Shown: one piece after another, positions 1-64,000 of the stretch | Numbering within the stretch: the stretch's first letter is position 1 | How the letters are laid out: every line of letters starts with the position of its first letter | Source of the DNA: Clostridia bacterium | GTDB lineage: Bacteria; Bacillota; Clostridia; Christensenellales; Pumilibacteraceae | Reading direction: 5' to 3' | Assembly (NCBI GenBank): GCA_022791055.1 | Contig: JAAVYI010000032.1 | Coordinates: 1-64,000 of the forward strand | DNA: 64,000 nt | Notes under the pieces: generated by a model | The model's database searches: none | Told to the model about the DNA's origin: nothing | Seen by the model: only the letters and a program-made list of their open reading frames with translations | Made by a program: the position numbers and the translations under genes

Positions 1-83
1 AGAAAAAGACAACAAAACAATTCTTACCTTTTGGCGGCAAAAAGGGCAGCTTTTCTTTTGAAAAAGAACGAAAAACAATCCCC

Positions 84-153
84 GGCCTTTTGACATCAAA
101 AGGCCTCGGCGAAAACTGCAAAAGGGAGGGACACTTCAGACTGTGTCCCTCCC
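84..153. repeat. Two adjacent short palindromes
   Basis: GGCCTTTTGA at 84-93 pairs perfectly with TCAAAAGGCC at 96-105, and GGGAGGGACAC at 124-134 pairs perfectly with GTGTCCCTCCC at 143-153. Read on the minus strand the second hairpin is followed by CTTTTGC, so it could work as a weak terminator for transcripts arriving from alaS. Function is not known. Confidence 0.55.
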
Positions 154-230
154 TCTTGACACCCACCTCGCAACTGCCAAAGACTAAGTCTTTGGAATCC
201 TCTTTATCGGTCAAATATCAATATTATCCG

Positions 231-327
231 TTTGTCACCCTCGGAGCGAAAGTCGAGGGGTCTAGCGTAGCGAATCCATTATTCTATACGCCTTCGTACA
301 TTTCTCCACTTCGGTCGAAATGACAAA
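231..327 (+). repeat. MITE-like dispersed repeat, copy R1
   Basis: This 97-bp unit begins with TTTGTCA and ends with the inverted sequence TGACAAA. A second 97-bp copy lies in opposite orientation at 2683-2779. The first ~72 bases of the two copies differ at only about three positions, while the last ~20 differ more. A partial copy is at 14991-15084. Terminal inverted repeats, no coding capacity and several copies fit a miniature inverted-repeat element or similar dispersed repeat; no transposase is in the window. Confidence 0.7.
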
Positions 328-395
328 TGGTCGGTTTGTGCGAACTCGTTAGATTCGCTTCCCGTAGGGCGCGACGCGGCGGCACTGTGTGCCGC

Positions 396-420
396 AAAAA
401 ATGTCCGGGGGACATTTTTT
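396..420. terminator. Bidirectional terminator-like hairpin
   Basis: AAAAAATGTCC at 396-406 pairs with GGACATTTTTT at 410-420 across a GGG loop. The stem is flanked by A6 and T6, so it could terminate in either direction. The stem is short (five G/C-containing pairs plus A-T pairs), so strength is uncertain. It is the first terminator-like structure reached by transcripts leaving alaS. Confidence 0.55.
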
Positions 421-474
421 ACATGAGCGGCGCAGCAGCTATGCTGCAAGCTGGTCGTCGTTGCGGTACTGGTT

Positions 475-593
475 AAGGAGGAGGGACACCGTCGAAAGTG
501 GTTGCCTTGCAACCCCAGGTCGCAATTACAAATTGGGCGCTTTGGCTACGAAATGCCCACTGGGCATTTCGGGAGCGTCGCGCCCTCCTCCTT
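475..593. repeat. Nested palindromic block
   Basis: An outer perfect 11-bp inverted repeat (AAGGAGGAGGG at 475-485 and CCCTCCTCCTT at 583-593) encloses two further perfect hairpins: GGTTGC/GCAACC at 500-514 and GAAATGCCC/GGGCATTTC at 550-570. The whole could fold into a multi-branched structure of about 119 nt. No known RNA family is recognised. Confidence 0.5.
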
Positions 594-763
594 GCATCCG
601 CCTAGGCCTTTTGGCGGCAAAAGGTGAGGATTGTTATTCGGTCTTTTTGTAAAAGACTTCCCTTTCCTTTAGAACGCAAAAGGCCGAGGAAATGTTTTGC
701 AATCTTTTGCAAAAGAATAACATCCTTTTAGCCCGCCCCCAAAAACCGATTTTACTCTTTTCC

Positions 764-2548
764 TTACTCTAAAATCGCTTTGATTCTTCTGACGCCGGCG
801 GAAGAGGATTGCTCTTTGAGGATCTTGAAGTGACCGAGTTCGCCGGTACGGGCGGCGTGCGGACCGCCGCAAATCTCTTTGGAGAATTTGCCCATGGTGT
901 ACACTTTGACCTTTTCGCCGTACTTGGACGCAAACAGGCCGACCGCACCCTGCGCTTTGGCCTCGTCAACCGTCATTTCCTCGCAAACGACAGGCACGTC
1001 GGCGGCGATCGCCTCGTTGACCAAACGCTCGACTTCTTGCACTTCCTCGGGCGTCATCGGACGACCGAACGTGAAGTCAAAGCGCAACCGTTCCTCGGTG
1101 ATGTTCGACCCCTTTTGGTTGACGTTCTCGTCGTTTAAAACCGTTTTGAGCGCGCGGTGCATGAGGTGCGTGGCTGTATGCAAACGTGCCGTCGCCTCGC
1201 TGTTGTCGGCCAGGCCGCCTTTGAACTTCTGTTCGGCGCCCGCGTGGCTTTTGGCTTGGTGTTCAGCGAACGCTTTATCGAAGTCGGCAACGTTGACTTT
1301 CAGCCCTTTTTCTTTGGCCAGTTCGACGGTCATTTCGATCGGGAAACCGTAGGTATCGTACAGCTTGAACGCCGCTTTGCCGCTGACTGTATCGCCGACC
1401 AGATAGCCGCACAGCTTTTCAAACTCACGAATGCCGTTCGTGAGCGCTTTTTCAAAGCGCTCCTCTTCGCGGTTGATCTCTTCCAAGATCTTTTCGCGGC
1501 CGGCGGACAGTTCGGGATAGGCGTCACGGTACACGTCGACGACCGTCGAACACACTTGCGCCAAATCCCCGCTGTTCATGCCCAGTTGCTTGGCGTAGCG
1601 GATCGCGCGGCGGATCAAACGACGCAAAATATAGCCCTGGTCGACGTTACCGGGCGTAACGCCGCGCTCGTCACCCAAGATAAAGACCGACGTGCGCATA
1701 TGGTCGGCGATGATGCGAATGGCGCGCGTCGTCTCCTCGTCCGCGCCGTACTTTTTCCCGGACAGGCTTTCGATACAGGCGATGATCGGCTGAAATACGT
1801 CGGTCTCGTACACCGTTTTGACGCCTTGCAAAATGGCCAGCGTGCGCTCCAAGCCCATGCCTGTGTCGACGTTTTTCTGTTTAAGCGGCTCGAACTTTCC
1901 GTCAGCCGTTTTGTTGTACTGCATGAAAACGTCGTTCCAAATTTCGAGATACTTGCCGCAATCGCAAGCCGGCGAGCAGTCGGCCGAACAAGCCGGCTTG
2001 CCCGTGTCGATAAACATTTCGGTATCCGGCCCGCAAGGTCCGGTCACACCGGCAGGCCCCCACCAGTTGTTCTTTTTCGGCAGGAAGAAAATGCGCTCCT
2101 TCGGAATTCCGCATTGCGCCCACAGGTTCGCGCTTTCCTCGTCGCGCGGGCAGTCGTCATCGCCGGCAAACACCGACACCGACAACAGCTGCGGATCGAT
2201 TCCCAGTTCCTCGGTCAGAAACTTCCAACTCCAGCCGATCATCTCCTGCTTGAAATAGTCGCCGAGCGACCAGTTGCCCAGCATCTCGAAAAATGTGCAA
2301 TGGCTGGCGTCGCCCACCTCGTCGATGTCGCCGGTGCGCACGCACTTTTGCACGTCGCACAGCCTGACGCCGGCAGGATGCTTTTCGCCTAAGAGATACG
2401 GCACAAGCGGGTGCATACCGGCCGTGGTAAAGAGTACGGTCGGATCGTTTTCGGGGATGAGCGACGCCGACGGAATGACGGCATGGCCGCGTTCGGCAAA
2501 AAATTCCGTCCAACGGGTACGCAGTTGATTGCTGGTCAATTTTTTCAT
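764..2548 (-). CDS. alaS: Alanyl-tRNA synthetase, short form without C-Ala domain
   Basis: Charges tRNA-Ala with alanine in the cytoplasm. The 594 residues hold the class II catalytic core, the tRNA-recognition helical region and the editing (SAD) domain, whose zinc ligands are visible as HTATH near residue 466 and CGGPH near residue 560. The protein stops exactly where the SAD domain ends (SAGVRRIKAI), so the linker and C-terminal oligomerisation/C-Ala domain of ordinary ~870-residue bacterial enzymes are absent. The start is an ATG preceded by AAGGAG about 13 nt upstream. It stands alone, flanked by inverted copies of a dispersed repeat. There is no frameshift or downstream remnant of the missing domain in the following 700 bases, so this is a naturally short enzyme or an old deletion rather than a fresh truncation. 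Confidence 0.95.
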   Translation of the reverse strand: MKKLTSNQLRTRWTEFFAERGHAVIPSASLIPENDPTVLFTTAGMHPLVPYLLGEKHPAGVRLCDVQKCVRTGDIDEVGDASHCTFFEMLGNWSLGDYFKQEMIGWSWKFLTEELGIDPQLLSVSVFAGDDDCPRDEESANLWAQCGIPKERIFFLPKKNNWWGPAGVTGPCGPDTEMFIDTGKPACSADCSPACDCGKYLEIWNDVFMQYNKTADGKFEPLKQKNVDTGMGLERTLAILQGVKTVYETDVFQPIIACIESLSGKKYGADEETTRAIRIIADHMRTSVFILGDERGVTPGNVDQGYILRRLIRRAIRYAKQLGMNSGDLAQVCSTVVDVYRDAYPELSAGREKILEEINREEERFEKALTNGIREFEKLCGYLVGDTVSGKAAFKLYDTYGFPIEMTVELAKEKGLKVNVADFDKAFAEHQAKSHAGAEQKFKGGLADNSEATARLHTATHLMHRALKTVLNDENVNQKGSNITEERLRFDFTFGRPMTPEEVQEVERLVNEAIAADVPVVCEEMTVDEAKAQGAVGLFASKYGEKVKVYTMGKFSKEICGGPHAARTGELGHFKILKEQSSSAGVRRIKAILE

Positions 2549-2908
2549 AGTGTGTTTATTACTCCTTAAAGTTTACCGATAAACTTGATTTCGTTTTCGA
2601 AATGAAAGATTGCCGCGGTAGCTCGTGCCTCGCTCCTCGCAATAGAGTTGTGGCAAAATCTCATGGGAAGCAGTAAAGACCTTTTGTCATTCCGAGCGGT
2701 ACGCAAGAATGTACGAAGGCGTATAGAATAATGGATTCGCTACGCTAGCCCCCTCCACTTACGCTCCGAGGGTGACAAAGAGTGTGCGCTCTCATTTCCT
2801 CTCGGGCATTTTGTCACAGCTCTAACGACGATCCGCAGTATCATTGCCACCGCCCAAGCGAAACGATCTCTTACGGCAGAAAAATTATACCGCTTTTTCG
2901 GACGCGCG
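2549..2908. other. Intergenic region with dispersed repeat
   Basis: This 360-base gap between the HAD phosphatase gene and alaS carries the alaS ribosome binding site near 2568, a short palindrome ATTTCG/CGAAAT around 2590-2605, a GC-rich phrase near 2610-2650 resembling one near 6070-6127, and the repeat copy R2 at 2683-2779. I see no gene, no T-box leader and no clear promoter hexamers. Confidence 0.6.
2683..2779 (-). repeat. MITE-like dispersed repeat, copy R2
   Basis: Reverse-orientation copy of the 97-bp unit at 231-327, with the same TTTGTCA/TGACAAA ends and identical length. With R1 it forms an inverted pair enclosing alaS. Confidence 0.7.
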
Positions 2909-3547
2909 TCAACCGTTCAGAATGAACGCGGCGATTTGTTCGGCGTTTTCCGCCAGTAGAACCGTCCGAAATGCGGCCAACTCTTCGCGAGATCCGAATC
3001 CGAACGTCACGCCGATCGCGTCGATCCCGACGGCGGCGGCCGCTTGCATGTCGAACTTGCGGTCCCCGACCATGACGGCGGGCGACGCGAGCGCGGCCGC
3101 GCGTTGCACAAGCGCCCGCTTGTCCGATCCCGTTTCGGACGGGTCGGCCGCGAACACCGCGTCGAACAGGCTGTCGATCCCCATGTGTTTAAACAGCACC
3201 GCGACGATATTTGCCGGTTTGGACGTCGCCACGCACACGCGAATGCCGGCGGCTTTTAACGTTTCGACCAGTTCGCGCATACCCGGATAGAATTTCGTCC
3301 GCTTGTAGTTTTCTGTGTTGTATACAGCCCGATATAATTCGATCGCCCGCCGCCGCGTCGCGTCGTCGAAACCCGACACGCGCCCGAAGCTGTCATAGAG
3401 CGACGGTCCCAAGAACGTCCTAAGCGTCGGCTCGTCGGGTACGGCCACGCCCAACTGCTCGTAGGCGTACACGATCGATGCGCCCACGCCTTCGAAGCTG
3501 TCGAACAATGTGCCGTCGAGGTCGAAAATGACGTTTCGATACTTCAT
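2909..3547 (-). CDS. HAD-superfamily phosphatase (phosphoglycolate phosphatase-like)
   Basis: A 212-residue HAD hydrolase of the PGP/Gph-like subgroup. Motif I is FDLDGTLFDS at residues 7-16, with the nucleophile and acid/base aspartates; motif II is the VATSK segment near residue 110; motif IV is VMVGDRKFDM near residue 160. A helical cap domain lies between motifs I and II, as in C1-cap phosphatases. The start is the ATG that overlaps the stop of the upstream epimerase gene (ATGA, 3544-3547), indicating translational coupling; a longer reading frame upstream has no ribosome binding site. The substrate cannot be told from sequence; phosphoglycolate, pyrophosphate or a sugar phosphate are the usual options. 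Confidence 0.88.
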   Translation of the reverse strand: MKYRNVIFDLDGTLFDSFEGVGASIVYAYEQLGVAVPDEPTLRTFLGPSLYDSFGRVSGFDDATRRRAIELYRAVYNTENYKRTKFYPGMRELVETLKAAGIRVCVATSKPANIVAVLFKHMGIDSLFDAVFAADPSETGSDKRALVQRAAALASPAVMVGDRKFDMQAAAAVGIDAIGVTFGFGSREELAAFRTVLLAENAEQIAAFILNG

Positions 3548-4404
3548 TTGCGCCTCTTGCGGCACATGCCTTTGTGCATGTCGAGATATTGATACGTCTT
3601 GTTCATGCCGGTGGTAAAGGCGGTAAACTTGAGCGTCGGCAACACCGAAAGCAATTTCGCATTGCTGCCGGTACATTCGGGCGCGACCGTCTCCCCGATA
3701 GTTACGCGAATGTTTTTACCGTCGCGCTTGGCCGCGCGCTTGACGCAGGCCGCCGCCTCTTGCAACGTGACGCTTTTATCGGCAACGACATTGTAATCGC
3801 CTTTGGGGAAATCGTTGTCGAGAAACGCCGCCATGACTTTGACTGCGTCGTCTATGTAAATGACGCCCAAACGTCTGTCGTGCGGCAGCTCGATGTCCTT
3901 ACCCAGCACGCCGCGCGCGGACAACGCGCTCATGATATTCTGTTCGGCATACGAACCGGGGCCGTACACGTTGAAGAACCGCAAGTTGGTGCTGATCTTG
4001 TCTTTCGACGCCAGCAGGTTGATCAGATACCGCCCCAATCCGTAGGTGTCCTGCGGAATGCTTTGCCCGAACGTCGATTCTTCGATCGACACGATTGGCT
4101 TGCTGCGGTCGAACTCGGCCACGTCGCCGGCGATCAGCAGTTTTTTGACGCCGCCGATGATTGCCGCATACTGGATATTCTTGAACATGATCAAGTTGTC
4201 GACCGCGCCGGCCTCGTTTTCGGGAACGGACGCGCAGTGCAGTACCGCATCGAAACGGTGTTCTTTGAAGTAGTCGACGACCTCGCGCACGACGGTCAGA
4301 TCGAGCTGATCGGCGCGCGGCGCGGCAATATCGTAACGCCCCTTATACTTTTCGTAAAAACTCTTTCCGAGGAATCCGCTTCCTCCGGTCAATAATACTT
4401 TCAC
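3544..4404 (-). CDS. NAD-dependent epimerase/dehydratase (extended SDR)
   Basis: A 286-residue nucleotide-sugar epimerase/dehydratase-like protein. The N-terminus is a Rossmann fold with TGGSGFLG at residues 7-14. The active-site tyrosine lies in the segment DTYGLGRYLI near residue 139; the usual YxxxK pair is here YGLGR, so lysine is replaced by arginine. The RFFNVYGPG segment that follows is typical of sugar-nucleotide SDRs. The gene ends in a 4-bp overlap with the HAD phosphatase, so the two are probably made together and may act on the same sugar metabolite. The substrate is not predictable. Confidence 0.85.
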   Translation of the reverse strand: MKVLLTGGSGFLGKSFYEKYKGRYDIAAPRADQLDLTVVREVVDYFKEHRFDAVLHCASVPENEAGAVDNLIMFKNIQYAAIIGGVKKLLIAGDVAEFDRSKPIVSIEESTFGQSIPQDTYGLGRYLINLLASKDKISTNLRFFNVYGPGSYAEQNIMSALSARGVLGKDIELPHDRRLGVIYIDDAVKVMAAFLDNDFPKGDYNVVADKSVTLQEAAACVKRAAKRDGKNIRVTIGETVAPECTGSNAKLLSVLPTLKFTAFTTGMNKTYQYLDMHKGMCRKRRK

Positions 4405-4425
4405 CGGTATCCTCCTACTCCGTCT

Positions 4426-6033
4426 TTATTTATTGAAACTGTCCTTTAAACTGACGGTCTCGTGAAAAACCTTTTTGTCTTTACTGTCGCGCGTGAAATA
4501 GCCGATGCGCATAAACTGGAAGGCGTCAACCGACGGCAACGTAACAAATTCTTCGGCCTTGGCCTTAAAATCGATGCGCGAGTTCATATTGATGCGCTCG
4601 TTGAAATCGGTCACGCCGTCGGTGACGGGCAGCAACAGATAGTCGTAGCGTCTCGCGTCAATGTCCACGCAATGCGCGGCGTTGACCCACTGGATGACGC
4701 CCTTGCACTTGATGCCCATATTGTCGCCCAGCGTCCCCTCGACGATCTCGGCGTACACCGTTTGCGGCACGCCGGCCGCGTCGACGTCGCACCCCTTATA
4801 ACGCACGATATAGCCGCCCTTTAAACGGACGACCCCGTCGGGCTTTAAGCGGTGATATTTCGGCGGCGGGTCGAGCGAGAAGTCGGCACGGTCGATATAC
4901 AGCGTCTTGCCGAGCGCGTAGTTGCGTTTTCCCATTTCGGGACGTTGCGGGTGATTGTCCAGGTCGACGACCTCGAAATAGTCGTCGGGACGGTTGACAA
5001 TGACCAGTTTCAACGGGTCGAGTACCGCCATGACGCGCGGCGCGGTCTCGTTGAGATAATCGCGGATACAGCTTTCGAGCTGCCCCGCCTCGACCTCGCT
5101 GTTGGCCTTGGCGACGCCGATACGCTCGCAGAAATCTCTGAGCGCCTCGGGCGTATAGCCACGCCGGCGCAGCCCGGCGATCGTCGGCATACGCGGGTCG
5201 TCCCACCCGTCGACCACGCCGTCGTCGACCAGTTTCTTGAGATAGCGTTTCGACATGATCGTGCGCTCGATGTTCAGCCGCGCGAACTCGTACTGGTGCG
5301 GACGGCTCGGCAGCTTGCAGTTATCGAGTACCCAGTCGTACAGCGGACGGTGATCCTCGAACTCCAGCGTACAGATCGAATGCGTGATCCCCTCGACGGC
5401 GTCCTCGATCGGGTGCGCGAAATCGTACATCGGATAGATCTTCCACTTGTCGCCCTGTCGGTGGTGTACTGCGTGTACGACGCGGTAGATGATCGGGTCG
5501 CGCATGTTGATGTTGGGGCTTTTCATATCGATCTTGGCGCGTAGCACCAGCGCGCCCTCGGCCACTTCGCCCGCTTTCATCTTCTCGAATAAGGCGAGAC
5601 TTTCTTCTATGGGGCGGTTGCGGTGCTTGCTGTCAATTCCCGGCTCGGTCAGCGTGCCGCGCTCGAGTTTAAGCTGTTCGGGCGTGATGTCGTCTACATA
5701 CGCTTTGCCGTCGCGGATCAGCCCGACGGCGCACTCGTACATGACGTCGAAATAATCCGATCCGTACAGCACCTTGCCGTTCCACCCCAGCCACTTGACG
5801 TCGTCGACGATCGAATTGACAAATTCATCGTCCTCTTTGACCGGGTTGGTGTCGTCAAACCGCAGGTTACACACGCCGCCGTACTTCTTGGCAAGCCCCA
5901 AATTCAAGCATATGCTTTTGGCGTGGCCGATGTGCAAATATCCGTTCGGCTCGGGCGGAAAACGCGTGACAACGCTTTGCACGCGTCCGCTCGCCAAATC
6001 GTCTTCTATGATCTCTTCGATAAAGTTGGGCAT
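4426..6033 (-). CDS. glnS: Glutaminyl-tRNA synthetase
   Basis: Class I enzyme of 535 residues that charges tRNA-Gln directly. FPPEPNGYLHIGHAKS near residue 27 contains the HIGH signature and MSKRYLKK near residue 260 is the KMSKS counterpart; the C-terminal half is the beta-barrel anticodon-binding region ending in a GlnRS-like 'FHETVSLKDSFNK'. The start is the ATG at 6033, which has GGAGG seven nt upstream; an extended frame to 6084 has no such site. FDDTNP rather than the GluRS-type sequence, and the two-barrel C-terminus, favour GlnRS over GluRS. A palindromic element and repeats occupy the 370 bases upstream. Confidence 0.95.
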   Translation of the reverse strand: MPNFIEEIIEDDLASGRVQSVVTRFPPEPNGYLHIGHAKSICLNLGLAKKYGGVCNLRFDDTNPVKEDDEFVNSIVDDVKWLGWNGKVLYGSDYFDVMYECAVGLIRDGKAYVDDITPEQLKLERGTLTEPGIDSKHRNRPIEESLALFEKMKAGEVAEGALVLRAKIDMKSPNINMRDPIIYRVVHAVHHRQGDKWKIYPMYDFAHPIEDAVEGITHSICTLEFEDHRPLYDWVLDNCKLPSRPHQYEFARLNIERTIMSKRYLKKLVDDGVVDGWDDPRMPTIAGLRRRGYTPEALRDFCERIGVAKANSEVEAGQLESCIRDYLNETAPRVMAVLDPLKLVIVNRPDDYFEVVDLDNHPQRPEMGKRNYALGKTLYIDRADFSLDPPPKYHRLKPDGVVRLKGGYIVRYKGCDVDAAGVPQTVYAEIVEGTLGDNMGIKCKGVIQWVNAAHCVDIDARRYDYLLLPVTDGVTDFNERINMNSRIDFKAKAEEFVTLPSVDAFQFMRIGYFTRDSKDKKVFHETVSLKDSFNK

Positions 6034-6404
6034 ATATGCCTCCGTATTTTTGTAAGTCTCGATTTTGTTCGCAAGTTGTTGCAAGCGATTGCCGCACTCG
6101 CTCCGCTCCCTCGCAATGACATTCCGGCAACTACAAGCCGTTTACGGCGTAGCGGCTTTTAACGCGGAGAGTGGTGCGCGCATGTATCGGTCGTTTGACG
6201 GTGTAGACGGGTACGAAGAACGGCAACAGCTGGCATCGCTTTTAACGCGGAGAGTGGTGCGCGCATGTATCGGTCGTTTGACGGTGTAGACGGGTGCGAA
6301 GAACGGCAACAGGCGAGACGAAAGCAAAGGAGTGTAGTTAAACCTACTCGACTGCGCTTTCGTCTCGCACGTAGCCGTTATGCGTGCCCGTATGCGCCGT
6401 CAAA
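6034..6404. other. Intergenic region with tandem duplication and palindromic element A
   Basis: This gap between formate-THF ligase and glnS has no gene. Near 6070-6127 is a GC-rich phrase that resembles one at 2606-2650. From 6155 to 6312 there is a tandem duplication, and from 6276 to 6405 the palindromic element A described separately. The GGAGG for glnS is at about 6041-6045. Confidence 0.6.
6155..6312 (+). repeat. Tandem duplication of a 75-bp unit
   Basis: The unit at 6155-6229 is repeated at 6238-6312 with a single difference (GGGTACGAA versus GGGTGCGAA) and an 8-bp spacer. The right-hand copy forms the 5' arm of palindromic element A, so the left-hand copy is an extra half-element ending in the same CGGCAACAG core. 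Confidence 0.85.
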
Positions 6405-6405
6405 C
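6276..6405 (-). ncRNA. Palindromic structured element A (family of three)
   Basis: Outer arms GTTTGACGG (6276-6284) and CCGTCAAAC (6397-6405) continue as a 32-position imperfect stem including ACGGG/CCCGT and AACGGC/GCCGTT. This leads to an internal loop AACAG (6308-6312) / ACGTA (6369-6373) and then a perfect 13-bp inner stem, GCGAGACGAAAGC (6313-6325) with GCTTTCGTCTCGC (6356-6368). The AACAG/ACGTA loop is shared with elements at 27932-28059 and 32858-32986, although the stem sequences differ. The outer arm touches the stop codon of the formate-THF ligase gene. It could be a structured RNA in the glnS leader/intercistronic mRNA or a palindromic DNA repeat; strand is given as that of the flanking genes. 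Confidence 0.6.
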
Positions 6406-8045
6406 TAAAAGAGGCCGCGAATGACGCCACTATTATTTATCGTCATCTTCTGCGCGTTCGGCTCGACCGGTAGACCCGGCATCAGCAGAATGTCGCCGGC
6501 CATGGCGACGGTAAAGCCCGCGCCGGCACGGAACACGGCGTCGCGCACGGTGACGGTAAAGCCGACGGGTCTGCCGGTGAGCGCGGCATTATCGGACAGC
6601 GAATACTGCGTCTTGGCAATGCAAACGGGCAGTTTGGCTGCCGGCGACTGATTAAGCGCCGCAAGCGCTTTCTTGGCCTTGGGCGCAAACGTCACGCCGT
6701 CCGCGCCGTAAATGCGTTTGGCCACAGCGGTGATCTTGTCCTCTAAGCTGTCGTTTAAGTCATACGCAAACTGCAACGTTTTGTTGGACGCGTCGGCGAT
6801 CTCTGTGACCAACTTCGCCATTTCCTCGCCGCCCGCGCCGCCTTTGGAAAAACAATCGGCGCAAACCGCTTGCACACCCGCCTTTTTCGCGGCGGCGATC
6901 ACCGTGTCGATCTCACGCGCCGTATCGGTAGCAAAGCGGTTCAAGGCGACCACACAATCGAGGCCGAACACTTGCGTAATATTTTCGATATGCTTCAATA
7001 AGTTCGGCAGACCTTTTTGCAAGGCGTCGAGATTCTCCTCGCCCAAACTCTCTTTTTTCGCACCGCCCGCGTTCTTGAGCGCGCGCACCGTGGCGACGAT
7101 GACGACGGCCGACGGGTTCAAGCCGTTCATGCGGCACTTGATGTCGAGGAACTTCTCCGCGCCCAAATCCGCGCCGAATCCGGCTTCCGTCACCACGTAG
7201 TCGGCGTGCGAAAGCGCCGTTGTCGTAGCGATGACCGAGTTGCACCCATGCGCGATATTGGCGAACGGGCCGCCGTGTACAAAGGCAGGCGTCCCCTCGA
7301 GCGTTTGCACGAGATTGGGCTTGATCGCGTCCTTTAACAGAATCGCCATCGCCTCTTCGGCCTGTAAGTCGTGCGCCGTCACCGGCTTTTCATCGCCGTC
7401 GTAGCCGACGATCATTTGCCCCAAACGGCGTTTTAAATCGGGCATATCTTTAGATAGACACAGCGCCGCCATCACCTCGCTCGCCGCCGTGATGTCAAAG
7501 CCGTCCTCGCGCACGCAGTTCCAGCCGAGGCCTACGACAACGTTTCTGAGCGCGCGGTCGTTACAGTCTAAGCACCGTCGCCACGTGATGCGCTTAAGCC
7601 CCGACTTGTTGCCGAAATAGATATGGTTGTCGATCATCGCCGACAGCAGATTGTTGGCCGCCGTCAGCGCGTGCAAGTCGCCGGTAAAGTGCAGATTGAT
7701 GTCGTCCATCGGCGCGATCTGCGCATATCCGCCGCCGGCCGCGCCGCCTTTAACGCCGAACACCGGCCCGAGAGACGGCTCGCGCAAAGCCAAGCACACG
7801 TTTTTGCCGATCCGTTTCATCGCGTCGGCAAGGCCGATACTGATCGTCGTTTTGCCCTCGCCGGCCGCAGTCGGATTGATCGCCGTCACCAAAATCAGCT
7901 TGCCTTTGCGCGTGTCGGCGGTCGGCACTTTAGCCTTATACTTGCCGTACAGCTCGAGGCTGTCCGGGTCGATTCCGGCCGCGGCAGCGATCTCGGTGAT
8001 CGGCTTGAGTCGGACGCTTTCGGCAATTTCGATGTCGCTTTTCAT
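6405..8045 (-). CDS. fhs: Formate-tetrahydrofolate ligase
   Basis: ATP-dependent formation of 10-formyl-tetrahydrofolate from formate, the entry step of one-carbon metabolism and of the methyl branch of the Wood-Ljungdahl pathway. At 546 residues it is close to the usual ~556. The P-loop-like AINPTAAGEGKTT lies near residue 55 and the conserved C-terminal region MPGLPVEPNAQKMTINN ends the protein. The ATG at 8045 has AAAGGAG seven nt upstream; a longer frame reaches into the neighbouring gene and is not favoured. It is probably the last gene of the operon begun by the promoter at 9695-9723. Confidence 0.96.
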   Translation of the reverse strand: MKSDIEIAESVRLKPITEIAAAAGIDPDSLELYGKYKAKVPTADTRKGKLILVTAINPTAAGEGKTTISIGLADAMKRIGKNVCLALREPSLGPVFGVKGGAAGGGYAQIAPMDDINLHFTGDLHALTAANNLLSAMIDNHIYFGNKSGLKRITWRRCLDCNDRALRNVVVGLGWNCVREDGFDITAASEVMAALCLSKDMPDLKRRLGQMIVGYDGDEKPVTAHDLQAEEAMAILLKDAIKPNLVQTLEGTPAFVHGGPFANIAHGCNSVIATTTALSHADYVVTEAGFGADLGAEKFLDIKCRMNGLNPSAVVIVATVRALKNAGGAKKESLGEENLDALQKGLPNLLKHIENITQVFGLDCVVALNRFATDTAREIDTVIAAAKKAGVQAVCADCFSKGGAGGEEMAKLVTEIADASNKTLQFAYDLNDSLEDKITAVAKRIYGADGVTFAPKAKKALAALNQSPAAKLPVCIAKTQYSLSDNAALTGRPVGFTVTVRDAVFRAGAGFTVAMAGDILLMPGLPVEPNAQKMTINNSGVIRGLF

Positions 8046-8073
8046 AACGCTCTCCTTTCGTTTGTTTTCCGTT

Positions 8074-8415
8074 TTATTTACATTCGCACGGGAATTTGAT
8101 GTCGCGGCTCGATGCGCGGTAGATCCCGTTCTCTTCGACAAAGCCGAATCGACTTAGCTGCGGCTCGACGCCCTCGACGGCAAGCCCGGTCTCGCTTGCA
8201 ACGAACACGAGCGAGCGCAACGTAAATTCGGCAAAAGCGGGTTCGGCTTTCCAGTCGAGCAATCGGATCGCCCGCCCCGACAGCGTCAGTGCGCCCGCCC
8301 CGACAAGTTCCGCCTCGACGGCGGCATAGACGTTGACCTCGGGCGGAAACGTCGCGCCCAAATAGGTCTCCGCCTGCTTGCGTATTTCACCTTCAACTTT
8401 TTTGAATGTTACCAA
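8074..8415 (-). CDS. Small protein of unknown function
   Basis: I do not recognise this 113-residue protein. It is soluble, has no transmembrane segment, and a mixed alpha/beta make-up with a C-terminal 'DIKFPCECK' carrying two cysteines. The start is a TTG with AAAGGAG six nt upstream, inside the last codons of the membrane-protein gene; the two reading frames overlap by 23 bp, which indicates coupled translation. It lies 28 bp before the fhs start, so a link with either neighbour is possible but unproven. Confidence 0.6.
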   Translation of the reverse strand: MVTFKKVEGEIRKQAETYLGATFPPEVNVYAAVEAELVGAGALTLSGRAIRLLDWKAEPAFAEFTLRSLVFVASETGLAVEGVEPQLSRFGFVEENGIYRASSRDIKFPCECK

Positions 8416-9670
8416 GCTGCTCTCCTTTGACGCTTAGCGCCGCGCCGGCAATGCAACAGACCGCGACCGTACCCGCGATGCCCACGGCCAACACGGTCGA
8501 GCCGGATACGATGTCGAATACCGACAGAATGACCACTGCGGTCGCTACTGCCGCCGTCGTCAACATGCCTTTGAGGCATTTATATGTGCCGCGCGTCACG
8601 CCGCTGATCGAATACGTATGCTCCATATAGCCGGTATATGCAGTGCCGACTAACGCATAGCCCGCGCCGCACAGACACGCGCAACCGCACAGCGCCAAAT
8701 AGGCGTACAGTGTCGGCAACGTGATCCAAAGCGGCAGCAGCGTCGCCACCGCCACGCCGCCGATAAACACCAACGCGCCGACGAGCGAAAAAATGCGGTA
8801 GTGCGACGGCTCGGCAGGGCCGCGGAAAAAGACAAACCGCAGCGCGGCGGCGCCGAACGCGGCAGAGGCGAGCGCGGCGCAAAGCCCTTCGCCCGGCAAC
8901 TGCCAAAGTGCGACCACCGGCACGACCGACAGGCAGACGGTCAGCATGGCCGTCATGCTCAAATACCGCCCGGCGCAAGCGAATGCGGCCGCCTTTTTCA
9001 AACGGAAAAAGCGCGCATATTCGGCTTTCACGCGAAATGCCCGCGGCTCGGTTTTGATCAGCTTGGGGATGACGGTGTACGTCGAAAAGTAGACCGAACA
9101 GCCGGCCGCCAGAATAAAAATACTGACGATATAGGCAATCTTGGCGATGCCGGCCGCCGTATAGTCGAAATAGAACAGCGTCAGCACGATGACGACGGCC
9201 GCCGACAGCAGCGAAACCGTCGATTGCAACAGCGGTACCAAACGGTCGCCGTGGTCGGTAACGCGCACAGTGATCGAAAAGACGCAGTATGAAAAAATTT
9301 GTATCGAGAACGATAAAAACAATAGCACCACCGTCGCAATCGACGCCTTATACGCCATCGATGCAGTGGGCGGAATGGTGAACAGCAAGCAAAACAACAG
9401 CGAACTCAGTAACGTCGCAACGATCAGCGCGCCGTGGTAGCGTCCTAAAAGAACCGAACGAATACGGTTGATCAAGCTGTGCGCGATCGGCATCAGTACA
9501 ACCGACACCGTCATGGTGATCCCGGCGATCAGTGCGGCGGCGTAAGCGGGTACCAACATGCGCAGATATGTAAACAGAAAGACAGCGAAAAAGCATTCGA
9601 ACGCGCTGAACAGCCCGCCGAACGACAACGCAGTTTTCTTATAAAGCGCAAGACCGGTTTTTACGTACAT
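8393..9670 (-). CDS. Polytopic membrane protein, MFS-like
   Basis: A 425-residue integral membrane protein with about twelve hydrophobic segments spread over the full length and a central polar loop (around residues 200-230, rich in K/R). The layout of two six-helix halves resembles a major-facilitator or GPH-type carrier, but I see no diagnostic motif, so the substrate is unknown. The ATG start has TAGGAG at a good distance and a consensus promoter lies just upstream (9695-9723). It overlaps the small downstream gene by 23 bp and is probably cotranscribed with it and fhs. Confidence 0.7.
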   Translation of the reverse strand: MYVKTGLALYKKTALSFGGLFSAFECFFAVFLFTYLRMLVPAYAAALIAGITMTVSVVLMPIAHSLINRIRSVLLGRYHGALIVATLLSSLLFCLLFTIPPTASMAYKASIATVVLLFLSFSIQIFSYCVFSITVRVTDHGDRLVPLLQSTVSLLSAAVVIVLTLFYFDYTAAGIAKIAYIVSIFILAAGCSVYFSTYTVIPKLIKTEPRAFRVKAEYARFFRLKKAAAFACAGRYLSMTAMLTVCLSVVPVVALWQLPGEGLCAALASAAFGAAALRFVFFRGPAEPSHYRIFSLVGALVFIGGVAVATLLPLWITLPTLYAYLALCGCACLCGAGYALVGTAYTGYMEHTYSISGVTRGTYKCLKGMLTTAAVATAVVILSVFDIVSGSTVLAVGIAGTVAVCCIAGAALSVKGEQLGNIQKS

Positions 9671-9694
9671 CGAATCGAAAAACTCCTATCTATT

Positions 9695-9723
9695 ATTGTA
9701 GCCGTTTTTTACAGGCTTGTCAA
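9695..9723 (-). promoter_or_regulatory. SigmaA-type promoter
   Basis: On the minus strand TTGACA (9718-9723), a 17-nt spacer and TACAAT (9695-9700) precede the membrane-protein gene that starts at 9670. The expected transcript start leaves a leader of about 20 nt carrying TAGGAG. Confidence 0.85.
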
Positions 9724-9733
9724 GTTTTTCGGC

Positions 9734-10531
9734 TTACAGTGCGTCCAGATACAGTACTTTGACGAGCGGCGCACTCGCTACTTGATCGGGCGACGCAGCG
9801 ACAATGCGCAGACGTTTGGTCAGCGCCAACCGCGTTACGGCCTGCGTCTCGTCGGTCTCCGGCGACTCCAGTTGACGAAATGCGTCCTGCGTCGAAAGCT
9901 CCTTATAGCGCGCGAGCGCGTCCGGGTCGGTTTCCATGCTGTCGATCAGCGTCTTGATCGTCCGCCCCAGCACGTACACAGGGCCGTCCATCCATTCGAG
10001 CATATGCGGCAGTCGTTCCGAAGAAAACGCCGACGCGTGCAAAATCCAGCCGTGATAGCGCTCGCCGGAAACAGGCTCTTCCTCGGGCGGCGCGGTCAGA
10101 CCGCGCGCAAACGCCACCGACGCACCGACGCAAGCGCCGAACCCGACCAGCACGGTCAACACCACGCGCACGGCGATGATCGGGAGAAACAGGCTCATCA
10201 GCACGTACGCGAGAAAGGCGACCATCATGCCCGTCGCAATGCCCAACACCAGGCCTACGACTTCCAAGGGCTTGAGCCGCGCGGCCAGTCGCGCCACGCC
10301 GACGGCGATCAGCTTGCCCAAATAGATGATCGGGCGCGCCGACAGCATCAGCGCAAAGGCGATGACCGCCGCGGCAATGATCTCGAATACGACCTTCAGC
10401 CCGTCGCGCACGGCGGCGGGAAACGCGAGCAAAAACTGCCACATCGCCAGCCATCCGACGACGGCGCCGACGATAAAGAGTACGACGCGGGTGATCAGCA
10501 GCACCCGTCTGTCAACGTCATTCCGTTTCAC
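9734..10531 (-). CDS. YacL-like membrane protein with degenerate PIN domain
   Basis: 265 residues. Four hydrophobic segments in the first ~130 residues match the membrane region of Firmicute PIN/TRAM proteins (YacL type). The following ~110 residues align in layout with a PIN domain, but the opening catalytic motif, normally LDTS, reads LHAS, and other acidic positions are missing; the C-terminal TRAM domain is absent. It is therefore probably not an active nuclease. A GTG start with GGAGG five nt upstream overlaps the end of recD2 by 14 bp, showing coupling. Assignment to YacL rests on layout and short local similarities only. Confidence 0.65.
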   Translation of the reverse strand: MKRNDVDRRVLLITRVVLFIVGAVVGWLAMWQFLLAFPAAVRDGLKVVFEIIAAAVIAFALMLSARPIIYLGKLIAVGVARLAARLKPLEVVGLVLGIATGMMVAFLAYVLMSLFLPIIAVRVVLTVLVGFGACVGASVAFARGLTAPPEEEPVSGERYHGWILHASAFSSERLPHMLEWMDGPVYVLGRTIKTLIDSMETDPDALARYKELSTQDAFRQLESPETDETQAVTRLALTKRLRIVAASPDQVASAPLVKVLYLDAL

Positions 10532-12716
10532 CGTTCCCTCCGTAAAGCAGACTGTCTTTTTTGTATGCGGTCAGCAAAAACGATTTGAGACAGCTGTACC
10601 GCTTGGCAATATAATTGTTCTCGACCATGCGGCGCACGTGGTACTCCTCGCCCACCAGCACGGCCAGTTTGCGCGCGCGGGTGATCGCCGTGTACAGAAG
10701 ATTGCGCGTCATGATCATCGGACTGCCGCCCGTCAGCGGCAATACCACCGCGTCGAACTCCGACCCTTGCGACTTGTGCACAGTGACGGCGTAGGCCGGG
10801 ATCAACTGGCTGCGCAGGTCGGCCGTATACACTGCCGTGCGGCCGTCCTCGAATGTCACCGTCATCTCGCCGGTGTTCTTATCGACCGCCGCAACCGTAC
10901 CCATATCGCCGTTGAAAATGCCCTTGCCCGACTCCGAACTGTAGTTGCCGCGCCGCCACTCGAGGCTGTAATTGTTGGCGGTGTGCATCACCTTGTCGCC
11001 GACGCGAAACGTCACTTCGCCGCCGATCTGCCCCTGCCCGCGGTCGGGATTAACAGCGTCTTGCAGTAGGCGGTTGAGGTTGACGACGCCGGCGTCGCCG
11101 TTCTTCATCGGACACAGCACCTGTACCCGCGACGGGTCGCACCCTAAGTACTTCGGCAGCCGCCGCGACACCATGTCGACGACGGTCTGCGCGGTCGCGG
11201 CCGCCGACGTGCTGCGCGAAAAAAAGAAATCGGAATCGTTACGCGTCAAGATCGGCATTTGCCCGCGGTTGACGCGGTGCGCGTTCTCGATGATCAGCCC
11301 GGCGTCGGCCTGTCGATACACCGTGTCGAGCGTGACCGACGGGATAAGTCCGCTCGACAGCATGTCGCTCAGCACGTTGCCCGCGCCCACGCTCGGCAAC
11401 TGATCCTTGTCGCCGACGATCAGCATGTTGGTGCCGGGCGCGATCTTCCCCAGCAGCATATCGAGCAGATACACGTCGACCATCGAAAACTCGTCGACGA
11501 TGACCGCGTCGCATTTAAGCGTCGAGAACTCTTCCAAACTGCCCAGCGCGCGGTGAATGGTGCTCGCCTCGTCGCCCGTGCTTTCGGCCAAGCGTTTGGC
11601 CGCACGGCCGGTCGGCGCCATCAGCAGCACCTTTTTATTGCGCGCTTTGAAAATCGAAAGGATACATTTGACGATCGTCGTCTTGCCGGTGCCGGGTCCG
11701 CCGGTGATGATCGCCACGCCCGCATTGAGCGCCAAGCGCACCGCTTCGGCCTGTCGGGCGGCGAACTGCACTTTGTGCACCCGCTCGAATTCGGCCACGT
11801 CGTCGGTCACGTCCTCGCCGAGACGGTTGGCCTGCGTGATCAATCGCACCAACGACTGCGCCGCCGACTGTTCGGCGCGGAACGCCGACACGGTCATCAG
11901 CCCCGCCTCGTCGTCGATCGAAACGCGCTTTAAACGGCGGTCTAAAATCAGTTCTTCGGCGATCGGCGCAAGCAGATCTTCGTCCACATTGAGCAGCCGC
12001 GCCGTCTCTTCGTAAGCGGCCTGCTCCGGTAAATACGTGTTGCCCGCCACCTCGCCGCTAGTACGCAACACGTAAATCAGCCCGGCGCGCAACCGCGCGG
12101 GCGAATCGGCCGCGATCCCCATGTCGCGCGCAATGCGGTCGGCGGTCAAAAAGCCGACGCCGTCGACGTCCTCGATCAGCCGATACGGATTGCTTTTGAC
12201 CTTGGCCACGGTGTCGTTGCCGTACTGTCGAAAGATTTTGAGCGCGAGATTGAGCGAAATATTGTTGCTCTCTAAGAACATTACGCTTTCCCGTGCGGCA
12301 CGGTTTTCGCGGCAGGCCGCGCCGATCTCGATCGCCTTTTTGACCGATATGCCGCGGATCGACGCCAACCGCTGCGGCGCGTTCTCCATAATATCGAGCG
12401 TGTCGACGCCGAACCGCTCGACGATCGAATACGCCAGTTTCGGCCCGACGCCCTTGATGACGCCGCTCCCTAAATAGCGGATCAGGCTGTCGGGCGTTTC
12501 GGGCGTTTCGGTGACGGCGGTCTTGATCTTAAACTGTTTTCCGAATCGCGGGTGCACGGTAAAATCGCCTGTAAGCGTCAGGCGTTCGCCTTCCGATACC
12601 GGCGGCAGCGTCCCCACGCAAACGAGCGGCTCGCCCTCATGGTCGAGAACCAGTATGGTGTAGCCGTTCTCGTCGTTGCGGAAACGAATTTCGTCGATTT
12701 CACCTTGTACCGTCAA
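10518..12716 (-). CDS. recD2: RecD2-type SF1B DNA helicase
   Basis: ATP-dependent 5'-3' DNA helicase of 732 residues, of the RecD2/YrrC family that acts without RecBC in repair and fork maintenance. The N-terminal OB-like and helix-hairpin-helix regions (residues ~1-190) are followed by Walker A GGPGTGKTT near residue 338, Walker B DEFSMVD near 410, and a C-terminal helicase half with the VHKSQGSEFD motif near 665. The start is TTG, with AAGGAG 12 nt upstream overlapping the end of metK; no better ATG exists. It sits between metK and the YacL-like gene in one unit. Confidence 0.93.
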   Translation of the reverse strand: MTVQGEIDEIRFRNDENGYTILVLDHEGEPLVCVGTLPPVSEGERLTLTGDFTVHPRFGKQFKIKTAVTETPETPDSLIRYLGSGVIKGVGPKLAYSIVERFGVDTLDIMENAPQRLASIRGISVKKAIEIGAACRENRAARESVMFLESNNISLNLALKIFRQYGNDTVAKVKSNPYRLIEDVDGVGFLTADRIARDMGIAADSPARLRAGLIYVLRTSGEVAGNTYLPEQAAYEETARLLNVDEDLLAPIAEELILDRRLKRVSIDDEAGLMTVSAFRAEQSAAQSLVRLITQANRLGEDVTDDVAEFERVHKVQFAARQAEAVRLALNAGVAIITGGPGTGKTTIVKCILSIFKARNKKVLLMAPTGRAAKRLAESTGDEASTIHRALGSLEEFSTLKCDAVIVDEFSMVDVYLLDMLLGKIAPGTNMLIVGDKDQLPSVGAGNVLSDMLSSGLIPSVTLDTVYRQADAGLIIENAHRVNRGQMPILTRNDSDFFFSRSTSAAATAQTVVDMVSRRLPKYLGCDPSRVQVLCPMKNGDAGVVNLNRLLQDAVNPDRGQGQIGGEVTFRVGDKVMHTANNYSLEWRRGNYSSESGKGIFNGDMGTVAAVDKNTGEMTVTFEDGRTAVYTADLRSQLIPAYAVTVHKSQGSEFDAVVLPLTGGSPMIMTRNLLYTAITRARKLAVLVGEEYHVRRMVENNYIAKRYSCLKSFLLTAYKKDSLLYGGNGETE

Positions 12717-12722
12717 TCCGTT

Positions 12723-13898
12723 TTATAACTCCTTTTTGAGCGCGTCGACCTTGTCGGTCCTCTCCCACGGCAAACCGGGTTTGCCGAAGTGTCCGTAGTT
12801 GGTCGTCGTCGCATATATGGGCGACCGCAGATCGAGCGCACGTATGATCGAGTACGGCCGGAAGTCGAACACCTTGTTGACTGCGGCCAGTATGCGCGCG
12901 TCGTCGACGCGGCCGGTGCCGAACGTATCGATATTGATCGAGACGGGCGACGCTTTGCCGATCGCATAGGCGACCTGTAATTGCACGCGGTCGGCCAGTC
13001 CCGCCGCAACGATATTTTTGCACACGTACCGCGCGTAATAACTGGCGCTGCGGTCGACCTTGGTCGGATCTTTGCCGCTGAACGCACCGCCGCCGTGCGG
13101 ACACATGCCGCCGTAGGTGTCGACGATGATCTTGCGCCCGGTGACGCCGGTATCGCCCGCAGGTCCGCCGATGACAAAGCGGCCGGTCGGGTTGATGTGG
13201 ATCTTGGTGTCTTTTCGCAGTAAGTTTTTCGGCACGACTTTGGCGATGATCTTTTCCCGCACGTCGCGCTTTAACGTCGCCTCGTCGACGTCGGGCGCGT
13301 GCTGCGTCGACACAACCACCGTATCGACATATGCCGGTCGCCCGTCCTCGTAAGCAACCGTTACCTGCGCTTTGCCGTCGGGCCGCAGGTACTTCAGTTC
13401 GCCCGCCTTTCTCGCCTCGGTCAGCCGCCGCGTCAGCCCGTGCGCCAGCATGACGGGGAGCGGCATCAATTCGGCCGTTTCGTTACAGGCATAGCCGAAC
13501 ATCATGCCCTGATCGCCCGCGCCGATCTCGTCGGCCGGGTTCTGTGCGCCCTCGCGCGCCTCTTCGGCACGGCTGACGCCCATAGCAATGTCGGGCGACT
13601 GCTCGTCGATCGCGGTCAGCACCGCGCAAGTCTTGCCGTCAAAACCGACGGTCGGATCGTCGTAGCCGATCGACGTCACCACCCCGCGCACCAGCTTGGG
13701 AATGTCGATATATTCGCTTGTCGTAAACTCGCCCATGACCATTACCATACCGGTCGTCGCGCATACTTCGCAAGCAATGCGCGAGGCGGGGTCGCCTTTT
13801 ATGGCCGCATCGAGTATGGTGTCTGCGATCAGGTCGCACACCTTATCGGGGTGCCCTTCGGTCACGCTTTCGCTGGTAAATAAAAAATTCTTATCCAT
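12723..13898 (-). CDS. metK: S-adenosylmethionine synthetase
   Basis: Makes S-adenosylmethionine from methionine and ATP. The 391 residues show the family's opening [13 protein letters not shown], the [12 protein letters not shown] signature near residue 118 and the [16 protein letters not shown] loop near residue 265. The ATG start is given by the family N-terminus. There is no SAM riboswitch in the 20-bp gap to the upstream gene; transcription probably comes from the promoter at 14546-14574 through the DUF2188-like gene. Confidence 0.97.
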
Positions 13899-13918
13899 TG
13901 TTCTCTTTCCTGTTCGAT

Positions 13919-14506
13919 TTATACCTTTTGGAATTTACCGTCTTTCTTGTGTACGTACAGCCCCGCGCCTGTCTTTTTGGCCAACTCGCGCGCGATTTTG
14001 AGCGCCTCTTCCTTGGTTGCCACACGCCGCACCGGTCGCTGCTGCCCGGCGCGCGCGATCACCCACGAACCTTTCGCGCGGTCGTACTTGACCGAATATG
14101 CGGCCGGCGGTTTCTGCTGCGCGTCGTCGAACGAGGCCGTCACCTCGTATTCGTCCTCGTCGTCCTCTTCGACCGCGGCCAGGCGTCCGTCGAACGAATG
14201 CGTTTGCATGGTTTCGGCTTTCTTCGGCACGGCAACCGTTTTGACCGTTTGCGTCTTTTGCGCCTCTTGCCGTTCGGTCTCCGCTTGCGCCTTTTCGGCT
14301 TGCATACGCTCGTTCTGATAGCGCAAGTCGTTGATCTCGCGCGAATACTGCGCGTTGTTCTTCGACAGCTGTTTGTTCTGTTTCTTCAGTCGGTGTCTCG
14401 ACTTGCAAACTGCCGTCAATATAAACAGCAGGATTAAGATGACGGCTGCGGCGGCGATCACCACCCACAACCCGTAATCGTAAAAAAACTGTTGCATCTG
14501 TTCCAT
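13919..14506 (-). CDS. Membrane-anchored coiled-coil protein with DUF2188-like domain
   Basis: 195 residues. One transmembrane segment at residues ~10-32 is followed at once by basic residues (KSRHRLKK), placing the rest in the cytoplasm. Residues ~35-75 form a charged coiled coil rich in Q, E and K, then an acidic linker. The last ~55 residues ([12 protein letters not shown]...[14 protein letters not shown]) have the pattern of DUF2188: repeated aromatic strand, an '[16 protein letters not shown]' helix and a closing HKKDGK. The ATG at 14506 has GGAG ten nt upstream. It heads the metK-recD2 unit; function is unknown. Confidence 0.75.
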
Positions 14507-14534
14507 TTCTATCGGTCTCCGTCTCACAAAATTT

Positions 14535-14551
14535 TATACTGATTCAGTATA
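14535..14551. promoter_or_regulatory. Perfect palindrome over the promoter -10 and start site
   Basis: TATACTGATTCAGTATA is a perfect inverted repeat around one central base. It overlaps the -10 box (14546-14551) and the expected transcription start of the minus-strand unit, a typical place for a repressor operator. No regulator gene is adjacent. Confidence 0.45.
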
Positions 14552-14574
14552 CCACAAGCGCCGCGTAATGTCAA
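14546..14574 (-). promoter_or_regulatory. SigmaA-type promoter for the DUF2188-metK-recD2 unit
   Basis: TTGACA (14569-14574), a 17-nt spacer and TATACT (14546-14551) on the minus strand. The bases around the -10 (TGTGGTATACTG) are the same as those at the MFS-carrier promoter at 28098-28126. Confidence 0.88.
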
Positions 14575-14662
14575 CACGAATGCGCGCCCGTTACGCAACG
14601 GAATGCAAACGTCGCGCCCGTAAGCGCCCGCCGCCTTGCCGCCGCGATTTTTACAAAACGAC

Positions 14663-14691
14663 GCATATTTCGGACAAGCCGCACATATAGT
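14663..14691 (+). promoter_or_regulatory. Candidate sigmaE-type promoter of the bofA-like gene
   Basis: GCATATT (14663-14669), 14 nt, and CATATAGT (14684-14691) fit the Bacillus sigmaE consensus kmATATT-N14/15-CATACAnT with one or two mismatches. bofA is a sigmaE gene in Bacillus subtilis. The -10 ends only five nt before the start codon, so the message would be leaderless. Confidence 0.5.
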
Positions 14692-14696
14692 AGCGT

Positions 14697-14951
14697 ATGA
14701 AAGTCTGGCCTATTCTACTCGCCTTTGCCGTAGGACTTGCGGCTGTCGTCGTCCTGGCGCTCGTGCGAAAAATCAAACCGGGGACATTAACGGGGTTTAT
14801 CGTCAATTCGCTGACCGGCGCGGCCGTGTTGGCTGCGTTGTCGCTGTCGAACGTGGCGATCGTGCCGCTCAATCCGTTCAACGCGCTTTTGACCGGCGCA
14901 CTGGGCGTCCCGGGACTGGCCGCCGTCTTTATCTTCGCGCGGTTTTTATAA
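14697..14951 (+). CDS. bofA: BofA-like pro-sigmaK processing inhibitor
   Basis: 84-residue membrane protein with two hydrophobic segments and the family's closing pattern 'NPFNALLTGALGVPGL', which matches BofA proteins. In B. subtilis BofA sits in the forespore outer membrane with SpoIVFA and holds the SpoIVFB protease inactive until the forespore signals. It is one of two clear sporulation genes here (with gpr). The ATG start has no Shine-Dalgarno sequence and is preceded within five nt by a sigmaE-like -10 box. It is the only plus-strand gene for 20 kb and is transcribed away from the metK unit. Confidence 0.82.
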   Translation: MKVWPILLAFAVGLAAVVVLALVRKIKPGTLTGFIVNSLTGAAVLAALSLSNVAIVPLNPFNALLTGALGVPGLAAVFIFARFL

Positions 14952-14990
14952 GCGCAGGCATCGGGAGCAAGCATATTCTACTGCGTGTCT

Positions 14991-15084
14991 TTATTATGGA
15001 GATACGCCTTCGTACATTCCTCGGCTTCGCTCGGAATGACAAATGGTCGGGTGTTCCTCGACTGCGGTCGAAAATGACAAAAGG
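14991..15084 (+). repeat. Partial dispersed repeat, copy R3
   Basis: Bases 14997-15045 match the right half of R1, sharing ATACGCCTTCGTACATT and ATGACAAATGGTCGG. They are followed by a second, more diverged half-unit ending AAAATGACAAAAGG at about 15084. Confidence 0.6.
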
Positions 15085-15116
15085 CTTATAGCGCGCGCCT
15101 TGGCTTTTCAATACGC

Positions 15117-15151
15117 AAAAAACCGACGAAGTGTCGTTCGCCGGTTTTTTT
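15117..15151. terminator. Bidirectional rho-independent terminator
   Basis: An AAAAAACCGaCGAA arm pairs with TTCGcCGGTTTTTTT, with the hairpin flanked by A and T runs. It separates the convergent bofA-like gene and the surface operon ending at 15162. Confidence 0.85.
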
Positions 15152-15161
15152 GTTAATCGTT

Positions 15162-16607
15162 TTATTTGTTCTCGTTCTCCTCGCCCTTCTCGCTGTCCTT
15201 CTCCTCGCCCTGCGCGCCGTCTTTCGCGCCGTCCTGCGCCGCCTTTTCTTTTACCGCAGTATCGGCCTTGACGGTTTTCGGCTTGCGGGTACTGCTTGCG
15301 CTTTTGGCACGCGGCTTTGTGCTTTTGGTCGCGCGCTTTTCCAGCTCGGCGGGTTTCGCCTTCTTTTCGACGTAGCGGAAGTCCTCTTCGACGCGTTCGA
15401 TACGCTCCCACCCTTTTTTTTCGGCCAGGTGCGCCAGCAGTTCTTTGACCCATTTGACGGCGCGTTCCGATTTGAGGTTGACGCGCATCGGCACGGTCTC
15501 GTACTTACCGACATCGGCGGCGTTGCGGAAGTTGTATTTCGTCCCCTCGAACTCTTTCGGATCAAGCGCCATATATAACGACAGCGTTTTGCCGCGAATG
15601 GCGAACTTGGCATACGTCGTGCGGCCGATATACCAGGACTCGTTGCCTTGGCTCATGCGCGGTTTCATGCCGTAACGCAACAGCTCGTTTTTGATTGCGC
15701 TGTAACGGGCTTTGGTCTCGCTGTCGGCGCGCATCAGTCGCGTGATAAAGTCGCGCGGCGTCTGGTCCTGCACTTTGAGCGACGCGGCCGCCGCACGCTC
15801 GAGGTCCTGTTGGGACTTGTCGGGACTGGCTATGTAATGGAGTTTGATCAGCTTTTCCTGTACCAGCGATTTGGTGTCGCGGTAGTCGGGTCGGAAGTTC
15901 TCTTTCGGCAAATTTTCGCGCTTTAGGTCGCCCTTGGCCGCGACCGCCATGATCAACTCTTTTGCCCAGCGCACGCCGCGGTCGGAACGGATCTTCAGAC
16001 ACATCGGCACGTCACGGTACTTGGCCGTACCCGAAGCGTTGCGATAGTTGTATTTCGTCCCTTCAAACGCCTTGGGATCGAGCGCTAAGTACAGCGACAG
16101 CGTTTTGCCGCGAATGGCGAATTTGGCATACGTCTTGCGCCCGATATACCACGACTCGTTGCTCCAACTCATGCGCTGCTTGAACTTGTAGCACAACAGT
16201 TCGTTGCGCAGCTCGCTGTAAAAGCCTTTTAGCAGGTCTTCCGCCTGAATGAGCGTCGCGGTGAAACTGCGGTCATAACGCACCTTAACGCGCGTGTCGC
16301 CGACGATCATCGTACCGGAATCGGCCTCGTCGTCGTCCTCGAAGGTCGCGGCCTCGTCCGGCTCGAACGCATGTTCGCCCGCAGGTTCTTCCTCTTCGGG
16401 CGGCTCCTCGTCGACGGCGGCCGCCGCCTCTTGTATCGGCGCATCCGCTTGCACCGGTCGCCGCGTCGAACGGCCGTGCGCGAAAAACAGTTCCCACACC
16501 AAAAGGGCGGCAACCTCTAAAAGAACGATCGAGATGATCACAATCAGCACGACCTTGACCGGCACGCCCCACTCGGAACACAATAGATTTGTAGCCGCTG
16601 CCGTCAT
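15162..16607 (-). CDS. Membrane protein with duplicated unknown domain (paralogue 1)
   Basis: 481 residues; no known family recognised. A transmembrane segment at residues ~17-42 is followed by basic HGRSTRR, which places the rest in the cytoplasm. An acidic linker (~58-98) precedes two copies of a ~110-residue domain at ~108-221 and ~283-392. Each copy has a GNESWYIGR-like segment, then 'YAKFAIRGKTLSLYLALDP' and 'TKYN...'. The two copies are near-identical in those motifs. The tail from ~410 is K/E/A-rich. ATG at 16607 with AAGGAG seven nt upstream; it overlaps the signal-peptidase stop by four bases (ATGA). A paralogue with the same plan is at 52951-54420. Last gene of the SipW operon, so probably tied to the surface structure. 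Confidence 0.8.
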   Translation of the reverse strand: MTAAATNLLCSEWGVPVKVVLIVIISIVLLEVAALLVWELFFAHGRSTRRPVQADAPIQEAAAAVDEEPPEEEEPAGEHAFEPDEAATFEDDDEADSGTMIVGDTRVKVRYDRSFTATLIQAEDLLKGFYSELRNELLCYKFKQRMSWSNESWYIGRKTYAKFAIRGKTLSLYLALDPKAFEGTKYNYRNASGTAKYRDVPMCLKIRSDRGVRWAKELIMAVAAKGDLKRENLPKENFRPDYRDTKSLVQEKLIKLHYIASPDKSQQDLERAAAASLKVQDQTPRDFITRLMRADSETKARYSAIKNELLRYGMKPRMSQGNESWYIGRTTYAKFAIRGKTLSLYMALDPKEFEGTKYNFRNAADVGKYETVPMRVNLKSERAVKWVKELLAHLAEKKGWERIERVEEDFRYVEKKAKPAELEKRATKSTKPRAKSASSTRKPKTVKADTAVKEKAAQDGAKDGAQGEEKDSEKGEENENK

Positions 16608-17200
16608 TGCTTCTCCTTTTTCCCGACGGGGAACTGCTTCAACAGCACCACGCCCGCCACCACGACGCCGACGATCGCCACCAAATACACCCAGCCGAAC
16701 TCGTCTTTCAGCCAACGGAAGAAAAGGCCTACGTGCGGCACCGTCCCCGTCACCTTGCCGACAATATTCTCTTTCCCGATCGGGTGCGTGTCCTCGGCGT
16801 TGTTGGCGTCGCCCTTGGTGTAGTACTTGTCGCCGACAATGCGTATAATGCGGTGCGTCGTCGGCACCGTGTCGCCCGGCGGCAAAAACGTGATAATGTC
16901 GCCGATCTTGAAATCATCGGCTTTTTTGACGATGATCAAATCGCCGTCCTCGATCGTTCCCGCCATACTGCCGGTCGTGACGATCAGCGTCGACGTGCCG
17001 AAAAAGGACGGTACGGGCGACTTGCGCGCGAACTTGTCCACGGCCAGTGTCACCGCTACGAAAAACAGAAACAGCACGATCGCGCCGCCGACACACGTCA
17101 AGCCCCACCGCACCCATTTTATGATCGCGCGCTTTCTCTTTTCGGCCGCATCCTGTTCGATGACCGTCGTTTCGTCCGACGTCTTTACTTCTTCTTCCAT
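16604..17200 (-). CDS. sipW: SipW-type (ER-type) signal peptidase I
   Basis: Membrane serine protease of 198 residues. Transmembrane segments lie at ~30-53 and ~168-187. The nucleophile is Ser78 in 'TTGSMAGTI' and the general base is His116 in 'TTHRI', the Ser/His pair of ER-type/SipW peptidases rather than the Ser/Lys of ordinary bacterial enzymes. SipW processes TasA-type matrix fibre proteins in Bacillus; here three or four such proteins are encoded upstream in the same operon. The ATG at 17200 has GAGG five nt upstream, two bp after the preceding stop; the last four bases overlap the next gene. Confidence 0.93.
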   Translation of the reverse strand: MEEEVKTSDETTVIEQDAAEKRKRAIIKWVRWGLTCVGGAIVLFLFFVAVTLAVDKFARKSPVPSFFGTSTLIVTTGSMAGTIEDGDLIIVKKADDFKIGDIITFLPPGDTVPTTHRIIRIVGDKYYTKGDANNAEDTHPIGKENIVGKVTGTVPHVGLFFRWLKDEFGWVYLVAIVGVVVAGVVLLKQFPVGKKEKQ

Positions 17201-17202
17201 CG

Positions 17203-18054
17203 CTACCTCGCTTGTGCCGACAAATGCAGCACAATCGAAATTTTGCCGCCGTCCGCACCGATCAACGTGTCGTTCTCGTCCGATCCGTTCTCGAACGGCC
17301 ATTGCCATTCGAGCGTGAACGACTGGCTGCTTGCGGGCAGTATCACCATACTGTCGAGCCGCAACCGATCGATCGTTTTCCATTCTTCCGTTTGCACAAC
17401 AACGTTGTTCATGCGCAAGCGGAACAGAATCGGAAACGCCGGCACGACGTTCCCCTCGTACTGCGGCTCCAAATAAAACTCGTAGGCAATTTCAAGGTCG
17501 TGCGGGTTGTTGAGAATAAAGCCGTATTCGCCGCTGCTCCCCGGCAACACCGAATCGCCGAATACCGCTATCGTCTCTTGCGCGTCCCAAGCGCCGACGT
17601 CGTCCCGCACCTCGATCACCGGCCGCACATCCGGTTCCGGAGGACCGACGACCACCGGGGTCGGCATACCCGTCAAGGCAATCAGCACGATCGCCGCGAT
17701 CAGCAGCGCCGACAGCGCGCTTAAAACGACGATGCGCGGCACGTTCAACTGCCGCCGCCGAATTCGCCCCAAAAAACGGCCGTGTCCGTCGTACAGCTCG
17801 TCGCCCGTCAATCGGTACGTCGCCGCCCCGGACGTATATATGACCGTGCGGATATTGTTCTCCCCGGTCTCTTCCGATTGAACCGCCGCGATCTCGTTCC
17901 CGAACAAATCGTACAGCCCTGCGTCCGATATGCTGCCGATCCACTTTTCCGACGCATCGCAAAGTACGCGCGCATGTTGCGCACGTTGGAATTTGTCGGT
18001 GTCGGTAAACGCCCGCGCCGTCAATATGGAATTATACTCGAACGTCTCTCTCAT
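17203..18054 (-). CDS. Membrane-anchored TasA/camelysin-like protein
   Basis: 283 residues. Residues 1-~105 are a soluble N-terminal region (with YDLFGNEI and GHGRFLGRIRRR) that should be cytoplasmic; a transmembrane segment at ~110-130 (VVLSALSALLIAAIVLIAL) follows basic residues; the C-terminal ~150 residues should be outside. That part carries TasA-like features: a 'PGSSGEYGFILNN' strand, then 'FTLEWQWPFENG' followed by a 'DTLIGADGG' loop and a final beta strand. It differs from the free fibre subunit by lacking a cleavable N-terminus, so it may anchor the fibre to the membrane. The start at 18054 has only weak AGG; two hairpins lie upstream. Confidence 0.75.
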   Translation of the reverse strand: MRETFEYNSILTARAFTDTDKFQRAQHARVLCDASEKWIGSISDAGLYDLFGNEIAAVQSEETGENNIRTVIYTSGAATYRLTGDELYDGHGRFLGRIRRRQLNVPRIVVLSALSALLIAAIVLIALTGMPTPVVVGPPEPDVRPVIEVRDDVGAWDAQETIAVFGDSVLPGSSGEYGFILNNPHDLEIAYEFYLEPQYEGNVVPAFPILFRLRMNNVVVQTEEWKTIDRLRLDSMVILPASSQSFTLEWQWPFENGSDENDTLIGADGGKISIVLHLSAQAR

Positions 18055-18075
18055 ATTGCCTGACTTTCTTTTTTT

Positions 18076-18128
18076 GACGGATCGTGTACAACACAATCCG
18101 TCGCCGCTCCCCACTGTAAGAGGAGCGG
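18076..18128 (-). ncRNA. Two intercistronic hairpins behind the TasA-like gene
   Basis: GACGGATcGTGT (18076-18087) pairs with ACACaATCCGTC (18091-18102), and CCGCTCC (18104-18110) pairs with GGAGCGG (18122-18128). On the minus-strand transcript neither is followed by a U run (the first is followed by A7), so they are unlikely to be simple terminators. Stable 3' hairpins after a major-subunit gene often protect the upstream message and raise its dose relative to the genes behind it. Confidence 0.5.
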
Positions 18129-18158
18129 TTTCGGAGTTGTTTTTAGTCTTTTTCCGTA

Positions 18159-19004
18159 TTACGCAGTTTTTTGCACCTGTTCAACCGTAATTGTCAGGCT
18201 AAACGAAATCGTCGTGTCTGCTGTGTATGTCACCTCTGGGCTGACGCTCTTGTCAACGACCGTGATCGCGCCGCCCTCAGCGGTCGATACTGTTGCGTCG
18301 GTATAGTCCTTGTCGCCTGCGGCCGCGTAACCGAGAAGCGTATCGTATCTGTTGCCGTTCGTCGGGTTAGCCGTCGCGCCGTCGAACGCCCACGACCAGG
18401 AAAGTTTAAAATATTTCTTCGTTTCGGTCGTCGAGGCTGCTATTGTTCCGCCTTGCTTGCTCGCCAACGCCAATGCGGTTGCAAGCGTGCCGTCCGCCGT
18501 GATTTTGTCGCCTTCAGCGCCGGCTTCTTTAATCTCGGTGTAGGTCGTGCCATCCGCGCTGGACCAAATCGTCCATTTTACCGGCGACCAAACAGGATTT
18601 CCGTCCGTGCCTTTCAAAGCGACTTCTTTGACGTCGGCGCCGGCGGTAATTTTAATTTGTGCCGGAACTTCGGCGTTTCCGACAATGCTGAACGTCATTT
18701 CTCCGGTCGTCCCGGGCGCAACAGCCGCTTTCTTGGCAACAACGGCAACGCCGCTACCGTCGGCAACTTTTTTGGCCAAGGTCTCTTCGCCCGTAACCGC
18801 ATATTCTTTGCCGAACAAATCGTTGGCGTTCGCGCTGATGACAAAACCCCACTTGGCAACGGTGGCCGACTGCGTCGAGACGGATTTGCTTGTGACGTAC
18901 TTGGCAAACGTGATGCCGCACAGGCAGCCGATCGCAAGCAGCAACACCAACATGGCGGCGATGATAATGCCGCGCGTCTTTTTACCGGACTTTCTCTCTT
19001 CCAT
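18159..19004 (-). CDS. TasA/camelysin-like SipW-dependent fibre subunit
   Basis: 281 residues with the hallmark SipW-type N-terminus: basic start (ERKSGKKTR), one hydrophobic stretch at ~12-33, and a cleavage site after Ala34 in 'TFA-KYVTSKSVSTQSATV'. The mature part is a beta-rich camelysin/TasA fold with 'YFKLSWSWAFDG' and a 'RYDTLLGYAA' loop near the end. It has few aromatic or charged residues, consistent with an extracellular fibre. Start ATG with AAGGAG upstream. The operon context with SipW and the intercistronic hairpins behind it suggest it is the major subunit of the structure. Confidence 0.85.
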   Translation of the reverse strand: MEERKSGKKTRGIIIAAMLVLLLAIGCLCGITFAKYVTSKSVSTQSATVAKWGFVISANANDLFGKEYAVTGEETLAKKVADGSGVAVVAKKAAVAPGTTGEMTFSIVGNAEVPAQIKITAGADVKEVALKGTDGNPVWSPVKWTIWSSADGTTYTEIKEAGAEGDKITADGTLATALALASKQGGTIAASTTETKKYFKLSWSWAFDGATANPTNGNRYDTLLGYAAAGDKDYTDATVSTAEGGAITVVDKSVSPEVTYTADTTISFSLTITVEQVQKTA

Positions 19005-19090
19005 GTTTCTTCCTTCTCCTTTTGGAAATTTTATAGACTGTTTATTTGTGCGAGCGGGACATATCGGAAATGACCGCTCGATTTTTTTCG

Positions 19091-22000
19091 TCAGGCTGTC
19101 GCCGGATAGTAGACCTTTTGCGCGGACAAAGAGCAGTCTCTGTGGGCGATCCCGTTCAAAACGTCGGCACGGATTCGCTTATTATTCGGCAACCACCCGG
19201 CGGGCGTCACCCATACGCCGTTGACCGTTTGACCGTTCGTCGGCACGGGCTGATCATAGACATTGTTATTCACGTTCGCCGTATCGTTTACATCCAGCCC
19301 GAAAATGCGGAACGTCACGTTTTCGGTGTTTCCCTCGACCGTTCCGATCCCGAGCGGAATAGGCTTTCCCGACCACGCGCTGACGAACCACCAGTTGTGG
19401 ATCAAGTAACTGCCGTAATGCACGTACACGCCGATCTGATTGGCCGCGAAATCGTTTAACAACGAGTTGACCGAAATCGGGAACAGCGCCGCGTGGACGG
19501 TGATCGCCTGTTGCCGCTGCGCCGCCGACGAATAGCCCTTTGTCAGTAACTCCGTCTCGGTGTACGCGCCGAAATGCACGCTGCTGAAGTCCAAGACATT
19601 GATACCGTCCTGGCTGTTTTCGGTGCCGAACGTGCCGGCGCACACTTCGACAAGCGCCCGGTCGGTCTCGGAATTGCCGCGGATCATCGCCGCGCCGTTT
19701 TTGCCGTCGAACGCCCCGCCCTCGATGCGGATCTTTGCGCCGCCCATGACCTTGAGTCCGTAGTGGCTCATCGCGCCGGTCGCAACGGACAGGCCGGGCG
19801 TAACGCCGGCGGAATGCGTCAGGTTGCCGGCGAAATTTCCGTCGTATATGGTGATCGTCGGCAAAACATCCCCTATGTTACTGGACGCCGACACGCTGTT
19901 GCAATATGCGGCCGTGTACGTGCCGTGGTAGATCTCGATACTGCCGCTGCGGGCAAGAACGGCGTGGCCGCCGCCGTAGTTGGCGTAAAACCGCCAGTTG
20001 TCGTGGTTGGTGTTCGCGTTGGTATTGCCTACGCGGTATTCCTTTGTGCCGTGCACGTGTCCGGCGGTAGTGACCGTAATGTCTTGCAAAGTCGAGTTAT
20101 CGTCGCCCAAGACGATTTTGCCGCCCTGCACCTTGACGCCGCCGCCCACGCTGGCGGTAATATCGGCGTATTTCAGGTTGATATTTTCGAACTCGTCGCG
20201 GTTTTCGCCGCTCTGCACGCAAGCGACGGCAAAACTCTTGACCACAAGCCGCCCGTAATTGCTTGCGTTGCCGTAGACCTTATCGGCAACCGCTGCGATC
20301 TCGATATTGTCGTTGTCGTTATACAGGCCGCGGAAGTTGACCGTCAGTTTGCCCGAGGCCTTCAGCCGGCCGCCGACCACGCGAATGCCGTTTGCGTTTT
20401 CGTAGCGCGTGATCGAATCGGCGGCGGCGTCCCACGGAACGTAAATCTCATAGCAGTGCTTACCTGCGCGTATCGCCTCGTTGTCGGCCGTGTTGGCGTC
20501 TTCGATCGAACACGTCGTGCTGCCCGTACCCAGTCGGTTGATAAAACTTGTGACTGTATAGTTGTCGACATTGTTTACGCCGACTTTCTCGTTGCCGTCC
20601 GCATCTTGTCCGGCCTCGAAATCGATGTTGCCGTCGCCCAGATATACGGCCGACGCATTGTAGGCGGCGATCGCCCCGCCGCCGCGGAACGTCAAGTTAC
20701 CGCCGCGCACGGCGACGCCCATTTCCTGCGAACGAATGTTCGAGCGATCCATCAGCACCGCCCCGCCCGCATACTCGGAAGAGTCGAGATACACGCCGAT
20801 CGACGCCGCGCGCATCGCGTCCGTCGCACCCGCCGACACCGGATCGCCTTGCGCGTTCAGCCACTCCGTTTCGGTCGGTATATCGGTCGCTTGGTATTGC
20901 TTGACGCCGCCGATCGTCACGTCGGTATTGTGCAAATTGATTTTAACGGCGCGACTGACCGTGGTGCCGTCCGGCAAAAGCTCGCTCACGCTCGTTTTAT
21001 TGATCGCGTACACGCCGTAGCAATAGCTGTCCGAGTCGAGCGTGATACTGCCGTCGGTCAAAGAGATCTCGCCGCGCGTGCCGAACACGCCGTAGGAATG
21101 GCCGCCGTGCATATTGACGGCGACATTGTCCCCGGTCATACTGCTGGCCGTATCCGAGTCGCTGCGCCCGCGCGCCAGAATGCCGAACGTCGTTTGCGGC
21201 ACGTCGCCGTACAGCGCGGTTTTGCCGACGCCGACGATATTGATGTTTTCCTTGCCGTACTTGTCGAGGCCTTTGCCGATGTCTTTGTTGACCTCGATAT
21301 TGACCGTCTTATTGCCGTTTTGCACCGACCCGATCAGCTCGAGCGCGCCGCCGTTGACGAATACCGCCGCATCGCGGTACTGTCGGTCTGCGGGAAACTC
21401 GCCGCCGTGTTCCGCGCCGTTACCGGCCGAGTCGGCAACGGCGAACGGGTCGTCGGAATGCGAAATGGTGGCATGTTTGGTGATGTTGGCGTCGCGCAGC
21501 GTAACTTCGCCGTCGCTGACCGAAATGACGCTGCCGTTATACGCAGTAGCCGACTGCAATTTGTTGAGCTGCAACTTGCCGCCCGTCGCGCGCGTGCCGT
21601 CGCGGCCGACGCTTAAGATACAAGCGCCCTCGCTGAATTTGGCGGAATTGCTGCGCGTCTCGACGCCCTTCTGTACGGCGGGCAGGTCGTCGGGGTCGAC
21701 GGTAGCAAACTCGCCGGTCGTCGACACGGTCATAACGCCGCCGGTGATATAGATGCACGAGGTGTGCCAGGTGCCGAAATACGAATAGAAACTGCCGGCG
21801 AGCGACGTGCGCGCCGCCCCGGCCGTACTGTTGACGTCTACCGTCAAATTACCGCTTTGCATGGACACGGCGGCGTAGTTCGGCACGCCGGCGGGGTTTC
21901 CCTCGCCCGAATACAAAATGTCTTTATCATACGAAAAGAACATGACTTGCACCAGGTCGGTCAAATCGGTCGGCGTGCCGTCTGCGTTGTATGTACCTGT

Positions 22001-22876
22001 ATACGGGCTGCCGCTGACGACTTTCCCGTTGCCGTCCCGAGCCGCTTTGACGTAGTAGCCGTATGCGCGCATCGCGTCGGCAACGTTGAAATCGGTAAAG
22101 CGGTCGTTTGTCTCGCCGGCGACGGCGACATAGCCGTAGGTGTCGCGTTCGATCAGCGTCTCTGCGCCGCCGCCTTTGTAATCGACGTCGAAATAGATGT
22201 TGCCGGTGTTGCCGTCGCTGCGCACGGCCGGGCGCGGCTGCGCCTTGGCTTGCGGCGTCCACGTGCCGTCGGCATTGACGGTAAACACCTGCCCGACGTC
22301 GATCACGTCGCCGTGCGTGAACGTCTCGACCTGCGACGGCGTAAGCGATTCGGTTTGCGTATTCGCGCACAGCGTAGAGAAATACTCTTTCGGGCGGGGG
22401 CCGCTCTCGAATACGCCGCCGAATACGTTGAGCGTTCCGCCGGTGACGTTCAGCACGCTGCCGATCGGGTTGTACAGACCGCCGCCGCCCGCCGTGTCGA
22501 CGACGTTGAGCGTTTTGCCGGTCGGCACATTCAAAAGGTTGTTGCGGTTGTTACGCTCGATCTCGTTGCCGTTCAAGTCAAGCGTCAGATCGTTCTTGAG
22601 ATCCAGCGCGTCGCCCGTCATAATGATCGGGCCTTTGAGTTTATTCGACAGTTGCACGTAGTCGCAACCGCTTTTGATGGCGTTGATCAGTTCGCTCTGC
22701 GACTCGACCTCGTAGGCTTGCTGCGTGTTGTAGTCGAGCGAGCCGCCGCCGACCTCTGCGACGTATTTTGCGCGCGTGATCAGCAACGACATGGACAGCA
22801 CCAAAAGCGCCACCGCCAAACCGATTGCCGTTACCGCCGAATACAGATGTATGCGATTGTTATCCGCTTTGCGCAA
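19091..22876 (-). CDS. Large SipW-dependent beta-helix surface protein
   Basis: 1261 residues. The N-terminus has a hydrophobic stretch (~13-33) ending 'LLITRAKYVAEVGGG', the same AKYV cleavage context as the TasA-like subunit. The body is a long right-handed beta-helix, with many short turns such as 'LDLNGNEI', 'LNVTGGTLNVFGGVFESG' and 'GGALELIGS', similar to pectate-lyase-like adhesins; asparagine and glycine are abundant. There is no C-terminal transmembrane or sortase motif, so it is probably held by the fibre. The start is a TTG; GGAG lies very close and AGGAG about 13 nt upstream, so the exact start is uncertain by a few codons. No catalytic motif was found. Confidence 0.85.
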   Translation of the reverse strand: MRKADNNRIHLYSAVTAIGLAVALLVLSMSLLITRAKYVAEVGGGSLDYNTQQAYEVESQSELINAIKSGCDYVQLSNKLKGPIIMTGDALDLKNDLTLDLNGNEIERNNRNNLLNVPTGKTLNVVDTAGGGGLYNPIGSVLNVTGGTLNVFGGVFESGPRPKEYFSTLCANTQTESLTPSQVETFTHGDVIDVGQVFTVNADGTWTPQAKAQPRPAVRSDGNTGNIYFDVDYKGGGAETLIERDTYGYVAVAGETNDRFTDFNVADAMRAYGYYVKAARDGNGKVVSGSPYTGTYNADGTPTDLTDLVQVMFFSYDKDILYSGEGNPAGVPNYAAVSMQSGNLTVDVNSTAGAARTSLAGSFYSYFGTWHTSCIYITGGVMTVSTTGEFATVDPDDLPAVQKGVETRSNSAKFSEGACILSVGRDGTRATGGKLQLNKLQSATAYNGSVISVSDGEVTLRDANITKHATISHSDDPFAVADSAGNGAEHGGEFPADRQYRDAAVFVNGGALELIGSVQNGNKTVNIEVNKDIGKGLDKYGKENINIVGVGKTALYGDVPQTTFGILARGRSDSDTASSMTGDNVAVNMHGGHSYGVFGTRGEISLTDGSITLDSDSYCYGVYAINKTSVSELLPDGTTVSRAVKINLHNTDVTIGGVKQYQATDIPTETEWLNAQGDPVSAGATDAMRAASIGVYLDSSEYAGGAVLMDRSNIRSQEMGVAVRGGNLTFRGGGAIAAYNASAVYLGDGNIDFEAGQDADGNEKVGVNNVDNYTVTSFINRLGTGSTTCSIEDANTADNEAIRAGKHCYEIYVPWDAAADSITRYENANGIRVVGGRLKASGKLTVNFRGLYNDNDNIEIAAVADKVYGNASNYGRLVVKSFAVACVQSGENRDEFENINLKYADITASVGGGVKVQGGKIVLGDDNSTLQDITVTTAGHVHGTKEYRVGNTNANTNHDNWRFYANYGGGHAVLARSGSIEIYHGTYTAAYCNSVSASSNIGDVLPTITIYDGNFAGNLTHSAGVTPGLSVATGAMSHYGLKVMGGAKIRIEGGAFDGKNGAAMIRGNSETDRALVEVCAGTFGTENSQDGINVLDFSSVHFGAYTETELLTKGYSSAAQRQQAITVHAALFPISVNSLLNDFAANQIGVYVHYGSYLIHNWWFVSAWSGKPIPLGIGTVEGNTENVTFRIFGLDVNDTANVNNNVYDQPVPTNGQTVNGVWVTPAGWLPNNKRIRADVLNGIAHRDCSLSAQKVYYPATA

Positions 22877-22933
22877 AACTCCGTAGTGTCTCCTGTTTGC
22901 TTGCTTGTAGCGGGAGTGCCCGCCCTATCTTAT

Positions 22934-23980
22934 TTATTGCTCCTGCGTAAATACCGCGCTGACGCGGCAAGGCATCGAAACGCCCAGACATGTGCCGATT
23001 TCCACGGCGTGATAGTTGTCGTCCGCTTTTTCGGCGATCTCCAACGCCGTCTTTTCGGCGTTCCAGCGGACTTTGAAATCGTCCGTCGGCGTTTGCGGGG
23101 TCTGATCGGCGTATTTCTCGTTGCTCCACTTATAGCCCGCAAATATCTGCGGATCGAGCGCATGTAGCAGAACGGTGCGCAGTTCAAACGATTTCGATTT
23201 GCCCTCTTCGAGTATGTACTCGTTTTTGCTGTCTGCGTCGAGCAGCAGGTTGACGGTAACGCGGTAATAGGCAAACGATTCGGTATCGGTGACGGTAACG
23301 GGGCAAGCGAATTTGCCGGCGATCACGCCGTCCTTGGACTCTAAGTACTGCGCACCGAACGTTTTTTCGACGGCGGCCGCTTGCGTACCCGCTTGCAAGA
23401 CCGCGGTCGACGTAGCCGTATCGATCTTCAGTTCGCGCTCGGTGTCCAGTAATTCCGCATAGTCGTTTTCAATAATCAACTCTTTGCCGCCGTCGGCGAT
23501 CGAAGTGACCTTCGCCAGTGCGCCGGTCGCTATATCGACACAGTACATCGCGCTGGCTTTTTTGGCGTCTTGCAAGCGGACAGGCTCGTCCTCGCGCACA
23601 TCGGTCGGGTCGTAATGCTCCAGCATTTGAAACATGACCCGATCGACGAACGGCGTCGGCAGATAGAATACGAAGCTGTAGCTGTATTTCAAACCGTAGC
23701 GGCCGTTGTTGCGCACGGTCAACGTTGATTCCGACCAGTCGTTCATGCGAATGACGCGCGTATCGCCCTGCACTTGCTGCAAGAACGGCGCATTGATGAA
23801 CGAGCCTTTCCGACGATCGACGTCGATGCTGCACTCGATTTTGGCCACGCTCGAATCGGCCGCGGTCTTACGTTCGGAGACGTATGCGGCGTACGAATAG
23901 ACAAAGAATGTTATGGAGATTGCCAAAAGCAAGCATGAAAAACCGAAGAACACTTTTGCGCTTCTTTTCACCGACTTCAA
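22934..23980 (-). CDS. SipW-dependent secreted protein, first gene of the operon
   Basis: 348 residues, no named family. A hydrophobic stretch near residues 10-32 (VFFGFSCLLLAISITFFVY) is followed by 'SYAAYVSERKTAADSSVAKI', the same pattern as TasA-type signal sequences. The rest is beta-rich with an acidic, polar make-up and a 'YRVTVNLLLDAD' strand late in the protein. I place the start at the TTG (23978-23980), which has AAGGAGG eight nt upstream; the frame continues to 24031 without a ribosome binding site. It lies first behind the poly-G promoter and may be a minor or tip subunit. Confidence 0.72.
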   Translation of the reverse strand: MKSVKRSAKVFFGFSCLLLAISITFFVYSYAAYVSERKTAADSSVAKIECSIDVDRRKGSFINAPFLQQVQGDTRVIRMNDWSESTLTVRNNGRYGLKYSYSFVFYLPTPFVDRVMFQMLEHYDPTDVREDEPVRLQDAKKASAMYCVDIATGALAKVTSIADGGKELIIENDYAELLDTERELKIDTATSTAVLQAGTQAAAVEKTFGAQYLESKDGVIAGKFACPVTVTDTESFAYYRVTVNLLLDADSKNEYILEEGKSKSFELRTVLLHALDPQIFAGYKWSNEKYADQTPQTPTDDFKVRWNAEKTALEIAEKADDNYHAVEIGTCLGVSMPCRVSAVFTQEQ

Positions 23981-24119
23981 CGCAGCAACCTCCTTTCGAA
24001 TTTTGTTTGTCAACACCCCGTCGTCAATCAAAAAACCAAATTTGCACGTACAGCGATATTGCGTGTCGCCGCCACACGATCTTCTTAATAATATATAATT
24101 TTATAGGGGAGTATATATA

Positions 24120-24147
24120 ATTATACCCCCCCCCGTCGAAATGTCAA
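24120..24147 (-). promoter_or_regulatory. SigmaA promoter with poly-G spacer (candidate phase-variable)
   Basis: On the minus strand TTGACA (24142-24147) and TATAAT (24120-24125) are both perfect consensus boxes, separated by 16 nt. Nine of the 16 spacer bases, next to the -10, are consecutive G (read as C9 at 24126-24134 on the plus strand). Slipped-strand changes in the run would set the spacer to 15, 16, 17 or 18 and so change promoter strength. It points at the six-gene surface operon, giving a leader of about 130 nt. Confidence 0.8.
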
Positions 24148-24303
24148 GTATTTTGCGTCATGTGGCCGAATTTTCTGCTTACATTTTTCTCTTATGCCCT
24201 TTTGCCGCACGCTGTGCGCAACGCATATGCGCATGGCGGCAAGCACAGTTTCGACTTATCCACATCGCCGACGCGCAAAAATCGGACGCCGACAGCCAAT
24301 CAC

Positions 24304-24333
24304 TTGACAACCGTCGGGCTGTCGCTTTATAAT
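24304..24333 (+). promoter_or_regulatory. SigmaA promoter for the ECF-proS operon
   Basis: TTGACA (24304-24309), 18 nt, TATAAT (24328-24333): both hexamers perfect. An ATG begins eight nt after the -10, so the predicted transcript starts at or next to it. Confidence 0.88.
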
Positions 24334-24341
24334 ATTATAGT

Positions 24342-24437
24342 ATGCGCGCAAAAAACAAACAATTCTTTAAAAATGTTTTGCCGGCTGTGCGGCGAACGTT
24401 TCCCGTCGTTGAGCGCGGCGTGCGTGCGCGACCGTGA
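24342..24437 (+). CDS. Leaderless 31-residue upstream ORF coupled to the ECF gene
   Basis: ATG at 24342 lies eight nt behind a consensus -10 box with no room for a Shine-Dalgarno sequence. The peptide (31 residues, R/K-rich, beginning MRAKNKQFF) ends in a TGA that overlaps the GTG start of the ECF gene as GTGA (24434-24437). The arrangement explains why the ECF gene has no ribosome binding site of its own. The peptide sequence itself is not recognised; the ORF may matter mainly as a translational entry point. It could be coincidence, but frame, position and overlap agree. Confidence 0.55.
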   Translation: MRAKNKQFFKNVLPAVRRTFPVVERGVRARP

Positions 24438-24970
24438 CGGGTACCCGTATCAAAAAAGGCACGCTGTCGGCGTCGAAACACGTAGCGCTTGTCGCCGTGA
24501 TGTCGGCGACCCTGGTCGGCGGAAAGTTCGCGCTGTCGTTTGTGCCGAACATCGAGATCGTCACCACGCTTTTACTGGTGTACGCGTTCGTGTTCGGTCC
24601 GGACGCGGTGGCGGCGGCGCTCGTATTCTGTACCTGCGATATGCTGCTGTATCCGCCGTCGCTCGACGTCATTCTCGCCTATTACATATATTGGCCGCTG
24701 CTTACGACCGCCGGTTTTTCCTTGAAACTGGCCGGGGTCAAGACCGACGCGCCGTATCTGCTCGTAGCGCTTATTTTCACCGCCTGTTTCGGGTTGCTGA
24801 CGACGGCGACGTCGCATTTTATTTTGGGGCTGCCGTTCTGGCCGACCTACGTCGCGGGACTGGTGTTCTACGGGTTGCACCTAGTCAGCACGCTCATATT
24901 CATGCTGGTCGCGTTCAAACCGCTGACCCGCGCGCTCGAAAAACTCAATCGACAATTCAACGCCAAATAA
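24434..24970 (+). CDS. ECF transporter S component (substrate-binding membrane protein)
   Basis: 178 residues, five to six hydrophobic segments. The opening 'ASKHVALVAVMSATLVGGKFALSFVPNIEIVTTLLLVY' and the loop before the second helix resemble ECF-type vitamin S components that pair with a shared EcfAAT module. No substrate motif is clear and the energising module is not in the window. The GTG start at 24434 is coupled to the upstream ORF by a GTGA overlap. It lies 15 bp before proS and shares its promoter; a link to prolyl-tRNA synthetase is not known and is probably only cotranscription. Confidence 0.75.
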   Translation: MTGTRIKKGTLSASKHVALVAVMSATLVGGKFALSFVPNIEIVTTLLLVYAFVFGPDAVAAALVFCTCDMLLYPPSLDVILAYYIYWPLLTTAGFSLKLAGVKTDAPYLLVALIFTACFGLLTTATSHFILGLPFWPTYVAGLVFYGLHLVSTLIFMLVAFKPLTRALEKLNRQFNAK

Positions 24971-24985
24971 GGAGATATATAGATC

Positions 24986-26419
24986 ATGGCAAAGGAAAAG
25001 CAATTTGTTCGGGAAATCGCCGACATTCACTCCGATTTTCCCCAATGGTATACAGACGTCGTACTCAAAACCGAGTTGGTCGACTACGGGCCTGTCAAGG
25101 GTACGATGGTCATTCGCCCCTACGGCTATGCAGTTTGGGAGAACATTCAAAAGGCGCTTGACGAACGGTTTAAGGCGACCGGCCACGTCAACGCATACTT
25201 CCCCATGTTGATCCCGTATTCGTATCTGTTGAAAGAGGCCGAACACGTCGAGGGCTTTGCGCCCGAAGTGGCGACGGTGACGCACGCGGGCGGCGCGGAA
25301 CTGACCGAAAAGCTGGTCATTCGGCCGACGAGCGAGACGATCATTTGCGACATGTACGCCAAGTGGATCCAGTCGTACCGCGATCTACCGGTACTCATCA
25401 ACCAGTGGGCGAACGTCGTGCGCTGGGAAAAGACAACGCGGCCGTTCTTACGCACCAGCGAATTTTTGTGGCAAGAGGGCCACACGGTCCACGCCACCCA
25501 AGAAGAGGCCGAAGAAGAGACGCTCAAAATGCTCGCCGTTTACAAGGAGTTTGCCGAAAACGTGTTGGCGATGCCGGTGCTGACCGGGCGCAAGAGCGAG
25601 AAAGAGAAATTCGCGGGCGCGGTCGCCACCTACTCGATGGAGGCGATGATGCTCGACGGCAAGAGTTTGCAAGCCGGCACGACGCACTTTTTGGGACAGA
25701 ATTTCGCGAATGCGTTCGGCATCAAATTTCTCGACAAAGACGGCACGCACAAAATGCCGTACCAGACGTCCTGGGGCGTTTCGACGCGGTTGATCGGCGC
25801 GCTCATTATGGCGCACGGCGACGAGCGCGGTCTCAAACTGCCGCCCCGCGTGGCGCCGGTACAGGTCGTCATCGTGCCGATCGCCGCCGCAAAACCGGGC
25901 GTACTCGACGCGGCGAAAGCGCTTGCCGACACGCTGAACGCGAGCGGCATTCGCGCCAAGCTCGACGACCGCGATTTCAGCCCGGGCTGGAAGTTCAACG
26001 AATGGGAAATGAAGGGCGTTCCCTTGCGGCTCGAGTTGGGGCCGCGCGATCTCGAGGGCGGCGTTGTCACGGCGGCGCGGCGCGACACGACCGAAAAGAC
26101 GACGCTCCCCCTATCGGGCATTGCCGAAACGGTCAAAAACGTGCTCGACACCGTACACAACGACATGTTCGCCGCCGCCAAGCGTTTTATGGACAGCCAT
26201 ATCAAGCCGGTTTCCACCCTTGACGAGTTGGGCGCCGCCGTCGAAAACGGTTGGGCTTTAGCCGACTGGTGCGGCGACCGCGCTTGCGAGGACAAGATCA
26301 AAGAGCAGTTTCAGGCGACCTCGCGCAACATGCCGTTTGACCAGTCGACTTTGGGCAAAACCTGCGTCTGCTGCGGCAAGAAAGCCAAGCACAAGATCTA
26401 CTTCGGCAAAGCCTATTAA
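24986..26419 (+). CDS. proS: Prolyl-tRNA synthetase, archaeal/eukaryal type
   Basis: Class II enzyme of 477 residues that charges tRNA-Pro. It opens with 'REIADIHSDFPQWYTDVV' and has RPTSETIICDMYAKWI (motif 2 context) near residue 112 and a C-terminal zinc-binding-like tail with four cysteines ending in 'CVCCGKKAKHKIYFGKAY'. The short length and absence of the bacterial insertion domain place it in the ProS type 3 group found in many Clostridia. The start ATG has AAGGAG nine nt upstream. Confidence 0.96.
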   Translation: MAKEKQFVREIADIHSDFPQWYTDVVLKTELVDYGPVKGTMVIRPYGYAVWENIQKALDERFKATGHVNAYFPMLIPYSYLLKEAEHVEGFAPEVATVTHAGGAELTEKLVIRPTSETIICDMYAKWIQSYRDLPVLINQWANVVRWEKTTRPFLRTSEFLWQEGHTVHATQEEAEEETLKMLAVYKEFAENVLAMPVLTGRKSEKEKFAGAVATYSMEAMMLDGKSLQAGTTHFLGQNFANAFGIKFLDKDGTHKMPYQTSWGVSTRLIGALIMAHGDERGLKLPPRVAPVQVVIVPIAAAKPGVLDAAKALADTLNASGIRAKLDDRDFSPGWKFNEWEMKGVPLRLELGPRDLEGGVVTAARRDTTEKTTLPLSGIAETVKNVLDTVHNDMFAAAKRFMDSHIKPVSTLDELGAAVENGWALADWCGDRACEDKIKEQFQATSRNMPFDQSTLGKTCVCCGKKAKHKIYFGKAY

Positions 26420-26440
26420 AATTTCGATCGTTCCGCATAG

Positions 26441-26475
26441 AAAAAAGTCACGCGTAAAAAACGTGACTTTTTTTA
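26441..26475. terminator. Bidirectional rho-independent terminator
   Basis: AAAAAGTCACG (26442-26452) pairs with CGTGACTTTTT (26462-26472) and is followed by T-rich sequence on both strands. It lies between proS and the convergent MFS gene. Confidence 0.92.
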
Positions 26476-26511
26476 TGTGGGTTGTTGCTGTGCCTTTCTT
26501 TACTCTGATTC

Positions 26512-27909
26512 TTATCCCTCTTCGGTGTCGCTCGGCAAGGCGTCGCCGGTGGTGTCGACAAGCGATTCTTCTTGCACTTTGGCGTTGCCGTGGCGGACAA
26601 AGAACATGGTCATAAAGGCGAGCGCGGAGAATATCAGCGCATACGGCAACAGGCCTTCGGGCGCGATATAGTCCATGACCGCGCCGGCTAAGATCGGCGT
26701 GACGATCTGCGCGCAGGAAACGAACGTATAGTACAGCCCCGTATAGACGCCGGTCGTCTCTTTGGTGGCCAGTTCGACGCTCATGACGAACGAATGCACG
26801 TTGATCGTCGCCCAGCCGCCGCCGACTAAGATGAACGTCGGATACATGGCGATCTTGACGGCCTCGATACTTGCCGAAAATATCAGTACCGTGGCGAACG
26901 CAAAGCCCAAGATTAGCATACCGACGCCGATCAAAACGGTGTTCTTGCGGCCGATCTTTTTGCCGATGATACTGGCCGGCACGAACATGATAAATGCGGC
27001 GGCGTTGGCGACGAGCAGCGGCATGGTGAACTCGATGCCCAAAATGCGGGTCGAGAACACCGAAAAGTGCGTCGTCACCGCATTATAGGCCATGTACCAT
27101 AAAAAGACCGAACTCAAGATGAGTATGAGGCTGATTTTCTGCGAGCGGTCGAGCGCGCCGAACACCTTGCGCTTTGTCGCAAAATCGGCGTCCTCGGGGT
27201 CGTCGGCGTCCTCGTCCTCGGATATGCCCAAACTTTTGAGCGTCTCCAGTTTCTCCTCGACGAACTTATTTTCGCGTACCTTAAAGAGCATCACCACAGT
27301 CGCCGCCAACATAAAGCAAGCGATCAGCGATATGATCAGCCAGTTGTTGCCGACGATGTACTTGACGCCTTCGCGCGTTTCGTACTTGAGTAAGAACTGC
27401 ATCAAAAGCAGGGTAATGACGCCGCCGACCGTACCCATGATATTGATGACGGTATTGCCCTGCGAACGGATCTGCTTTGGCGTCACGTCGGGCATGAGCG
27501 CGACGGCCGGCGTGCGGTACAGGCACATAAACACCAGCATGAACGCGGCGGCGGTCAACATCAACCACAGCAACCGCTCGTTGTGCGCGAAGTTGACGAG
27601 CAGCAGCGTCATGGCGGCCAACGTCGAACCGCACACGATGAACGGCATACGGCGACCGAACTTCGACCGCAGTTTCATCGGGAATCGGTCGGACATAAGT
27701 CCCATGAACGGCAATAGCACGAGCGCCAAAATGTTGTCGAGCGCCATGACAAAGCCGATCAGCGTTTGCGACAGGTCGAAGTCCTTTAAAAACAGCGGCA
27801 TCAGGCTGTCGTACACTTGCCAAAACATCGTAATGGTAAAGAACGCCAGTCCCACCAAAACGGTGCGGCCGATATTGAGTTTGAGTTTCTCCGTCATAGT
27901 TATGACCAT
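26512..27909 (-). CDS. MFS carrier, GPH/SLC45-like
   Basis: 465-residue, twelve-helix transporter. The first-helix pattern 'GLAFFTITMFWQVYDSLMPLFLKDF' and the loop 'GLMSDRFPMKLRSKFGRRMPFIVCG' between helices 2 and 3 match the MFS/GPH sugar-cation symporter group. A central acidic cytoplasmic loop separates the halves. Two ATGs are possible, 27909 and 27897: AAGGAGG is two nt before the first and 14 nt before the second, so the start is not settled. The message begins near 28090, giving a ~180-nt leader almost filled by palindromic element B. The substrate is unknown; sugars are likely. Confidence 0.82.
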   Translation of the reverse strand: MVITMTEKLKLNIGRTVLVGLAFFTITMFWQVYDSLMPLFLKDFDLSQTLIGFVMALDNILALVLLPFMGLMSDRFPMKLRSKFGRRMPFIVCGSTLAAMTLLLVNFAHNERLLWLMLTAAAFMLVFMCLYRTPAVALMPDVTPKQIRSQGNTVINIMGTVGGVITLLLMQFLLKYETREGVKYIVGNNWLIISLIACFMLAATVVMLFKVRENKFVEEKLETLKSLGISEDEDADDPEDADFATKRKVFGALDRSQKISLILILSSVFLWYMAYNAVTTHFSVFSTRILGIEFTMPLLVANAAAFIMFVPASIIGKKIGRKNTVLIGVGMLILGFAFATVLIFSASIEAVKIAMYPTFILVGGGWATINVHSFVMSVELATKETTGVYTGLYYTFVSCAQIVTPILAGAVMDYIAPEGLLPYALIFSALAFMTMFFVRHGNAKVQEESLVDTTGDALPSDTEEG

Positions 27910-27931
27910 GACCTCCTTGTCACAAAACGCT

Positions 27932-28059
27932 TTTGAAAGTACAGTCGCGCGTCAGACGGGCAACAGGCGGCAAGTCGCCGACGGGATTGTACACCCCCGT
28001 ACATGACCGAGGCGACTTGCCGCACGTAGCCCGTATCACGCGATGAATGTACTTTCAAA
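27932..28059 (-). ncRNA. Palindromic structured element B in the MFS leader
   Basis: Outer arms TTTGAAAGTACA (27932-27943) and TGTACTTTCAAA (28048-28059) pair perfectly; the stem continues through TCGCG/CGCGA to CGGGC (27957-27961) and GCCCG (28029-28033). Inside is the loop AACAG / ACGTA, and then a perfect 13-bp inner stem, GCGGCAAGTCGCC (27967-27979) with GGCGACTTGCCGC (28011-28023). The element lies wholly inside the predicted 5' leader of the MFS gene, 22 nt before its ribosome binding site, so it could regulate that gene as RNA. Confidence 0.65.
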
Positions 28060-28097
28060 CTTCCACCTTTTAGGCAAAAAATTAGTTTCTTTCTACC

Positions 28098-28126
28098 AGT
28101 ATACCACAAAGTCGGGCGTTTGTAAA
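28098..28126 (-). promoter_or_regulatory. SigmaA promoter of the MFS gene
   Basis: TTTACA (28121-28126), 17 nt and TATACT (28098-28103) on the minus strand, with the extended -10 context TGTGGTATACTG shared with the promoter at 14546-14574. Confidence 0.85.
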
Positions 28127-28208
28127 TACTTTTTGCAAATTTTGCCTATGACAAAAACCCGAAACACCGGATCGGTTTCGGGTTTTTGCCCGGGGCTTTG
28201 TAGGCGCG

Positions 28209-28457
28209 TCAGAGCTGTCGCACGACGTAGCCGTTGACGTTCAGTTCAAACGTGCCGGCGTAATACGCATTGGGATAGATGCCGAGTACACGGTTTGCCG
28301 CGGTCAGTTGCGACGCCTCGATGCGCACGCTCAAACCGCAGCCTACCCCGGCTTCCTGCGGCGTGTTGATCAGCGTACAGGATACGCCGTTGCGGTAGAG
28401 ATCGTCGCGAAACCGCAAGGCCGCATTGCGCGACCGGAATGAAAAAATGTATCGCAT
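28209..28457 (-). CDS. DUF3343 protein (possible Se/S carrier)
   Basis: 82 residues. Two short alpha/beta halves end in the family motif with a single cysteine, 'GVGCGLSVRI', Cys40. DUF3343 proteins are found beside cysteine-desulfurase or SirA/YedF genes and are proposed, from context, to carry sulfur or selenium. Here a class V cysteine desulfurase lies 155 bp away in the opposite direction. I chose the ATG at 28457 because AAAGG is well placed before it; an ATG three codons upstream is possible. Confidence 0.8.
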   Translation of the reverse strand: MRYIFSFRSRNAALRFRDDLYRNGVSCTLINTPQEAGVGCGLSVRIEASQLTAANRVLGIYPNAYYAGTFELNVNGYVVRQL

Positions 28458-28586
28458 AGCCTTCATCCTTTGCTTTTTTGCCTTTTTGTCGAATCTTACC
28501 GATTCGACGGGCATATTGTAGTAGTGCGGGCGCTCCTATACGAGGGCGTATTCGCTTCGGTATCGGAGGTTTTCCCCTACCAGTAT

Positions 28587-28616
28587 ATGAAAGCATTTCG
28601 GGACGGTGAACGATGA
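28587..28616 (+). CDS. Possible nine-codon leader ORF before the cysteine desulfurase
   Basis: ATG at 28587 opens nine codons (MKAFRDGER) whose TGA overlaps the desulfurase ATG as ATGA at 28613-28616. The desulfurase itself has only a poor ribosome binding site, so coupling is plausible. Upstream a hairpin, CTCCTATAC (28533-28541) with GTATCGGAG (28560-28568), is followed by GTTTT. Too short to be sure. Confidence 0.35.
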   Translation: MKAFRDGER

Positions 28617-29737
28617 TTTATCTGGACAATTCGGCAACTACGGCATACAAACCCAAAGCGGTCATTCGCGCGGCGGCCAACGCGCTCGAATATTTGAGCG
28701 CCAATCCCGGCCGCAGCGGGCATTCGGCCAGTCTCAAGGCCGGCATGTTGGTGTATCGGGCGCGGCAGCATATGGCCGCATTTTTAGGCGGACAGCCCGA
28801 CAATGTGCTGTTTACCGGCGGCTGCACCGACGCGCTCAACTTAGGCATATTAGGTACGGTACGCAAGGGCGGTCATGTGGTGACAACGGCGTTTGAACAC
28901 AATTCGGTGCTGCGGCCGCTGTTTGAACTAAAGCGCGAGGACATCATACGACTGACCGTCGTGCCGCCCCGCGATGACGGGCTGATCCACGTCGAGGACG
29001 TGCGCGCGGCGTTGGAGAGCGACACCTATTTGGTAGCGGCCGGGCATATCGGCAACGTGACCGGCGCGGTTACAGACGTTGCGGCGATCGGACAGATCGC
29101 GCACAAATACAACGCCATGCTGCTTGTAGACGGCGCGCAAAGCGTCGGCTATACGGCGGTCAACGTCGAAGAGTTAAACGCCGATATGCTGGCGGTGGCG
29201 CCGCACAAAGGGCTGCACGCAGCGATGGGCGTGGGCATTCTGTACGCCGGTATGCGCGTACCGCTTACCCCTGTGCGCTACGGCGGCACGGGTACGCTGT
29301 CGTCGAGCGTGTACCAACCGCACGACCGCCCCGAAGGGTTCGAGTCGGGGACGCTGCCGCTGCCGGCGATCGCCACGCTGATCCCCGCGATCGACTGGGT
29401 AACCGAACACAGCCAAGACCTGCGCAGCCGCATTCAGTCGGTGACCGACTACGTACTCGAGGAATTGAAAAAAATCGAGGGCGTCACCGTCTACACGCCG
29501 GCGGTACACGGCGGTATTGCCGCGCTCAATATCCGCGACTATGCGTCCGACCACGTGGCCGACATTTTAAGCAGCGAATACGACATTGCCGTCCGCAGCG
29601 GCTTACACTGCGCGCCGCTGGCGCATAAGGCGCTCGGCACCGAAAAGCGCGGCATCGTGCGCGCCTCGTTCGGATACGAGACGACGTTCGCACAGGCCGA
29701 TATGTTTTTGCGCGCCGTGCGGGAAATCGCGTCATAG
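28613..29737 (+). CDS. Class V cysteine desulfurase
   Basis: PLP enzyme of 374 residues that takes sulfur from cysteine. It opens with 'MIYLDNSATTAYKP'; the PLP lysine is in 'LAVAPHKGLHAAMG' near residue 197; the catalytic cysteine is in 'RSGLHCAPLAHKALGT' near residue 333. This pattern fits the desulfurases that accompany YedF/DUF3343-type carriers rather than IscS/SufS. It is divergent from the DUF3343 gene. The last four bases separate it from the convergent subtilase gene, with no terminator between. Confidence 0.92.
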   Translation: MIYLDNSATTAYKPKAVIRAAANALEYLSANPGRSGHSASLKAGMLVYRARQHMAAFLGGQPDNVLFTGGCTDALNLGILGTVRKGGHVVTTAFEHNSVLRPLFELKREDIIRLTVVPPRDDGLIHVEDVRAALESDTYLVAAGHIGNVTGAVTDVAAIGQIAHKYNAMLLVDGAQSVGYTAVNVEELNADMLAVAPHKGLHAAMGVGILYAGMRVPLTPVRYGGTGTLSSSVYQPHDRPEGFESGTLPLPAIATLIPAIDWVTEHSQDLRSRIQSVTDYVLEELKKIEGVTVYTPAVHGGIAALNIRDYASDHVADILSSEYDIAVRSGLHCAPLAHKALGTEKRGIVRASFGYETTFAQADMFLRAVREIAS

Positions 29738-29741
29738 GCGG

Positions 29742-30722
29742 CTACAGGGTCGAAAAATCGATCAAGCCGGCGCCGCACGTATCGGCGTCGCAGTCGAGCG
29801 GTCGGCAGGCTTTCAATAAAGTTGCCTTGACTGCGTCGGGCGTATAGTCGGGGTGCGACTCAAACACTAATGCGGCCGCGGCGGACACCTGCGGCGCGGC
29901 CATACTGGTGCCGGACTGCGGCGCATACGGGTCGGCGGCGGGAATAACGTCGACGGCCGGGGCGAGCAGGTCGGGCTTATGAAACAGTCCGGCCGGACCG
30001 CGCGACGAAAAATCGGCCGCGCCCAAACCTTCGGCACCGCCTACGGTGATGATCTTCGGACTGACGGCCGGCGACAGAATCGTCCCGCCTTTCGGGCCTA
30101 AGTTGCCGGCGCTCGCCACCACCGCGACGCCCGCGTCCCAAAGCGCTTCGGCGCCTAGGACAAGCGGATCGTTACGGCTTTCGGGCACGGCGCCGAACGA
30201 GAGGTTAAGCACACGGATATTGTATTTTTTGCGGTTGGAATAGATCCATTGCATGGCCTCTAAGATACGGAACGCACTGCCCTCGCCGTCGGCGCCGATC
30301 GCTTTTAGCGCAACGATGTCGGCCGCATACGCGCCGCCGCGCACTGCGCCGCACGTCAAAAGCCCGCTGCCGGCCAATATGCCGGTTACGGCCGTGCCGT
30401 GTCCGTTGTCGTCATACGGCGACGTTTTTCCTTCGACAAAATCGACGAACGCGCGAATGCGATTTCGCCCTAAGGTAAACTCGAGGCGCGGCTCGAGTCC
30501 GGTATCGATGACGGCCACCGTCACCCCTTTGCCGCCGTGCGTGCCGTTCAGCGGCGCCGTGCCGCCGACCTCGCTGACGCGTACCCGTCCCGAACGGACG
30601 TCGGTCGCCGTACCGCGCACGCCGACGGCCGAAATGAACGGATACACGCCGACCACGGCGCCCGCCGGCAAGGCGGCGGCTGCGCCGAACGGATCGGCCG
30701 CATACAGTATGTAGTCTTGCAC
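29742..30722 (-). CDS. Subtilisin-like serine protease (S8)
   Basis: 326-residue serine protease. The catalytic triad is visible: Asp in 'AVIDTGLEPRL' near residue 73, His in 'DDNGHGTAVTG' near residue 107 and Ser in 'SGTSMAAPQV' near residue 273. There is no N-terminal signal sequence, so it may be intracellular, as with ISP-type or germination proteases of Clostridia. It lies three bp behind an 89-residue conserved protein in the same direction, which points to a common function. Target proteins cannot be told. Confidence 0.9.
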   Translation of the reverse strand: MQDYILYAADPFGAAAALPAGAVVGVYPFISAVGVRGTATDVRSGRVRVSEVGGTAPLNGTHGGKGVTVAVIDTGLEPRLEFTLGRNRIRAFVDFVEGKTSPYDDNGHGTAVTGILAGSGLLTCGAVRGGAYAADIVALKAIGADGEGSAFRILEAMQWIYSNRKKYNIRVLNLSFGAVPESRNDPLVLGAEALWDAGVAVVASAGNLGPKGGTILSPAVSPKIITVGGAEGLGAADFSSRGPAGLFHKPDLLAPAVDVIPAADPYAPQSGTSMAAPQVSAAAALVFESHPDYTPDAVKATLLKACRPLDCDADTCGAGLIDFSTL

Positions 30723-30725
30723 GCC

Positions 30726-30995
30726 CTATTCGCAGCCCATCGCGTGCAACAGATCGGCCAGTTTTTCCCGCTGTTTTTCGTCGAGCATGGGAGAAACGCG
30801 CGAGGCAAACTCGAGTACTTCGCCCGGGTTGAACGTGCCGTTTCGCTTGCTTTCTTCCACCTTGTTTTGCAACTGTTTCATCAGCTCGTTTTCGTTCAGA
30901 TTGCCGTACTTTTGCATGGCCTCGCTGACGATCGCCTCGTTAGAGCGCTCGTCGCCGCCCGTTCTTCTGCCGTTAAAGTTGCGCAGTTGTCGCAT
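30726..30995 (-). CDS. Small conserved protein upstream of the subtilase
   Basis: 89 residues, mostly helical, charged, no membrane segment. I do not recognise a named family. It has TAGGAGG nine nt before its ATG and ends three bp before the subtilase start, so the pair is translated from one message. The arrangement could be a protease with a small partner or inhibitor, but nothing in the sequence proves it. Confidence 0.7.
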   Translation of the reverse strand: MRQLRNFNGRRTGGDERSNEAIVSEAMQKYGNLNENELMKQLQNKVEESKRNGTFNPGEVLEFASRVSPMLDEKQREKLADLLHAMGCE

Positions 30996-31009
30996 AAAAT
31001 ATGTACCTC

Positions 31010-31216
31010 CTATTTTTCGTACCCGATGTCAACCGTATAACGGGTAGCAAAGCGGGAAATGAATCCGTAAGGTTTTGGCGGCAAATTCGAGCCGCTAATC
31101 TGCTCGATTTTGTCCGCCAAAACTGCCTTGCACCTTTCGCGGCGCAGTTTGCGGTAGATCGTGTTCCTATCGAGGTCGTCGTAGGGGTTCCTACGTCGGC
31201 CGAGATAGGGGCGCAA
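31010..31216 (-). CDS. Possible small gene upstream of the 89-residue protein
   Basis: An open frame of 68 codons with a TTG start, ending in a TAG that overlaps the ribosome binding site of the next gene. The frame opens only five to ten codons earlier at a TAA. It is basic with 'YDDLDRNTIYRKLRRERCKAVLADKIEQI', and codon use looks coding, but there is no ribosome binding site and no family recognised. It may be a decayed gene. Confidence 0.35.
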   Translation of the reverse strand: MRPYLGRRRNPYDDLDRNTIYRKLRRERCKAVLADKIEQISGSNLPPKPYGFISRFATRYTVDIGYEK

Positions 31217-31282
31217 GATGCCGTGAAATGCGCCGCGAAAGACTTACGGGCTTCGTTTCCCGATTCGCTGTGTACTATTATG

Positions 31283-31298
31283 TATATGCCGGCATATA
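31283..31298. promoter_or_regulatory. Perfect 16-bp palindrome before a small plus-strand gene
   Basis: TATATGCCGGCATATA is a perfect palindrome just before a TATAGT box (31302-31307), which is 20 nt upstream of the gene at 31328. It may be an operator. The rest of the 31217-31327 stretch shows nothing else. Confidence 0.4.
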
Positions 31299-31327
31299 TT
31301 GTATAGTGTAAAGGACGGTAAAAATTT

Positions 31328-31570
31328 ATGGATCTCAATTCTATCCTGCCGCTGTTGATGCGCAAGGACGCCGACAAGTCGCAACTTCTTTCCGCACTGA
31401 TGCCGCAGAACGAAAAGACGGGCGAAATCATGCAACTGATGAATCTGATGAACACCTCGCGCCCCAAGCCGACCGGGCTTGCGCCGATCCGCGACATTGC
31501 ATCCAACGAAATTTTGGGCGCGCTTTTAAAATATTTTTCGCGTCCGCAAAATACACGCTCGCATACATAA
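31328..31570 (+). CDS. Small protein of unknown function
   Basis: 80 residues beginning 'MDLNSILPLLMRKD', with a helical N-terminal half and a basic C-terminus ending 'RPQNTRSHT'. ATG with AAAGGACGG in front. No domain is recognised. Followed by a strong terminator shared with the convergent malic-enzyme gene. Confidence 0.6.
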   Translation: MDLNSILPLLMRKDADKSQLLSALMPQNEKTGEIMQLMNLMNTSRPKPTGLAPIRDIASNEILGALLKYFSRPQNTRSHT

Positions 31571-31581
31571 ACACGGTAAAT

Positions 31582-31626
31582 AAAAAACCGCGCCTTTCCC
31601 GTCATTCGGAAAGGCGCGGTTTTTTA
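31582..31626. terminator. Strong bidirectional terminator
   Basis: A 13-bp GC-rich stem (ACCGCGCCTTTCC with GGAAAGGCGCGGT) is flanked by A6 and T6 runs. It ends both the small plus-strand gene and the malic-enzyme gene. Confidence 0.95.
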
Positions 31627-31646
31627 TTTTATCTTAGATTTTTTGT

Positions 31647-32792
31647 TTACGCTTTGGCAACAGCTTTGGCGACCGCCTCCGACACGCTTTTGTCGAGCGC
31701 ACTCGGAATAATGTTGTCGCGCGTCAGCTCCCCTTCGGGTACCAGTGCGGCAAGCGCCGCCGCTGCGCGTAACTTCATGTCGTCGGTAATGCGCTTGACG
31801 CGCGCGTCGAGCGCGCCGCGGAAGATCCCCGGGAACGCCAACACGTTGTTAATCTGGTTGGGAAAGTCGCTGCGTCCCGATCCCGCGATGAACGCGCCGG
31901 CTCGTATTGCCTCGTCGGGATAAATTTCCGGCACCGGATTGGCCATACCGAACACGATACTTTTTTCGGCCATGCTCTTTATCATTTCGGGCTTGACGAT
32001 CCCGCCGGCCGACACGCCGATAAATACGTCGGCGCCCGCCATGGCCTCATGTAAGCCGCCGCGCACGTTGCGCGGGTTGGTCATTTCGGCCAGTTCGGTT
32101 TTCGCCCAATCCATGCCCGGTTTGCCCGGATACAGAATACCGTCGAAGTCGACCATTACGAGGTCGCGCACGCCCGCCTTTAACAGCAATTTGGCGATCG
32201 CCGTCCCTGCCGCGCCCGGTCCGCTCATCGCAACCTTGACAGCGTCGATCCGTTTCCCGGCCAGTTTCAACGCATTGTACAGAGCGGCCAGTACGACGAC
32301 TGCCGTACCGTGCTGATCGTCGTGAAATACGGGAATGTCCAGTTCTTCGATCAAGCGCCGTTCGATCTCGAAGCAACGCGGCGCGGAGATGTCCTCTAAA
32401 TTGATGCCGCCGAAACCGGGCGCGATCGCCTTGACGGTAGAAACGATCTCGTCGGTGTCCTGCGTAGCGAGGCAGATCGGGAATGCGTCGACATCGCCGA
32501 ACGCCTTAAACAGCGCGCATTTGCCTTCCATGACCGGCATACCGGCCAAGCCCCCGATATTTCCCAGTCCCAACACCGCGCTGCCGTCGGTCACCACCGC
32601 GACCAGATTGCCGCGCCGTGTGTAGGTGTACGCTTGCTCCGGGTCGTCCTTGATCGCCAGGCACGGCTGCGCGACGCCCGGCGTGTAGGCGGTCGAAAGA
32701 TCGTCGCGCGTCGAAAGTTCGCACCGCGGCACGATCTCGATCTTCCCCTGCCACTGTTTGTGCCGCTTGAGGCTTTCGGCTTTTACGTCCAT
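31647..32792 (-). CDS. NAD(P)-dependent malic enzyme
   Basis: Oxidative decarboxylation of malate to pyruvate. 381 residues; the N-terminal malic domain has 'STAYTPGVAQPC' and 'GSAVLGLGNIGGLAGMPVMEGK', with the divalent-metal/substrate segment 'EDISAPRCFEIE' and 'VFHDDQHGTA'; the NAD-binding domain has 'SGPGAAGTAIAKLL'. ATG at 32792 with AAAGGAG eight nt upstream. Palindromic element C lies 66 bp upstream, between it and the PucR-type gene. NAD or NADP preference cannot be assigned. Confidence 0.95.
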   Translation of the reverse strand: MDVKAESLKRHKQWQGKIEIVPRCELSTRDDLSTAYTPGVAQPCLAIKDDPEQAYTYTRRGNLVAVVTDGSAVLGLGNIGGLAGMPVMEGKCALFKAFGDVDAFPICLATQDTDEIVSTVKAIAPGFGGINLEDISAPRCFEIERRLIEELDIPVFHDDQHGTAVVVLAALYNALKLAGKRIDAVKVAMSGPGAAGTAIAKLLLKAGVRDLVMVDFDGILYPGKPGMDWAKTELAEMTNPRNVRGGLHEAMAGADVFIGVSAGGIVKPEMIKSMAEKSIVFGMANPVPEIYPDEAIRAGAFIAGSGRSDFPNQINNVLAFPGIFRGALDARVKRITDDMKLRAAAALAALVPEGELTRDNIIPSALDKSVSEAVAKAVAKA

Positions 32793-32857
32793 TTCGGTTA
32801 CTCCTTTGTTACAAATCATTTTCGAAAGCGCCGCCCGCTTCCCGCGATGTCCCTCTC

Positions 32858-32986
32858 TGTGAAAGCACAGTCGCGCGTCAGACGGGCAACAGTTGGTAAG
32901 TCGGCGACGGGCGCGTAGTTCTTCCTACGCAACCCGAGCCGAATTGCCAAACGTAGCCCGTATCACGCGATGACTGTGCTTTCACA
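32858..32986 (-). ncRNA. Palindromic structured element C upstream of malic enzyme
   Basis: Perfect 15-bp outer arms TGTGAAAGCACAGTC (32858-32872) and GACTGTGCTTTCACA (32972-32986), then CGCGT and ACGGGC stem blocks leading to CGGGC-AACAG (32883-32892) opposite ACGTA-GCCCG (32951-32960), and a 13-position inner stem TTGGTAAGTCGGC (32893-32905) with GCCGAATTGCCAA (32938-32950), two mismatches. Compared with element B the outer arms differ but keep pairing. The 3' arm overlaps the stop codon of the PucR-type gene. Confidence 0.65.
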
Positions 32987-34013
32987 CGTCGTTGAGCTTG
33001 TACATCAAGTGGATCAAGCGGAATGTGAACGCGTCGTTGAACTGGCGGATATTCAGCCCCGTCGCCTTTTCGATCTTATCGAGGCGATAGATCAACGTGT
33101 TGCGGTGCATGTACATGCTGCGGCTTGTCTCGGAAATATTGAGCGAGTTTTTCATAAACATTTCGGCTGTCGTCATCAGTTCCTCGTCGGCGAGCACCGC
33201 GCGGAAACTGTCGTCGATCAGAGACGAGGCATAGCGCGCAAACGTGTCTGTCTTGACTTCGGCCAGCATTTTGACGAGCGCATATTCCTTGTACGAATAC
33301 ACGTCGGACGACGGGTCGACCAGTTGCCCGTAACGGCAGGCAAACACGGCGTGCGAATAGGCCGGCTCGAGCTGCTCGAACGAATGCACGGCGTCGCCGA
33401 TACAGATCTTGATCGGAAACGGCAACTCTTCGGACAGATTGTCGCGCAAGACGTTTGCGAACTCGTTGGCCGACTGGTATTCGTCGTCGGCCGAACAGGC
33501 GCGCGCATAGGCGATCGTGCCGCCGTCCATTTTGACCAAAACGTCGTTTTCTTCCTTGAACGCTTGCATGAACGACAATAGCGCGGGCAGCTTATTCGGC
33601 GGACAAAACAGCGCCATCATGTAATAGTCGGCCTGTCGGAAATTGCTTTTGAGCGCCAAGATCTGCGTTTCGGTCGCCTCACCGCACAGTAGTAAGCGCA
33701 TACGCTCGTTGTCGTCGACGGTGTGCGCCAACTCGTTTTCGATCAGCCGCGCCGCCAAACGCGCGCAGATCAGACCGACTTCGCCGCAACCGACGATCGC
33801 GCCGATACGGATCGGCCGCGTCTGCACGGCAAAATAGGTGACGTTATTCGCCTCGTCGCATATAGGCAGTGCGGCCAGTTCCTTTTCGGAAAACAGCCGA
33901 AAAGGAGCAGGCTCGCCCGTCGCGCCTTCCAGTTGGCCGCCCATATCGAACAGCGTTACGTCTGCGCCCGTCGCGGCCGCGATCGGCTGAATTGTATAGT
34001 CCAACTTCGGCAT
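32982..34013 (-). CDS. PucR/CdaR-type transcriptional regulator
   Basis: 343 residues. The C-terminal ~60 residues hold the PucR helix-turn-helix: 'NSLNISETSRSMYMHRNTLIYRLDKIEKATGL'. The upstream part carries a GGDEF-like degenerate region typical of CdaR-family sensors. Such proteins respond to small acids or purine breakdown products; here the ligand is unknown. It lies seven bp behind metY, so it may regulate that operon or the following malic-enzyme gene. The start has only weak ACGG before ATG. Confidence 0.85.
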   Translation of the reverse strand: MPKLDYTIQPIAAATGADVTLFDMGGQLEGATGEPAPFRLFSEKELAALPICDEANNVTYFAVQTRPIRIGAIVGCGEVGLICARLAARLIENELAHTVDDNERMRLLLCGEATETQILALKSNFRQADYYMMALFCPPNKLPALLSFMQAFKEENDVLVKMDGGTIAYARACSADDEYQSANEFANVLRDNLSEELPFPIKICIGDAVHSFEQLEPAYSHAVFACRYGQLVDPSSDVYSYKEYALVKMLAEVKTDTFARYASSLIDDSFRAVLADEELMTTAEMFMKNSLNISETSRSMYMHRNTLIYRLDKIEKATGLNIRQFNDAFTFRLIHLMYKLNDV

Positions 34014-34019
34014 ACCGTT

Positions 34020-35276
34020 TTATGCGAGCGCTTGCGTAAGGTCGGCGATAATGTCGGCCGCGCTCTCGATCCCCACCGACAGCCGCATGGTGCCGGGCTT
34101 GATGCCGGCGGCGACCAACTCCGCATCGCTCAACTGCCTATGCGTACTTGACGCCGGGTGCAAAATGCCGCTGCGCACGTCGGCCACGTGGACGACGATC
34201 GCGATCATTTTCAGTTTGTTCATAAAGGCGACGGCCTCGTCGCGGCTCGACATTTCAAACGAGATGACGCCGCTCGCCCGTCCGCCCAAATATTTTTGCG
34301 CGCGCGCATAGTCGGCGTCACCCGATAAACCGGGATATTTGACCGAAACGATCTTCTTTTGCCCCGCCAAAAATTCGGCGACTTTTTGCGCGTTCTCGCT
34401 GTGTCGCTGCATTCTCAAATGCAATGTCTCCAGTCCCATATTGGTCAAAAACGCATTCATCGGCGAAGGAGCAAACCCCATATCGCGCATCAGTTGCACG
34501 CGCGCCTTGACGATATACGCCGCTTTGCCGAACGTTTCGGTGTACGAAAGCCCGTGATAGCTTGGGTCGGGTCGGCTCAATCCCGTATACCCCGCGCCCG
34601 CCCAGTCGAACGTGCCGCCGTCGACCACGATCCCGCCGAGCGCGACGGCATGGCCGTCGATGTATTTGGACGTCGAGTGTACGACAATATCGGCGCCGTA
34701 CTCGAACGGGCGGCAAATGGCCGGCGTAGCGAACGTATTGTCGACGATCAGCGGCAGTTTATGCTTGTGCGCGACGTTTGCGACCGCTTCTATGTCCAAC
34801 ACCGTCAAAGCGGGGTTTGCGATCGTCTCGCCGAAAATCGCTTTTGTATTCGGGCGAATGGCCGCCTCGAGCGCGGCCAAATCGTTGGGATCGACAAAGG
34901 TCGTCTCGATGCCCAGCTTTTTGAGCGTTACGTTAAACAGATTGAACGTACCGCCGTAAATGTTGGCCGCCGAAACGATGTGATCGCCCGCGCCGGCAAT
35001 GTTGAGAATGGCAACCATACTGGCCGCCTGTCCTGCCGACGTGTACATGGCGCCCACGCCGCCCTCGAGATCGGCGACTTTGTTTTCGAGCGCCGCCGTC
35101 GTCGGATTGGCGAGCCGCGTGTAAAAAAATCCGTCGGCTTTCAAGTCGAACAGGTCGCCCACCGTGTCGGCCGAATCGTATTTAAATGTCGTGCTTTGCG
35201 CAATCGGCACGACGCGCGGCTGCCCGTTGGTCGGCGCGTAGCCGCTCTGCACGCATTTGGTATCTATTTCTGCCAT
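34020..35276 (-). CDS. metY: O-acetylhomoserine sulfhydrylase
   Basis: PLP enzyme of 418 residues in the Cys/Met-metabolism family, making homocysteine from O-acetylhomoserine and sulfide. The PLP lysine is in 'VVHSTSKYIDGHAVALGG' near residue 207, and 'TSAGQAASMVAILNIAGAGDHIV' and the long C-terminus are typical of MetY rather than MetB/MetC. ATG with AAGGAG upstream. No SAM riboswitch is in the 49-bp leader. It lies with a branched-chain aminotransferase and a PucR-type regulator. Confidence 0.92.
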   Translation of the reverse strand: MAEIDTKCVQSGYAPTNGQPRVVPIAQSTTFKYDSADTVGDLFDLKADGFFYTRLANPTTAALENKVADLEGGVGAMYTSAGQAASMVAILNIAGAGDHIVSAANIYGGTFNLFNVTLKKLGIETTFVDPNDLAALEAAIRPNTKAIFGETIANPALTVLDIEAVANVAHKHKLPLIVDNTFATPAICRPFEYGADIVVHSTSKYIDGHAVALGGIVVDGGTFDWAGAGYTGLSRPDPSYHGLSYTETFGKAAYIVKARVQLMRDMGFAPSPMNAFLTNMGLETLHLRMQRHSENAQKVAEFLAGQKKIVSVKYPGLSGDADYARAQKYLGGRASGVISFEMSSRDEAVAFMNKLKMIAIVVHVADVRSGILHPASSTHRQLSDAELVAAGIKPGTMRLSVGIESAADIIADLTQALA

Positions 35277-35325
35277 TTGTCTATTCTCCTTCTGTCAGCG
35301 CTCGTTTGCCCGGTTTTCGCGCGTG

Positions 35326-36384
35326 TTACTGCAACCGCACGACCCAACCGAACGGATCTTCGCGCTTGCCGGTCTGAATACCGGTCAACTCGTCGTACAC
35401 CGAACGGGTGATCTCGCCCATTTTGCCGCCGCCGACGAGGTAGTCTTTGTCGCCGTAGCCGATCGTGCCGACCGGCGAGATGACGGCGGCCGTACCCGTG
35501 CCGAATACCTCGGTCAGCTTGCCGTTTTTCGCGCCCTCGATAATATCGGCGATCGCAACTTCCTTTTCCTCGACCTCGACGCCGCGGCTACGCAGCAACT
35601 CGATGACGCTGCGGCGCGTAATACCGGGCAGGATCGAGCCGAGCAGCGCCGGAGTGACGACTTTGCCGTCAAGCACGAAAAAGATATTCATCGAGCCGAC
35701 TTCTTCGACGTACTTATGTTCTTTGGCGTCTAACCACATGACTTGGTCGTAGCCCAGTCCCGCCGCCTTTTCGCCGGCTTTTAAGGACGCGGCATAGTTG
35801 CCGACCACTTTATGGTGTCCGGTGCCGCCGCGCGCCGCGCGCACGTAATGTTCTTCGACGTACAGCTTGACCGGCTCTAATCCGTGCGCGTAATATGCGC
35901 CGGACGGACTCAAAATAATAAAGAAAATGTAGTCGTGCGCCGCATGTACGCCGAGCGCGGTCTCGGTCGCGATCACCGTCGGGCGGATATACAGCGACTC
36001 GCCCTCGCCGGTCGGGATCCAATCCTTTTCCAAAAGCACCAACTGCTTCAATGCGTCCAACACGAAATCGACGTCGATCGGCGGTATGCAAATGCGCGCG
36101 TCCGACTCGTTCATGCGCTCGAAGTTGTTGCGCGGACGGAACAGGCGAATTTCGCCCTTGTCGTTCTTGTACGCTTTAGTCCCCTCGAATACGGCCTGTC
36201 CGTAGTGGAATACCGACGTCGACGGGTCGAGCGTGAACGGCGCATACGGCTGAATACGCGCGTTGCCCCACTGTCCGTTGTGATACTCCATCACGAACAT
36301 GTGATCGGTAAAAATTTTGCCGAATCCCAATTTGCCTTGCGGTTTCTGTTTGGGGGTCTTTGTCTTGATGATCTCGAGTTCCAT
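35326..36384 (-). CDS. ilvE: Branched-chain amino acid aminotransferase
   Basis: Class IV PLP aminotransferase, 352 residues, of the larger BCAT II type. The PLP lysine is in 'GGTGHHKVVGNYAASLKA' near residue 195; 'HYGQAVFEGTKAYKN' and 'RLFRPRNNFERMN' near residues 60-90 and 'VFGTGTAAVISPVG' near 294 are family signatures. Interconverts Leu, Ile and Val with their keto acids. AAGGAAG lies before the ATG. Confidence 0.94.
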   Translation of the reverse strand: MELEIIKTKTPKQKPQGKLGFGKIFTDHMFVMEYHNGQWGNARIQPYAPFTLDPSTSVFHYGQAVFEGTKAYKNDKGEIRLFRPRNNFERMNESDARICIPPIDVDFVLDALKQLVLLEKDWIPTGEGESLYIRPTVIATETALGVHAAHDYIFFIILSPSGAYYAHGLEPVKLYVEEHYVRAARGGTGHHKVVGNYAASLKAGEKAAGLGYDQVMWLDAKEHKYVEEVGSMNIFFVLDGKVVTPALLGSILPGITRRSVIELLRSRGVEVEEKEVAIADIIEGAKNGKLTEVFGTGTAAVISPVGTIGYGDKDYLVGGGKMGEITRSVYDELTGIQTGKREDPFGWVVRLQ

Positions 36385-36423
36385 ATGTTCACTTCCTTAA
36401 GAAAATGTATTTCGATGTAAAAG

Positions 36424-37035
36424 TCAGTCGATACACACAAACCGCTTGCCTTTGTGTTCGACCGTCGCGCGGCCGGCCGTTACTTCAGCCACCGCTTGCG
36501 GCAAGTTTTCCGTTCCGTACACCTGTAGGCATACGGTACTATTATACTCGATCGCGTCGATTTTGCATAGCAAATGAGACGGTATTTTTTTGATTTTATT
36601 ACACCCGGCGAAATCGGTCGCGATCTCGTAGGCGTCCGCCTCGCGGTACACCGTCTCGCCCGCCGCCCGCACGGCCGCCGCCGCGCAACCGCTGTACGCC
36701 CGCGTCAAGCCGCCCGCGCCCAACTTGATCCCGCCGAACCAACGCACAACGGCAATCAGAGAACAGCGCAAGCCGTTGTTTTTGACGACCTCGAGAATGG
36801 GCATACCGGCCGTTCCCGACGGCTCGCCGTCGTCGGAAAAGCGGTGTATCGCGCCGGCCGGATCGGCTACATAGCCGTAGCAAACGTGCGTCGCGTCGGC
36901 GTGCCGATCCCGCAGTTCCCGAATAAACGCCTGTGCCTCCGCCTCGTCGGCAATCGGCCGCGTGTACGCGAGAAAGACCGATTTTTCGATCGTCGTGCGC
37001 GTCTCGCCCGCCTTGACTGCGCGGTATTCCCTCAT
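36424..37035 (-). CDS. YigZ/IMPACT family protein
   Basis: 203 residues with the UPF0029 signature 'RFSDDGEPSGTAGMPIL' and 'VVRWFGGIKLGAGGL' (residues ~68-110), and a C-terminal DUF1949-type ferredoxin-like part. Family members are linked to translation control in eukaryotes; the bacterial role is not established. It overlaps the end of tyrS by four bases (ATGA), so the two are co-translated. Confidence 0.9.
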   Translation of the reverse strand: MREYRAVKAGETRTTIEKSVFLAYTRPIADEAEAQAFIRELRDRHADATHVCYGYVADPAGAIHRFSDDGEPSGTAGMPILEVVKNNGLRCSLIAVVRWFGGIKLGAGGLTRAYSGCAAAAVRAAGETVYREADAYEIATDFAGCNKIKKIPSHLLCKIDAIEYNSTVCLQVYGTENLPQAVAEVTAGRATVEHKGKRFVCID

Positions 37036-38243
37036 TGCAACGTGACTCGTATATGGATCTTTTTGCCCTTATGCAAGACAAATTCGTTGCCCACGCGCAA
37101 CGTCGCGGGGGTAGCATTCACGTCGGTCACTTTGGTTTCGTTGAGTTTGACGCCGCCGCCCTCGATCAGCCGCCGCGCCTCGCTCTTGGTTTTGGCGACA
37201 CCGGCTAATACCATAATATCGGGTACGGGCGTATCGACGCCGGCAGAAACGACCGCTTGCGGCATGTGTTCGGCGTCGCCCGAAAACGCCGAAAGCGCCT
37301 CTTGCTGCGCCTTGTCCGCCTCTGTCTCGCCGTGTACCAGTTTCGTCACCTCGTAGGCCAAACGCTTTTTGGCCTCGTTCATGCGCTCGTCGCGGTACTG
37401 CGTCAGCCTCTCGATTTCGTCCAGCTCCATGAACGTCAACAGCTTCATGCACTCGGCGACTTTGATGTCCTCGACGTTGCGGAAGTACTGATAGAACTCG
37501 TACGGCGTCGTTTTCTCCGCGTCCAGCCACAGCGCGCCTTTGGCGGTCTTGCCCATTTTGCGGCCGTCGGACGTTTCCAAAAGCGTGAACGTCATCGCGT
37601 AGGCGTCGACGCCGTCCTTGCGGCGAATGAGGTCGGCACCGGCCAAAATGTTGCTCCACTGGTCGTTGCCGCCGCACTCCAGTTTGACGCCGCGCTGCTT
37701 ATACAAGACGTAGAAATCATACGCTTGCATCAACATGTAGTTGAACTCGAGGAACGAAAGCCCTTTCTCGAGACGCTGCTTGTAGCAGTCGGCCGTCAGC
37801 ATCTTGTTGACCGAGAACATCGGGCCGAACTCGCGCAAAAAGTCAATGTAGTTAAGTCCCAACAGCCAGTCGCCGTTGTTGACCATGACGGCGGCGTTTT
37901 CGCCCTCGAAACGGATAAAGCGCGCCATTTGCTTTCTGAACGCCTCGCAGTTGTGCGCGATCGTCTCTTTGGTCATCATCGAGCGCATATCGGTGCGTCC
38001 CGACGGGTCGCCGATCATCGCCGTGCCGCCGCCGATCAACGCGATCGGCTTATGCCCGGCGCGTTGCATGTGCGCCATCGCCATAATGGGAATGTAATGC
38101 CCGATGTGCAGACTGTCGGCCGTCGGGTCGAATCCGACATAGAACGGGACGCTTTCACTGTCCAACAGCTTGCGCAGATCGTCCTCGTACACCGTCTGCT
38201 TGATAAATCCTCTTTCGTATAAAATATCGAGTGCGTTTTTCAT
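37032..38243 (-). CDS. tyrS: Tyrosyl-tRNA synthetase
   Basis: Class I enzyme of 403 residues. HIGH motif is 'ADSLHIGHYIPI' near residue 45; the KMSKS region is 'GRKMGKTAKG' near residue 232, the KMGKT variant usual for one TyrRS subgroup. Residues ~340-403 form an S4 RNA-binding domain. ATG with GAGG upstream. It lies one bp after the aminotransferase stop in a long operon that begins at apbE or earlier. Confidence 0.96.
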   Translation of the reverse strand: MKNALDILYERGFIKQTVYEDDLRKLLDSESVPFYVGFDPTADSLHIGHYIPIMAMAHMQRAGHKPIALIGGGTAMIGDPSGRTDMRSMMTKETIAHNCEAFRKQMARFIRFEGENAAVMVNNGDWLLGLNYIDFLREFGPMFSVNKMLTADCYKQRLEKGLSFLEFNYMLMQAYDFYVLYKQRGVKLECGGNDQWSNILAGADLIRRKDGVDAYAMTFTLLETSDGRKMGKTAKGALWLDAEKTTPYEFYQYFRNVEDIKVAECMKLLTFMELDEIERLTQYRDERMNEAKKRLAYEVTKLVHGETEADKAQQEALSAFSGDAEHMPQAVVSAGVDTPVPDIMVLAGVAKTKSEARRLIEGGGVKLNETKVTDVNATPATLRVGNEFVLHKGKKIHIRVTLQ

Positions 38244-38244
38244 G

Positions 38245-39438
38245 TTATTTTACCTCACTTAGTTTCTTTTTCAATAAATCTCCCAAAGCATGGATCCCTT
38301 TGTCGATCTGTTCGGGGTCGGCGTTGGAATAGTTGAGCCGTATGGTGTTCAGCCCGCTGCCGTCGGCATAGAATACTTGGCCTTGGATATAGGCGACGTT
38401 ACATTCGAGCGCGGCCGGCAACAGCTTAACCGTGTCGACGCCGGCGGGCAGTTCGCCCCAGATGAACAGACCTCCGTCGGGGTCGGTGTGTCGAAATTCC
38501 GCAGGCATATATTTTTCGATCGCGTCGATCATCGCCGTTTTGCGGCGCAGATAGAGCGGCAAACTTTTTTCGATGTTGGGCGTCAAATATCCTTTTTCGA
38601 GATACTTCTCGACGATCTTCTGCGCCAAGTTGGACGTGTGCAAATCGGTGCCCTGCTTGCCGATTGCCATTTTACGAAGGATCGCTTTGTCGCCGACCGC
38701 AACGCCGACGCGCAAGCCCGGCGAGATGATTTTGGAAAAGCTGGATATGTACACCACGTTGTTGTCCGCATCGAAACTTTTGAGCGACGGCACCGCCTTG
38801 CCCGAAAACCGCAACTTGCCGTAAGGGTCGTCCTCGAGTACTATAACGCCGTATTTGGCGGTCAATTTCGCAATCGCTTTGCGGTTTTCTTCGGTGTACG
38901 TGCGCCCGGTCGGGTTGGAGAACGTCGGCACAACGTACAGCAGTTTCGGCTTGTATGCAACGATCTTTTTCTCCAGATCGTCGAGGTCGAGGCCTTCGGC
39001 ACAGGCTTTGACGCCGACGGCGCGCCCCTCGTAGGAATCGATGATCGGCAACACCGCCAAATAGGTCGGATCTTCGACCAACACGACGTCGCCCTTATTC
39101 AGCAGCGCCTTGCTCAATAGATCGATGCCCTGCTGTCCGCCGCTGATGACCAGCGTGTTATCGGTGTCGATCCCGGTAATCCCGACGTCTCGCACATACT
39201 CGACCAGCCGCTGCCGCAGCGACAAAAAGCCTTCGGTCGTGCCGTACTGCAACAGCGAAACGTCGGCCGACGCCAACAGTTCTTGCGTGATGTCGGCAAT
39301 CTCTTTTAACGGTAAACACTCTTTGGCCGGTAAGCCGCCCGCAAAGGAAATGATCTCCGGGCGGCTGAGCAGTTTAAAAATCTCGCGGGTTGCCGTTCCG
39401 TTCATGTTGGCCATTCTGTCGGCAAATTTCGGTTGCAT
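38245..39438 (-). CDS. Aminotransferase class I/II (2-aminoadipate/MocR-like)
   Basis: PLP fold-type I enzyme, 397 residues. 'FAGGLPAKECLPL' near residue 30, 'LEDDPYGKLRF' and the PLP-lysine segment 'YISSFSKIISPGLRVG' near residue 230 are those of the LysN/2-aminoadipate transaminase and MocR catalytic domains, but there is no N-terminal winged helix. Substrate is likely an aromatic or branched amino acid; not certain. ATG with AAGGAG eight nt upstream. Confidence 0.9.
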   Translation of the reverse strand: MQPKFADRMANMNGTATREIFKLLSRPEIISFAGGLPAKECLPLKEIADITQELLASADVSLLQYGTTEGFLSLRQRLVEYVRDVGITGIDTDNTLVISGGQQGIDLLSKALLNKGDVVLVEDPTYLAVLPIIDSYEGRAVGVKACAEGLDLDDLEKKIVAYKPKLLYVVPTFSNPTGRTYTEENRKAIAKLTAKYGVIVLEDDPYGKLRFSGKAVPSLKSFDADNNVVYISSFSKIISPGLRVGVAVGDKAILRKMAIGKQGTDLHTSNLAQKIVEKYLEKGYLTPNIEKSLPLYLRRKTAMIDAIEKYMPAEFRHTDPDGGLFIWGELPAGVDTVKLLPAALECNVAYIQGQVFYADGSGLNTIRLNYSNADPEQIDKGIHALGDLLKKKLSEVK

Positions 39439-39458
39439 AATGTAAACTCTCCTTGATG

Positions 39459-39962
39459 CTATAAATACGATTTGGGCGGCAACAGTCGCACGGTCAGCCA
39501 GGTCGCAAGACCTACCACCACGCCGGCCGCCACGCTTGCGATCAGCATGAGCGGCAGCACACCCATGATATTGACACCGGTGATCAGGCTCGCCACACCG
39601 AGTTGCACGGCGTTGAACACGACGGCGCTCAATAGCGAAATGCTCATGATACTGATATGCGGGAACAATAAACAATACAGCGCGGCGGTCACCGCGAACG
39701 CCGCCAGTCCCGCCGGCAACGAGTACATGAGCGATGCGATATTGCCCGAAAACAGCGCGCCTAAGAAACATTTACTCAGTAGCACGATCAGCGCGTCGCC
39801 GTAGCCTAAGAGAATGAGCGCGGTGAACACGACGGCATTCGCAAGCCCCAACTTGGCCCCGGGCGCGAACGTGAACAGCGGCGGGAATGCGGCCTCGATG
39901 AGGAAAGCGATGAGCGCGATCGCGGTAAACAGCGCGATTCTTGTCAAACGTTTGGTCGTCAT
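39459..39962 (-). CDS. Gx transporter family membrane protein (EetB-like)
   Basis: 167 residues, five to six hydrophobic helices. It is of the 'heptaprenyl diphosphate synthase component I / Gx transporter' family: 'FTAIALIAFLIEAAFPPLF', 'GAKLGLANAVVFTALILLG' and a glycine-rich C-terminal helix. In the extracellular electron-transfer locus of Listeria and Lactobacillales a protein of this kind (EetB) lies beside a NusG-II protein and an ApbE-type flavin transferase, the same trio as here. It overlaps the NusG-II stop by four bases. Confidence 0.78.
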   Translation of the reverse strand: MTTKRLTRIALFTAIALIAFLIEAAFPPLFTFAPGAKLGLANAVVFTALILLGYGDALIVLLSKCFLGALFSGNIASLMYSLPAGLAAFAVTAALYCLLFPHISIMSISLLSAVVFNAVQLGVASLITGVNIMGVLPLMLIASVAAGVVVGLATWLTVRLLPPKSYL

Positions 39963-40342
39963 TTCTGTCCGGTACTCCCGTTGATCGCCCCGTCGGCGCG
40001 AATGGTGACGGTCACGCGATTCGGCAGGCAAACGATACTCTGATTTTCGTGTCGTATGCGGCCGGTATGCTCGCACACCTTGTCCGGGCAGGCGGGCGCG
40101 GTGACGTAGACGCTGCCGCCCTCGATGACAACCGTCAGCGTCTCCAGTTCTACCGTGCGATCGGCGTCGAGCGGATAGACGGCGGAAAAGCCGGGCGCTA
40201 CGATTTCGACAGACGCGCCTTTACGGCGGTACGCGCCCCACACGACCAAAACGGTCAAGGCGATCGCCGCGGCGAACACGATGAGATCGCTCCACCCGAA
40301 CGGCTTACTGCGCCGCGCTGCCTCCAGCTTTACGCGGTCCAC
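39959..40342 (-). CDS. NusG domain II protein (EetA-like)
   Basis: 127 residues. One transmembrane segment at ~20-38, then an extracytoplasmic NusG-II-type beta domain with paired cysteines in 'TAPACPDKVCEHTG' and a later 'IVCLP'. GTG start, with a weak GGA in front, overlapping the apbE stop by 13 bp. NusG-II proteins next to ApbE and a Gx transporter are typical of flavinylation/electron-transfer loci. Confidence 0.82.
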   Translation of the reverse strand: MDRVKLEAARRSKPFGWSDLIVFAAAIALTVLVVWGAYRRKGASVEIVAPGFSAVYPLDADRTVELETLTVVIEGGSVYVTAPACPDKVCEHTGRIRHENQSIVCLPNRVTVTIRADGAINGSTGQK

Positions 40343-41472
40343 TCGATTTCCGTATACGCCTTATAGCCCGTATACGCCTCCGTGTAGGCCAGCTCGACAC
40401 CGCTACGCGCAAACCGTCCGTCGTCGGTTAACAGCAAGGCGCTATAGCCCGTTTTGCTTAAAAACCGCATACCCTCGTCTATGCCCATGACGCTGACCGC
40501 CGTCGCATAAGCGTCGCACAGCAGACTCGATTCGCCGACGACCGTCGCCGAAATGATGTGCGCGCCGGTGTTGACATAGCGTTCGCCGTCGTAGGCAACG
40601 CCGACGGGCAACCCGTCGCGGCCGATGATGTGCGGCACAGCCAAACCGTTTTGATAAAAATAGTATCGCTCGTAGTCGCCGCTCGTCACAATGCTCGTGT
40701 CTCCGGCATGGTGCAACACCGTCACATAGTCGCGCACAAAAGCCGGGCGCGGGCGCGGGTCGGTCACGCCGACGTACCAGTCCTCGTCGCGACCCTTTCG
40801 GTCGTTGAAATATTTTCCGACCAAATACAGATTGCCGCTGACGTCGATGCGCGCCGACAGCCCGAACTTGCGGGCGATCTCGGCGCAGCGGTCGGCCGCC
40901 CAGCCTTTGGCAACCGCGCCCAGATCGATCTCGACAGGCGCGTTTTTGGTCAACGTATAGCCGCCGTCGGTCTCGGTCAGCGTCCAACTGTCCGGCGTGG
41001 CGGTTTTAAGCGCCGATTGCACCGAATCATAGTCCGGAAGCGTCTCCGGCGAAGGGTACGGCTCTTGCCCGAACAGCGGCGTGTAGCGGTGTATGCTTTC
41101 GGCGTCGACGTGCCACAGTTTGGACAGCGGCAGCAACGCGACGTTGAACGCGCCGAAAGTCTCACGAAACAGCGTTTCGGCCTTACGCAAAAGCGTATAG
41201 CACGTCTCGCCGACGGCCACCGTTTCTCCTACGGCCGCGGCGTTAAAGAGGCCGATCTCGCTGTCCGGGTTCGTCGCGTCGGCGCAAACCGCCAAATCGT
41301 CGAACAGCGCGAACATTTCTTCGGCCGCGGCTTGCGCATTTCGCCCGTACAGGCGAACGCCGACGGAAATATCGCTGTCGAACACGACGCGACTGTCCTC
41401 GTAGACCGACCGACAGCCCGCTAAGGAACTTATAAGCAGTATACACAGCGCTATGGCGATCGGTCGTTTCAA
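40330..41472 (-). CDS. apbE: ApbE-family FAD:protein FMN transferase, lipoprotein
   Basis: 380 residues. A lipobox LAGC near residue 17-20 ends the signal sequence, so the enzyme is anchored outside the membrane. The ApbE signature 'EIDLGAVAKGWAADRC' is near residue 187 and the Mg/FAD site 'LCDAYATAVSVMG' near residue 320. Family members attach FMN to Thr/Ser in extracytoplasmic redox proteins; no target with the D-x-x-[ST]-G-[AS]-[ST] motif is obvious among its neighbours. TTG start with AGAGG seven nt upstream. First gene of the Eet-like trio. Confidence 0.9.
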   Translation of the reverse strand: MKRPIAIALCILLISSLAGCRSVYEDSRVVFDSDISVGVRLYGRNAQAAAEEMFALFDDLAVCADATNPDSEIGLFNAAAVGETVAVGETCYTLLRKAETLFRETFGAFNVALLPLSKLWHVDAESIHRYTPLFGQEPYPSPETLPDYDSVQSALKTATPDSWTLTETDGGYTLTKNAPVEIDLGAVAKGWAADRCAEIARKFGLSARIDVSGNLYLVGKYFNDRKGRDEDWYVGVTDPRPRPAFVRDYVTVLHHAGDTSIVTSGDYERYYFYQNGLAVPHIIGRDGLPVGVAYDGERYVNTGAHIISATVVGESSLLCDAYATAVSVMGIDEGMRFLSKTGYSALLLTDDGRFARSGVELAYTEAYTGYKAYTEIEWTA

Positions 41473-41503
41473 ACAGGCACCTCTATATGCGGATTCGTCT
41501 ATA

Positions 41504-42358
41504 TTACTTTCTTACAAAGATCAGGCCGATCGTTTCCGGCCCGCAGTGACAGCCGACGACCGGGCCGACCGGTTGCATCCAAATTTCAACGCCCGGATGC
41601 TTTTCCCCGATCAGGTCGGCGACGTACTGCGCGTCCTCGTCGGCGTCGGCGTTCATGATAACGGCCGGATAGCTTTCGTCGATCTCGCCCTCGTCCATAA
41701 ACTCGACCAACCGATGTAGCGACTTCTTTCTGCCCTTGACCTTTTCGGTGTTGACGAGCGCGCCGTCGGCATTCGTCATGATGATCGGCTTGAGGTTAAA
41801 CAGCGTCCCCATCGCCGCCTTGAACGACGACAGCCGCCCGCCGCGCTTGAGATACTCGAGGTCGGCGACGGTGAAATAGCACGCCACTTTTTTGCGCAGA
41901 TCCTCGACGTAGCGGACGACTTCGGCATCGGACGCGCCCGCGTTATGCTTAATCGCCGCATGATAGGCCACCATACCCGCGCCCATACTGATCCCGTATG
42001 TATCGACGGTGGTGATCGTGCGGGTCGGATACTTCTCTTTCAGCTCGTCGATCGCCGTTTGCATGGCGGCGAACGTGCCGCTCATGGCGTGGGAGAACGT
42101 CACATATAAAATGTCCTCGCCGGCGGCCAGCACCGGCTCGAAATACTGCATATAGTCATAGCTGTTCAACGCTTGCGTTTTAACGACCGCACCGGCGCGC
42201 ATCCCGTCGAAAAACGCTTTGGTATCGGTGTTCTCGCCCAGGTCGTAAAAATGCTCTTCGCCGTTGACCGTGTAGGGCATTCGGATCAGCGTCGCGCCCA
42301 GATCTTTGAATCGCGCGAACGGGATCTCGCTGTTACTGTCACAAAAATATCTGCTCAC
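41504..42358 (-). CDS. DegV family fatty-acid-binding protein
   Basis: 284 residues of the DegV fold, which binds a single fatty acid and serves fatty-acid kinase in some Firmicutes. The family core 'VTFSHAMSGTFAAMQTA' and 'GAGMVAYHAA' are present, with the C-terminal segment 'GPVVGCHCGPETIG', where many members have THTGPGT; two cysteines replace threonines here. Start GTG with GAAGGAC upstream; promoter at 42418-42447. It may be cotranscribed with apbE 31 bp further on. Confidence 0.88.
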   Translation of the reverse strand: MSRYFCDSNSEIPFARFKDLGATLIRMPYTVNGEEHFYDLGENTDTKAFFDGMRAGAVVKTQALNSYDYMQYFEPVLAAGEDILYVTFSHAMSGTFAAMQTAIDELKEKYPTRTITTVDTYGISMGAGMVAYHAAIKHNAGASDAEVVRYVEDLRKKVACYFTVADLEYLKRGGRLSSFKAAMGTLFNLKPIIMTNADGALVNTEKVKGRKKSLHRLVEFMDEGEIDESYPAVIMNADADEDAQYVADLIGEKHPGVEIWMQPVGPVVGCHCGPETIGLIFVRK

Positions 42359-42417
42359 GGTAAATGTCCTTCCTTATCTTTTTGCCTCGATCGGATTCCC
42401 AAACTTGATTACTTTTT

Positions 42418-42447
42418 ATTATACTACACCGAACGCGAAAAAAGCAA
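42418..42447 (-). promoter_or_regulatory. SigmaA promoter of the degV unit
   Basis: TTGCTT (42442-42447), 18 nt, TATAAT (42418-42423) on the minus strand. This is the nearest clear promoter for the long degV-apbE-tyrS-yigZ series. Confidence 0.82.
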
Positions 42448-42484
42448 GCGATTTACCCAACCGATTGTTTTCGCCGTCCTCTTT

Positions 42485-43276
42485 TTAAGCCCGTTTTCGC
42501 TCACGCTTGTACGGCGCGGCTTTTTTGGCGGTCTTTTTGGTCGCCTCGACGCTACGGCTCAACGCTTCCATTAAGTCGAGCGCGTGCGGCGGCGGCGCCT
42601 CGTCGGGCGTTGCGATCTCGCGGCCGGCCACTTTGTCTGCGATCGCTTTTTCCACCCGCGCGCGGTAGCCGTCGGTATAGGCTTGCGCGTCGAAGCGCCC
42701 GGTCATGTTGTCGATCAGCGTTTTGGCCAAGGTCATTTCCTTTTCGTCCGGCGTCGTCGCCGCGGCCGCTGCGTTGACGGCCACCTCGTCGGCAAAGTGT
42801 AACGTGTTCAATCGCATTTTACCGCCTGAAGCAAACAGCGCGACGACCGCCTCTTTGGTCCCCAGTACCGTTTTGGCAATGCCGACCGTCTTTTCCTGCT
42901 GCATGGCGCCGACCAACAGTGCAAACGCTTTTTCGCCGCCCGTCGGCGCAACATAGTAGGCCTTGTCGTACAGAACGGGGTCGATGTCGGCGATCGGCAC
43001 AAACTGTTCGATCTCGATCGTCTTGTCTTTTTCCGACTTGAGTTTTTCAAAATCCTCGTCCTCGAACACGACGTACTTGCCCTTTTCGTATTCGTAGCCT
43101 TTGACAATCTCGTCGTTTTCGATCTCGCCCACCCCCGGCACCGTTTTTACGTATCGCACGCGCTTATGCGTTTCCTTATGCAACAGATTGAAACCGATGT
43201 CGCGGCTTTTGACGGCCGGCGTCAGCGAAACCGGAATATACACCAGTCCGAACGCGATCGATGTTTTGATCGGCAT
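42485..43276 (-). CDS. ku: Ku, non-homologous end-joining DNA-end-binding protein
   Basis: Homodimeric DNA-end-binding protein, 263 residues. 'IAFGLVYIPVSLTPAVKSRDIGFNLLHKE' opens the family fold and 'ALLVGAMQQEKTVGIAK' and 'MTLAKTLIDNMTGRFDAQAYTDGYRARV' follow; the C-terminus is the usual basic tail. It recruits LigD for joining; no ligD is in the window. ATG with GGAGG upstream. It follows the DNA glycosylase gene with 31 bp between, so the two DNA-repair genes form a unit. Confidence 0.93.
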   Translation of the reverse strand: MPIKTSIAFGLVYIPVSLTPAVKSRDIGFNLLHKETHKRVRYVKTVPGVGEIENDEIVKGYEYEKGKYVVFEDEDFEKLKSEKDKTIEIEQFVPIADIDPVLYDKAYYVAPTGGEKAFALLVGAMQQEKTVGIAKTVLGTKEAVVALFASGGKMRLNTLHFADEVAVNAAAAATTPDEKEMTLAKTLIDNMTGRFDAQAYTDGYRARVEKAIADKVAGREIATPDEAPPPHALDLMEALSRSVEATKKTAKKAAPYKRERKRA

Positions 43277-43307
43277 ACTACCCACCTCCGCGGTTAGTAT
43301 GCTTCTT

Positions 43308-43784
43308 CTACCGGGATAGTATGTCGTGTAATGCCGCTTTCCACTGCGCGTCAACGTCCTTGACGCTTGCATTGAGCGGGCTGGTCGACGGCAGATACAG
43401 CGGACGAACCGCGTTGAACTTGCGGCAATATTTTTCCGACGCGCGGCCGTTACACACGACGGCGCGGATATGCGGATACGTTTTCAGCAGTCCGTCGACG
43501 TCGTTGCCGATGACGTCGGTCATCGTCGCGTCGAGCGAGCCGGTGCGCCTACAGACGGCCGCCGCGTCCCAAAGGGCGATACCGTTTACGCGGCACAGCG
43601 CAATGCGGTCGGCATAGTCGGTCGAATAGGATTGCGAAAAAAAATCGAACAGAATGTGCCAAAAGCGGTTGCGCGGGTGCGCGTAATACTGGGCGGCGGC
43701 AAGCGAGACGCGCCCGGGCATCGAGCCGAGAATAAGCAGGCGGCTGTTCGTGTCGACGATCGGTTGCAAGGAATGTAGCAGCAT
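43308..43784 (-). CDS. DNA-deoxyinosine/uracil glycosylase
   Basis: 158 residues of the G/U-mismatch glycosylase-like family (DNA-deoxyinosine glycosylase). It opens 'LLHSLQPIVDTNSRLLILGSMPG' and has 'YYAHPRNRFWHIL' near residue 38 and a C-terminal 'LYLPSTSPLNAS', all family features. The start is the ATG at 43784, aligned with the family N-terminus; it has no Shine-Dalgarno sequence and lies only six nt behind a -10 box. It removes deaminated bases, and is grouped with ku. Confidence 0.87.
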   Translation of the reverse strand: MLLHSLQPIVDTNSRLLILGSMPGRVSLAAAQYYAHPRNRFWHILFDFFSQSYSTDYADRIALCRVNGIALWDAAAVCRRTGSLDATMTDVIGNDVDGLLKTYPHIRAVVCNGRASEKYCRKFNAVRPLYLPSTSPLNASVKDVDAQWKAALHDILSR

Positions 43785-43790
43785 ATGTAG

Positions 43791-43819
43791 AGTATACACC
43801 GATCGCGGCAAAAAGTCTA
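43791..43819 (-). promoter_or_regulatory. SigmaA-like promoter of the glycosylase-ku unit
   Basis: TAGACT (43814-43819), 17 nt, TATACT (43791-43796) on the minus strand, with the gene's ATG only six nt further on. Suggests a leaderless transcript. Confidence 0.7.
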
Positions 43820-43854
43820 CAGTTCGTCGGCACATTTTCACGTGCGCGCGCATA

Positions 43855-43860
43855 TATAAT
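43855..43860 (+). promoter_or_regulatory. Candidate -10 box of murI
   Basis: TATAAT three nt before the GTG of murI. The matching -35 is poor. If used, the transcript would start at or just past the start codon, so either the box or the start codon is placed wrongly. Confidence 0.35.
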
Positions 43861-43863
43861 GGA

Positions 43864-44574
43864 GTGAATGCTTTAAAACAAAATCCGATCGGCGTGTTCG
43901 ACAGCGGCGTCGGCGGGCTGACTACGCTCGAAACCCTGCAACAGCTTCTCCCGCAAGAAAACTTCCTCTATGCGGCCGACTTCTCCCACGCGCCTTACGG
44001 CACCAAATCGCGGGACGAGATCATCGTGCGGGCAGAGGCTTGCGCCATGCGTTTGATCGCCGAAGGCGCCAAAGCGATCGTAGCGGCGTGCAACACGGCT
44101 ACGGCCGCCGGGATCGAAACGCTGCGCGCGCAGTTCGACATGCCGATCGTCGGCGCGGAGCCGGCTTTAAAACCGGCTTGCGAAGCGCCGAACGTCCGCA
44201 GCGTACTGGTCATGCTGACCCCTGCGGCCGCCGCGCAACCGAAATTTCGCGCGCTGACGGCCGAATTTCCCAACGTCGACATTCGGCTTTTGACCGTGCC
44301 GACGCTGGCCGCCGACGTCGAAAGCCGCATACACGACCGCGACGCCCTGCGCGCGCTGACGTTCCGCACGCTCGAAGGCGCGCCCCGCTGCGACGCCGTC
44401 GTTTTGGGGTGTACGCATTACGTATACTTGCGCGCTTTTGTCGAAGAGTTTTTCGAGACCGTGCCGGTATTCGACGGCAACGTCGGCATTGCGCGGCGCG
44501 TGCGCACGTTGCTCGATCGGCGCGCGCTGTTAAACGACGACGGCCGCGGCCGCGTGCGCTTTCTCGCGCTGTAA
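43864..44574 (+). CDS. murI: Glutamate racemase
   Basis: Makes D-glutamate for peptidoglycan. 236 residues. 'PIGVFDSGVGGLTTLETL' opens the family; the two catalytic cysteines are in 'VAACNTATAAG' near residue 77 and 'VLGCTHYVYL' near residue 183. The only possible start near the conserved N-terminus is GTG at 43864, without a usable ribosome binding site. It is divergent from the glycosylase gene and convergent with gpr. Confidence 0.92.
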   Translation: MNALKQNPIGVFDSGVGGLTTLETLQQLLPQENFLYAADFSHAPYGTKSRDEIIVRAEACAMRLIAEGAKAIVAACNTATAAGIETLRAQFDMPIVGAEPALKPACEAPNVRSVLVMLTPAAAAQPKFRALTAEFPNVDIRLLTVPTLAADVESRIHDRDALRALTFRTLEGAPRCDAVVLGCTHYVYLRAFVEEFFETVPVFDGNVGIARRVRTLLDRRALLNDDGRGRVRFLAL

Positions 44575-44583
44575 CGGGCAACT

Positions 44584-45339
44584 CTATCCGACGAACACGG
44601 CGTTGAGCGCGGCAGCGATCACTTCGGCGCAGTCGTCGACCAAAACGTCGATGTCTTTGGGTGTAACGATCAAGCCGTCGACCGCCGCGGGATCGCCGCC
44701 CGCTTCGGCAACGATCGTCGAGGCGTACACGACGAGCGGCACGCCGATCGACAACACCGGCACGCCCAGCGTATCGCGGTCGAGCCGCGTGCGGTGGTTG
44801 GCCACCCCGCTGCCCGGGGTGATCCCGGTGTCGGTAAACTGAAACGCCGCGGCCAGTCGCGCAGTCGCCGACGATGCCAAGCTGTCGATCGCTACCACCA
44901 AATCGGGGCGGACGCGGGCGGCTGTACCGGCGACAATGTCGGCGCTCTCGATCCCCGTAGCGCCCAGTACGTTGGGCGTGATCGCGCACAGCTCGCTGTC
45001 GTCTACTGCCAAGTGCCGCGTGACGATCAGTCGCCGCGCGCAGCGGCTGCCCAAAGCGTCGGCGGTCATCAGCGGATTCCCGAGGCCTGCGCACAGGCAT
45101 TTGTGGCTTGCGGGTTTGAGTTCCTTGAGCACATCGGCCAGCGCGCGCACGAGGCGCGGATATTCGCCGCGGTCGCCGCGCACGATGATATCGGTCTCAA
45201 CGGTCGTGTAGCGCCCGGCCGGTTTTCCCAGTTTTTCGGCCAACGCAGCGTCTACGGTGATGTCGGTACGCTTGATACGCTCCCCGACTTTTTTGCTTAC
45301 AGACGGCGCAAATTCGACCGCCATATCCGAATTGTACAT
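44584..45339 (-). CDS. gpr: GPR endopeptidase (spore germination protease)
   Basis: 251 residues, the aspartic-type protease that degrades small acid-soluble proteins during germination. 'GRYTTVETDIIVRGD' and 'LCAGLGNPLMTADALGSRCA', 'GTAARVRPDLVVAIDSLA' and 'TPGSGVANHR' are family segments. ATG at 45339 with GGGAG in front. This is strong evidence that the organism forms spores. It is shorter than the ~370-residue Bacillus enzyme, as in many Clostridia. Confidence 0.92.
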   Translation of the reverse strand: MYNSDMAVEFAPSVSKKVGERIKRTDITVDAALAEKLGKPAGRYTTVETDIIVRGDRGEYPRLVRALADVLKELKPASHKCLCAGLGNPLMTADALGSRCARRLIVTRHLAVDDSELCAITPNVLGATGIESADIVAGTAARVRPDLVVAIDSLASSATARLAAAFQFTDTGITPGSGVANHRTRLDRDTLGVPVLSIGVPLVVYASTIVAEAGGDPAAVDGLIVTPKDIDVLVDDCAEVIAAALNAVFVG

Positions 45340-45435
45340 AGATTCTCCCGACAAAACAGTACCCGACCGCACCCCACGGATACAACGGTCGATAAAGATA
45401 ATAAGATTTTAGGCAAAAATTTCTGTTTTAATCAC

Positions 45436-45464
45436 TTGCTTTTCAAATTAAACTGTGATAAAAT
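45436..45464 (+). promoter_or_regulatory. SigmaA promoter of rpsT
   Basis: TTGCTT (45436-45441), 17 nt, TAAAAT (45459-45464), 40 nt before the GTG start, leaving room for the AAGGAG site. Confidence 0.78.
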
Positions 45465-45506
45465 AAGGAAGTTAGCGAAAAAACATTTAGAACAAGGAGA
45501 AAAACT

Positions 45507-46094
45507 GTGCCTAATATTAAGTCCGCAAAAAAGCGCGTGTTGGTCATCCGCAAAAAGAATCTCGAAAACAGAATGATCCGCACCCAAATGAACAACGCCA
45601 TTAAAAAGTTCAACAACGCCATCGACACCCTCAATCTCGAGGAAGCCGACAAGCTGTTGCCCGCCACGATGTCGACCATCGATAAAGCCGTCTCCAAAGG
45701 CGTCATTCACAAGAACCAAGCCGCCAACAAAAAGTCGGCGCTTTCCAAACGTTTGTCCGATGTGAAGTCGGGCAAGCTGGTTATCAGCATCAAGAAGGAC
45801 AACAAGACGATCGCCGCCGAAAAGGCGCGCGCCGCGCAGGAGGCTCGCGCCGCCATCAAAGCGGAGAACGCGCGCAAGGCCGCCGAACGCCAGGCCGCCA
45901 AGATCGAGGCGGAAAAGGCCAAGGCCGAAGCGGAGAAACCGGTTAAGAAGACCAAGGAAAAAGCCCCGAAGGCCGAAAAGGCAGAAAAAGTCGAAAAGAC
46001 CGAAAAGAAAGCCCCTGCCAAGAAAACGACCAAGAAAAAAGAAGAGCCGGCTAAAGAAGCGGCTCCCGCAACCGAAGAGCCGAAAGCGGAATAA
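45507..46094 (+). CDS. rpsT: Ribosomal protein S20 with long charged C-terminal tail
   Basis: Small-subunit protein that binds 16S rRNA. Residues 1-~88 match S20 ('PNIKSAKKRVLVIRKKN', 'IHKNQAANKKSALSKRL'). Residues ~100-195 are an extra tail made almost wholly of K, E and A, absent from ordinary ~87-residue S20. GTG start with AAGGAG upstream; own promoter at 45436-45464 and terminator at 46117-46149. The tail has no gap or frameshift, so it is part of the protein. It could be a disordered extension; the function is unknown. Confidence 0.93.
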   Translation: MPNIKSAKKRVLVIRKKNLENRMIRTQMNNAIKKFNNAIDTLNLEEADKLLPATMSTIDKAVSKGVIHKNQAANKKSALSKRLSDVKSGKLVISIKKDNKTIAAEKARAAQEARAAIKAENARKAAERQAAKIEAEKAKAEAEKPVKKTKEKAPKAEKAEKVEKTEKKAPAKKTTKKKEEPAKEAAPATEEPKAE

Positions 46095-46116
46095 TTTTTC
46101 CTTTCCGATCACGACG

Positions 46117-46149
46117 ACCGCCGCCCACATAACGGGGCGGCGGTTTTTC
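46117..46149 (+). terminator. Rho-independent terminator of rpsT
   Basis: ACCGCCGCCC (46117-46126) pairs with GGGCGGCGGT (46135-46144) and is followed by TTTTTCTTATT. Confidence 0.93.
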
Positions 46150-46234
46150 TTATTCCTGCGCGGCAAAAACGCGGCGCGATGACCGTATTTTGACAAAATG
46201 CGCCCTGCCCTATTCGATTGCTTCCGTCAACGTG

Positions 46235-46263
46235 TTGACTTTGGCGCGCTTTTGTTGTATGCT
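46235..46263 (+). promoter_or_regulatory. SigmaA promoter of a leaderless small gene
   Basis: TTGACT (46235-46240), 17 nt, TATGCT (46258-46263); the ATG of the next gene is only six nt behind the -10. Confidence 0.8.
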
Positions 46264-46269
46264 ATAGGT

Positions 46270-46641
46270 ATGAAACTGTTGAACGACATCAATCAATCGA
46301 TCGAGATCGAAAATAAATCTTCGCACGCCGACCGCCTGTTTAACGGGTTGTCGCTGACCGGCAGCCTACTGGCTTGCGCGCTGCTACTCGGCGCGCTGAT
46401 CACCTATGCCGTCGACGTACAGTCGGGACTGATCGCCTTTGCTTGCGTGTTTTATCCTTTAGTCGTGTTTGAAATCGTCGCGTTCGTGTTCGGCATTCAG
46501 GAGCTGGTGCGCAATCGGTATTTCACTTCGATCCTGTCGGTGTCGCTCGCCTCGGTCGTGCTTTTAGGCACGGTCGCATTTCTGATCTTGCAAGGCGTCT
46601 ATTTCGGCGGCGTCGCCGTGTTCCCGTTTTTTCATATGTGA
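46270..46641 (+). CDS. Small integral membrane protein
   Basis: 123 residues. Three or four hydrophobic segments (about residues 26-48, 54-78 and 90-116) after a soluble 25-residue N-terminus. No family recognised. The ATG has no Shine-Dalgarno sequence and lies six nt behind the -10 box, so the message is probably leaderless. It is bounded by terminators on both sides and so is monocistronic. Confidence 0.7.
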   Translation: MKLLNDINQSIEIENKSSHADRLFNGLSLTGSLLACALLLGALITYAVDVQSGLIAFACVFYPLVVFEIVAFVFGIQELVRNRYFTSILSVSLASVVLLGTVAFLILQGVYFGGVAVFPFFHM

Positions 46642-46653
46642 CCCGGAAATACC

Positions 46654-46690
46654 AAAAAGTCTCCGACAAAAAGCAGTCGGAGACTTTTTT
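46654..46690. terminator. Bidirectional terminator
   Basis: AAAAAGTCTCCGAC (46654-46667) pairs with GTCGGAGACTTTTTT (46676-46690). It serves the small membrane-protein gene and the convergent lysC operon. Confidence 0.94.
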
Positions 46691-46716
46691 ATTTTTGCTG
46701 ATACAGGCGGAGACGC

Positions 46717-48051
46717 CTACTCTTCATGCTCCTCGAACTCTGCGTATAGGGCGCGAATGGCGTTTTCGTAATCAGCGTCCTCGACGGCGATGATGACGTT
46801 ATATTCGCTGCTGCCCTGGTCGATCATGCGGATATTGACGCCCGCCTTATAGAGGCCTTGGAAGATGCGCATCGCAGTACCCTTTTTGCTGCGCATACCG
46901 TGACCGACAACGGCGATCAGCGACAGATTGCGCACCAACTCGATGCGGTCGGGACGGCAGTCGAGCCGCAACTCCTCCAAAATCTCGTTGGTGACCGATT
47001 CGGAAGCCGCCTCGAAAATGACCGTCAGCGTGTCGATGCCGCTCGGCATATGCTCGAACGAAATGTTGTGCCGCTCGAGTACGCTCAGCACCCGCCGACC
47101 GAACCCGCATTCGTTGTTCATCATCTGCTTTTCGAGGTGTACGGCGGTAAAATTCTTTTTGCCGGCAATGCCGGTGATCGTACTCGCTCGGCGTGTATAT
47201 TCGCCGCTCAAAAATTTGTTGGTGGCGACGATCATCGTACCCGGCGCTTCGGGGCGGAACGTGTTGCGCACGCGAATGGGAATATCGCTTTTGCGCACCG
47301 GAAAAATCGATTCGGGGTGCAAAACGTTTGCGCCCATGTACGACAGCTCGCGCAGTTCTCGATATGTCAGCATTTCGATGACGCGCGGATTTTCGACGAT
47401 GCGCGGGTCGCAGGTCATAAAGCCGTCGACGTCCGTCCAGTTCTCGTACACGCTCGCGCCGACCGCACGCGCAACGATCGCGCCCGTCACGTCCGACCCT
47501 CCGCGCGAAAACGTTTTGATCATGCCGCCGTGCGTCTGGCCGTAAAAGCCGGGAATGACGGCGCCCTTGCCGACGCGTCGCAAGACGCGCGCAGTCAGTT
47601 CGTTGGTCAGTTCGGCATCGAACGCGCCGTCGTCGTCGAACTTGACGATGTCTTTTGCGTCAATAAACGTATAGCCCAAGTACGCGGCCATGACGATCGC
47701 GGAAAGATATTCCCCGCGCGAGGCGGCATAGTCCTCGCTCGCGCCGCCGTCGATGTCGTATGCGATCTGCTTGAAATACGGCTGTAAATCGACGTCGCAA
47801 CCGAGCGCGTCGACAATATCGGTAAAGCGCTTTTCGACGCGGGCAAACGCCTTCTCGAAATCACCGCCCGCCCTGCGCGTGCGGTAGCAGTCATACAGCA
47901 GATCGGTCACTTTGGTATCGCCGGCCGCGCGCTTACCCGGCGCAGACACGACGACAAAACGCGCCAAAGAATCGGCCGCAACAATATCGCGCACTTGGCG
48001 CAAGCTGTCGGCGTTGGCCATCGACGTCCCGCCGAACTTTAAAACTTTCAC
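46717..48051 (-). CDS. lysC: Aspartate kinase
   Basis: First step of the aspartate-family pathway (lysine, methionine, threonine). 444 residues: kinase domain opening 'KVLKFGGTSMANADSL' with 'GFYGQTHGGMIKTFSRGGSD' and two C-terminal ACT domains (from ~315) for feedback control. GTG start with GGAGGAG nine nt upstream. It is last in the cdaA-DUF1015-lysC operon. The effector amino acid is not predicted. Confidence 0.95.
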   Translation of the reverse strand: MKVLKFGGTSMANADSLRQVRDIVAADSLARFVVVSAPGKRAAGDTKVTDLLYDCYRTRRAGGDFEKAFARVEKRFTDIVDALGCDVDLQPYFKQIAYDIDGGASEDYAASRGEYLSAIVMAAYLGYTFIDAKDIVKFDDDGAFDAELTNELTARVLRRVGKGAVIPGFYGQTHGGMIKTFSRGGSDVTGAIVARAVGASVYENWTDVDGFMTCDPRIVENPRVIEMLTYRELRELSYMGANVLHPESIFPVRKSDIPIRVRNTFRPEAPGTMIVATNKFLSGEYTRRASTITGIAGKKNFTAVHLEKQMMNNECGFGRRVLSVLERHNISFEHMPSGIDTLTVIFEAASESVTNEILEELRLDCRPDRIELVRNLSLIAVVGHGMRSKKGTAMRIFQGLYKAGVNIRMIDQGSSEYNVIIAVEDADYENAIRALYAEFEEHEE

Positions 48052-48055
48052 TTCT

Positions 48056-49246
48056 CTAGTCTCCTCCGCCGCAATCGATCCGCGCGGCCTCCATGTAGTA
48101 ACGTTTTTCGTCGGCTTCCCCCATCGAGAACGTTTTGCGCGGGAGAATGCCGCGCGTAGCTACATAGGGAAACAACTCCGATTTCTGAATCGCCGGCATT
48201 GCCAAGCCGATCTTGCCGGCAGCCGCGCCTTTTTTAAGTTCCGACACGCCGTGTACGTAGTCGACCGCGCCGCCGTGTTCGGCCAAATAGCGGTCGATAA
48301 ATTCCTGGCTGACGCGCACCGCCTCGACCGCGTTCAAAGGGATCGAGACCTTCACCGTGCCGCGCGGGGTATACAACAGCGTATGTCCTTCGCCGGCGAT
48401 CGACGCGCGGAACGCATCGATAAAACCGCCGTCCACGTCGAGTAAACGGTGGATCGGCTCGAACACCAACCCTTCGTCATAGATGTTGACCACCTCAACG
48501 AGCGCATACTCGCTGACCGGTAAACCGTCTTTTCTGCGGGCTTTCAGGCACGCTTTGGCCGTCGCCAAAGAATGATTGCCGTCGCCGACCAAAAACAGCA
48601 GCGGCTGGCCGTACTTCATTTCGGAATGCCGTTTGAGCCACTCGAAAGCGACCGTAACGGCGTCGGGATTGCTGACCGCGCTGCCTGTGATATGCCCGCC
48701 GTTCATATTGAGATCGGTGTCGTACAGCGTGTTACCTTTGCGCACCGTGCCGAACACCTTATCCGCAGGATCGTCGATCAGCAGCATGACGTGCGGCAAC
48801 TCTAAAGGGGCAAACTTGCGGATCTTGACGCGCGGCGGAATGCGCTCGGCGATTGTCCCCTCCGTCGCGCGGATCAGCGCGTAATTGCCCGGCGCGTATT
48901 CGTAGTCGTCCAGTCGGATCTTGAGTACCAATCCCTTGCGCTTGCGGCCGTAAGCCGTGGTACGCTCGGTCAAAACGGGCGTGTCGATCCGACGGAAAAG
49001 CCCTGCGGCAAAATACTCGCGCATACCGGCCGCAGCCTCCCCGATACGCGTTTCGCAGTCGGGGCTGTTTATGTAACATTCGGGCAAAATCATTCTGAGC
49101 GTGCTGGGGGCATCGCCGACGAGCGCGTCCAACCGTTTCCAGTAGTTCGGGTCGGACGTGTATTGGTCGCAAGCGACGACCGCCCATTTATACAAATCGA
49201 TCTTCCGATCGGGCAGCAGAATGCCCTTGTAAGAAATCGGGACCAT
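48056..49246 (-). CDS. DUF1015 family protein
   Basis: 396 residues with the family motif 'LLFLVGDGNHSLATAKAC' near residue 220 and opening 'ISYKGILLPDRKIDLYKWAVVACDQYTSD'. The biochemical role is unknown; a kinase-like fold has been suggested. ATG adjoins the stop of the CdaR-like microprotein (TAAATG), so the two are coupled. It lies four bp before lysC. Confidence 0.87.
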   Translation of the reverse strand: MVPISYKGILLPDRKIDLYKWAVVACDQYTSDPNYWKRLDALVGDAPSTLRMILPECYINSPDCETRIGEAAAGMREYFAAGLFRRIDTPVLTERTTAYGRKRKGLVLKIRLDDYEYAPGNYALIRATEGTIAERIPPRVKIRKFAPLELPHVMLLIDDPADKVFGTVRKGNTLYDTDLNMNGGHITGSAVSNPDAVTVAFEWLKRHSEMKYGQPLLFLVGDGNHSLATAKACLKARRKDGLPVSEYALVEVVNIYDEGLVFEPIHRLLDVDGGFIDAFRASIAGEGHTLLYTPRGTVKVSIPLNAVEAVRVSQEFIDRYLAEHGGAVDYVHGVSELKKGAAAGKIGLAMPAIQKSELFPYVATRGILPRKTFSMGEADEKRYYMEAARIDCGGGD

Positions 49247-49384
49247 TTACAACAGTCCCACCGATAAAACCCAAAGCCCGACCGCGGTGATGATGGCCGT
49301 CAGCTTTAAACCCCAGTTGCGGATAAATATAAAATGCAACGCGCGCGCAAAGCGATTTTTCTTTTTCTTTTCGGTATTCGGCAT
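49247..49384 (-). CDS. CdaR-like 45-residue membrane microprotein
   Basis: 45 residues: a basic N-terminal region (MPNTEKKKKNRFAR) and one hydrophobic helix in 'NWGLKLTAIITAVGLWVLSVGLL'. This is like the N-terminal membrane anchor of CdaR/YbbR, the regulator that follows cdaA in most Firmicutes, but the YbbR domains are missing entirely. ATG with GGAGG nine nt upstream; stop TAA directly before the DUF1015 ATG. Position immediately behind cdaA supports the identification. It could be a truncated relic or a minimal CdaA partner. Confidence 0.7.
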   Translation of the reverse strand: MPNTEKKKKNRFARALHFIFIRNWGLKLTAIITAVGLWVLSVGLL

Positions 49385-49416
49385 GACCGCGTTCCTCCCG
49401 TTCTCGTTATAAAGTC

Positions 49417-50271
49417 CTACACTCTGCTTTTTTTCTTTTTCTTGCCCTCTGCCGTCGCTTTCAGGCCGTAGACCTGTTCGAGCATATCGGTCAGCATGGC
49501 CGCATCGTAGTAGCGTGTCAATTCGCCGTCCATGGCGGCCGAAATAACGCCTGTCTCTTCCGACACGATAATTGTCAGCACCTTGTAATTTTCGGTCACA
49601 CCGAGCGCCGCGCGGTGCCGCGTTCCCAGTTCTTTGTCCACGGTCGTGTTTTGGCTGAGCGGCAGAAAGCAGCCGGCCGCAACAATGCGGTTGCCGCGAA
49701 TAAAGACCGCGCCGTCATGCAGCGGCGCCTTTGTGTTAAACAGACACTCGATCAGCGGGCAACTCAGTTTGGCGTCGAGCATGGTGCCGCTCTCGATAAT
49801 GTGTGCGGGCAGCGCGGTCGGCGCGATAACGATCAACGCGCCTACGTCCTTTTTCGCCATGTTCAGCACGGCGCGCACGATGTCGTCGATCGCTTGGTGC
49901 AGTTCTTCGTCCGAACAGTCGTACTGCGTCGAGTACACTTCGTCCTTGTCTTTCGGGCTGGACAACCGCCATAAATTGCGCTTTAATTCCTGCGGGAACA
50001 TCAGCACGACCGCTAAGGTCACGATGACGACCGCATAGACCGTCAGCTTGCCGACCAAGGTAAACCCAAGCGCCGACGCCGACAAAACGGTTGCCACCAC
50101 CATAAAACCGATGATATACTTGATCAGACGACCGGCATTATTTCTCTTGAGAAAAGCAAACAGCACATACAACAATACGGCAATCAGCACCGTATCGATC
50201 ACCGACACGGCCGTATGGTTGGTAAACTTATCAACGATGTTATTCCGGAAGTTGTTCCAAAGCGTATCCAA
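49417..50271 (-). CDS. cdaA: Diadenylate cyclase CdaA
   Basis: Membrane enzyme making c-di-AMP. 284 residues: three hydrophobic segments in the first ~100, then the DAC domain with 'APLHDGAVFIRGNRIVAAGCFLPLS' and 'LGTRHRAALG' (DGA and RHR motifs). The C-terminus is K-rich. I place the start at the TTG at 50271, behind GGTGGAG; an upstream ATG lies inside the -10 box and is not expected to be transcribed. First gene of the operon including the CdaR-like peptide, DUF1015 and lysC. Confidence 0.93.
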   Translation of the reverse strand: MDTLWNNFRNNIVDKFTNHTAVSVIDTVLIAVLLYVLFAFLKRNNAGRLIKYIIGFMVVATVLSASALGFTLVGKLTVYAVVIVTLAVVLMFPQELKRNLWRLSSPKDKDEVYSTQYDCSDEELHQAIDDIVRAVLNMAKKDVGALIVIAPTALPAHIIESGTMLDAKLSCPLIECLFNTKAPLHDGAVFIRGNRIVAAGCFLPLSQNTTVDKELGTRHRAALGVTENYKVLTIIVSEETGVISAAMDGELTRYYDAAMLTDMLEQVYGLKATAEGKKKKKSRV

Positions 50272-50305
50272 GGCTATCTCTTCTCCACCAATACGATTCC
50301 CTTTC

Positions 50306-50334
50306 ATTATACATGGAAACCGTCGATTTATCAA
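50306..50334 (-). promoter_or_regulatory. SigmaA promoter of the cdaA operon
   Basis: TTGATA (50329-50334), 17 nt, TATAAT (50306-50311) on the minus strand. Expected start near 50299. Confidence 0.87.
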
Positions 50335-50458
50335 CAGTTTTGAGGCGTTTATTCAAATTTTCTCTGAAACCGCCCTCTGTTATACCCCGTTTGGGCGGCA
50401 AATTTGCCTTTTTCGCAAAACAAGTGCAAAATTTATTCATGAAATATTCATAAAGTAC

Positions 50459-50487
50459 TTGCAAAACACCCGATAATAGTATATAAT
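50459..50487 (+). promoter_or_regulatory. SigmaA promoter of a small membrane-protein gene
   Basis: TTGCAA (50459-50464), 17 nt, TATAAT (50482-50487), with the expected start about 35 nt before the ATG at 50531. Confidence 0.82.
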
Positions 50488-50530
50488 AGATATGATAGAA
50501 TCGACAGGAGCGGTCAACAGAGGTCATCAA

Positions 50531-50995
50531 ATGGCAAAAAAAGAGCCTAAGAAAAAGCCGGAAAAGCCGGCCAAACAAGATTCTAAGAAAAAGGACAAGA
50601 AGGCGCCGGCAGGCGCGCCCGCAAAAGGCGGCGTTCCGCCTGTACCCAATATGCAACTTACGCCCGAACAGGAAGTACAGATGCAAATGGAACAGGCCAT
50701 CAAGGAAAGCAACGATCCGGCTTCGCGTCTCAAAAAACTCAAAAGTCCTTTGAACGTCGGCGGGTGCCTACTCAACCTGCTGTTTTTGGTTGTGCTGACG
50801 TTCGCCCTCGTCTATCTCATTCTGTATTTCCAAGTCGACAAGTTCAACTTTGTCACCGTGACCAAGGACATGATGGAAAAGCTCGGCGTGACCGGCTTCT
50901 TCCGCGCCATCGGAAACTGGTTCAAAAATCTCTTTGCCGGCAAAGGCGGCGAAGAAGCGACCGAACTGTTGCGCATGATCTTGATGCGGTTCTAA
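50531..50995 (+). CDS. Single-pass membrane protein with K/P-rich head
   Basis: 154 residues; not recognised. Residues 1-~45 are K/P/A-rich, ~46-80 are helical, a hydrophobic segment lies near 77-104 (GGCLLNLLFLVVLTFALVYLILYF), and the last ~45 residues are amphipathic. The ATG has GAGGT six nt upstream; a start 39 nt earlier would lack one. Monocistronic, with its own promoter and terminator. Confidence 0.7.
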   Translation: MAKKEPKKKPEKPAKQDSKKKDKKAPAGAPAKGGVPPVPNMQLTPEQEVQMQMEQAIKESNDPASRLKKLKSPLNVGGCLLNLLFLVVLTFALVYLILYFQVDKFNFVTVTKDMMEKLGVTGFFRAIGNWFKNLFAGKGGEEATELLRMILMRF

Positions 50996-51025
50996 AAATC
51001 GACTTAAAACTTATACAACAAATCC

Positions 51026-51066
51026 CTTCCCTGCGGCAAACGCCTGCGGGGAAGTTTTTTATTGTG
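51026..51066 (+). terminator. Rho-independent terminator
   Basis: A CTTCCCtGC arm pairs with GCgGGGAAG, followed by TTTTTTATT. It ends the gene at 50531-50995. Confidence 0.85.
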
Positions 51067-51119
51067 TCGCAGTCGTCCGTACCCGATCGCCCTCGGTTGC
51101 GGTCGCATTCGGTATCCGT

Positions 51120-51914
51120 CTACGGATTTGCGACCGTACTCTTTTGCACCGATGATTCATATTTTTCGAATTTGCTTTGTTCGTATACTTGTTTTCCGAT
51201 TATCGTAATGGCTTGTTTGGGACAGTTTGAAAAGCACCGATAACACATCGTACACTTGCCGTTGAAATAGACGGCATTATCCGTTACGGCTATGTTTTTC
51301 ATAGGGCAAACTGCCGCGCATAGACCGCAAGCGACGCATTTTGCGGAATCTGCCTTTATGCCGCTATAATACCGCTTTGTCTTTTTTCGGAAATACAGCC
51401 TTTGCCCGAATAAGCCCGCAAGTCTGTTTACAAATCTTAAACCGTTTTTCGGATATTTCCCGTTTAACATTTGTTTAGCTGCGATTTCTATCTTTTCGTC
51501 GGCTTTCATAACGATTTTTCGGTTTTCGTCGAGCGACTTTTTCAACAGTTTAACGTCGCCTATGCAATCGGGCATTTTTATGTGCAAACCGCCTAAAACT
51601 TTCGCCCCGTACTTTTTGAAAAGTCTTGCGCCGCACCCCGCGCCGTCGCCGCTGAACAGTCCCATGGCGGCGATAATAAAAATTTTTTTACCGTTCCATA
51701 AAGTCGAATGGTTTATTATAAAATCGCCGACGATTTTCGGCAGATAGGAATAGTACACGGGATAGGCAAATACGATCGCATCGTTAGACTGTATGGCGCT
51801 TGTTGCGGTTTCGTCCTCGATAGAATATGTCATTGCATTGCCGTCAAGCAATTTCAGTAAGTATTCTAAACAATGCTTTGTATTGCCCGTGCCGCTGAAA
51901 TAAACGCCTATCAT
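51120..51914 (-). CDS. EFR1-type flavodoxin-ferredoxin protein
   Basis: 264 residues. An N-terminal flavodoxin fold opens 'MIGVYFSGTGNTKHCLEYLL', with 'FAYPVYYSYLPK' and 'IIAAMGLFSGDGAG'; the C-terminus has two 4Fe-4S motifs, 'CVACGLCAAVCP' and 'CTMCYRCFSNCP'. EFR1 proteins are common in anaerobes; the electron partners are not known. The start ATG overlaps the stop of the nucleotidyltransferase gene (ATGA). Codon use here is AT-richer than in the flanking genes. Confidence 0.9.
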   Translation of the reverse strand: MIGVYFSGTGNTKHCLEYLLKLLDGNAMTYSIEDETATSAIQSNDAIVFAYPVYYSYLPKIVGDFIINHSTLWNGKKIFIIAAMGLFSGDGAGCGARLFKKYGAKVLGGLHIKMPDCIGDVKLLKKSLDENRKIVMKADEKIEIAAKQMLNGKYPKNGLRFVNRLAGLFGQRLYFRKKTKRYYSGIKADSAKCVACGLCAAVCPMKNIAVTDNAVYFNGKCTMCYRCFSNCPKQAITIIGKQVYEQSKFEKYESSVQKSTVANP

Positions 51915-52570
51915 TCGCTGTATCCGCCTATACACGCTTTCGACCAATTCAGCAATAACTCCGACATTTTGTCAAATTGCACGGTTGCGCCGTTCTTTAA
52001 TGCACATGCAGTCGTAAGAACAGCGGACGGCGGATCGATCGTTTTTTGCAATTCCGCTTTCGATTGGATATATTTGCCCGTTTCGTAAAACCAAATCGCT
52101 TGCAAAACAAAGACCGCCGATTTATACAGCGAGCGCAGAATTTCGTCGCTTTTTTCGTGGACGAAGTTATGCACGCAAGCGTGGTATATATTGCACGCGC
52201 CTATTCGTATCGCACGCTTTACGGCTTGACGGTCTATCTTTTCGAGCAAGGTATCGAGCGTCCCTTTTATCGGCGTGGTATCGTAATAGAATTGAAACAA
52301 GTCGCTCGTTTCCCAATGCAAAAGTTCGTCCTTGCCCGAAATAAAACCGCAAATCAATTGCCTGTTCTGTAAGGTATCGAGCATATCTCTATAAGTTTTT
52401 AAGTCGTTCATTCTCAATTCGTCGAGAATAACAACCACGTCAATATCGCTTGTGTCGGTTGCCTCACCTCTGCCGTAACTACCTTGCAAGCCGATAAACC
52501 ATACACGGTTTAAAAAAGTTTGCTCGACTTTTTCGGTAAAGGCTTTTATCCAAGTTTCTATATCGATCAT
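51911..52570 (-). CDS. Nucleotidyltransferase-domain protein
   Basis: 219 residues. A polymerase-beta-type nucleotidyltransferase core near residues 28-50: GSYGRG, then the metal-binding SDIDVVV. The C-terminal half is helical. It resembles aminoglycoside nucleotidyltransferases or minimal nucleotidyltransferases of unknown substrate. ATG at 52570 shares a base with the preceding stop (TGATG). Part of a three-gene, AT-rich operon. Confidence 0.82.
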   Translation of the reverse strand: MIDIETWIKAFTEKVEQTFLNRVWFIGLQGSYGRGEATDTSDIDVVVILDELRMNDLKTYRDMLDTLQNRQLICGFISGKDELLHWETSDLFQFYYDTTPIKGTLDTLLEKIDRQAVKRAIRIGACNIYHACVHNFVHEKSDEILRSLYKSAVFVLQAIWFYETGKYIQSKAELQKTIDPPSAVLTTACALKNGATVQFDKMSELLLNWSKACIGGYSE

Positions 52571-52779
52571 CAATCTTTATTTCCCTTATATTCGTCTTTT
52601 ACAATATCGATCGTTTTGCCGCCGATACCGAAATTTTTATCGGGCAGTTCGGTAATTGTTACGGTAAAAAATTCTTGCGGAATCTTCATGACTTCCGCAG
52701 CTGTTTCGGTTAGACGTTCTATAAGCAGCGTCTTTTGTTCGTCGGACAGTTTTCCGCTTTCGATTTTAATGTAAGGCAT
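52570..52779 (-). CDS. 4-oxalocrotonate tautomerase-like protein
   Basis: 69 residues beginning MPYIKIESGK; the proline after the initiator is the catalytic base of the 4-OT/MIF family. 'QEFFTVTITELPDKNFGIGGKTI' is the typical C-terminal half. ATG with AAAGGAG five nt upstream. First gene of the operon with the nucleotidyltransferase and EFR1 protein, under the promoter at 52828-52856. Confidence 0.9.
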   Translation of the reverse strand: MPYIKIESGKLSDEQKTLLIERLTETAAEVMKIPQEFFTVTITELPDKNFGIGGKTIDIVKDEYKGNKD

Positions 52780-52827
52780 ATTTTCTCCTTTCCGATAGGC
52801 TATTTCCGTCAATCGCTACATGTATAC

Positions 52828-52856
52828 ATTATAGCATAAAAGCAACCGTTTTTCAA
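52828..52856 (-). promoter_or_regulatory. SigmaA promoter of the tautomerase operon
   Basis: TTGAAA (52851-52856), 17 nt, TATAAT (52828-52833) on the minus strand. A palindrome ATGTATACAT (52820-52829) overlaps the -10 edge and expected start site and could be an operator. Confidence 0.85.
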
Positions 52857-52892
52857 GTGTTGCATAGGCGCTATTATCGTTTCGTCAACACG

Positions 52893-52922
52893 AAAAAACC
52901 GAGACGCCTTACGGAATCTCGG
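52893..52922 (-). terminator. Rho-independent terminator of the MBG operon
   Basis: CCGAGA (52899-52904) and TCTCGG (52917-52922) close a hairpin which, on the minus strand, is followed by T6 (52893-52898). Confidence 0.88.
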
Positions 52923-52950
52923 CTTTGATTTCTTGATGGATTTAGGCTGC

Positions 52951-54420
52951 TTACTTCCCTTCTTCCGTCGATCGGTCGGCTGCGTTCTCCGACGTTTGCG
53001 CCGCCGCCCCTGCGTCGTCGGTGGCCGCCGCCTCTGCCAAACCGTCGCGCAATGTTCTGAAATCGGGCGCCGCGCTTTCGGTGACACGGATCAAGCCGCG
53101 CCGCACCAGCGTCTCGGTCGCCGTGAACGGGACCGCGTAATTGACGGGTTCGGCCGCCGCTTTCTCCACGCCGTGTTCGGCGAACACGCGGTCGATCAGT
53201 TGCATGGCATAGGTCACGCGCCGATCGCCTTTAACGCGATACAGCAGCGGCGTATTGCCGTTTTTGCCGCGCTTGGAAAGATCCTCGACTTTATACTTCG
53301 TCCCTATAAAGGCCGCGGGATCGGCCGCAAGACACAGACAAAGCGTCTTGCCGCGAATGACGAATGCCGCAAGCGTATTGCGCCCCCGGCGGAACGACTC
53401 GCGTTTCCAACTGTCGGCCGCAGTCACATCCTTATGCGCAAGCAGATAATTTTTCAGCTTGGAATAGTAGCCTTTGAGCACATCGTCCGACTGAATGATC
53501 CGCGCCGCAAAACTGCGGTTATAGTGAATGCCTTTAGCCGCCGCCATAGCGTCCTCGCGCGCGGTGTCGGGAATGCCGCCGCCGGTGACTTTGATCAGCC
53601 GCCGCTTGATCAGCACATCGGTCGATTTGTACGGCAGCGTAAAGTCGGCGGGCTTGTAGTCGGCGACTTTGGTCGCATTGAAACCGGCCAACACGATGTC
53701 GGTCAATTCTTTGGCGTAACCGACTTTGCGGTCGCTGGTCAGCTTATACAGGCACGGCAACGGATTTTTGCCCTTGCGCCCCGACATATCGTCCACTTTG
53801 TACTTGGTATTCTCGAACAGCGTCGGATCGGTCGCCAAACACAGGCACAGCGTTTTGCCGCGCACCACAAACCCGGCCACGCTCTTGCGGCCGATATGGA
53901 AGGTCTCGCGCCGCCAACTCATGCGCGCCCGCACGCCGCGGAACGCCAACAAATAATTTTTCAGTTCCGAATAGCGCGCCTTCAAGTCGTTATCCGCCTG
54001 CGTGATGCGCGCCGTGAAACTGCGGTTATAGCGTACGACGTTGCCGGCCTCGTTGACTTCGACCTCGAGCGTCGCCTCTTCTTCGCTGTCGTCTACGAAC
54101 GCCTCGCCCTCCTCGTCGTCCGTCTCCTCGTCCGTCTCCTCGTCCGGCTCGTCGTCGGGTTCTGCCGCCTCGACGACCGCGTCCGTATGCGGCAGATCGG
54201 ACAACGCCGCGCCGGCGCGCATCGCGTCCAGCTTGTGCAACAGCTCGTTGCGTTGCCGCTGTAGCTGTTCGGTCTGCATTCTGTGCACGCCGCGCTTGTG
54301 CACCAAATACGCGAAATACACGTTGAGCGCGATCAGCGCCGCCAACAGCACCGCAACCAATACAATGCCGGTAATTTGTCCCGGCGAAAACAACGACGCC
54401 GAAATGTACGTTCTCATCAT
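52951..54420 (-). CDS. Membrane protein with duplicated unknown domain (paralogue 2)
   Basis: 489 residues. Plan as in the protein at 15162-16607: transmembrane segment ~15-40 followed by basic HKRGVHR (rest cytoplasmic), acidic linker ~85-120, and two ~115-residue copies at ~128-245 and ~297-412. Shared motifs are 'RYNRSF(T/A)ARI(T/I)Q', 'VRGKTLCLCLA-DP' and 'TKYKVDD', each copy followed by a module ending 'LIKV' or 'LIRV'. No named family recognised. ATG at 54420 overlaps the stop of the giant MBG gene (ATGA) and has GGAGG seven nt upstream, so it is translated with the surface protein. Confidence 0.8.
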   Translation of the reverse strand: MMRTYISASLFSPGQITGIVLVAVLLAALIALNVYFAYLVHKRGVHRMQTEQLQRQRNELLHKLDAMRAGAALSDLPHTDAVVEAAEPDDEPDEETDEETDDEEGEAFVDDSEEEATLEVEVNEAGNVVRYNRSFTARITQADNDLKARYSELKNYLLAFRGVRARMSWRRETFHIGRKSVAGFVVRGKTLCLCLATDPTLFENTKYKVDDMSGRKGKNPLPCLYKLTSDRKVGYAKELTDIVLAGFNATKVADYKPADFTLPYKSTDVLIKRRLIKVTGGGIPDTAREDAMAAAKGIHYNRSFAARIIQSDDVLKGYYSKLKNYLLAHKDVTAADSWKRESFRRGRNTLAAFVIRGKTLCLCLAADPAAFIGTKYKVEDLSKRGKNGNTPLLYRVKGDRRVTYAMQLIDRVFAEHGVEKAAAEPVNYAVPFTATETLVRRGLIRVTESAAPDFRTLRDGLAEAAATDDAGAAAQTSENAADRSTEEGK

Positions 54421-57400
54421 GCTACCGCCTCCGCTTCTGCTTCCGCCCGTTTTTTCTTTCTGTACAGCACGTACTGCACGGCTGCAAGCGCCGCCGCAAC
54501 GCCGACCGCACCCGACAGCGAGCCGATGACCGCCGCAAACACCGTATTGGATCCGACCACGCGCCACACATACGATACGGCGTCGGTCGTGCCGTCCTCC
54601 CATTCGTAGTTGTCCGGGTCGGCAAGGCCTACGGTCGCCGTAAACGTGCCGCCGTAGCCCGACCGATTGTCGGTGATCGTCATGATCGCCGGATCGAATC
54701 CGTCGGGGAAATATTCGAGGATCTTGCCGTTGACGATCAGCTTTTTGCCGCTGTCGGTCGGCCGCGCCACCTTTTGTTTGTTGACCGTCCACGTAAGCAC
54801 CGCGTTGCCGTCGCTGTCGAATACGCCGTCTTTCGCCCAAACGTAATTGTTTTGATTCTTGAGGACCAACGTCACCGAGTACGTACCGGCACCGACGGCC
54901 TGCACATACAGCGAGCCGCCGCTCAAGTTGGACACGCCGCCGTACACGACGTCCATGCGCGTCGAATCGAATCCGTCGATCAGCGCCTGTAGCGTGCTAC
55001 CGGTGTACGTGTCGTTCTTCCCTTCGCCCTCGGTCACAACGGTCAGCGTCGGCACCGCGCAGGTCGCGGGCGTGATCGTGAACATGACCGATCCGATATT
55101 TTCGTCGCTGTCGGCCGCGTAGTAGTAGTTGCCGCTTGCCGGCGTCATCCGCACCGAAACGGTGTATTGTCCCGCTTCCGTCGGAATGCCATCGATCACT
55201 TTGCCGTCCGTCCCGCGGTACACAAATACATAGGTATCGATGTCGCCGTTCGGATCGAACACGCCGGCGACTTTCGGCGCGTTGCGCTCGCTGCTGTACT
55301 GCCCGTAGACCCAGCCGGCGATCTCCAGTTTGGTCACCCAACTCTTGGCCGGGACGATCTCGAACGTCAGCGTCTGCGTGTCGCTTTCGGTCAGCTCCCA
55401 ACGGTTGTCGCCGAATTGCTTGATACGGATCGTCACGTCATACTTGCCGACGTTGACCGCATTCGCGGCATACGTCACCTCGAACGCATCGGCATCGTAG
55501 TCGCCGAACACGATCTGCGGCGCGACCGCGTTTCCGGTGTACGGCATCGGCGCAATCGAAATGTCGCTCACGCGGTACACGTTTTTGTTGACATAGAATG
55601 TGTAAGCGATCTGCCCGGTCAGTTGATAGTTGCGATTATCGATCGTCACCGTGACGGTGTACGTCCCGACATGCGTCGGCATATTGCCGTCGGCGGTATT
55701 GTACGCGTAGCGTAACGCCTCGTACAGCGCCGCATCGGCCACACGCTCGCCGCGCGCGTCAAACAGATCGGTCACGCGCGTCGCCGTCACATGGCCGACC
55801 GTGCCGCCGCCGACGGCAATGCCGCCGTCGCCGATATGGATCTCTTTGGCCGTCACCGTGTATATGCCGCTCGAAACGGTCGCATTGTAGTTGCGATTGC
55901 CGCAAAGCACTTCGATATTATAGCTGCCCGCGTCGGGCGTTCCGTTCACGCCGACCAGCGACAGCGTAAGCTGCAACATAGCCGCATCCACGCCGCCCGT
56001 CACCGTCACGCGGCTGTCTACGCCCAAATCGAGCGCGTCGCCGTACACCGAAGTACGGTTGCCGACAATGATGCGAACGTCTTTTTTCAGCACGGTAAAC
56101 GCGCCTTTGCCGGTAAGAACGCGGTAGTTGCGATAGGTCAGCCCTTCGACCTCGCCGCCCGCCGTTTTCAGTTCGAGCGCGTAATTGCCGCCCGCGTCTA
56201 ATAGCGTGCTGTGGTCGGTCACTTCTACGCCGTCACGATACAGCACGTACCGCACGTTGACACCGCCGATCGGCGCAGTCCCCAGCTCGGTATCGCCGGC
56301 GACAAAGCCGCGCAAAGCGTATCCGTAATCGTGCGCCGGGTCGAACCGTTCGCCGTAGACCAGCGAGCCGGACGGCGTCGCGTACAAGGTCGCTTTTTCG
56401 ATCGTCAGCCCGATGATCGCAAAATGTCCGTCGTAGTTGGCGTTGCCGACGCTCTTGGCCATGATCCAGTATACGCCGTGATCGGTATACGGCAACTTGC
56501 GCCACTTCGCCGCCTCTTCGCTGCCCGGCTGCGTCAAGCTGTCGCTGTAATAATACTCGATCGGCGCGCCGAACTTCGAGGCGGCCAGCGGCGCGTAAGT
56601 CACGCCGTATACGACCGTCATATCACCGTCGAACGTCACGACGTCGGTCGCCTTTCCGACGATCCAGTCTTGCGTCTTGGCGTCCGTGTTGCCGTCCGCC
56701 CAAATGTAGTTACGCGACCGCAAGCCGAACGTGACAACATACGTGCCGGCATTGGTCGCCGTCAGCGCGACGCCGTCCGTCGTCGTAGCGATCGAACTGA
56801 CCGTATCGGCAAACACGTTGACCGCCGCTTTTTGTTCGGCGGTAAGCGCAATGCTCAGTGTCAGCGGGCTGCCCGTATAGCGATCGTTGGTCGCGCCCGC
56901 CGTAAACGTCGGCGCGTCGATTGCTTTGGGCGTAATGCGGAACACATAGAACCCGCTTTGCCCGGCGTACTGCGCACGCAAGACGTATATGCCGACGTCG
57001 CCGGTATACACCTGCGCGCCGAAACTGCCGAACGTTACGCCCAGCGTTGCCAGTTTGACCGTGTATCCGGTATCCGGGTCGGTCTCTGTATCGTTAAACG
57101 CCGTGCCGATCAAGGCCTCGACCGCCGCACCCGCATTGGTGACAAGCGCATAGGTCATAGCGGCGTCGGTACGATCGACGTTATCCACCTTGACGGTCGC
57201 AACGCCCGCCGGATCGGTCAACTGCAAGTATGTCCATTCGCTGCCGGTCATTTCGACCGTGACCGTCACGCGGTTGGCCGTCACTTCCAAAATAAGCGTC
57301 ACGCTTTCGGCGAGCGCAGTGCCGCGCTTTAACCGATAGTTGCTGTTCTTTAAGCCGTTCGGTACGGTCAAATCGATCTGCAAGTAATAGGTGCCGGTGG

Positions 57401-60400
57401 CATTGGCCGTAAAGGTCAAGCCCGCCGCGTCGATCTTATACGTGCCGTCCGTGCCGTCGCCTTCTACGACAGGCGTCTCTTTCAGCGTATCGCCGACGTT
57501 GACGCGGTTGACAAAGCCGTTTGTCGGGATCGCCATGATCGCGCCGTTGAACGCCTCGACCTTGCGCACTTTGTCGGTCTCCGGCTTTTCAAAGTCGGTA
57601 ATACTCGGGTTATCCCAACCGATCTCGATCTCCCTCGGCTTGATCGTGTAGTCGAGCGCCGTCGTATCGGAAAGCGCGTAATTGCTGTTCGCCGCAAGCG
57701 TGACGGTCACCTTGTAATCGCCGGCCACGTTGGGCGTCGTACCGGCGCCGGCATAGGTCAGCGTGTAGCCGTTGTTTAACGTCGGCAAATAGCCGCTGTG
57801 CGCCGCGTCGACGCCGGCAAACGCGACAATCGCATCGATCGTCTCGCCGTGCGCGCCGCCGTTAGAGTCGATCTCGCCGCGATTATAGATCGGGAATGTA
57901 TTTTTGTCGATCGACGCCGTGATCGTGCGCTTAGCGACCGTCAGGATCGTCGCGTTGCCGACCGTCAAATCGTAGTTTAAGAACGACAGTCCGTCGATGT
58001 CGAACAGCATCGAATACTTGCCTACCCCGGTTTCCCACGGCGTATAGTTGGTTTGCGTCTGTCCGACAAAGTAGTACGGGTCGCCCAAACTGCCGGTGCG
58101 ATACAAGGCGTCGGCGTCGTTTTTGCCGCCCTCGAGATTGGTGTACGATTCCGTACCCTTAAACCCGTCGAACGAGTAGGCAAATTGTACGTCGTTGCCG
58201 TATGTGACCGTATGGCTGTTGACTGCCGAAGCCTGTTCGCCGTAGTAGACCGAAACGGTAAGCCGCGCGGGCGTAATGACGTACTGCGCCGCATAATCTT
58301 CCTGCCCGAAATTGTGGCCGTTTGTGTCGGTAAACGTAACAGCGAAATTGCCGTTGGTGTAGTTCGGCGTCATCGTGTAGCCGTCGAACGTATTGCCTAC
58401 GCGCTTGACGTCTTTTGCGTCGCCGATGCTGAGCGTCAAGTTGAGCGCGCCGACATCGATACCCGAACTGCCCGCCCAGTCGGTCGGCAATCCGAAGAAA
58501 GCGGCATGATCGGCTTGATACAACCCTTCCAAAATGCTTTGCTGCTTTGCCCCGGTGTAGGTCATTTTTTGAACGGTATTGTCCTTGACCGTTACCGTGA
58601 TCTTACGCCGCTCGACCCGCAAGTTGTTTGCGGCGTTTTTCTGCTCGAGCGTATAGTTCTCGCTTTCGATACCGCCGACCGTCACCGAACATGTCGAGCC
58701 GGCCGCCACCGTCGGCGTGTAATCGGCGCTCTCGAAGGTAAACGCCACTTGCATCGCCGCGCCGTTTCCTTTCTCTTGCGCCAGTATATCGTCGAGAGAG
58801 ACCGCCGCGCCGTCAATATAGAAACGCAAGCTATACCCGCTGAATCGGTCGGACGCGCCCAGTTTCTCGGTCGCCCCCGCCGTCCAGTCGACGCTCGCGG
58901 GCAGCGGCGTGCCGTACTCGATCTTTGCGCCGAAAGCGCCGCCGACGATTTCGACAGCCAGCTTGGCGCGGCTGATGATCAGTTGCGTACTCAGATCGGA
59001 CACAATATAGTTGGGCGTCTGCTGGTTGCCGGCGGCCTCGTATTTTGCCGTAATGGTGTACGTTCCGACATTGATCGGTGCGGTCGTCGTCGCCTCCGTC
59101 GTGCCGGCCTTGGTGTAGTATACGGTAAATTCGATATTCGCCGTCACGCCCTCGCGCGTACCCGTCACTTTGACCGTGTGCGCCTTGCCGTTGTACGTGA
59201 CCGTACCCGCGCCCTCGATCGACGGGGTGAGCGTCGCGCTTTCGATCGTATACGTACCGGCGTAAATGGCGCCGTCCTGTTGAACCGCCTCGGCCTGTTC
59301 GTCGTCGGTAAACGCGCCCGTATAGCCGCAATTTACAAAGCGTACTTCGTAGTTGTTTCGGCTTTCCGCATCTTTCCAAACCAAATAGATCGGATACACG
59401 CCGGCATTGTTGGTCGCAGCGTCGCCTACCGAATCCAAGGCGTGCGTCTTGAGCGCGATCGGCCTGTCGTTCTTATAATACGAAGTACCGTTTATCAGTT
59501 TCGGGTTGCCCAAGTCGGTCGGCTTCGCGTTTAAGTCGTCGCCCAACAAGTCGAACGTATTGACTTTGTCGCCGATCTCGACTTCCAAAATTCTTTTCTT
59601 GACCAGCAAAGTCCCCTTAGCCGTCAAGTCGAATGTGTAGTTGTCGATCTCCGTATACGTGTTGCCGGCGGCGATCATGATCTCATAGCCGGCCGCCGCG
59701 ACCGGATTGCCTTGGATATAGCCGGTCGTCCACGCGAATTGCGATTTGTCGACAAGCGTCTCGCCCTCGTCGTATACCCAGCCGCTGTAGCTTACGCCAT
59801 GTCCTTTTTGCGGCGTATACAGTTCGCCGTAGGTCGTCTCGTCGTTGTCGGGCGTGACCGCCAAAGTCGCTTTTCCGACTTTGAAAATGCGCGTCTTAGT
59901 GATCGCGTCGTAGTCGGTATACTCGACGCCGTCGGCCGTCCCCGTCCCTGCGGGCATGGTGTACGTCAGCACGTAATAGCCGGCGTCGTAGCGGAACGTT
60001 TCGCCGAACGCGCCGTCCAAAAGGGTTTTAATTTCGATCGCGTTACCGGCGTTCGACAAACTTACGCTGTCGAGTAATGTCTTTGCCGTGCCGCCTGCCG
60101 TCTTGTAGAACGTCAGCGTGACGGTCATTTGACTGCCGCCTGTCGCTCCGTCCTCTACGCCGTCGAACTTGGCGGTCGGCGCGGTAAACGTGCCGTCCAT
60201 ATTTACGGTTTGATAGTCGCCGTAGGTCCACGCACTGCCCGTCAAACCGCCCAGCGCCGCCGCTAAGTCGCCGCCCGCATAGTCGGCTATCGCGCTGTCG
60301 CCGTCTTTTGTATAGTCGAATGCGGTCAATGCGTTGTCATCTTTGGCCACCACAATGCCGTTTCTTCCGTCCTTATCGGCATGGTTGCCGGCAAGAATAC

Positions 60401-63400
60401 GATAATGCAACCAGTATATGCCGGCATGGAAAACCTGCGGGATCTCGGTGCTTACCCCGTCGGTCGCCGTATCCCAAACAAAGCCGTCCGGCAATGTGTC
60501 GTTATGGCTGAGATAGTACAAGACCGTGAACGCGCAACCGTCTACCGTCTCTGCCGTGACGGCCGTCGTCAAAATACTCTGCTTTTGCTCGTTGTATTTT
60601 AGATTTTGCGCGGCCGGAATGGTTACGTCGGTAATTTCCGCCGCCGTGATGACATATTTTGCCGTATTGAACGTAACGACGTATTTTGCGGTTGCGCCGT
60701 CGGTAACACTGCCTACGATGGCAAGGCCCGCGCTTGTAACGCCGTTGGTAACGACGGTCTCGCCGTCCATATCCTGCGTCGTCAAGTCTTTAACTGCGAC
60801 GGTAAAGATGTCTGCAAGCGTTTCCCCGTCCTTATAATGCGGCACGTTTTCGGCCAATCCGTATGACGATGGAACGGCCGCAACGGTAAACGTCAATGCT
60901 TGTTGCGCGGTGTAGTATACCGCCGTTTTGTCGTCGAGCGTCACGGCGATCGGCTGTTTTTTGACCGTCAACACGCCTTGCGCCGCCCCGTCGGCTGCCG
61001 CGAACACATAGTTGCCCCACGTCAAGCCGTTGGGGTTAAACGTAATAACGACCTGCCCCATGACGTCGCCCGTGCCGCCGGTCAACACTTGCCACTGCGT
61101 ATAGTCGACTGCATACGTGAATGCGGCGTCGTTGAACGCGAACGTATCGTCGCCGTCTTTATAGAAATACCTTTCGGCGTCGCCGTTTTTAAATCCTTCG
61201 ATCGTATACATGCCGCCGCTCTCTCGTAGGTCGGCGTTGGTCATCTTATACTTGTTGCCGTGGCCGTCGTAGTCGAGCGGAGACCGCTCTCCGTAGACGA
61301 TCTCGAGATTGACCGCCACGGTCAGCGTCGCCGCCGTGATCGTGTACTGCGGGTTGCCGGCAAGCGTGATCGAATAGTTGGCGTTTTCGTCGCGCAAGTC
61401 GATCGCATACGTGCCGACGTCAGTCGTCGCCGAAACGTCCATAGCGTCCGCGCTTTCTTTGGCAAAAGCGGTAAACAGTGCGCCCGTCTCACCCGTCGGC
61501 AAAGCAACTTTGTCGGTATCGCCCGTATAGGCAAGCGTGTAATATTGCGCGTAATTCTCGACCGTTACGCCGCCCAGCTTGACCGCCTCACCGTACACGC
61601 TCGTCATATCGCCCGTCACGGTGACGGTGATCGGCCGCGGCGTGATCGTATAGTCGGCCTCGCCAAACGTATAGTCGTAATTGCCCCAGAATGCCGTCGC
61701 CTCGGCGTCGTCGGCAACCGCAAGACCGATCTGCCGATTTGCACCGACCGCCGTCAGCGGCGTGACCGTTCCGCCCGTAAAGACAACCGTCACATAGCCG
61801 CGCGCAGCGGTCTCTTCGCCGCCGACAAAACCGTTGTCGCCCTCTTTCGCCGTGACCGTCCAGGCGTTTTCCGTCGGCACGGCGTCGCCGTAAATATGCG
61901 TGACGGCTGCGGCCTGTATCGTCACTTTGCGCTTAGCGATCGCAAGCGTCGCCGCATTGGACTCGGTTTCGCTCCAATAGAAGTTGGCCGCATCGTCGCC
62001 CGAAAGCGTGCCTTTGAGCGTGTACGTGCCGGCGTTCTTTTCGTCGCCGCCGATCACCGTAAATGTAGGCGTCTTTTTCGTACCCGTACTTGTGCGCGTC
62101 GGCGCGTTCTCGACGACGCCCGTCAGCGTATGCGTATTCCCGTCATACAGAACGGAGAATTTGTTTTTGTCGGTCGCGTCCTGCGTGATCGCGTCGTCGC
62201 CTGCCGACCATACGACCGTCGCCGCCCGCGGCTTGACGGTAAACCGAATATCGATGTCGGGCGTCTGATACGCCGACAGCGCATCGAAGATCCATTTTCC
62301 CGTGACCGTATACGTGCCGGCGTTCCACGGCATTCCGTTTTCGAGCATTCCCGTTCCGTCGGTAACAGAGGTTGTTTCTCCGTATTCGCAAACGACGACC
62401 GCAGTCTTACCTGCCGCGTCGGTAAACGTCAATTCGAGCGTGACGAGTTTATTTTCATATTCGGTCTTTAAAGTATCGACGTCGGTCTCGCCTTGGGTAT
62501 TCGTGACTTGCAACATCGTTTTCAAAAAGTCGGTCGAATCGACGTTCTCGCCGAACGTGTAGTCGTCAATGTCATAGCCCAAATACAAAATCGTGCCGGT
62601 GATCGCGTAGCGTACCGTCAAGCTGACTTCCGTATCGGTATAGACGATCGTCACGCCGTCGCCGCCGCCCAACAAATTTTGAATGGTTTCGTTTTCGACC
62701 GTGAAATTGCTTGCCGTCCATACATAGTCGTGCGGATTCTCGCCCGCCGCAACGGTATAACGGACCGCATATAAACCTTTGTCGATAAAATCGGCCGTGC
62801 CGTCGCAGCGCACGGTTACCCATTCGGTGGTTACGGTCGGCCCCGTCCAATCGACAAGCGCGCCCGGTTTCATCGCCGTGCCGGCAACGCGAATGAACGT
62901 GCGGCTGTCTGTGGCTTCGTTGCCGCCGGTCAATTTCGGTACGCTTAAACTTTTACGATCGACCGTCACCGCTACAGCCTTACTGTACTGCCCCGCAAAT
63001 CCGAAATCGGTTTGCTTGCCGTCGTCCGCCCAACAGTAGTTAGCCGAATCGGTCAAAGTGAACGTGACTTCGTACAGGCCGGCATGGGCGTAGGTCAATT
63101 TACCGCTCGCCAGATCGAACGCATCGGCAACCGCCGTTTGCGCGCTTGCCCACGATTCGCCCGCAAATTTATATTGCTGCGTGACAGATGCTGTCGCGTT
63201 GGCGCTAAACCATGTCCACGCGCGGTTTAAGTCGTCCGTGTTAAACGCGATCGTTTTGTCGGCCGCCGTCGGGTCGAACGTATACGCGCCCGCTGCGGTC
63301 GGCGTCTTGACCGTCTGCTTTTTGACCACAAACGACTTGGAATAGGTCGACGTTTCGCTCGCGGACAAACAGTAGTTCGCCGCACGCGCGCCCGAAAGAC

Positions 63401-64000
63401 TACTAACCGTCGCGGTATAGCTGCCCGCATTTGTCACCGTCGCAGTACCGTTCGCACCCGTCGTGATCCCGTCGCCGCCGATGACAACATACACCTCGTC
63501 GGCCGCGATCTTATTGTTGACCGCAGCAACAAACGACTGCGCCGCGCCGCTGTATACCATGTCGGGCGCCGTCCAGTCGACCGTTACCGAGAGAGGATCG
63601 ATGACAAACGTCACTTGCTTGGTCGGTTGCGTCTCCAGATCCGCCGAATCCGACCAAACATAGTTGGCTTCGGGCGTAATGATCAGCGTATAGGTCGCGG
63701 CATCTTTTAAATCCTCGGCCGAAACCGATTGGCCGTTTACTTTGTATTCAACGGTCACTTTACCGACGTATCCCAACAAATACCGGAACACGTCGAACGC
63801 GCTGCCCCGATATACAGCCGTAAAGGTGACGCCGCCGTCGGTCGTTACCGTCACTTGGTCAAGCGTCAAATTGCTTTGCGCGTCGCCTTTTCCGACTTCC
63901 GCCGCAGGCAAGTCGAGCACTGCGCGGCCGATGGTAAAGTCGGCATAGTATGTCGCCGGCAATTTATAATCGGTCGAAGAAATACCGATAATTTCGATGC
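54417..64000 (-). CDS. Giant MBG-repeat surface protein, 5' end outside window
   Basis: At least 3193 codons with no stop to the window edge. The body is built from many ~80-100-residue repeats of the MBG (mostly bacterial Ig-like) type, each with a 'VYGE' or 'YGDA' opening strand, 'AGTYTV' or 'VGTYAI' and 'NY' before the next, and 'ITPRPITVTV'-like linkers. The C-terminus is one transmembrane helix (FAAVIGSLSGAVGVAAALAAVQYVLY) then KKKRAEAEAEAVA, with no sortase motif, so it is membrane-anchored with the repeats outside. The signal sequence lies beyond the window. Likely an adhesin-like stalk. The 3' end overlaps the next gene. Confidence 0.85.
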   Translation of the reverse strand, partial: IEIIGISSTDYKLPATYYADFTIGRAVLDLPAAEVGKGDAQSNLTLDQVTVTTDGGVTFTAVYRGSAFDVFRYLLGYVGKVTVEYKVNGQSVSAEDLKDAATYTLIITPEANYVWSDSADLETQPTKQVTFVIDPLSVTVDWTAPDMVYSGAAQSFVAAVNNKIAADEVYVVIGGDGITTGANGTATVTNAGSYTATVSSLSGARAANYCLSASETSTYSKSFVVKKQTVKTPTAAGAYTFDPTAADKTIAFNTDDLNRAWTWFSANATASVTQQYKFAGESWASAQTAVADAFDLASGKLTYAHAGLYEVTFTLTDSANYCWADDGKQTDFGFAGQYSKAVAVTVDRKSLSVPKLTGGNEATDSRTFIRVAGTAMKPGALVDWTGPTVTTEWVTVRCDGTADFIDKGLYAVRYTVAAGENPHDYVWTASNFTVENETIQNLLGGGDGVTIVYTDTEVSLTVRYAITGTILYLGYDIDDYTFGENVDSTDFLKTMLQVTNTQGETDVDTLKTEYENKLVTLELTFTDAAGKTAVVVCEYGETTSVTDGTGMLENGMPWNAGTYTVTGKWIFDALSAYQTPDIDIRFTVKPRAATVVWSAGDDAITQDATDKNKFSVLYDGNTHTLTGVVENAPTRTSTGTKKTPTFTVIGGDEKNAGTYTLKGTLSGDDAANFYWSETESNAATLAIAKRKVTIQAAAVTHIYGDAVPTENAWTVTAKEGDNGFVGGEETAARGYVTVVFTGGTVTPLTAVGANRQIGLAVADDAEATAFWGNYDYTFGEADYTITPRPITVTVTGDMTSVYGEAVKLGGVTVENYAQYYTLAYTGDTDKVALPTGETGALFTAFAKESADAMDVSATTDVGTYAIDLRDENANYSITLAGNPQYTITAATLTVAVNLEIVYGERSPLDYDGHGNKYKMTNADLRESGGMYTIEGFKNGDAERYFYKDGDDTFAFNDAAFTYAVDYTQWQVLTGGTGDVMGQVVITFNPNGLTWGNYVFAAADGAAQGVLTVKKQPIAVTLDDKTAVYYTAQQALTFTVAAVPSSYGLAENVPHYKDGETLADIFTVAVKDLTTQDMDGETVVTNGVTSAGLAIVGSVTDGATAKYVVTFNTAKYVITAAEITDVTIPAAQNLKYNEQKQSILTTAVTAETVDGCAFTVLYYLSHNDTLPDGFVWDTATDGVSTEIPQVFHAGIYWLHYRILAGNHADKDGRNGIVVAKDDNALTAFDYTKDGDSAIADYAGGDLAAALGGLTGSAWTYGDYQTVNMDGTFTAPTAKFDGVEDGATGGSQMTVTLTFYKTAGGTAKTLLDSVSLSNAGNAIEIKTLLDGAFGETFRYDAGYYVLTYTMPAGTGTADGVEYTDYDAITKTRIFKVGKATLAVTPDNDETTYGELYTPQKGHGVSYSGWVYDEGETLVDKSQFAWTTGYIQGNPVAAAGYEIMIAAGNTYTEIDNYTFDLTAKGTLLVKKRILEVEIGDKVNTFDLLGDDLNAKPTDLGNPKLINGTSYYKNDRPIALKTHALDSVGDAATNNAGVYPIYLVWKDAESRNNYEVRFVNCGYTGAFTDDEQAEAVQQDGAIYAGTYTIESATLTPSIEGAGTVTYNGKAHTVKVTGTREGVTANIEFTVYYTKAGTTEATTTAPINVGTYTITAKYEAAGNQQTPNYIVSDLSTQLIISRAKLAVEIVGGAFGAKIEYGTPLPASVDWTAGATEKLGASDRFSGYSLRFYIDGAAVSLDDILAQEKGNGAAMQVAFTFESADYTPTVAAGSTCSVTVGGIESENYTLEQKNAANNLRVERRKITVTVKDNTVQKMTYTGAKQQSILEGLYQADHAAFFGLPTDWAGSSGIDVGALNLTLSIGDAKDVKRVGNTFDGYTMTPNYTNGNFAVTFTDTNGHNFGQEDYAAQYVITPARLTVSVYYGEQASAVNSHTVTYGNDVQFAYSFDGFKGTESYTNLEGGKNDADALYRTGSLGDPYYFVGQTQTNYTPWETGVGKYSMLFDIDGLSFLNYDLTVGNATILTVAKRTITASIDKNTFPIYNRGEIDSNGGAHGETIDAIVAFAGVDAAHSGYLPTLNNGYTLTYAGAGTTPNVAGDYKVTVTLAANSNYALSDTTALDYTIKPREIEIGWDNPSITDFEKPETDKVRKVEAFNGAIMAIPTNGFVNRVNVGDTLKETPVVEGDGTDGTYKIDAAGLTFTANATGTYYLQIDLTVPNGLKNSNYRLKRGTALAESVTLILEVTANRVTVTVEMTGSEWTYLQLTDPAGVATVKVDNVDRTDAAMTYALVTNAGAAVEALIGTAFNDTETDPDTGYTVKLATLGVTFGSFGAQVYTGDVGIYVLRAQYAGQSGFYVFRITPKAIDAPTFTAGATNDRYTGSPLTLSIALTAEQKAAVNVFADTVSSIATTTDGVALTATNAGTYVVTFGLRSRNYIWADGNTDAKTQDWIVGKATDVVTFDGDMTVVYGVTYAPLAASKFGAPIEYYYSDSLTQPGSEEAAKWRKLPYTDHGVYWIMAKSVGNANYDGHFAIIGLTIEKATLYATPSGSLVYGERFDPAHDYGYALRGFVAGDTELGTAPIGGVNVRYVLYRDGVEVTDHSTLLDAGGNYALELKTAGGEVEGLTYRNYRVLTGKGAFTVLKKDVRIIVGNRTSVYGDALDLGVDSRVTVTGGVDAAMLQLTLSLVGVNGTPDAGSYNIEVLCGNRNYNATVSSGIYTVTAKEIHIGDGGIAVGGGTVGHVTATRVTDLFDARGERVADAALYEALRYAYNTADGNMPTHVGTYTVTVTIDNRNYQLTGQIAYTFYVNKNVYRVSDISIAPMPYTGNAVAPQIVFGDYDADAFEVTYAANAVNVGKYDVTIRIKQFGDNRWELTESDTQTLTFEIVPAKSWVTKLEIAGWVYGQYSSERNAPKVAGVFDPNGDIDTYVFVYRGTDGKVIDGIPTEAGQYTVSVRMTPASGNYYYAADSDENIGSVMFTITPATCAVPTLTVVTEGEGKNDTYTGSTLQALIDGFDSTRMDVVYGGVSNLSGGSLYVQAVGAGTYSVTLVLKNQNNYVWAKDGVFDSDGNAVLTWTVNKQKVARPTDSGKKLIVNGKILEYFPDGFDPAIMTITDNRSGYGGTFTATVGLADPDNYEWEDGTTDAVSYVWRVVGSNTVFAAVIGSLSGAVGVAAALAAVQYVLYRKKKRAEAEAEAVA

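Follow-up and report, generated by a model that had tools for sequence, protein, structure and literature searches.

Neisseria, Campylobacter and Helicobacter are well known for their poly-G contingency repertoires. The described systems closest to the locus reported here are two promoters with a poly-G tract between the -35 and -10 hexamers (both as told in the available parts of PMC7864442): that of porA in Neisseria meningitidis, where shortening of the 17-nt spacing abolishes transcription, and that of tp0126 in Treponema pallidum, where transcription is best at 17 nt. At the level of a whole genome, Campylobacter jejuni NCTC11168 has 29 poly-G/C runs of at least seven, 23 of them in reading frames and three intergenic (PMC4965091), and C. 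jejuni is described as having no mismatch repair (PMC4235727). Deep sequencing of meningococci found runs of at least eight to be predominantly variable (PMC5084427), and phase variation in C. difficile has been described as proceeding by DNA inversion (PMC11868660). A search of the open-licence literature on homopolymer or repeat phase variation in Firmicutes and Clostridia (PMC3711429 and PMC11868660 included) brought up no such repertoire, nor did one on Pumilibacter or on TasA/SipW with phase variation.

The window, by which we mean the whole 64-kb stretch of DNA that was analysed, contains a run of nine Gs inside the spacer of a promoter-like sequence. We consider it quite probable that this G9 tract, which is among 52 long G runs in its genome, acts as a slipped-strand phase-variation switch, and that a change in the number of Gs would alter the output of the predicted six-gene surface operon downstream. 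This kind of switch is already known from porA and tp0126; what is new is the scale on which it is found and its place, in the Clostridia. The elements of the promoter are:

24142..24147, minus strand: -35 hexamer TTGACA, 6/6 (sequence)
24126..24141, minus strand: promoter spacer of 16 nt (sequence)
24126..24134, minus strand: G9 tract, predicted slippage switch, abutting the -10 box
24120..24125, minus strand: -10 hexamer TATAAT, 6/6 (sequence)

Read on the minus strand from 24147 to 24120, this is TTGACATTTCGAC-GGGGGGGGG-TATAAT, exactly the layout given in an earlier, sequence-only reading of the window: TTGACA, a 16-nt spacer with G9 beside the -10 box, and TATAAT, with both hexamers perfect. 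Allowing up to two mismatches, the layout matches once in the 2.17-Mb genome. The window has 15 G/C runs of length five, none of six to eight and one of nine, the G9 tract. The tract is a homopolymer of at least eight at an expression-controlling position, as judged by consensus match, and as in porA and tp0126 it lies wholly within the -35/-10 interval. Whereas porA is one outer-membrane gene in a Gram-negative pathogen, the locus here is a six-gene operon of a member of the Clostridia whose genome has nine further such promoter-like sites, and tp0126 differs in belonging to a spirochaete and in that the effect of the tract was measured there and is predicted here. At 24304-24333 on the plus strand lies a perfect TTGACA-18-TATAAT promoter-like site that carries no run. 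It points away from the G9 promoter, towards a membrane-protein gene (24434) and a gene that we take to be prolyl-tRNA synthetase-like.

Six co-directional genes lie downstream of the promoter, between 24031 and 15162:

22934..23980, minus strand: gene 1, with an N-terminal hydrophobic segment; the open frame reaches 24031
19091..22876, minus strand: gene 2, 1261 aa, with an N-terminal hydrophobic segment
18159..19004, minus strand: gene 3, 281 aa, with an N-terminal hydrophobic segment; the product called TasA-like in the earlier reading
17203..18114, minus strand: gene 4, 303 aa, a conserved neighbour with a hydrophobic segment
16604..17383, minus strand: gene 5, a signal peptidase near SipW, matching TIGR02228
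15162..16715, minus strand: gene 6, 517 aa, a conserved neighbour

The start of gene 1 is most likely the TTG at 23980, behind AAGGAGG. A seventh gene (13919-14527) follows beyond a gap of 634 nt and has a promoter-like site of its own (14574-14546). To judge by gene order and strand, the promoter would drive all six, as had been proposed, with a single transcript presumably spanning them. The six genes presumably build a surface structure. For gene 5 the profiles favour a signal peptidase close to SipW: its product scores 80.7 bits against TIGR02228 (cut-off 51.85), and against the SipW equivalog profile NF046067 it reaches 78.5 bits, short of the cut-off of 190. The label TasA-like found no support. 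Gene 3 matched no profile in Pfam or NCBIfam, that of TasA/camelysin included, and no PDB sequence, that of TasA included; a fold search gave no match at E ≤ 0.001 among the best 50 hits listed, starting from a model with a mean pLDDT of only 69.7 that was built on five sequences.

The G9 tract is one of 52 distinct G runs of at least eight in its own genome (2.17 Mb in 51 contigs), which together explain all 101 overlapping matches of the genome scan, and the lengths of these runs are inverted relative to what chance would give. There is one run of seven Gs, followed by 11 of eight, 35 of nine, four of ten and two of eleven, whereas an order-4 Markov model fitted to the window predicts about six sevens, 1.25 eights and 0.25 nines per genome; an order-2 model likewise predicts 0.25 runs of nine. 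The run is therefore over-represented relative to base composition. As in C. jejuni, there are many poly-G runs and they are associated with surface-related genes. However, the runs of C. jejuni are mostly in reading frames and that species has no mismatch repair, whereas about one fifth of the runs here are in promoter-like spacers and both MutS and MutL are present. In this genome (L002-L031 and L070-L101), 36 of the 41 runs of at least nine have a C before them and two of the 41 have a C after them; for shorter G runs in the window, the corresponding frequencies are about 56-62% and 42-56%. Two contig ends (L091, 1-140, and the end of L086) bear a short repeat unit that contains GAGAGAGAG together with a G8 or G9 run.

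The inversion was sought in 61 genomes, 37 from the window's family, which is that of the gut bacterium Pumilibacter (the window's own genome included), and 24 from other families of the order. The cut-offs, set post hoc, were 15 or more runs of nine, with nines outnumbering sevens by more than two to one. Nine of the 37 family genomes reach these cut-offs (G000, the window's own, and G002, G005, G014, G019, G023, G026, G030 and G031), as against none of the 24. The inversion is not general within the family: the other 28 genomes fall below the cut-offs, among them the only other genome of the genus compared (G001, 90% complete), with three runs of nine and no match to gene 1. In a class-wide sample of 147 genomes, again including the window's own, the latter has the most runs of nine, followed by G073 (17), G104 (14), G152 (10) and G080 (10). 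One of the nine family genomes, G019, is that of Pumilibacter intestinalis strain CLA-AA-M10, which we take to be a cultured strain; its contig 13 corresponds to NZ_CALPCH010000013.1.

For the position of runs relative to promoters, consensus matches stood for promoters, and a run was counted when it lay between -35-like and -10-like hexamers 15-20 nt apart. At a score of at least 10/12, ten of the 52 runs in the window's genome are in promoter-like spacers on the G strand, compared with one of 52 on the C strand and with 0.3% when nine Gs are placed at random in the same DNA; three further G-strand sites score just 8/12. P. intestinalis has at least 68 runs (21 of eight and 47 of nine, plus longer ones), of which 58 places were sampled from the first 100 of 129 overlapping matches. 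One place, whose flanks repeat those of another, was left out, and of the 57 remaining, nine are in promoter-like spacers, with none on the C strand at 10/12 or more; the scan itself gave ten, of which one, the coding run of gene 2, was excluded. One of the P. intestinalis sites (L161), TTGACAATTTCGC-G9-TATAAT, is nearly the window's promoter. A second case outside the family was considered in G073, a G9-rich genome from another Clostridia family, and rejected: none of its 17 runs scores 10/12 or more, three score 9/12 and one 8/12. Most G073 runs are in an apparent dispersed repeat with a C-G9-T core, scattered through the genome (L192-L208).

The spacings of these sites also differ from the norm. 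Counting one site per -35 box, and taking run-free sites from 299 kb of the window's genome, the 34 run-free sites of at least 11/12 have spacers of 16 nt (1), 17 nt (24), 18 nt (7) and 19 nt (2), and those 24 of 34 agree with the earlier statement that one base gained would give the optimal 17. For the 11 run-bearing sites of at least 10/12, the C-strand one included, the counts are six, two, one and two. The difference has p 0.004 at these unequal thresholds, 0.014 when both are set at 11 and 0.021 at 10. In P. intestinalis, 20 of 27 run-free sites have 17-nt spacers, compared with one of ten run-bearing sites, here including the coding run of gene 2 (p 0.0007, 0.003 and 0.012). Because run-bearing sites are mostly one or two bases off the 17-nt norm, they fit what a switch needs.

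Runs within genes were assessed with a codon-usage score, both flanks being counted as coding at 8 or more, since stop-to-stop open-frame lengths are too coarse in GC-rich DNA. We scanned 30 called genes beside or across runs, and 22 had a Pfam match (8 without). Surface and nutrient-binding genes are thus among those with runs. The matches include BspA-type leucine-rich repeat, Big_2 and Big_3 proteins, solute-binding proteins, a glycosyl-hydrolase-like protein, a SASA esterase, a polysaccharide-biosynthesis protein, ABC transporters, a PmbA/TldD-type peptidase, and AraC-, LacI-, MarR- and histidine-kinase-type regulators; in some genes, those of the LacI and AraC types for example, the run stands at the 3' end. 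Two runs were seen at or just before a stop codon (L118, 3988-3996, and L102, 6198-6206), where a change of length would alter the C-terminal end of the protein or its coupling to the gene that follows.

Where both flanks are coding, each of the 14 nine-G runs from the two species keeps the frame, compared with one of four runs of other lengths. Genes out of frame in the window's genome are L127 (G10), L129 (G11), L133 (G10) and L134 (G8). Gene 2 of P. intestinalis and gene 1 of G005 bring the number of genes broken at a run of 8, 10 or 11 to six, spread over three species. Nine is not always the open length, because L124, presumably a ROK-like protein, is out of frame at a coding run of nine.

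Public protein data contain intact counterparts for three of these genes. A solute-binding gene (L129) is split at G11 into halves that match consecutive parts of SBP_bac_8, although weakly, at 24.1 and 23 bits against a cut-off of 27; the public protein P0042 (566 aa; a cluster of 26 sequences from 11 contigs) covers the full length and agrees with each piece at every residue (312/312 and 250/250). A lipoprotein gene (L133) is out of frame at G10, and in P0164 (17 sequences, 99% identical) the signal peptide is in frame. Gene 2 of P. intestinalis stops just past its G8, where P0002 and P0003 are intact; their identity to it is 124/124 and 123/124 before the run and 391/400 and 396/400 after it. 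At all three genes the intact public proteins read as nine Gs, which points, as far as sequence comparison can, to alleles that differ in run length at three further genes of the repertoire. Because other run lengths break the frames of genes in the family, three of which have intact copies, it is likely that gain or loss of a G turns the operon up or down.

The operon itself was compared at seven loci with a gene-1 homolog, the window included; homologs of gene 1 occur in six of 60 relatives, and a weak match in G015 was left out. Gene order 1-6 is conserved in L102-L105, with gene 6 partial in L105. Four of the seven loci have a run of at least eight, each at a different place and all with the Gs on the coding strand: the promoter G9 in the window, a coding G8 in gene 2 of P. 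intestinalis, a coding G10 with a frame break in gene 1 of G005 (on a short contig), and a G9 at the junction of genes 1 and 2 in G030. No run of at least eight was found around the operon in L103, L105 or L106, the last with gene 1 matched in part. A rough, post hoc estimate gives a chance of 0.002 for runs in four of six such operons, and a somewhat larger one with seven loci. In P. intestinalis, L102, L105 and L106, the promoter-like sites of gene 1 score 9-10/12 and have 17-nt spacers with no run, and in L103 the best site scores just 8/12. Among these loci the promoter run is thus found in the window's species alone. For the proposed switch the comparison cuts both ways: the lack of any run of at least eight in L103, L105 and L106 counts against it, and the presence of runs elsewhere in three relatives' operon suggests that switching this operon is useful. 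Other genes carry runs in both the window's genome and P. intestinalis. For an ABC ATPase (73% identical), both genomes have a run in the promoter, at differing spacer positions, and a large protein (65% identical) has GGG GGG GGG at the same codons across the two genera.

We propose that the tract would slip during replication in this species, that slippage in the G9 would change the -35/-10 distance, and that operon output would change with it. Nine Gs (16 nt) would be a weaker state, ten (17 nt) the strongest and a 15-nt spacing a weak one, so that output would be graded like that of porA; coding members of the repertoire would be switched on and off via the reading frame. Loss of mismatch repair was considered as a cause and rejected for the window's genome, since its MutS and MutL both score over their cut-offs, and because both are present, slippage is possibly slower than in C. 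jejuni. Conversely, G001 (90% complete) and G055 have no MutS or MutL over cut-off, yet contain few runs of nine (3 and 7). In G026, a genome rich in runs of nine, a mutL match (G026:C12:12641-14300) is broken by in-frame stops. Overall, the idea that the tract is a phase switch is strongly strengthened by the run lengths, the promoter enrichment in two species, the spacings off 17 nt, the frame breaks with intact alleles, and the runs elsewhere in relatives' operon, while its transcriptional effect is a prediction from sequence.

Other explanations of the tract have to be weighed against this one. It could be that the tract slips and that output barely depends on its length, perfect hexamers and several -10-like sites making the operon in effect constitutive. 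TATAATTATATATACT offers weaker alternative -10 sites at other spacings, and the effect of tract length could be buffered by weaker -10-like sites nearby, such as the one at 24110; with perfect hexamers, the 16-nt spacing may already be active. However, just one of the 34 strong promoter-like sites that are free of a run has a 16-nt spacing, and three relatives carry runs elsewhere in the same operon, so that we judge a constitutive operon unlikely. The run might instead be a fixed motif, for example a regulator's operator, whose C-G9-A/T form is kept for binding and not for slippage. This would agree with the flanks of runs of nine or more (C before in 36/41, C after in just 2/41) and with the dominance of nine in promoters and genes alike, but the position of the run between -35 and -10 varies, runs are also found inside unrelated coding genes, and lengths of 8, 10 and 11 exist that break frames for which intact alleles are found elsewhere; we regard a fixed motif as unlikely too.

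Finally, errors of sequencing or assembly could lie behind part of the run lengths, and the runs could be ordinary. Illumina errors and contig breaks are documented at poly-G of at least eight in the available part of PMC4235727, for which reason some off-length runs are possibly assembly errors, and four of the five relatives' records are metagenome assemblies. Errors do not, however, account for 35 runs of nine against an expectation of 0.25, or for their placement in promoter spacers; the same pattern is present in the genome of a named strain (P. intestinalis), and one pair of genes from two genera shares the codon position of its run. An artefact is thus very improbable.

Slippage at the G9 tract, the explanation that we prefer, may be part of a wider pattern: Pumilibacteraceae would have a repertoire of about 50 poly-G runs over the promoters and frames of surface and foraging genes, with the same surface operon switched independently, in different species, at the promoter, in gene 1, at the gene 1/2 junction and in gene 2, and with selection acting on having a switch and not on its site. 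We hold this wider view to be plausible, and it could equally prove right or wrong. If true, bet-hedging in a commensal population becomes testable by plain amplicon sequencing in a family of gut Clostridia with a named strain, and metagenome assemblies can record as broken or fixed those surface genes of Pumilibacteraceae that are merely switched. By eye, the P. intestinalis gene 2 alleles P0001, P0002 and P0003 are near-identical over their first several hundred residues and strongly different in the C-terminal part, as if by cassette exchange.
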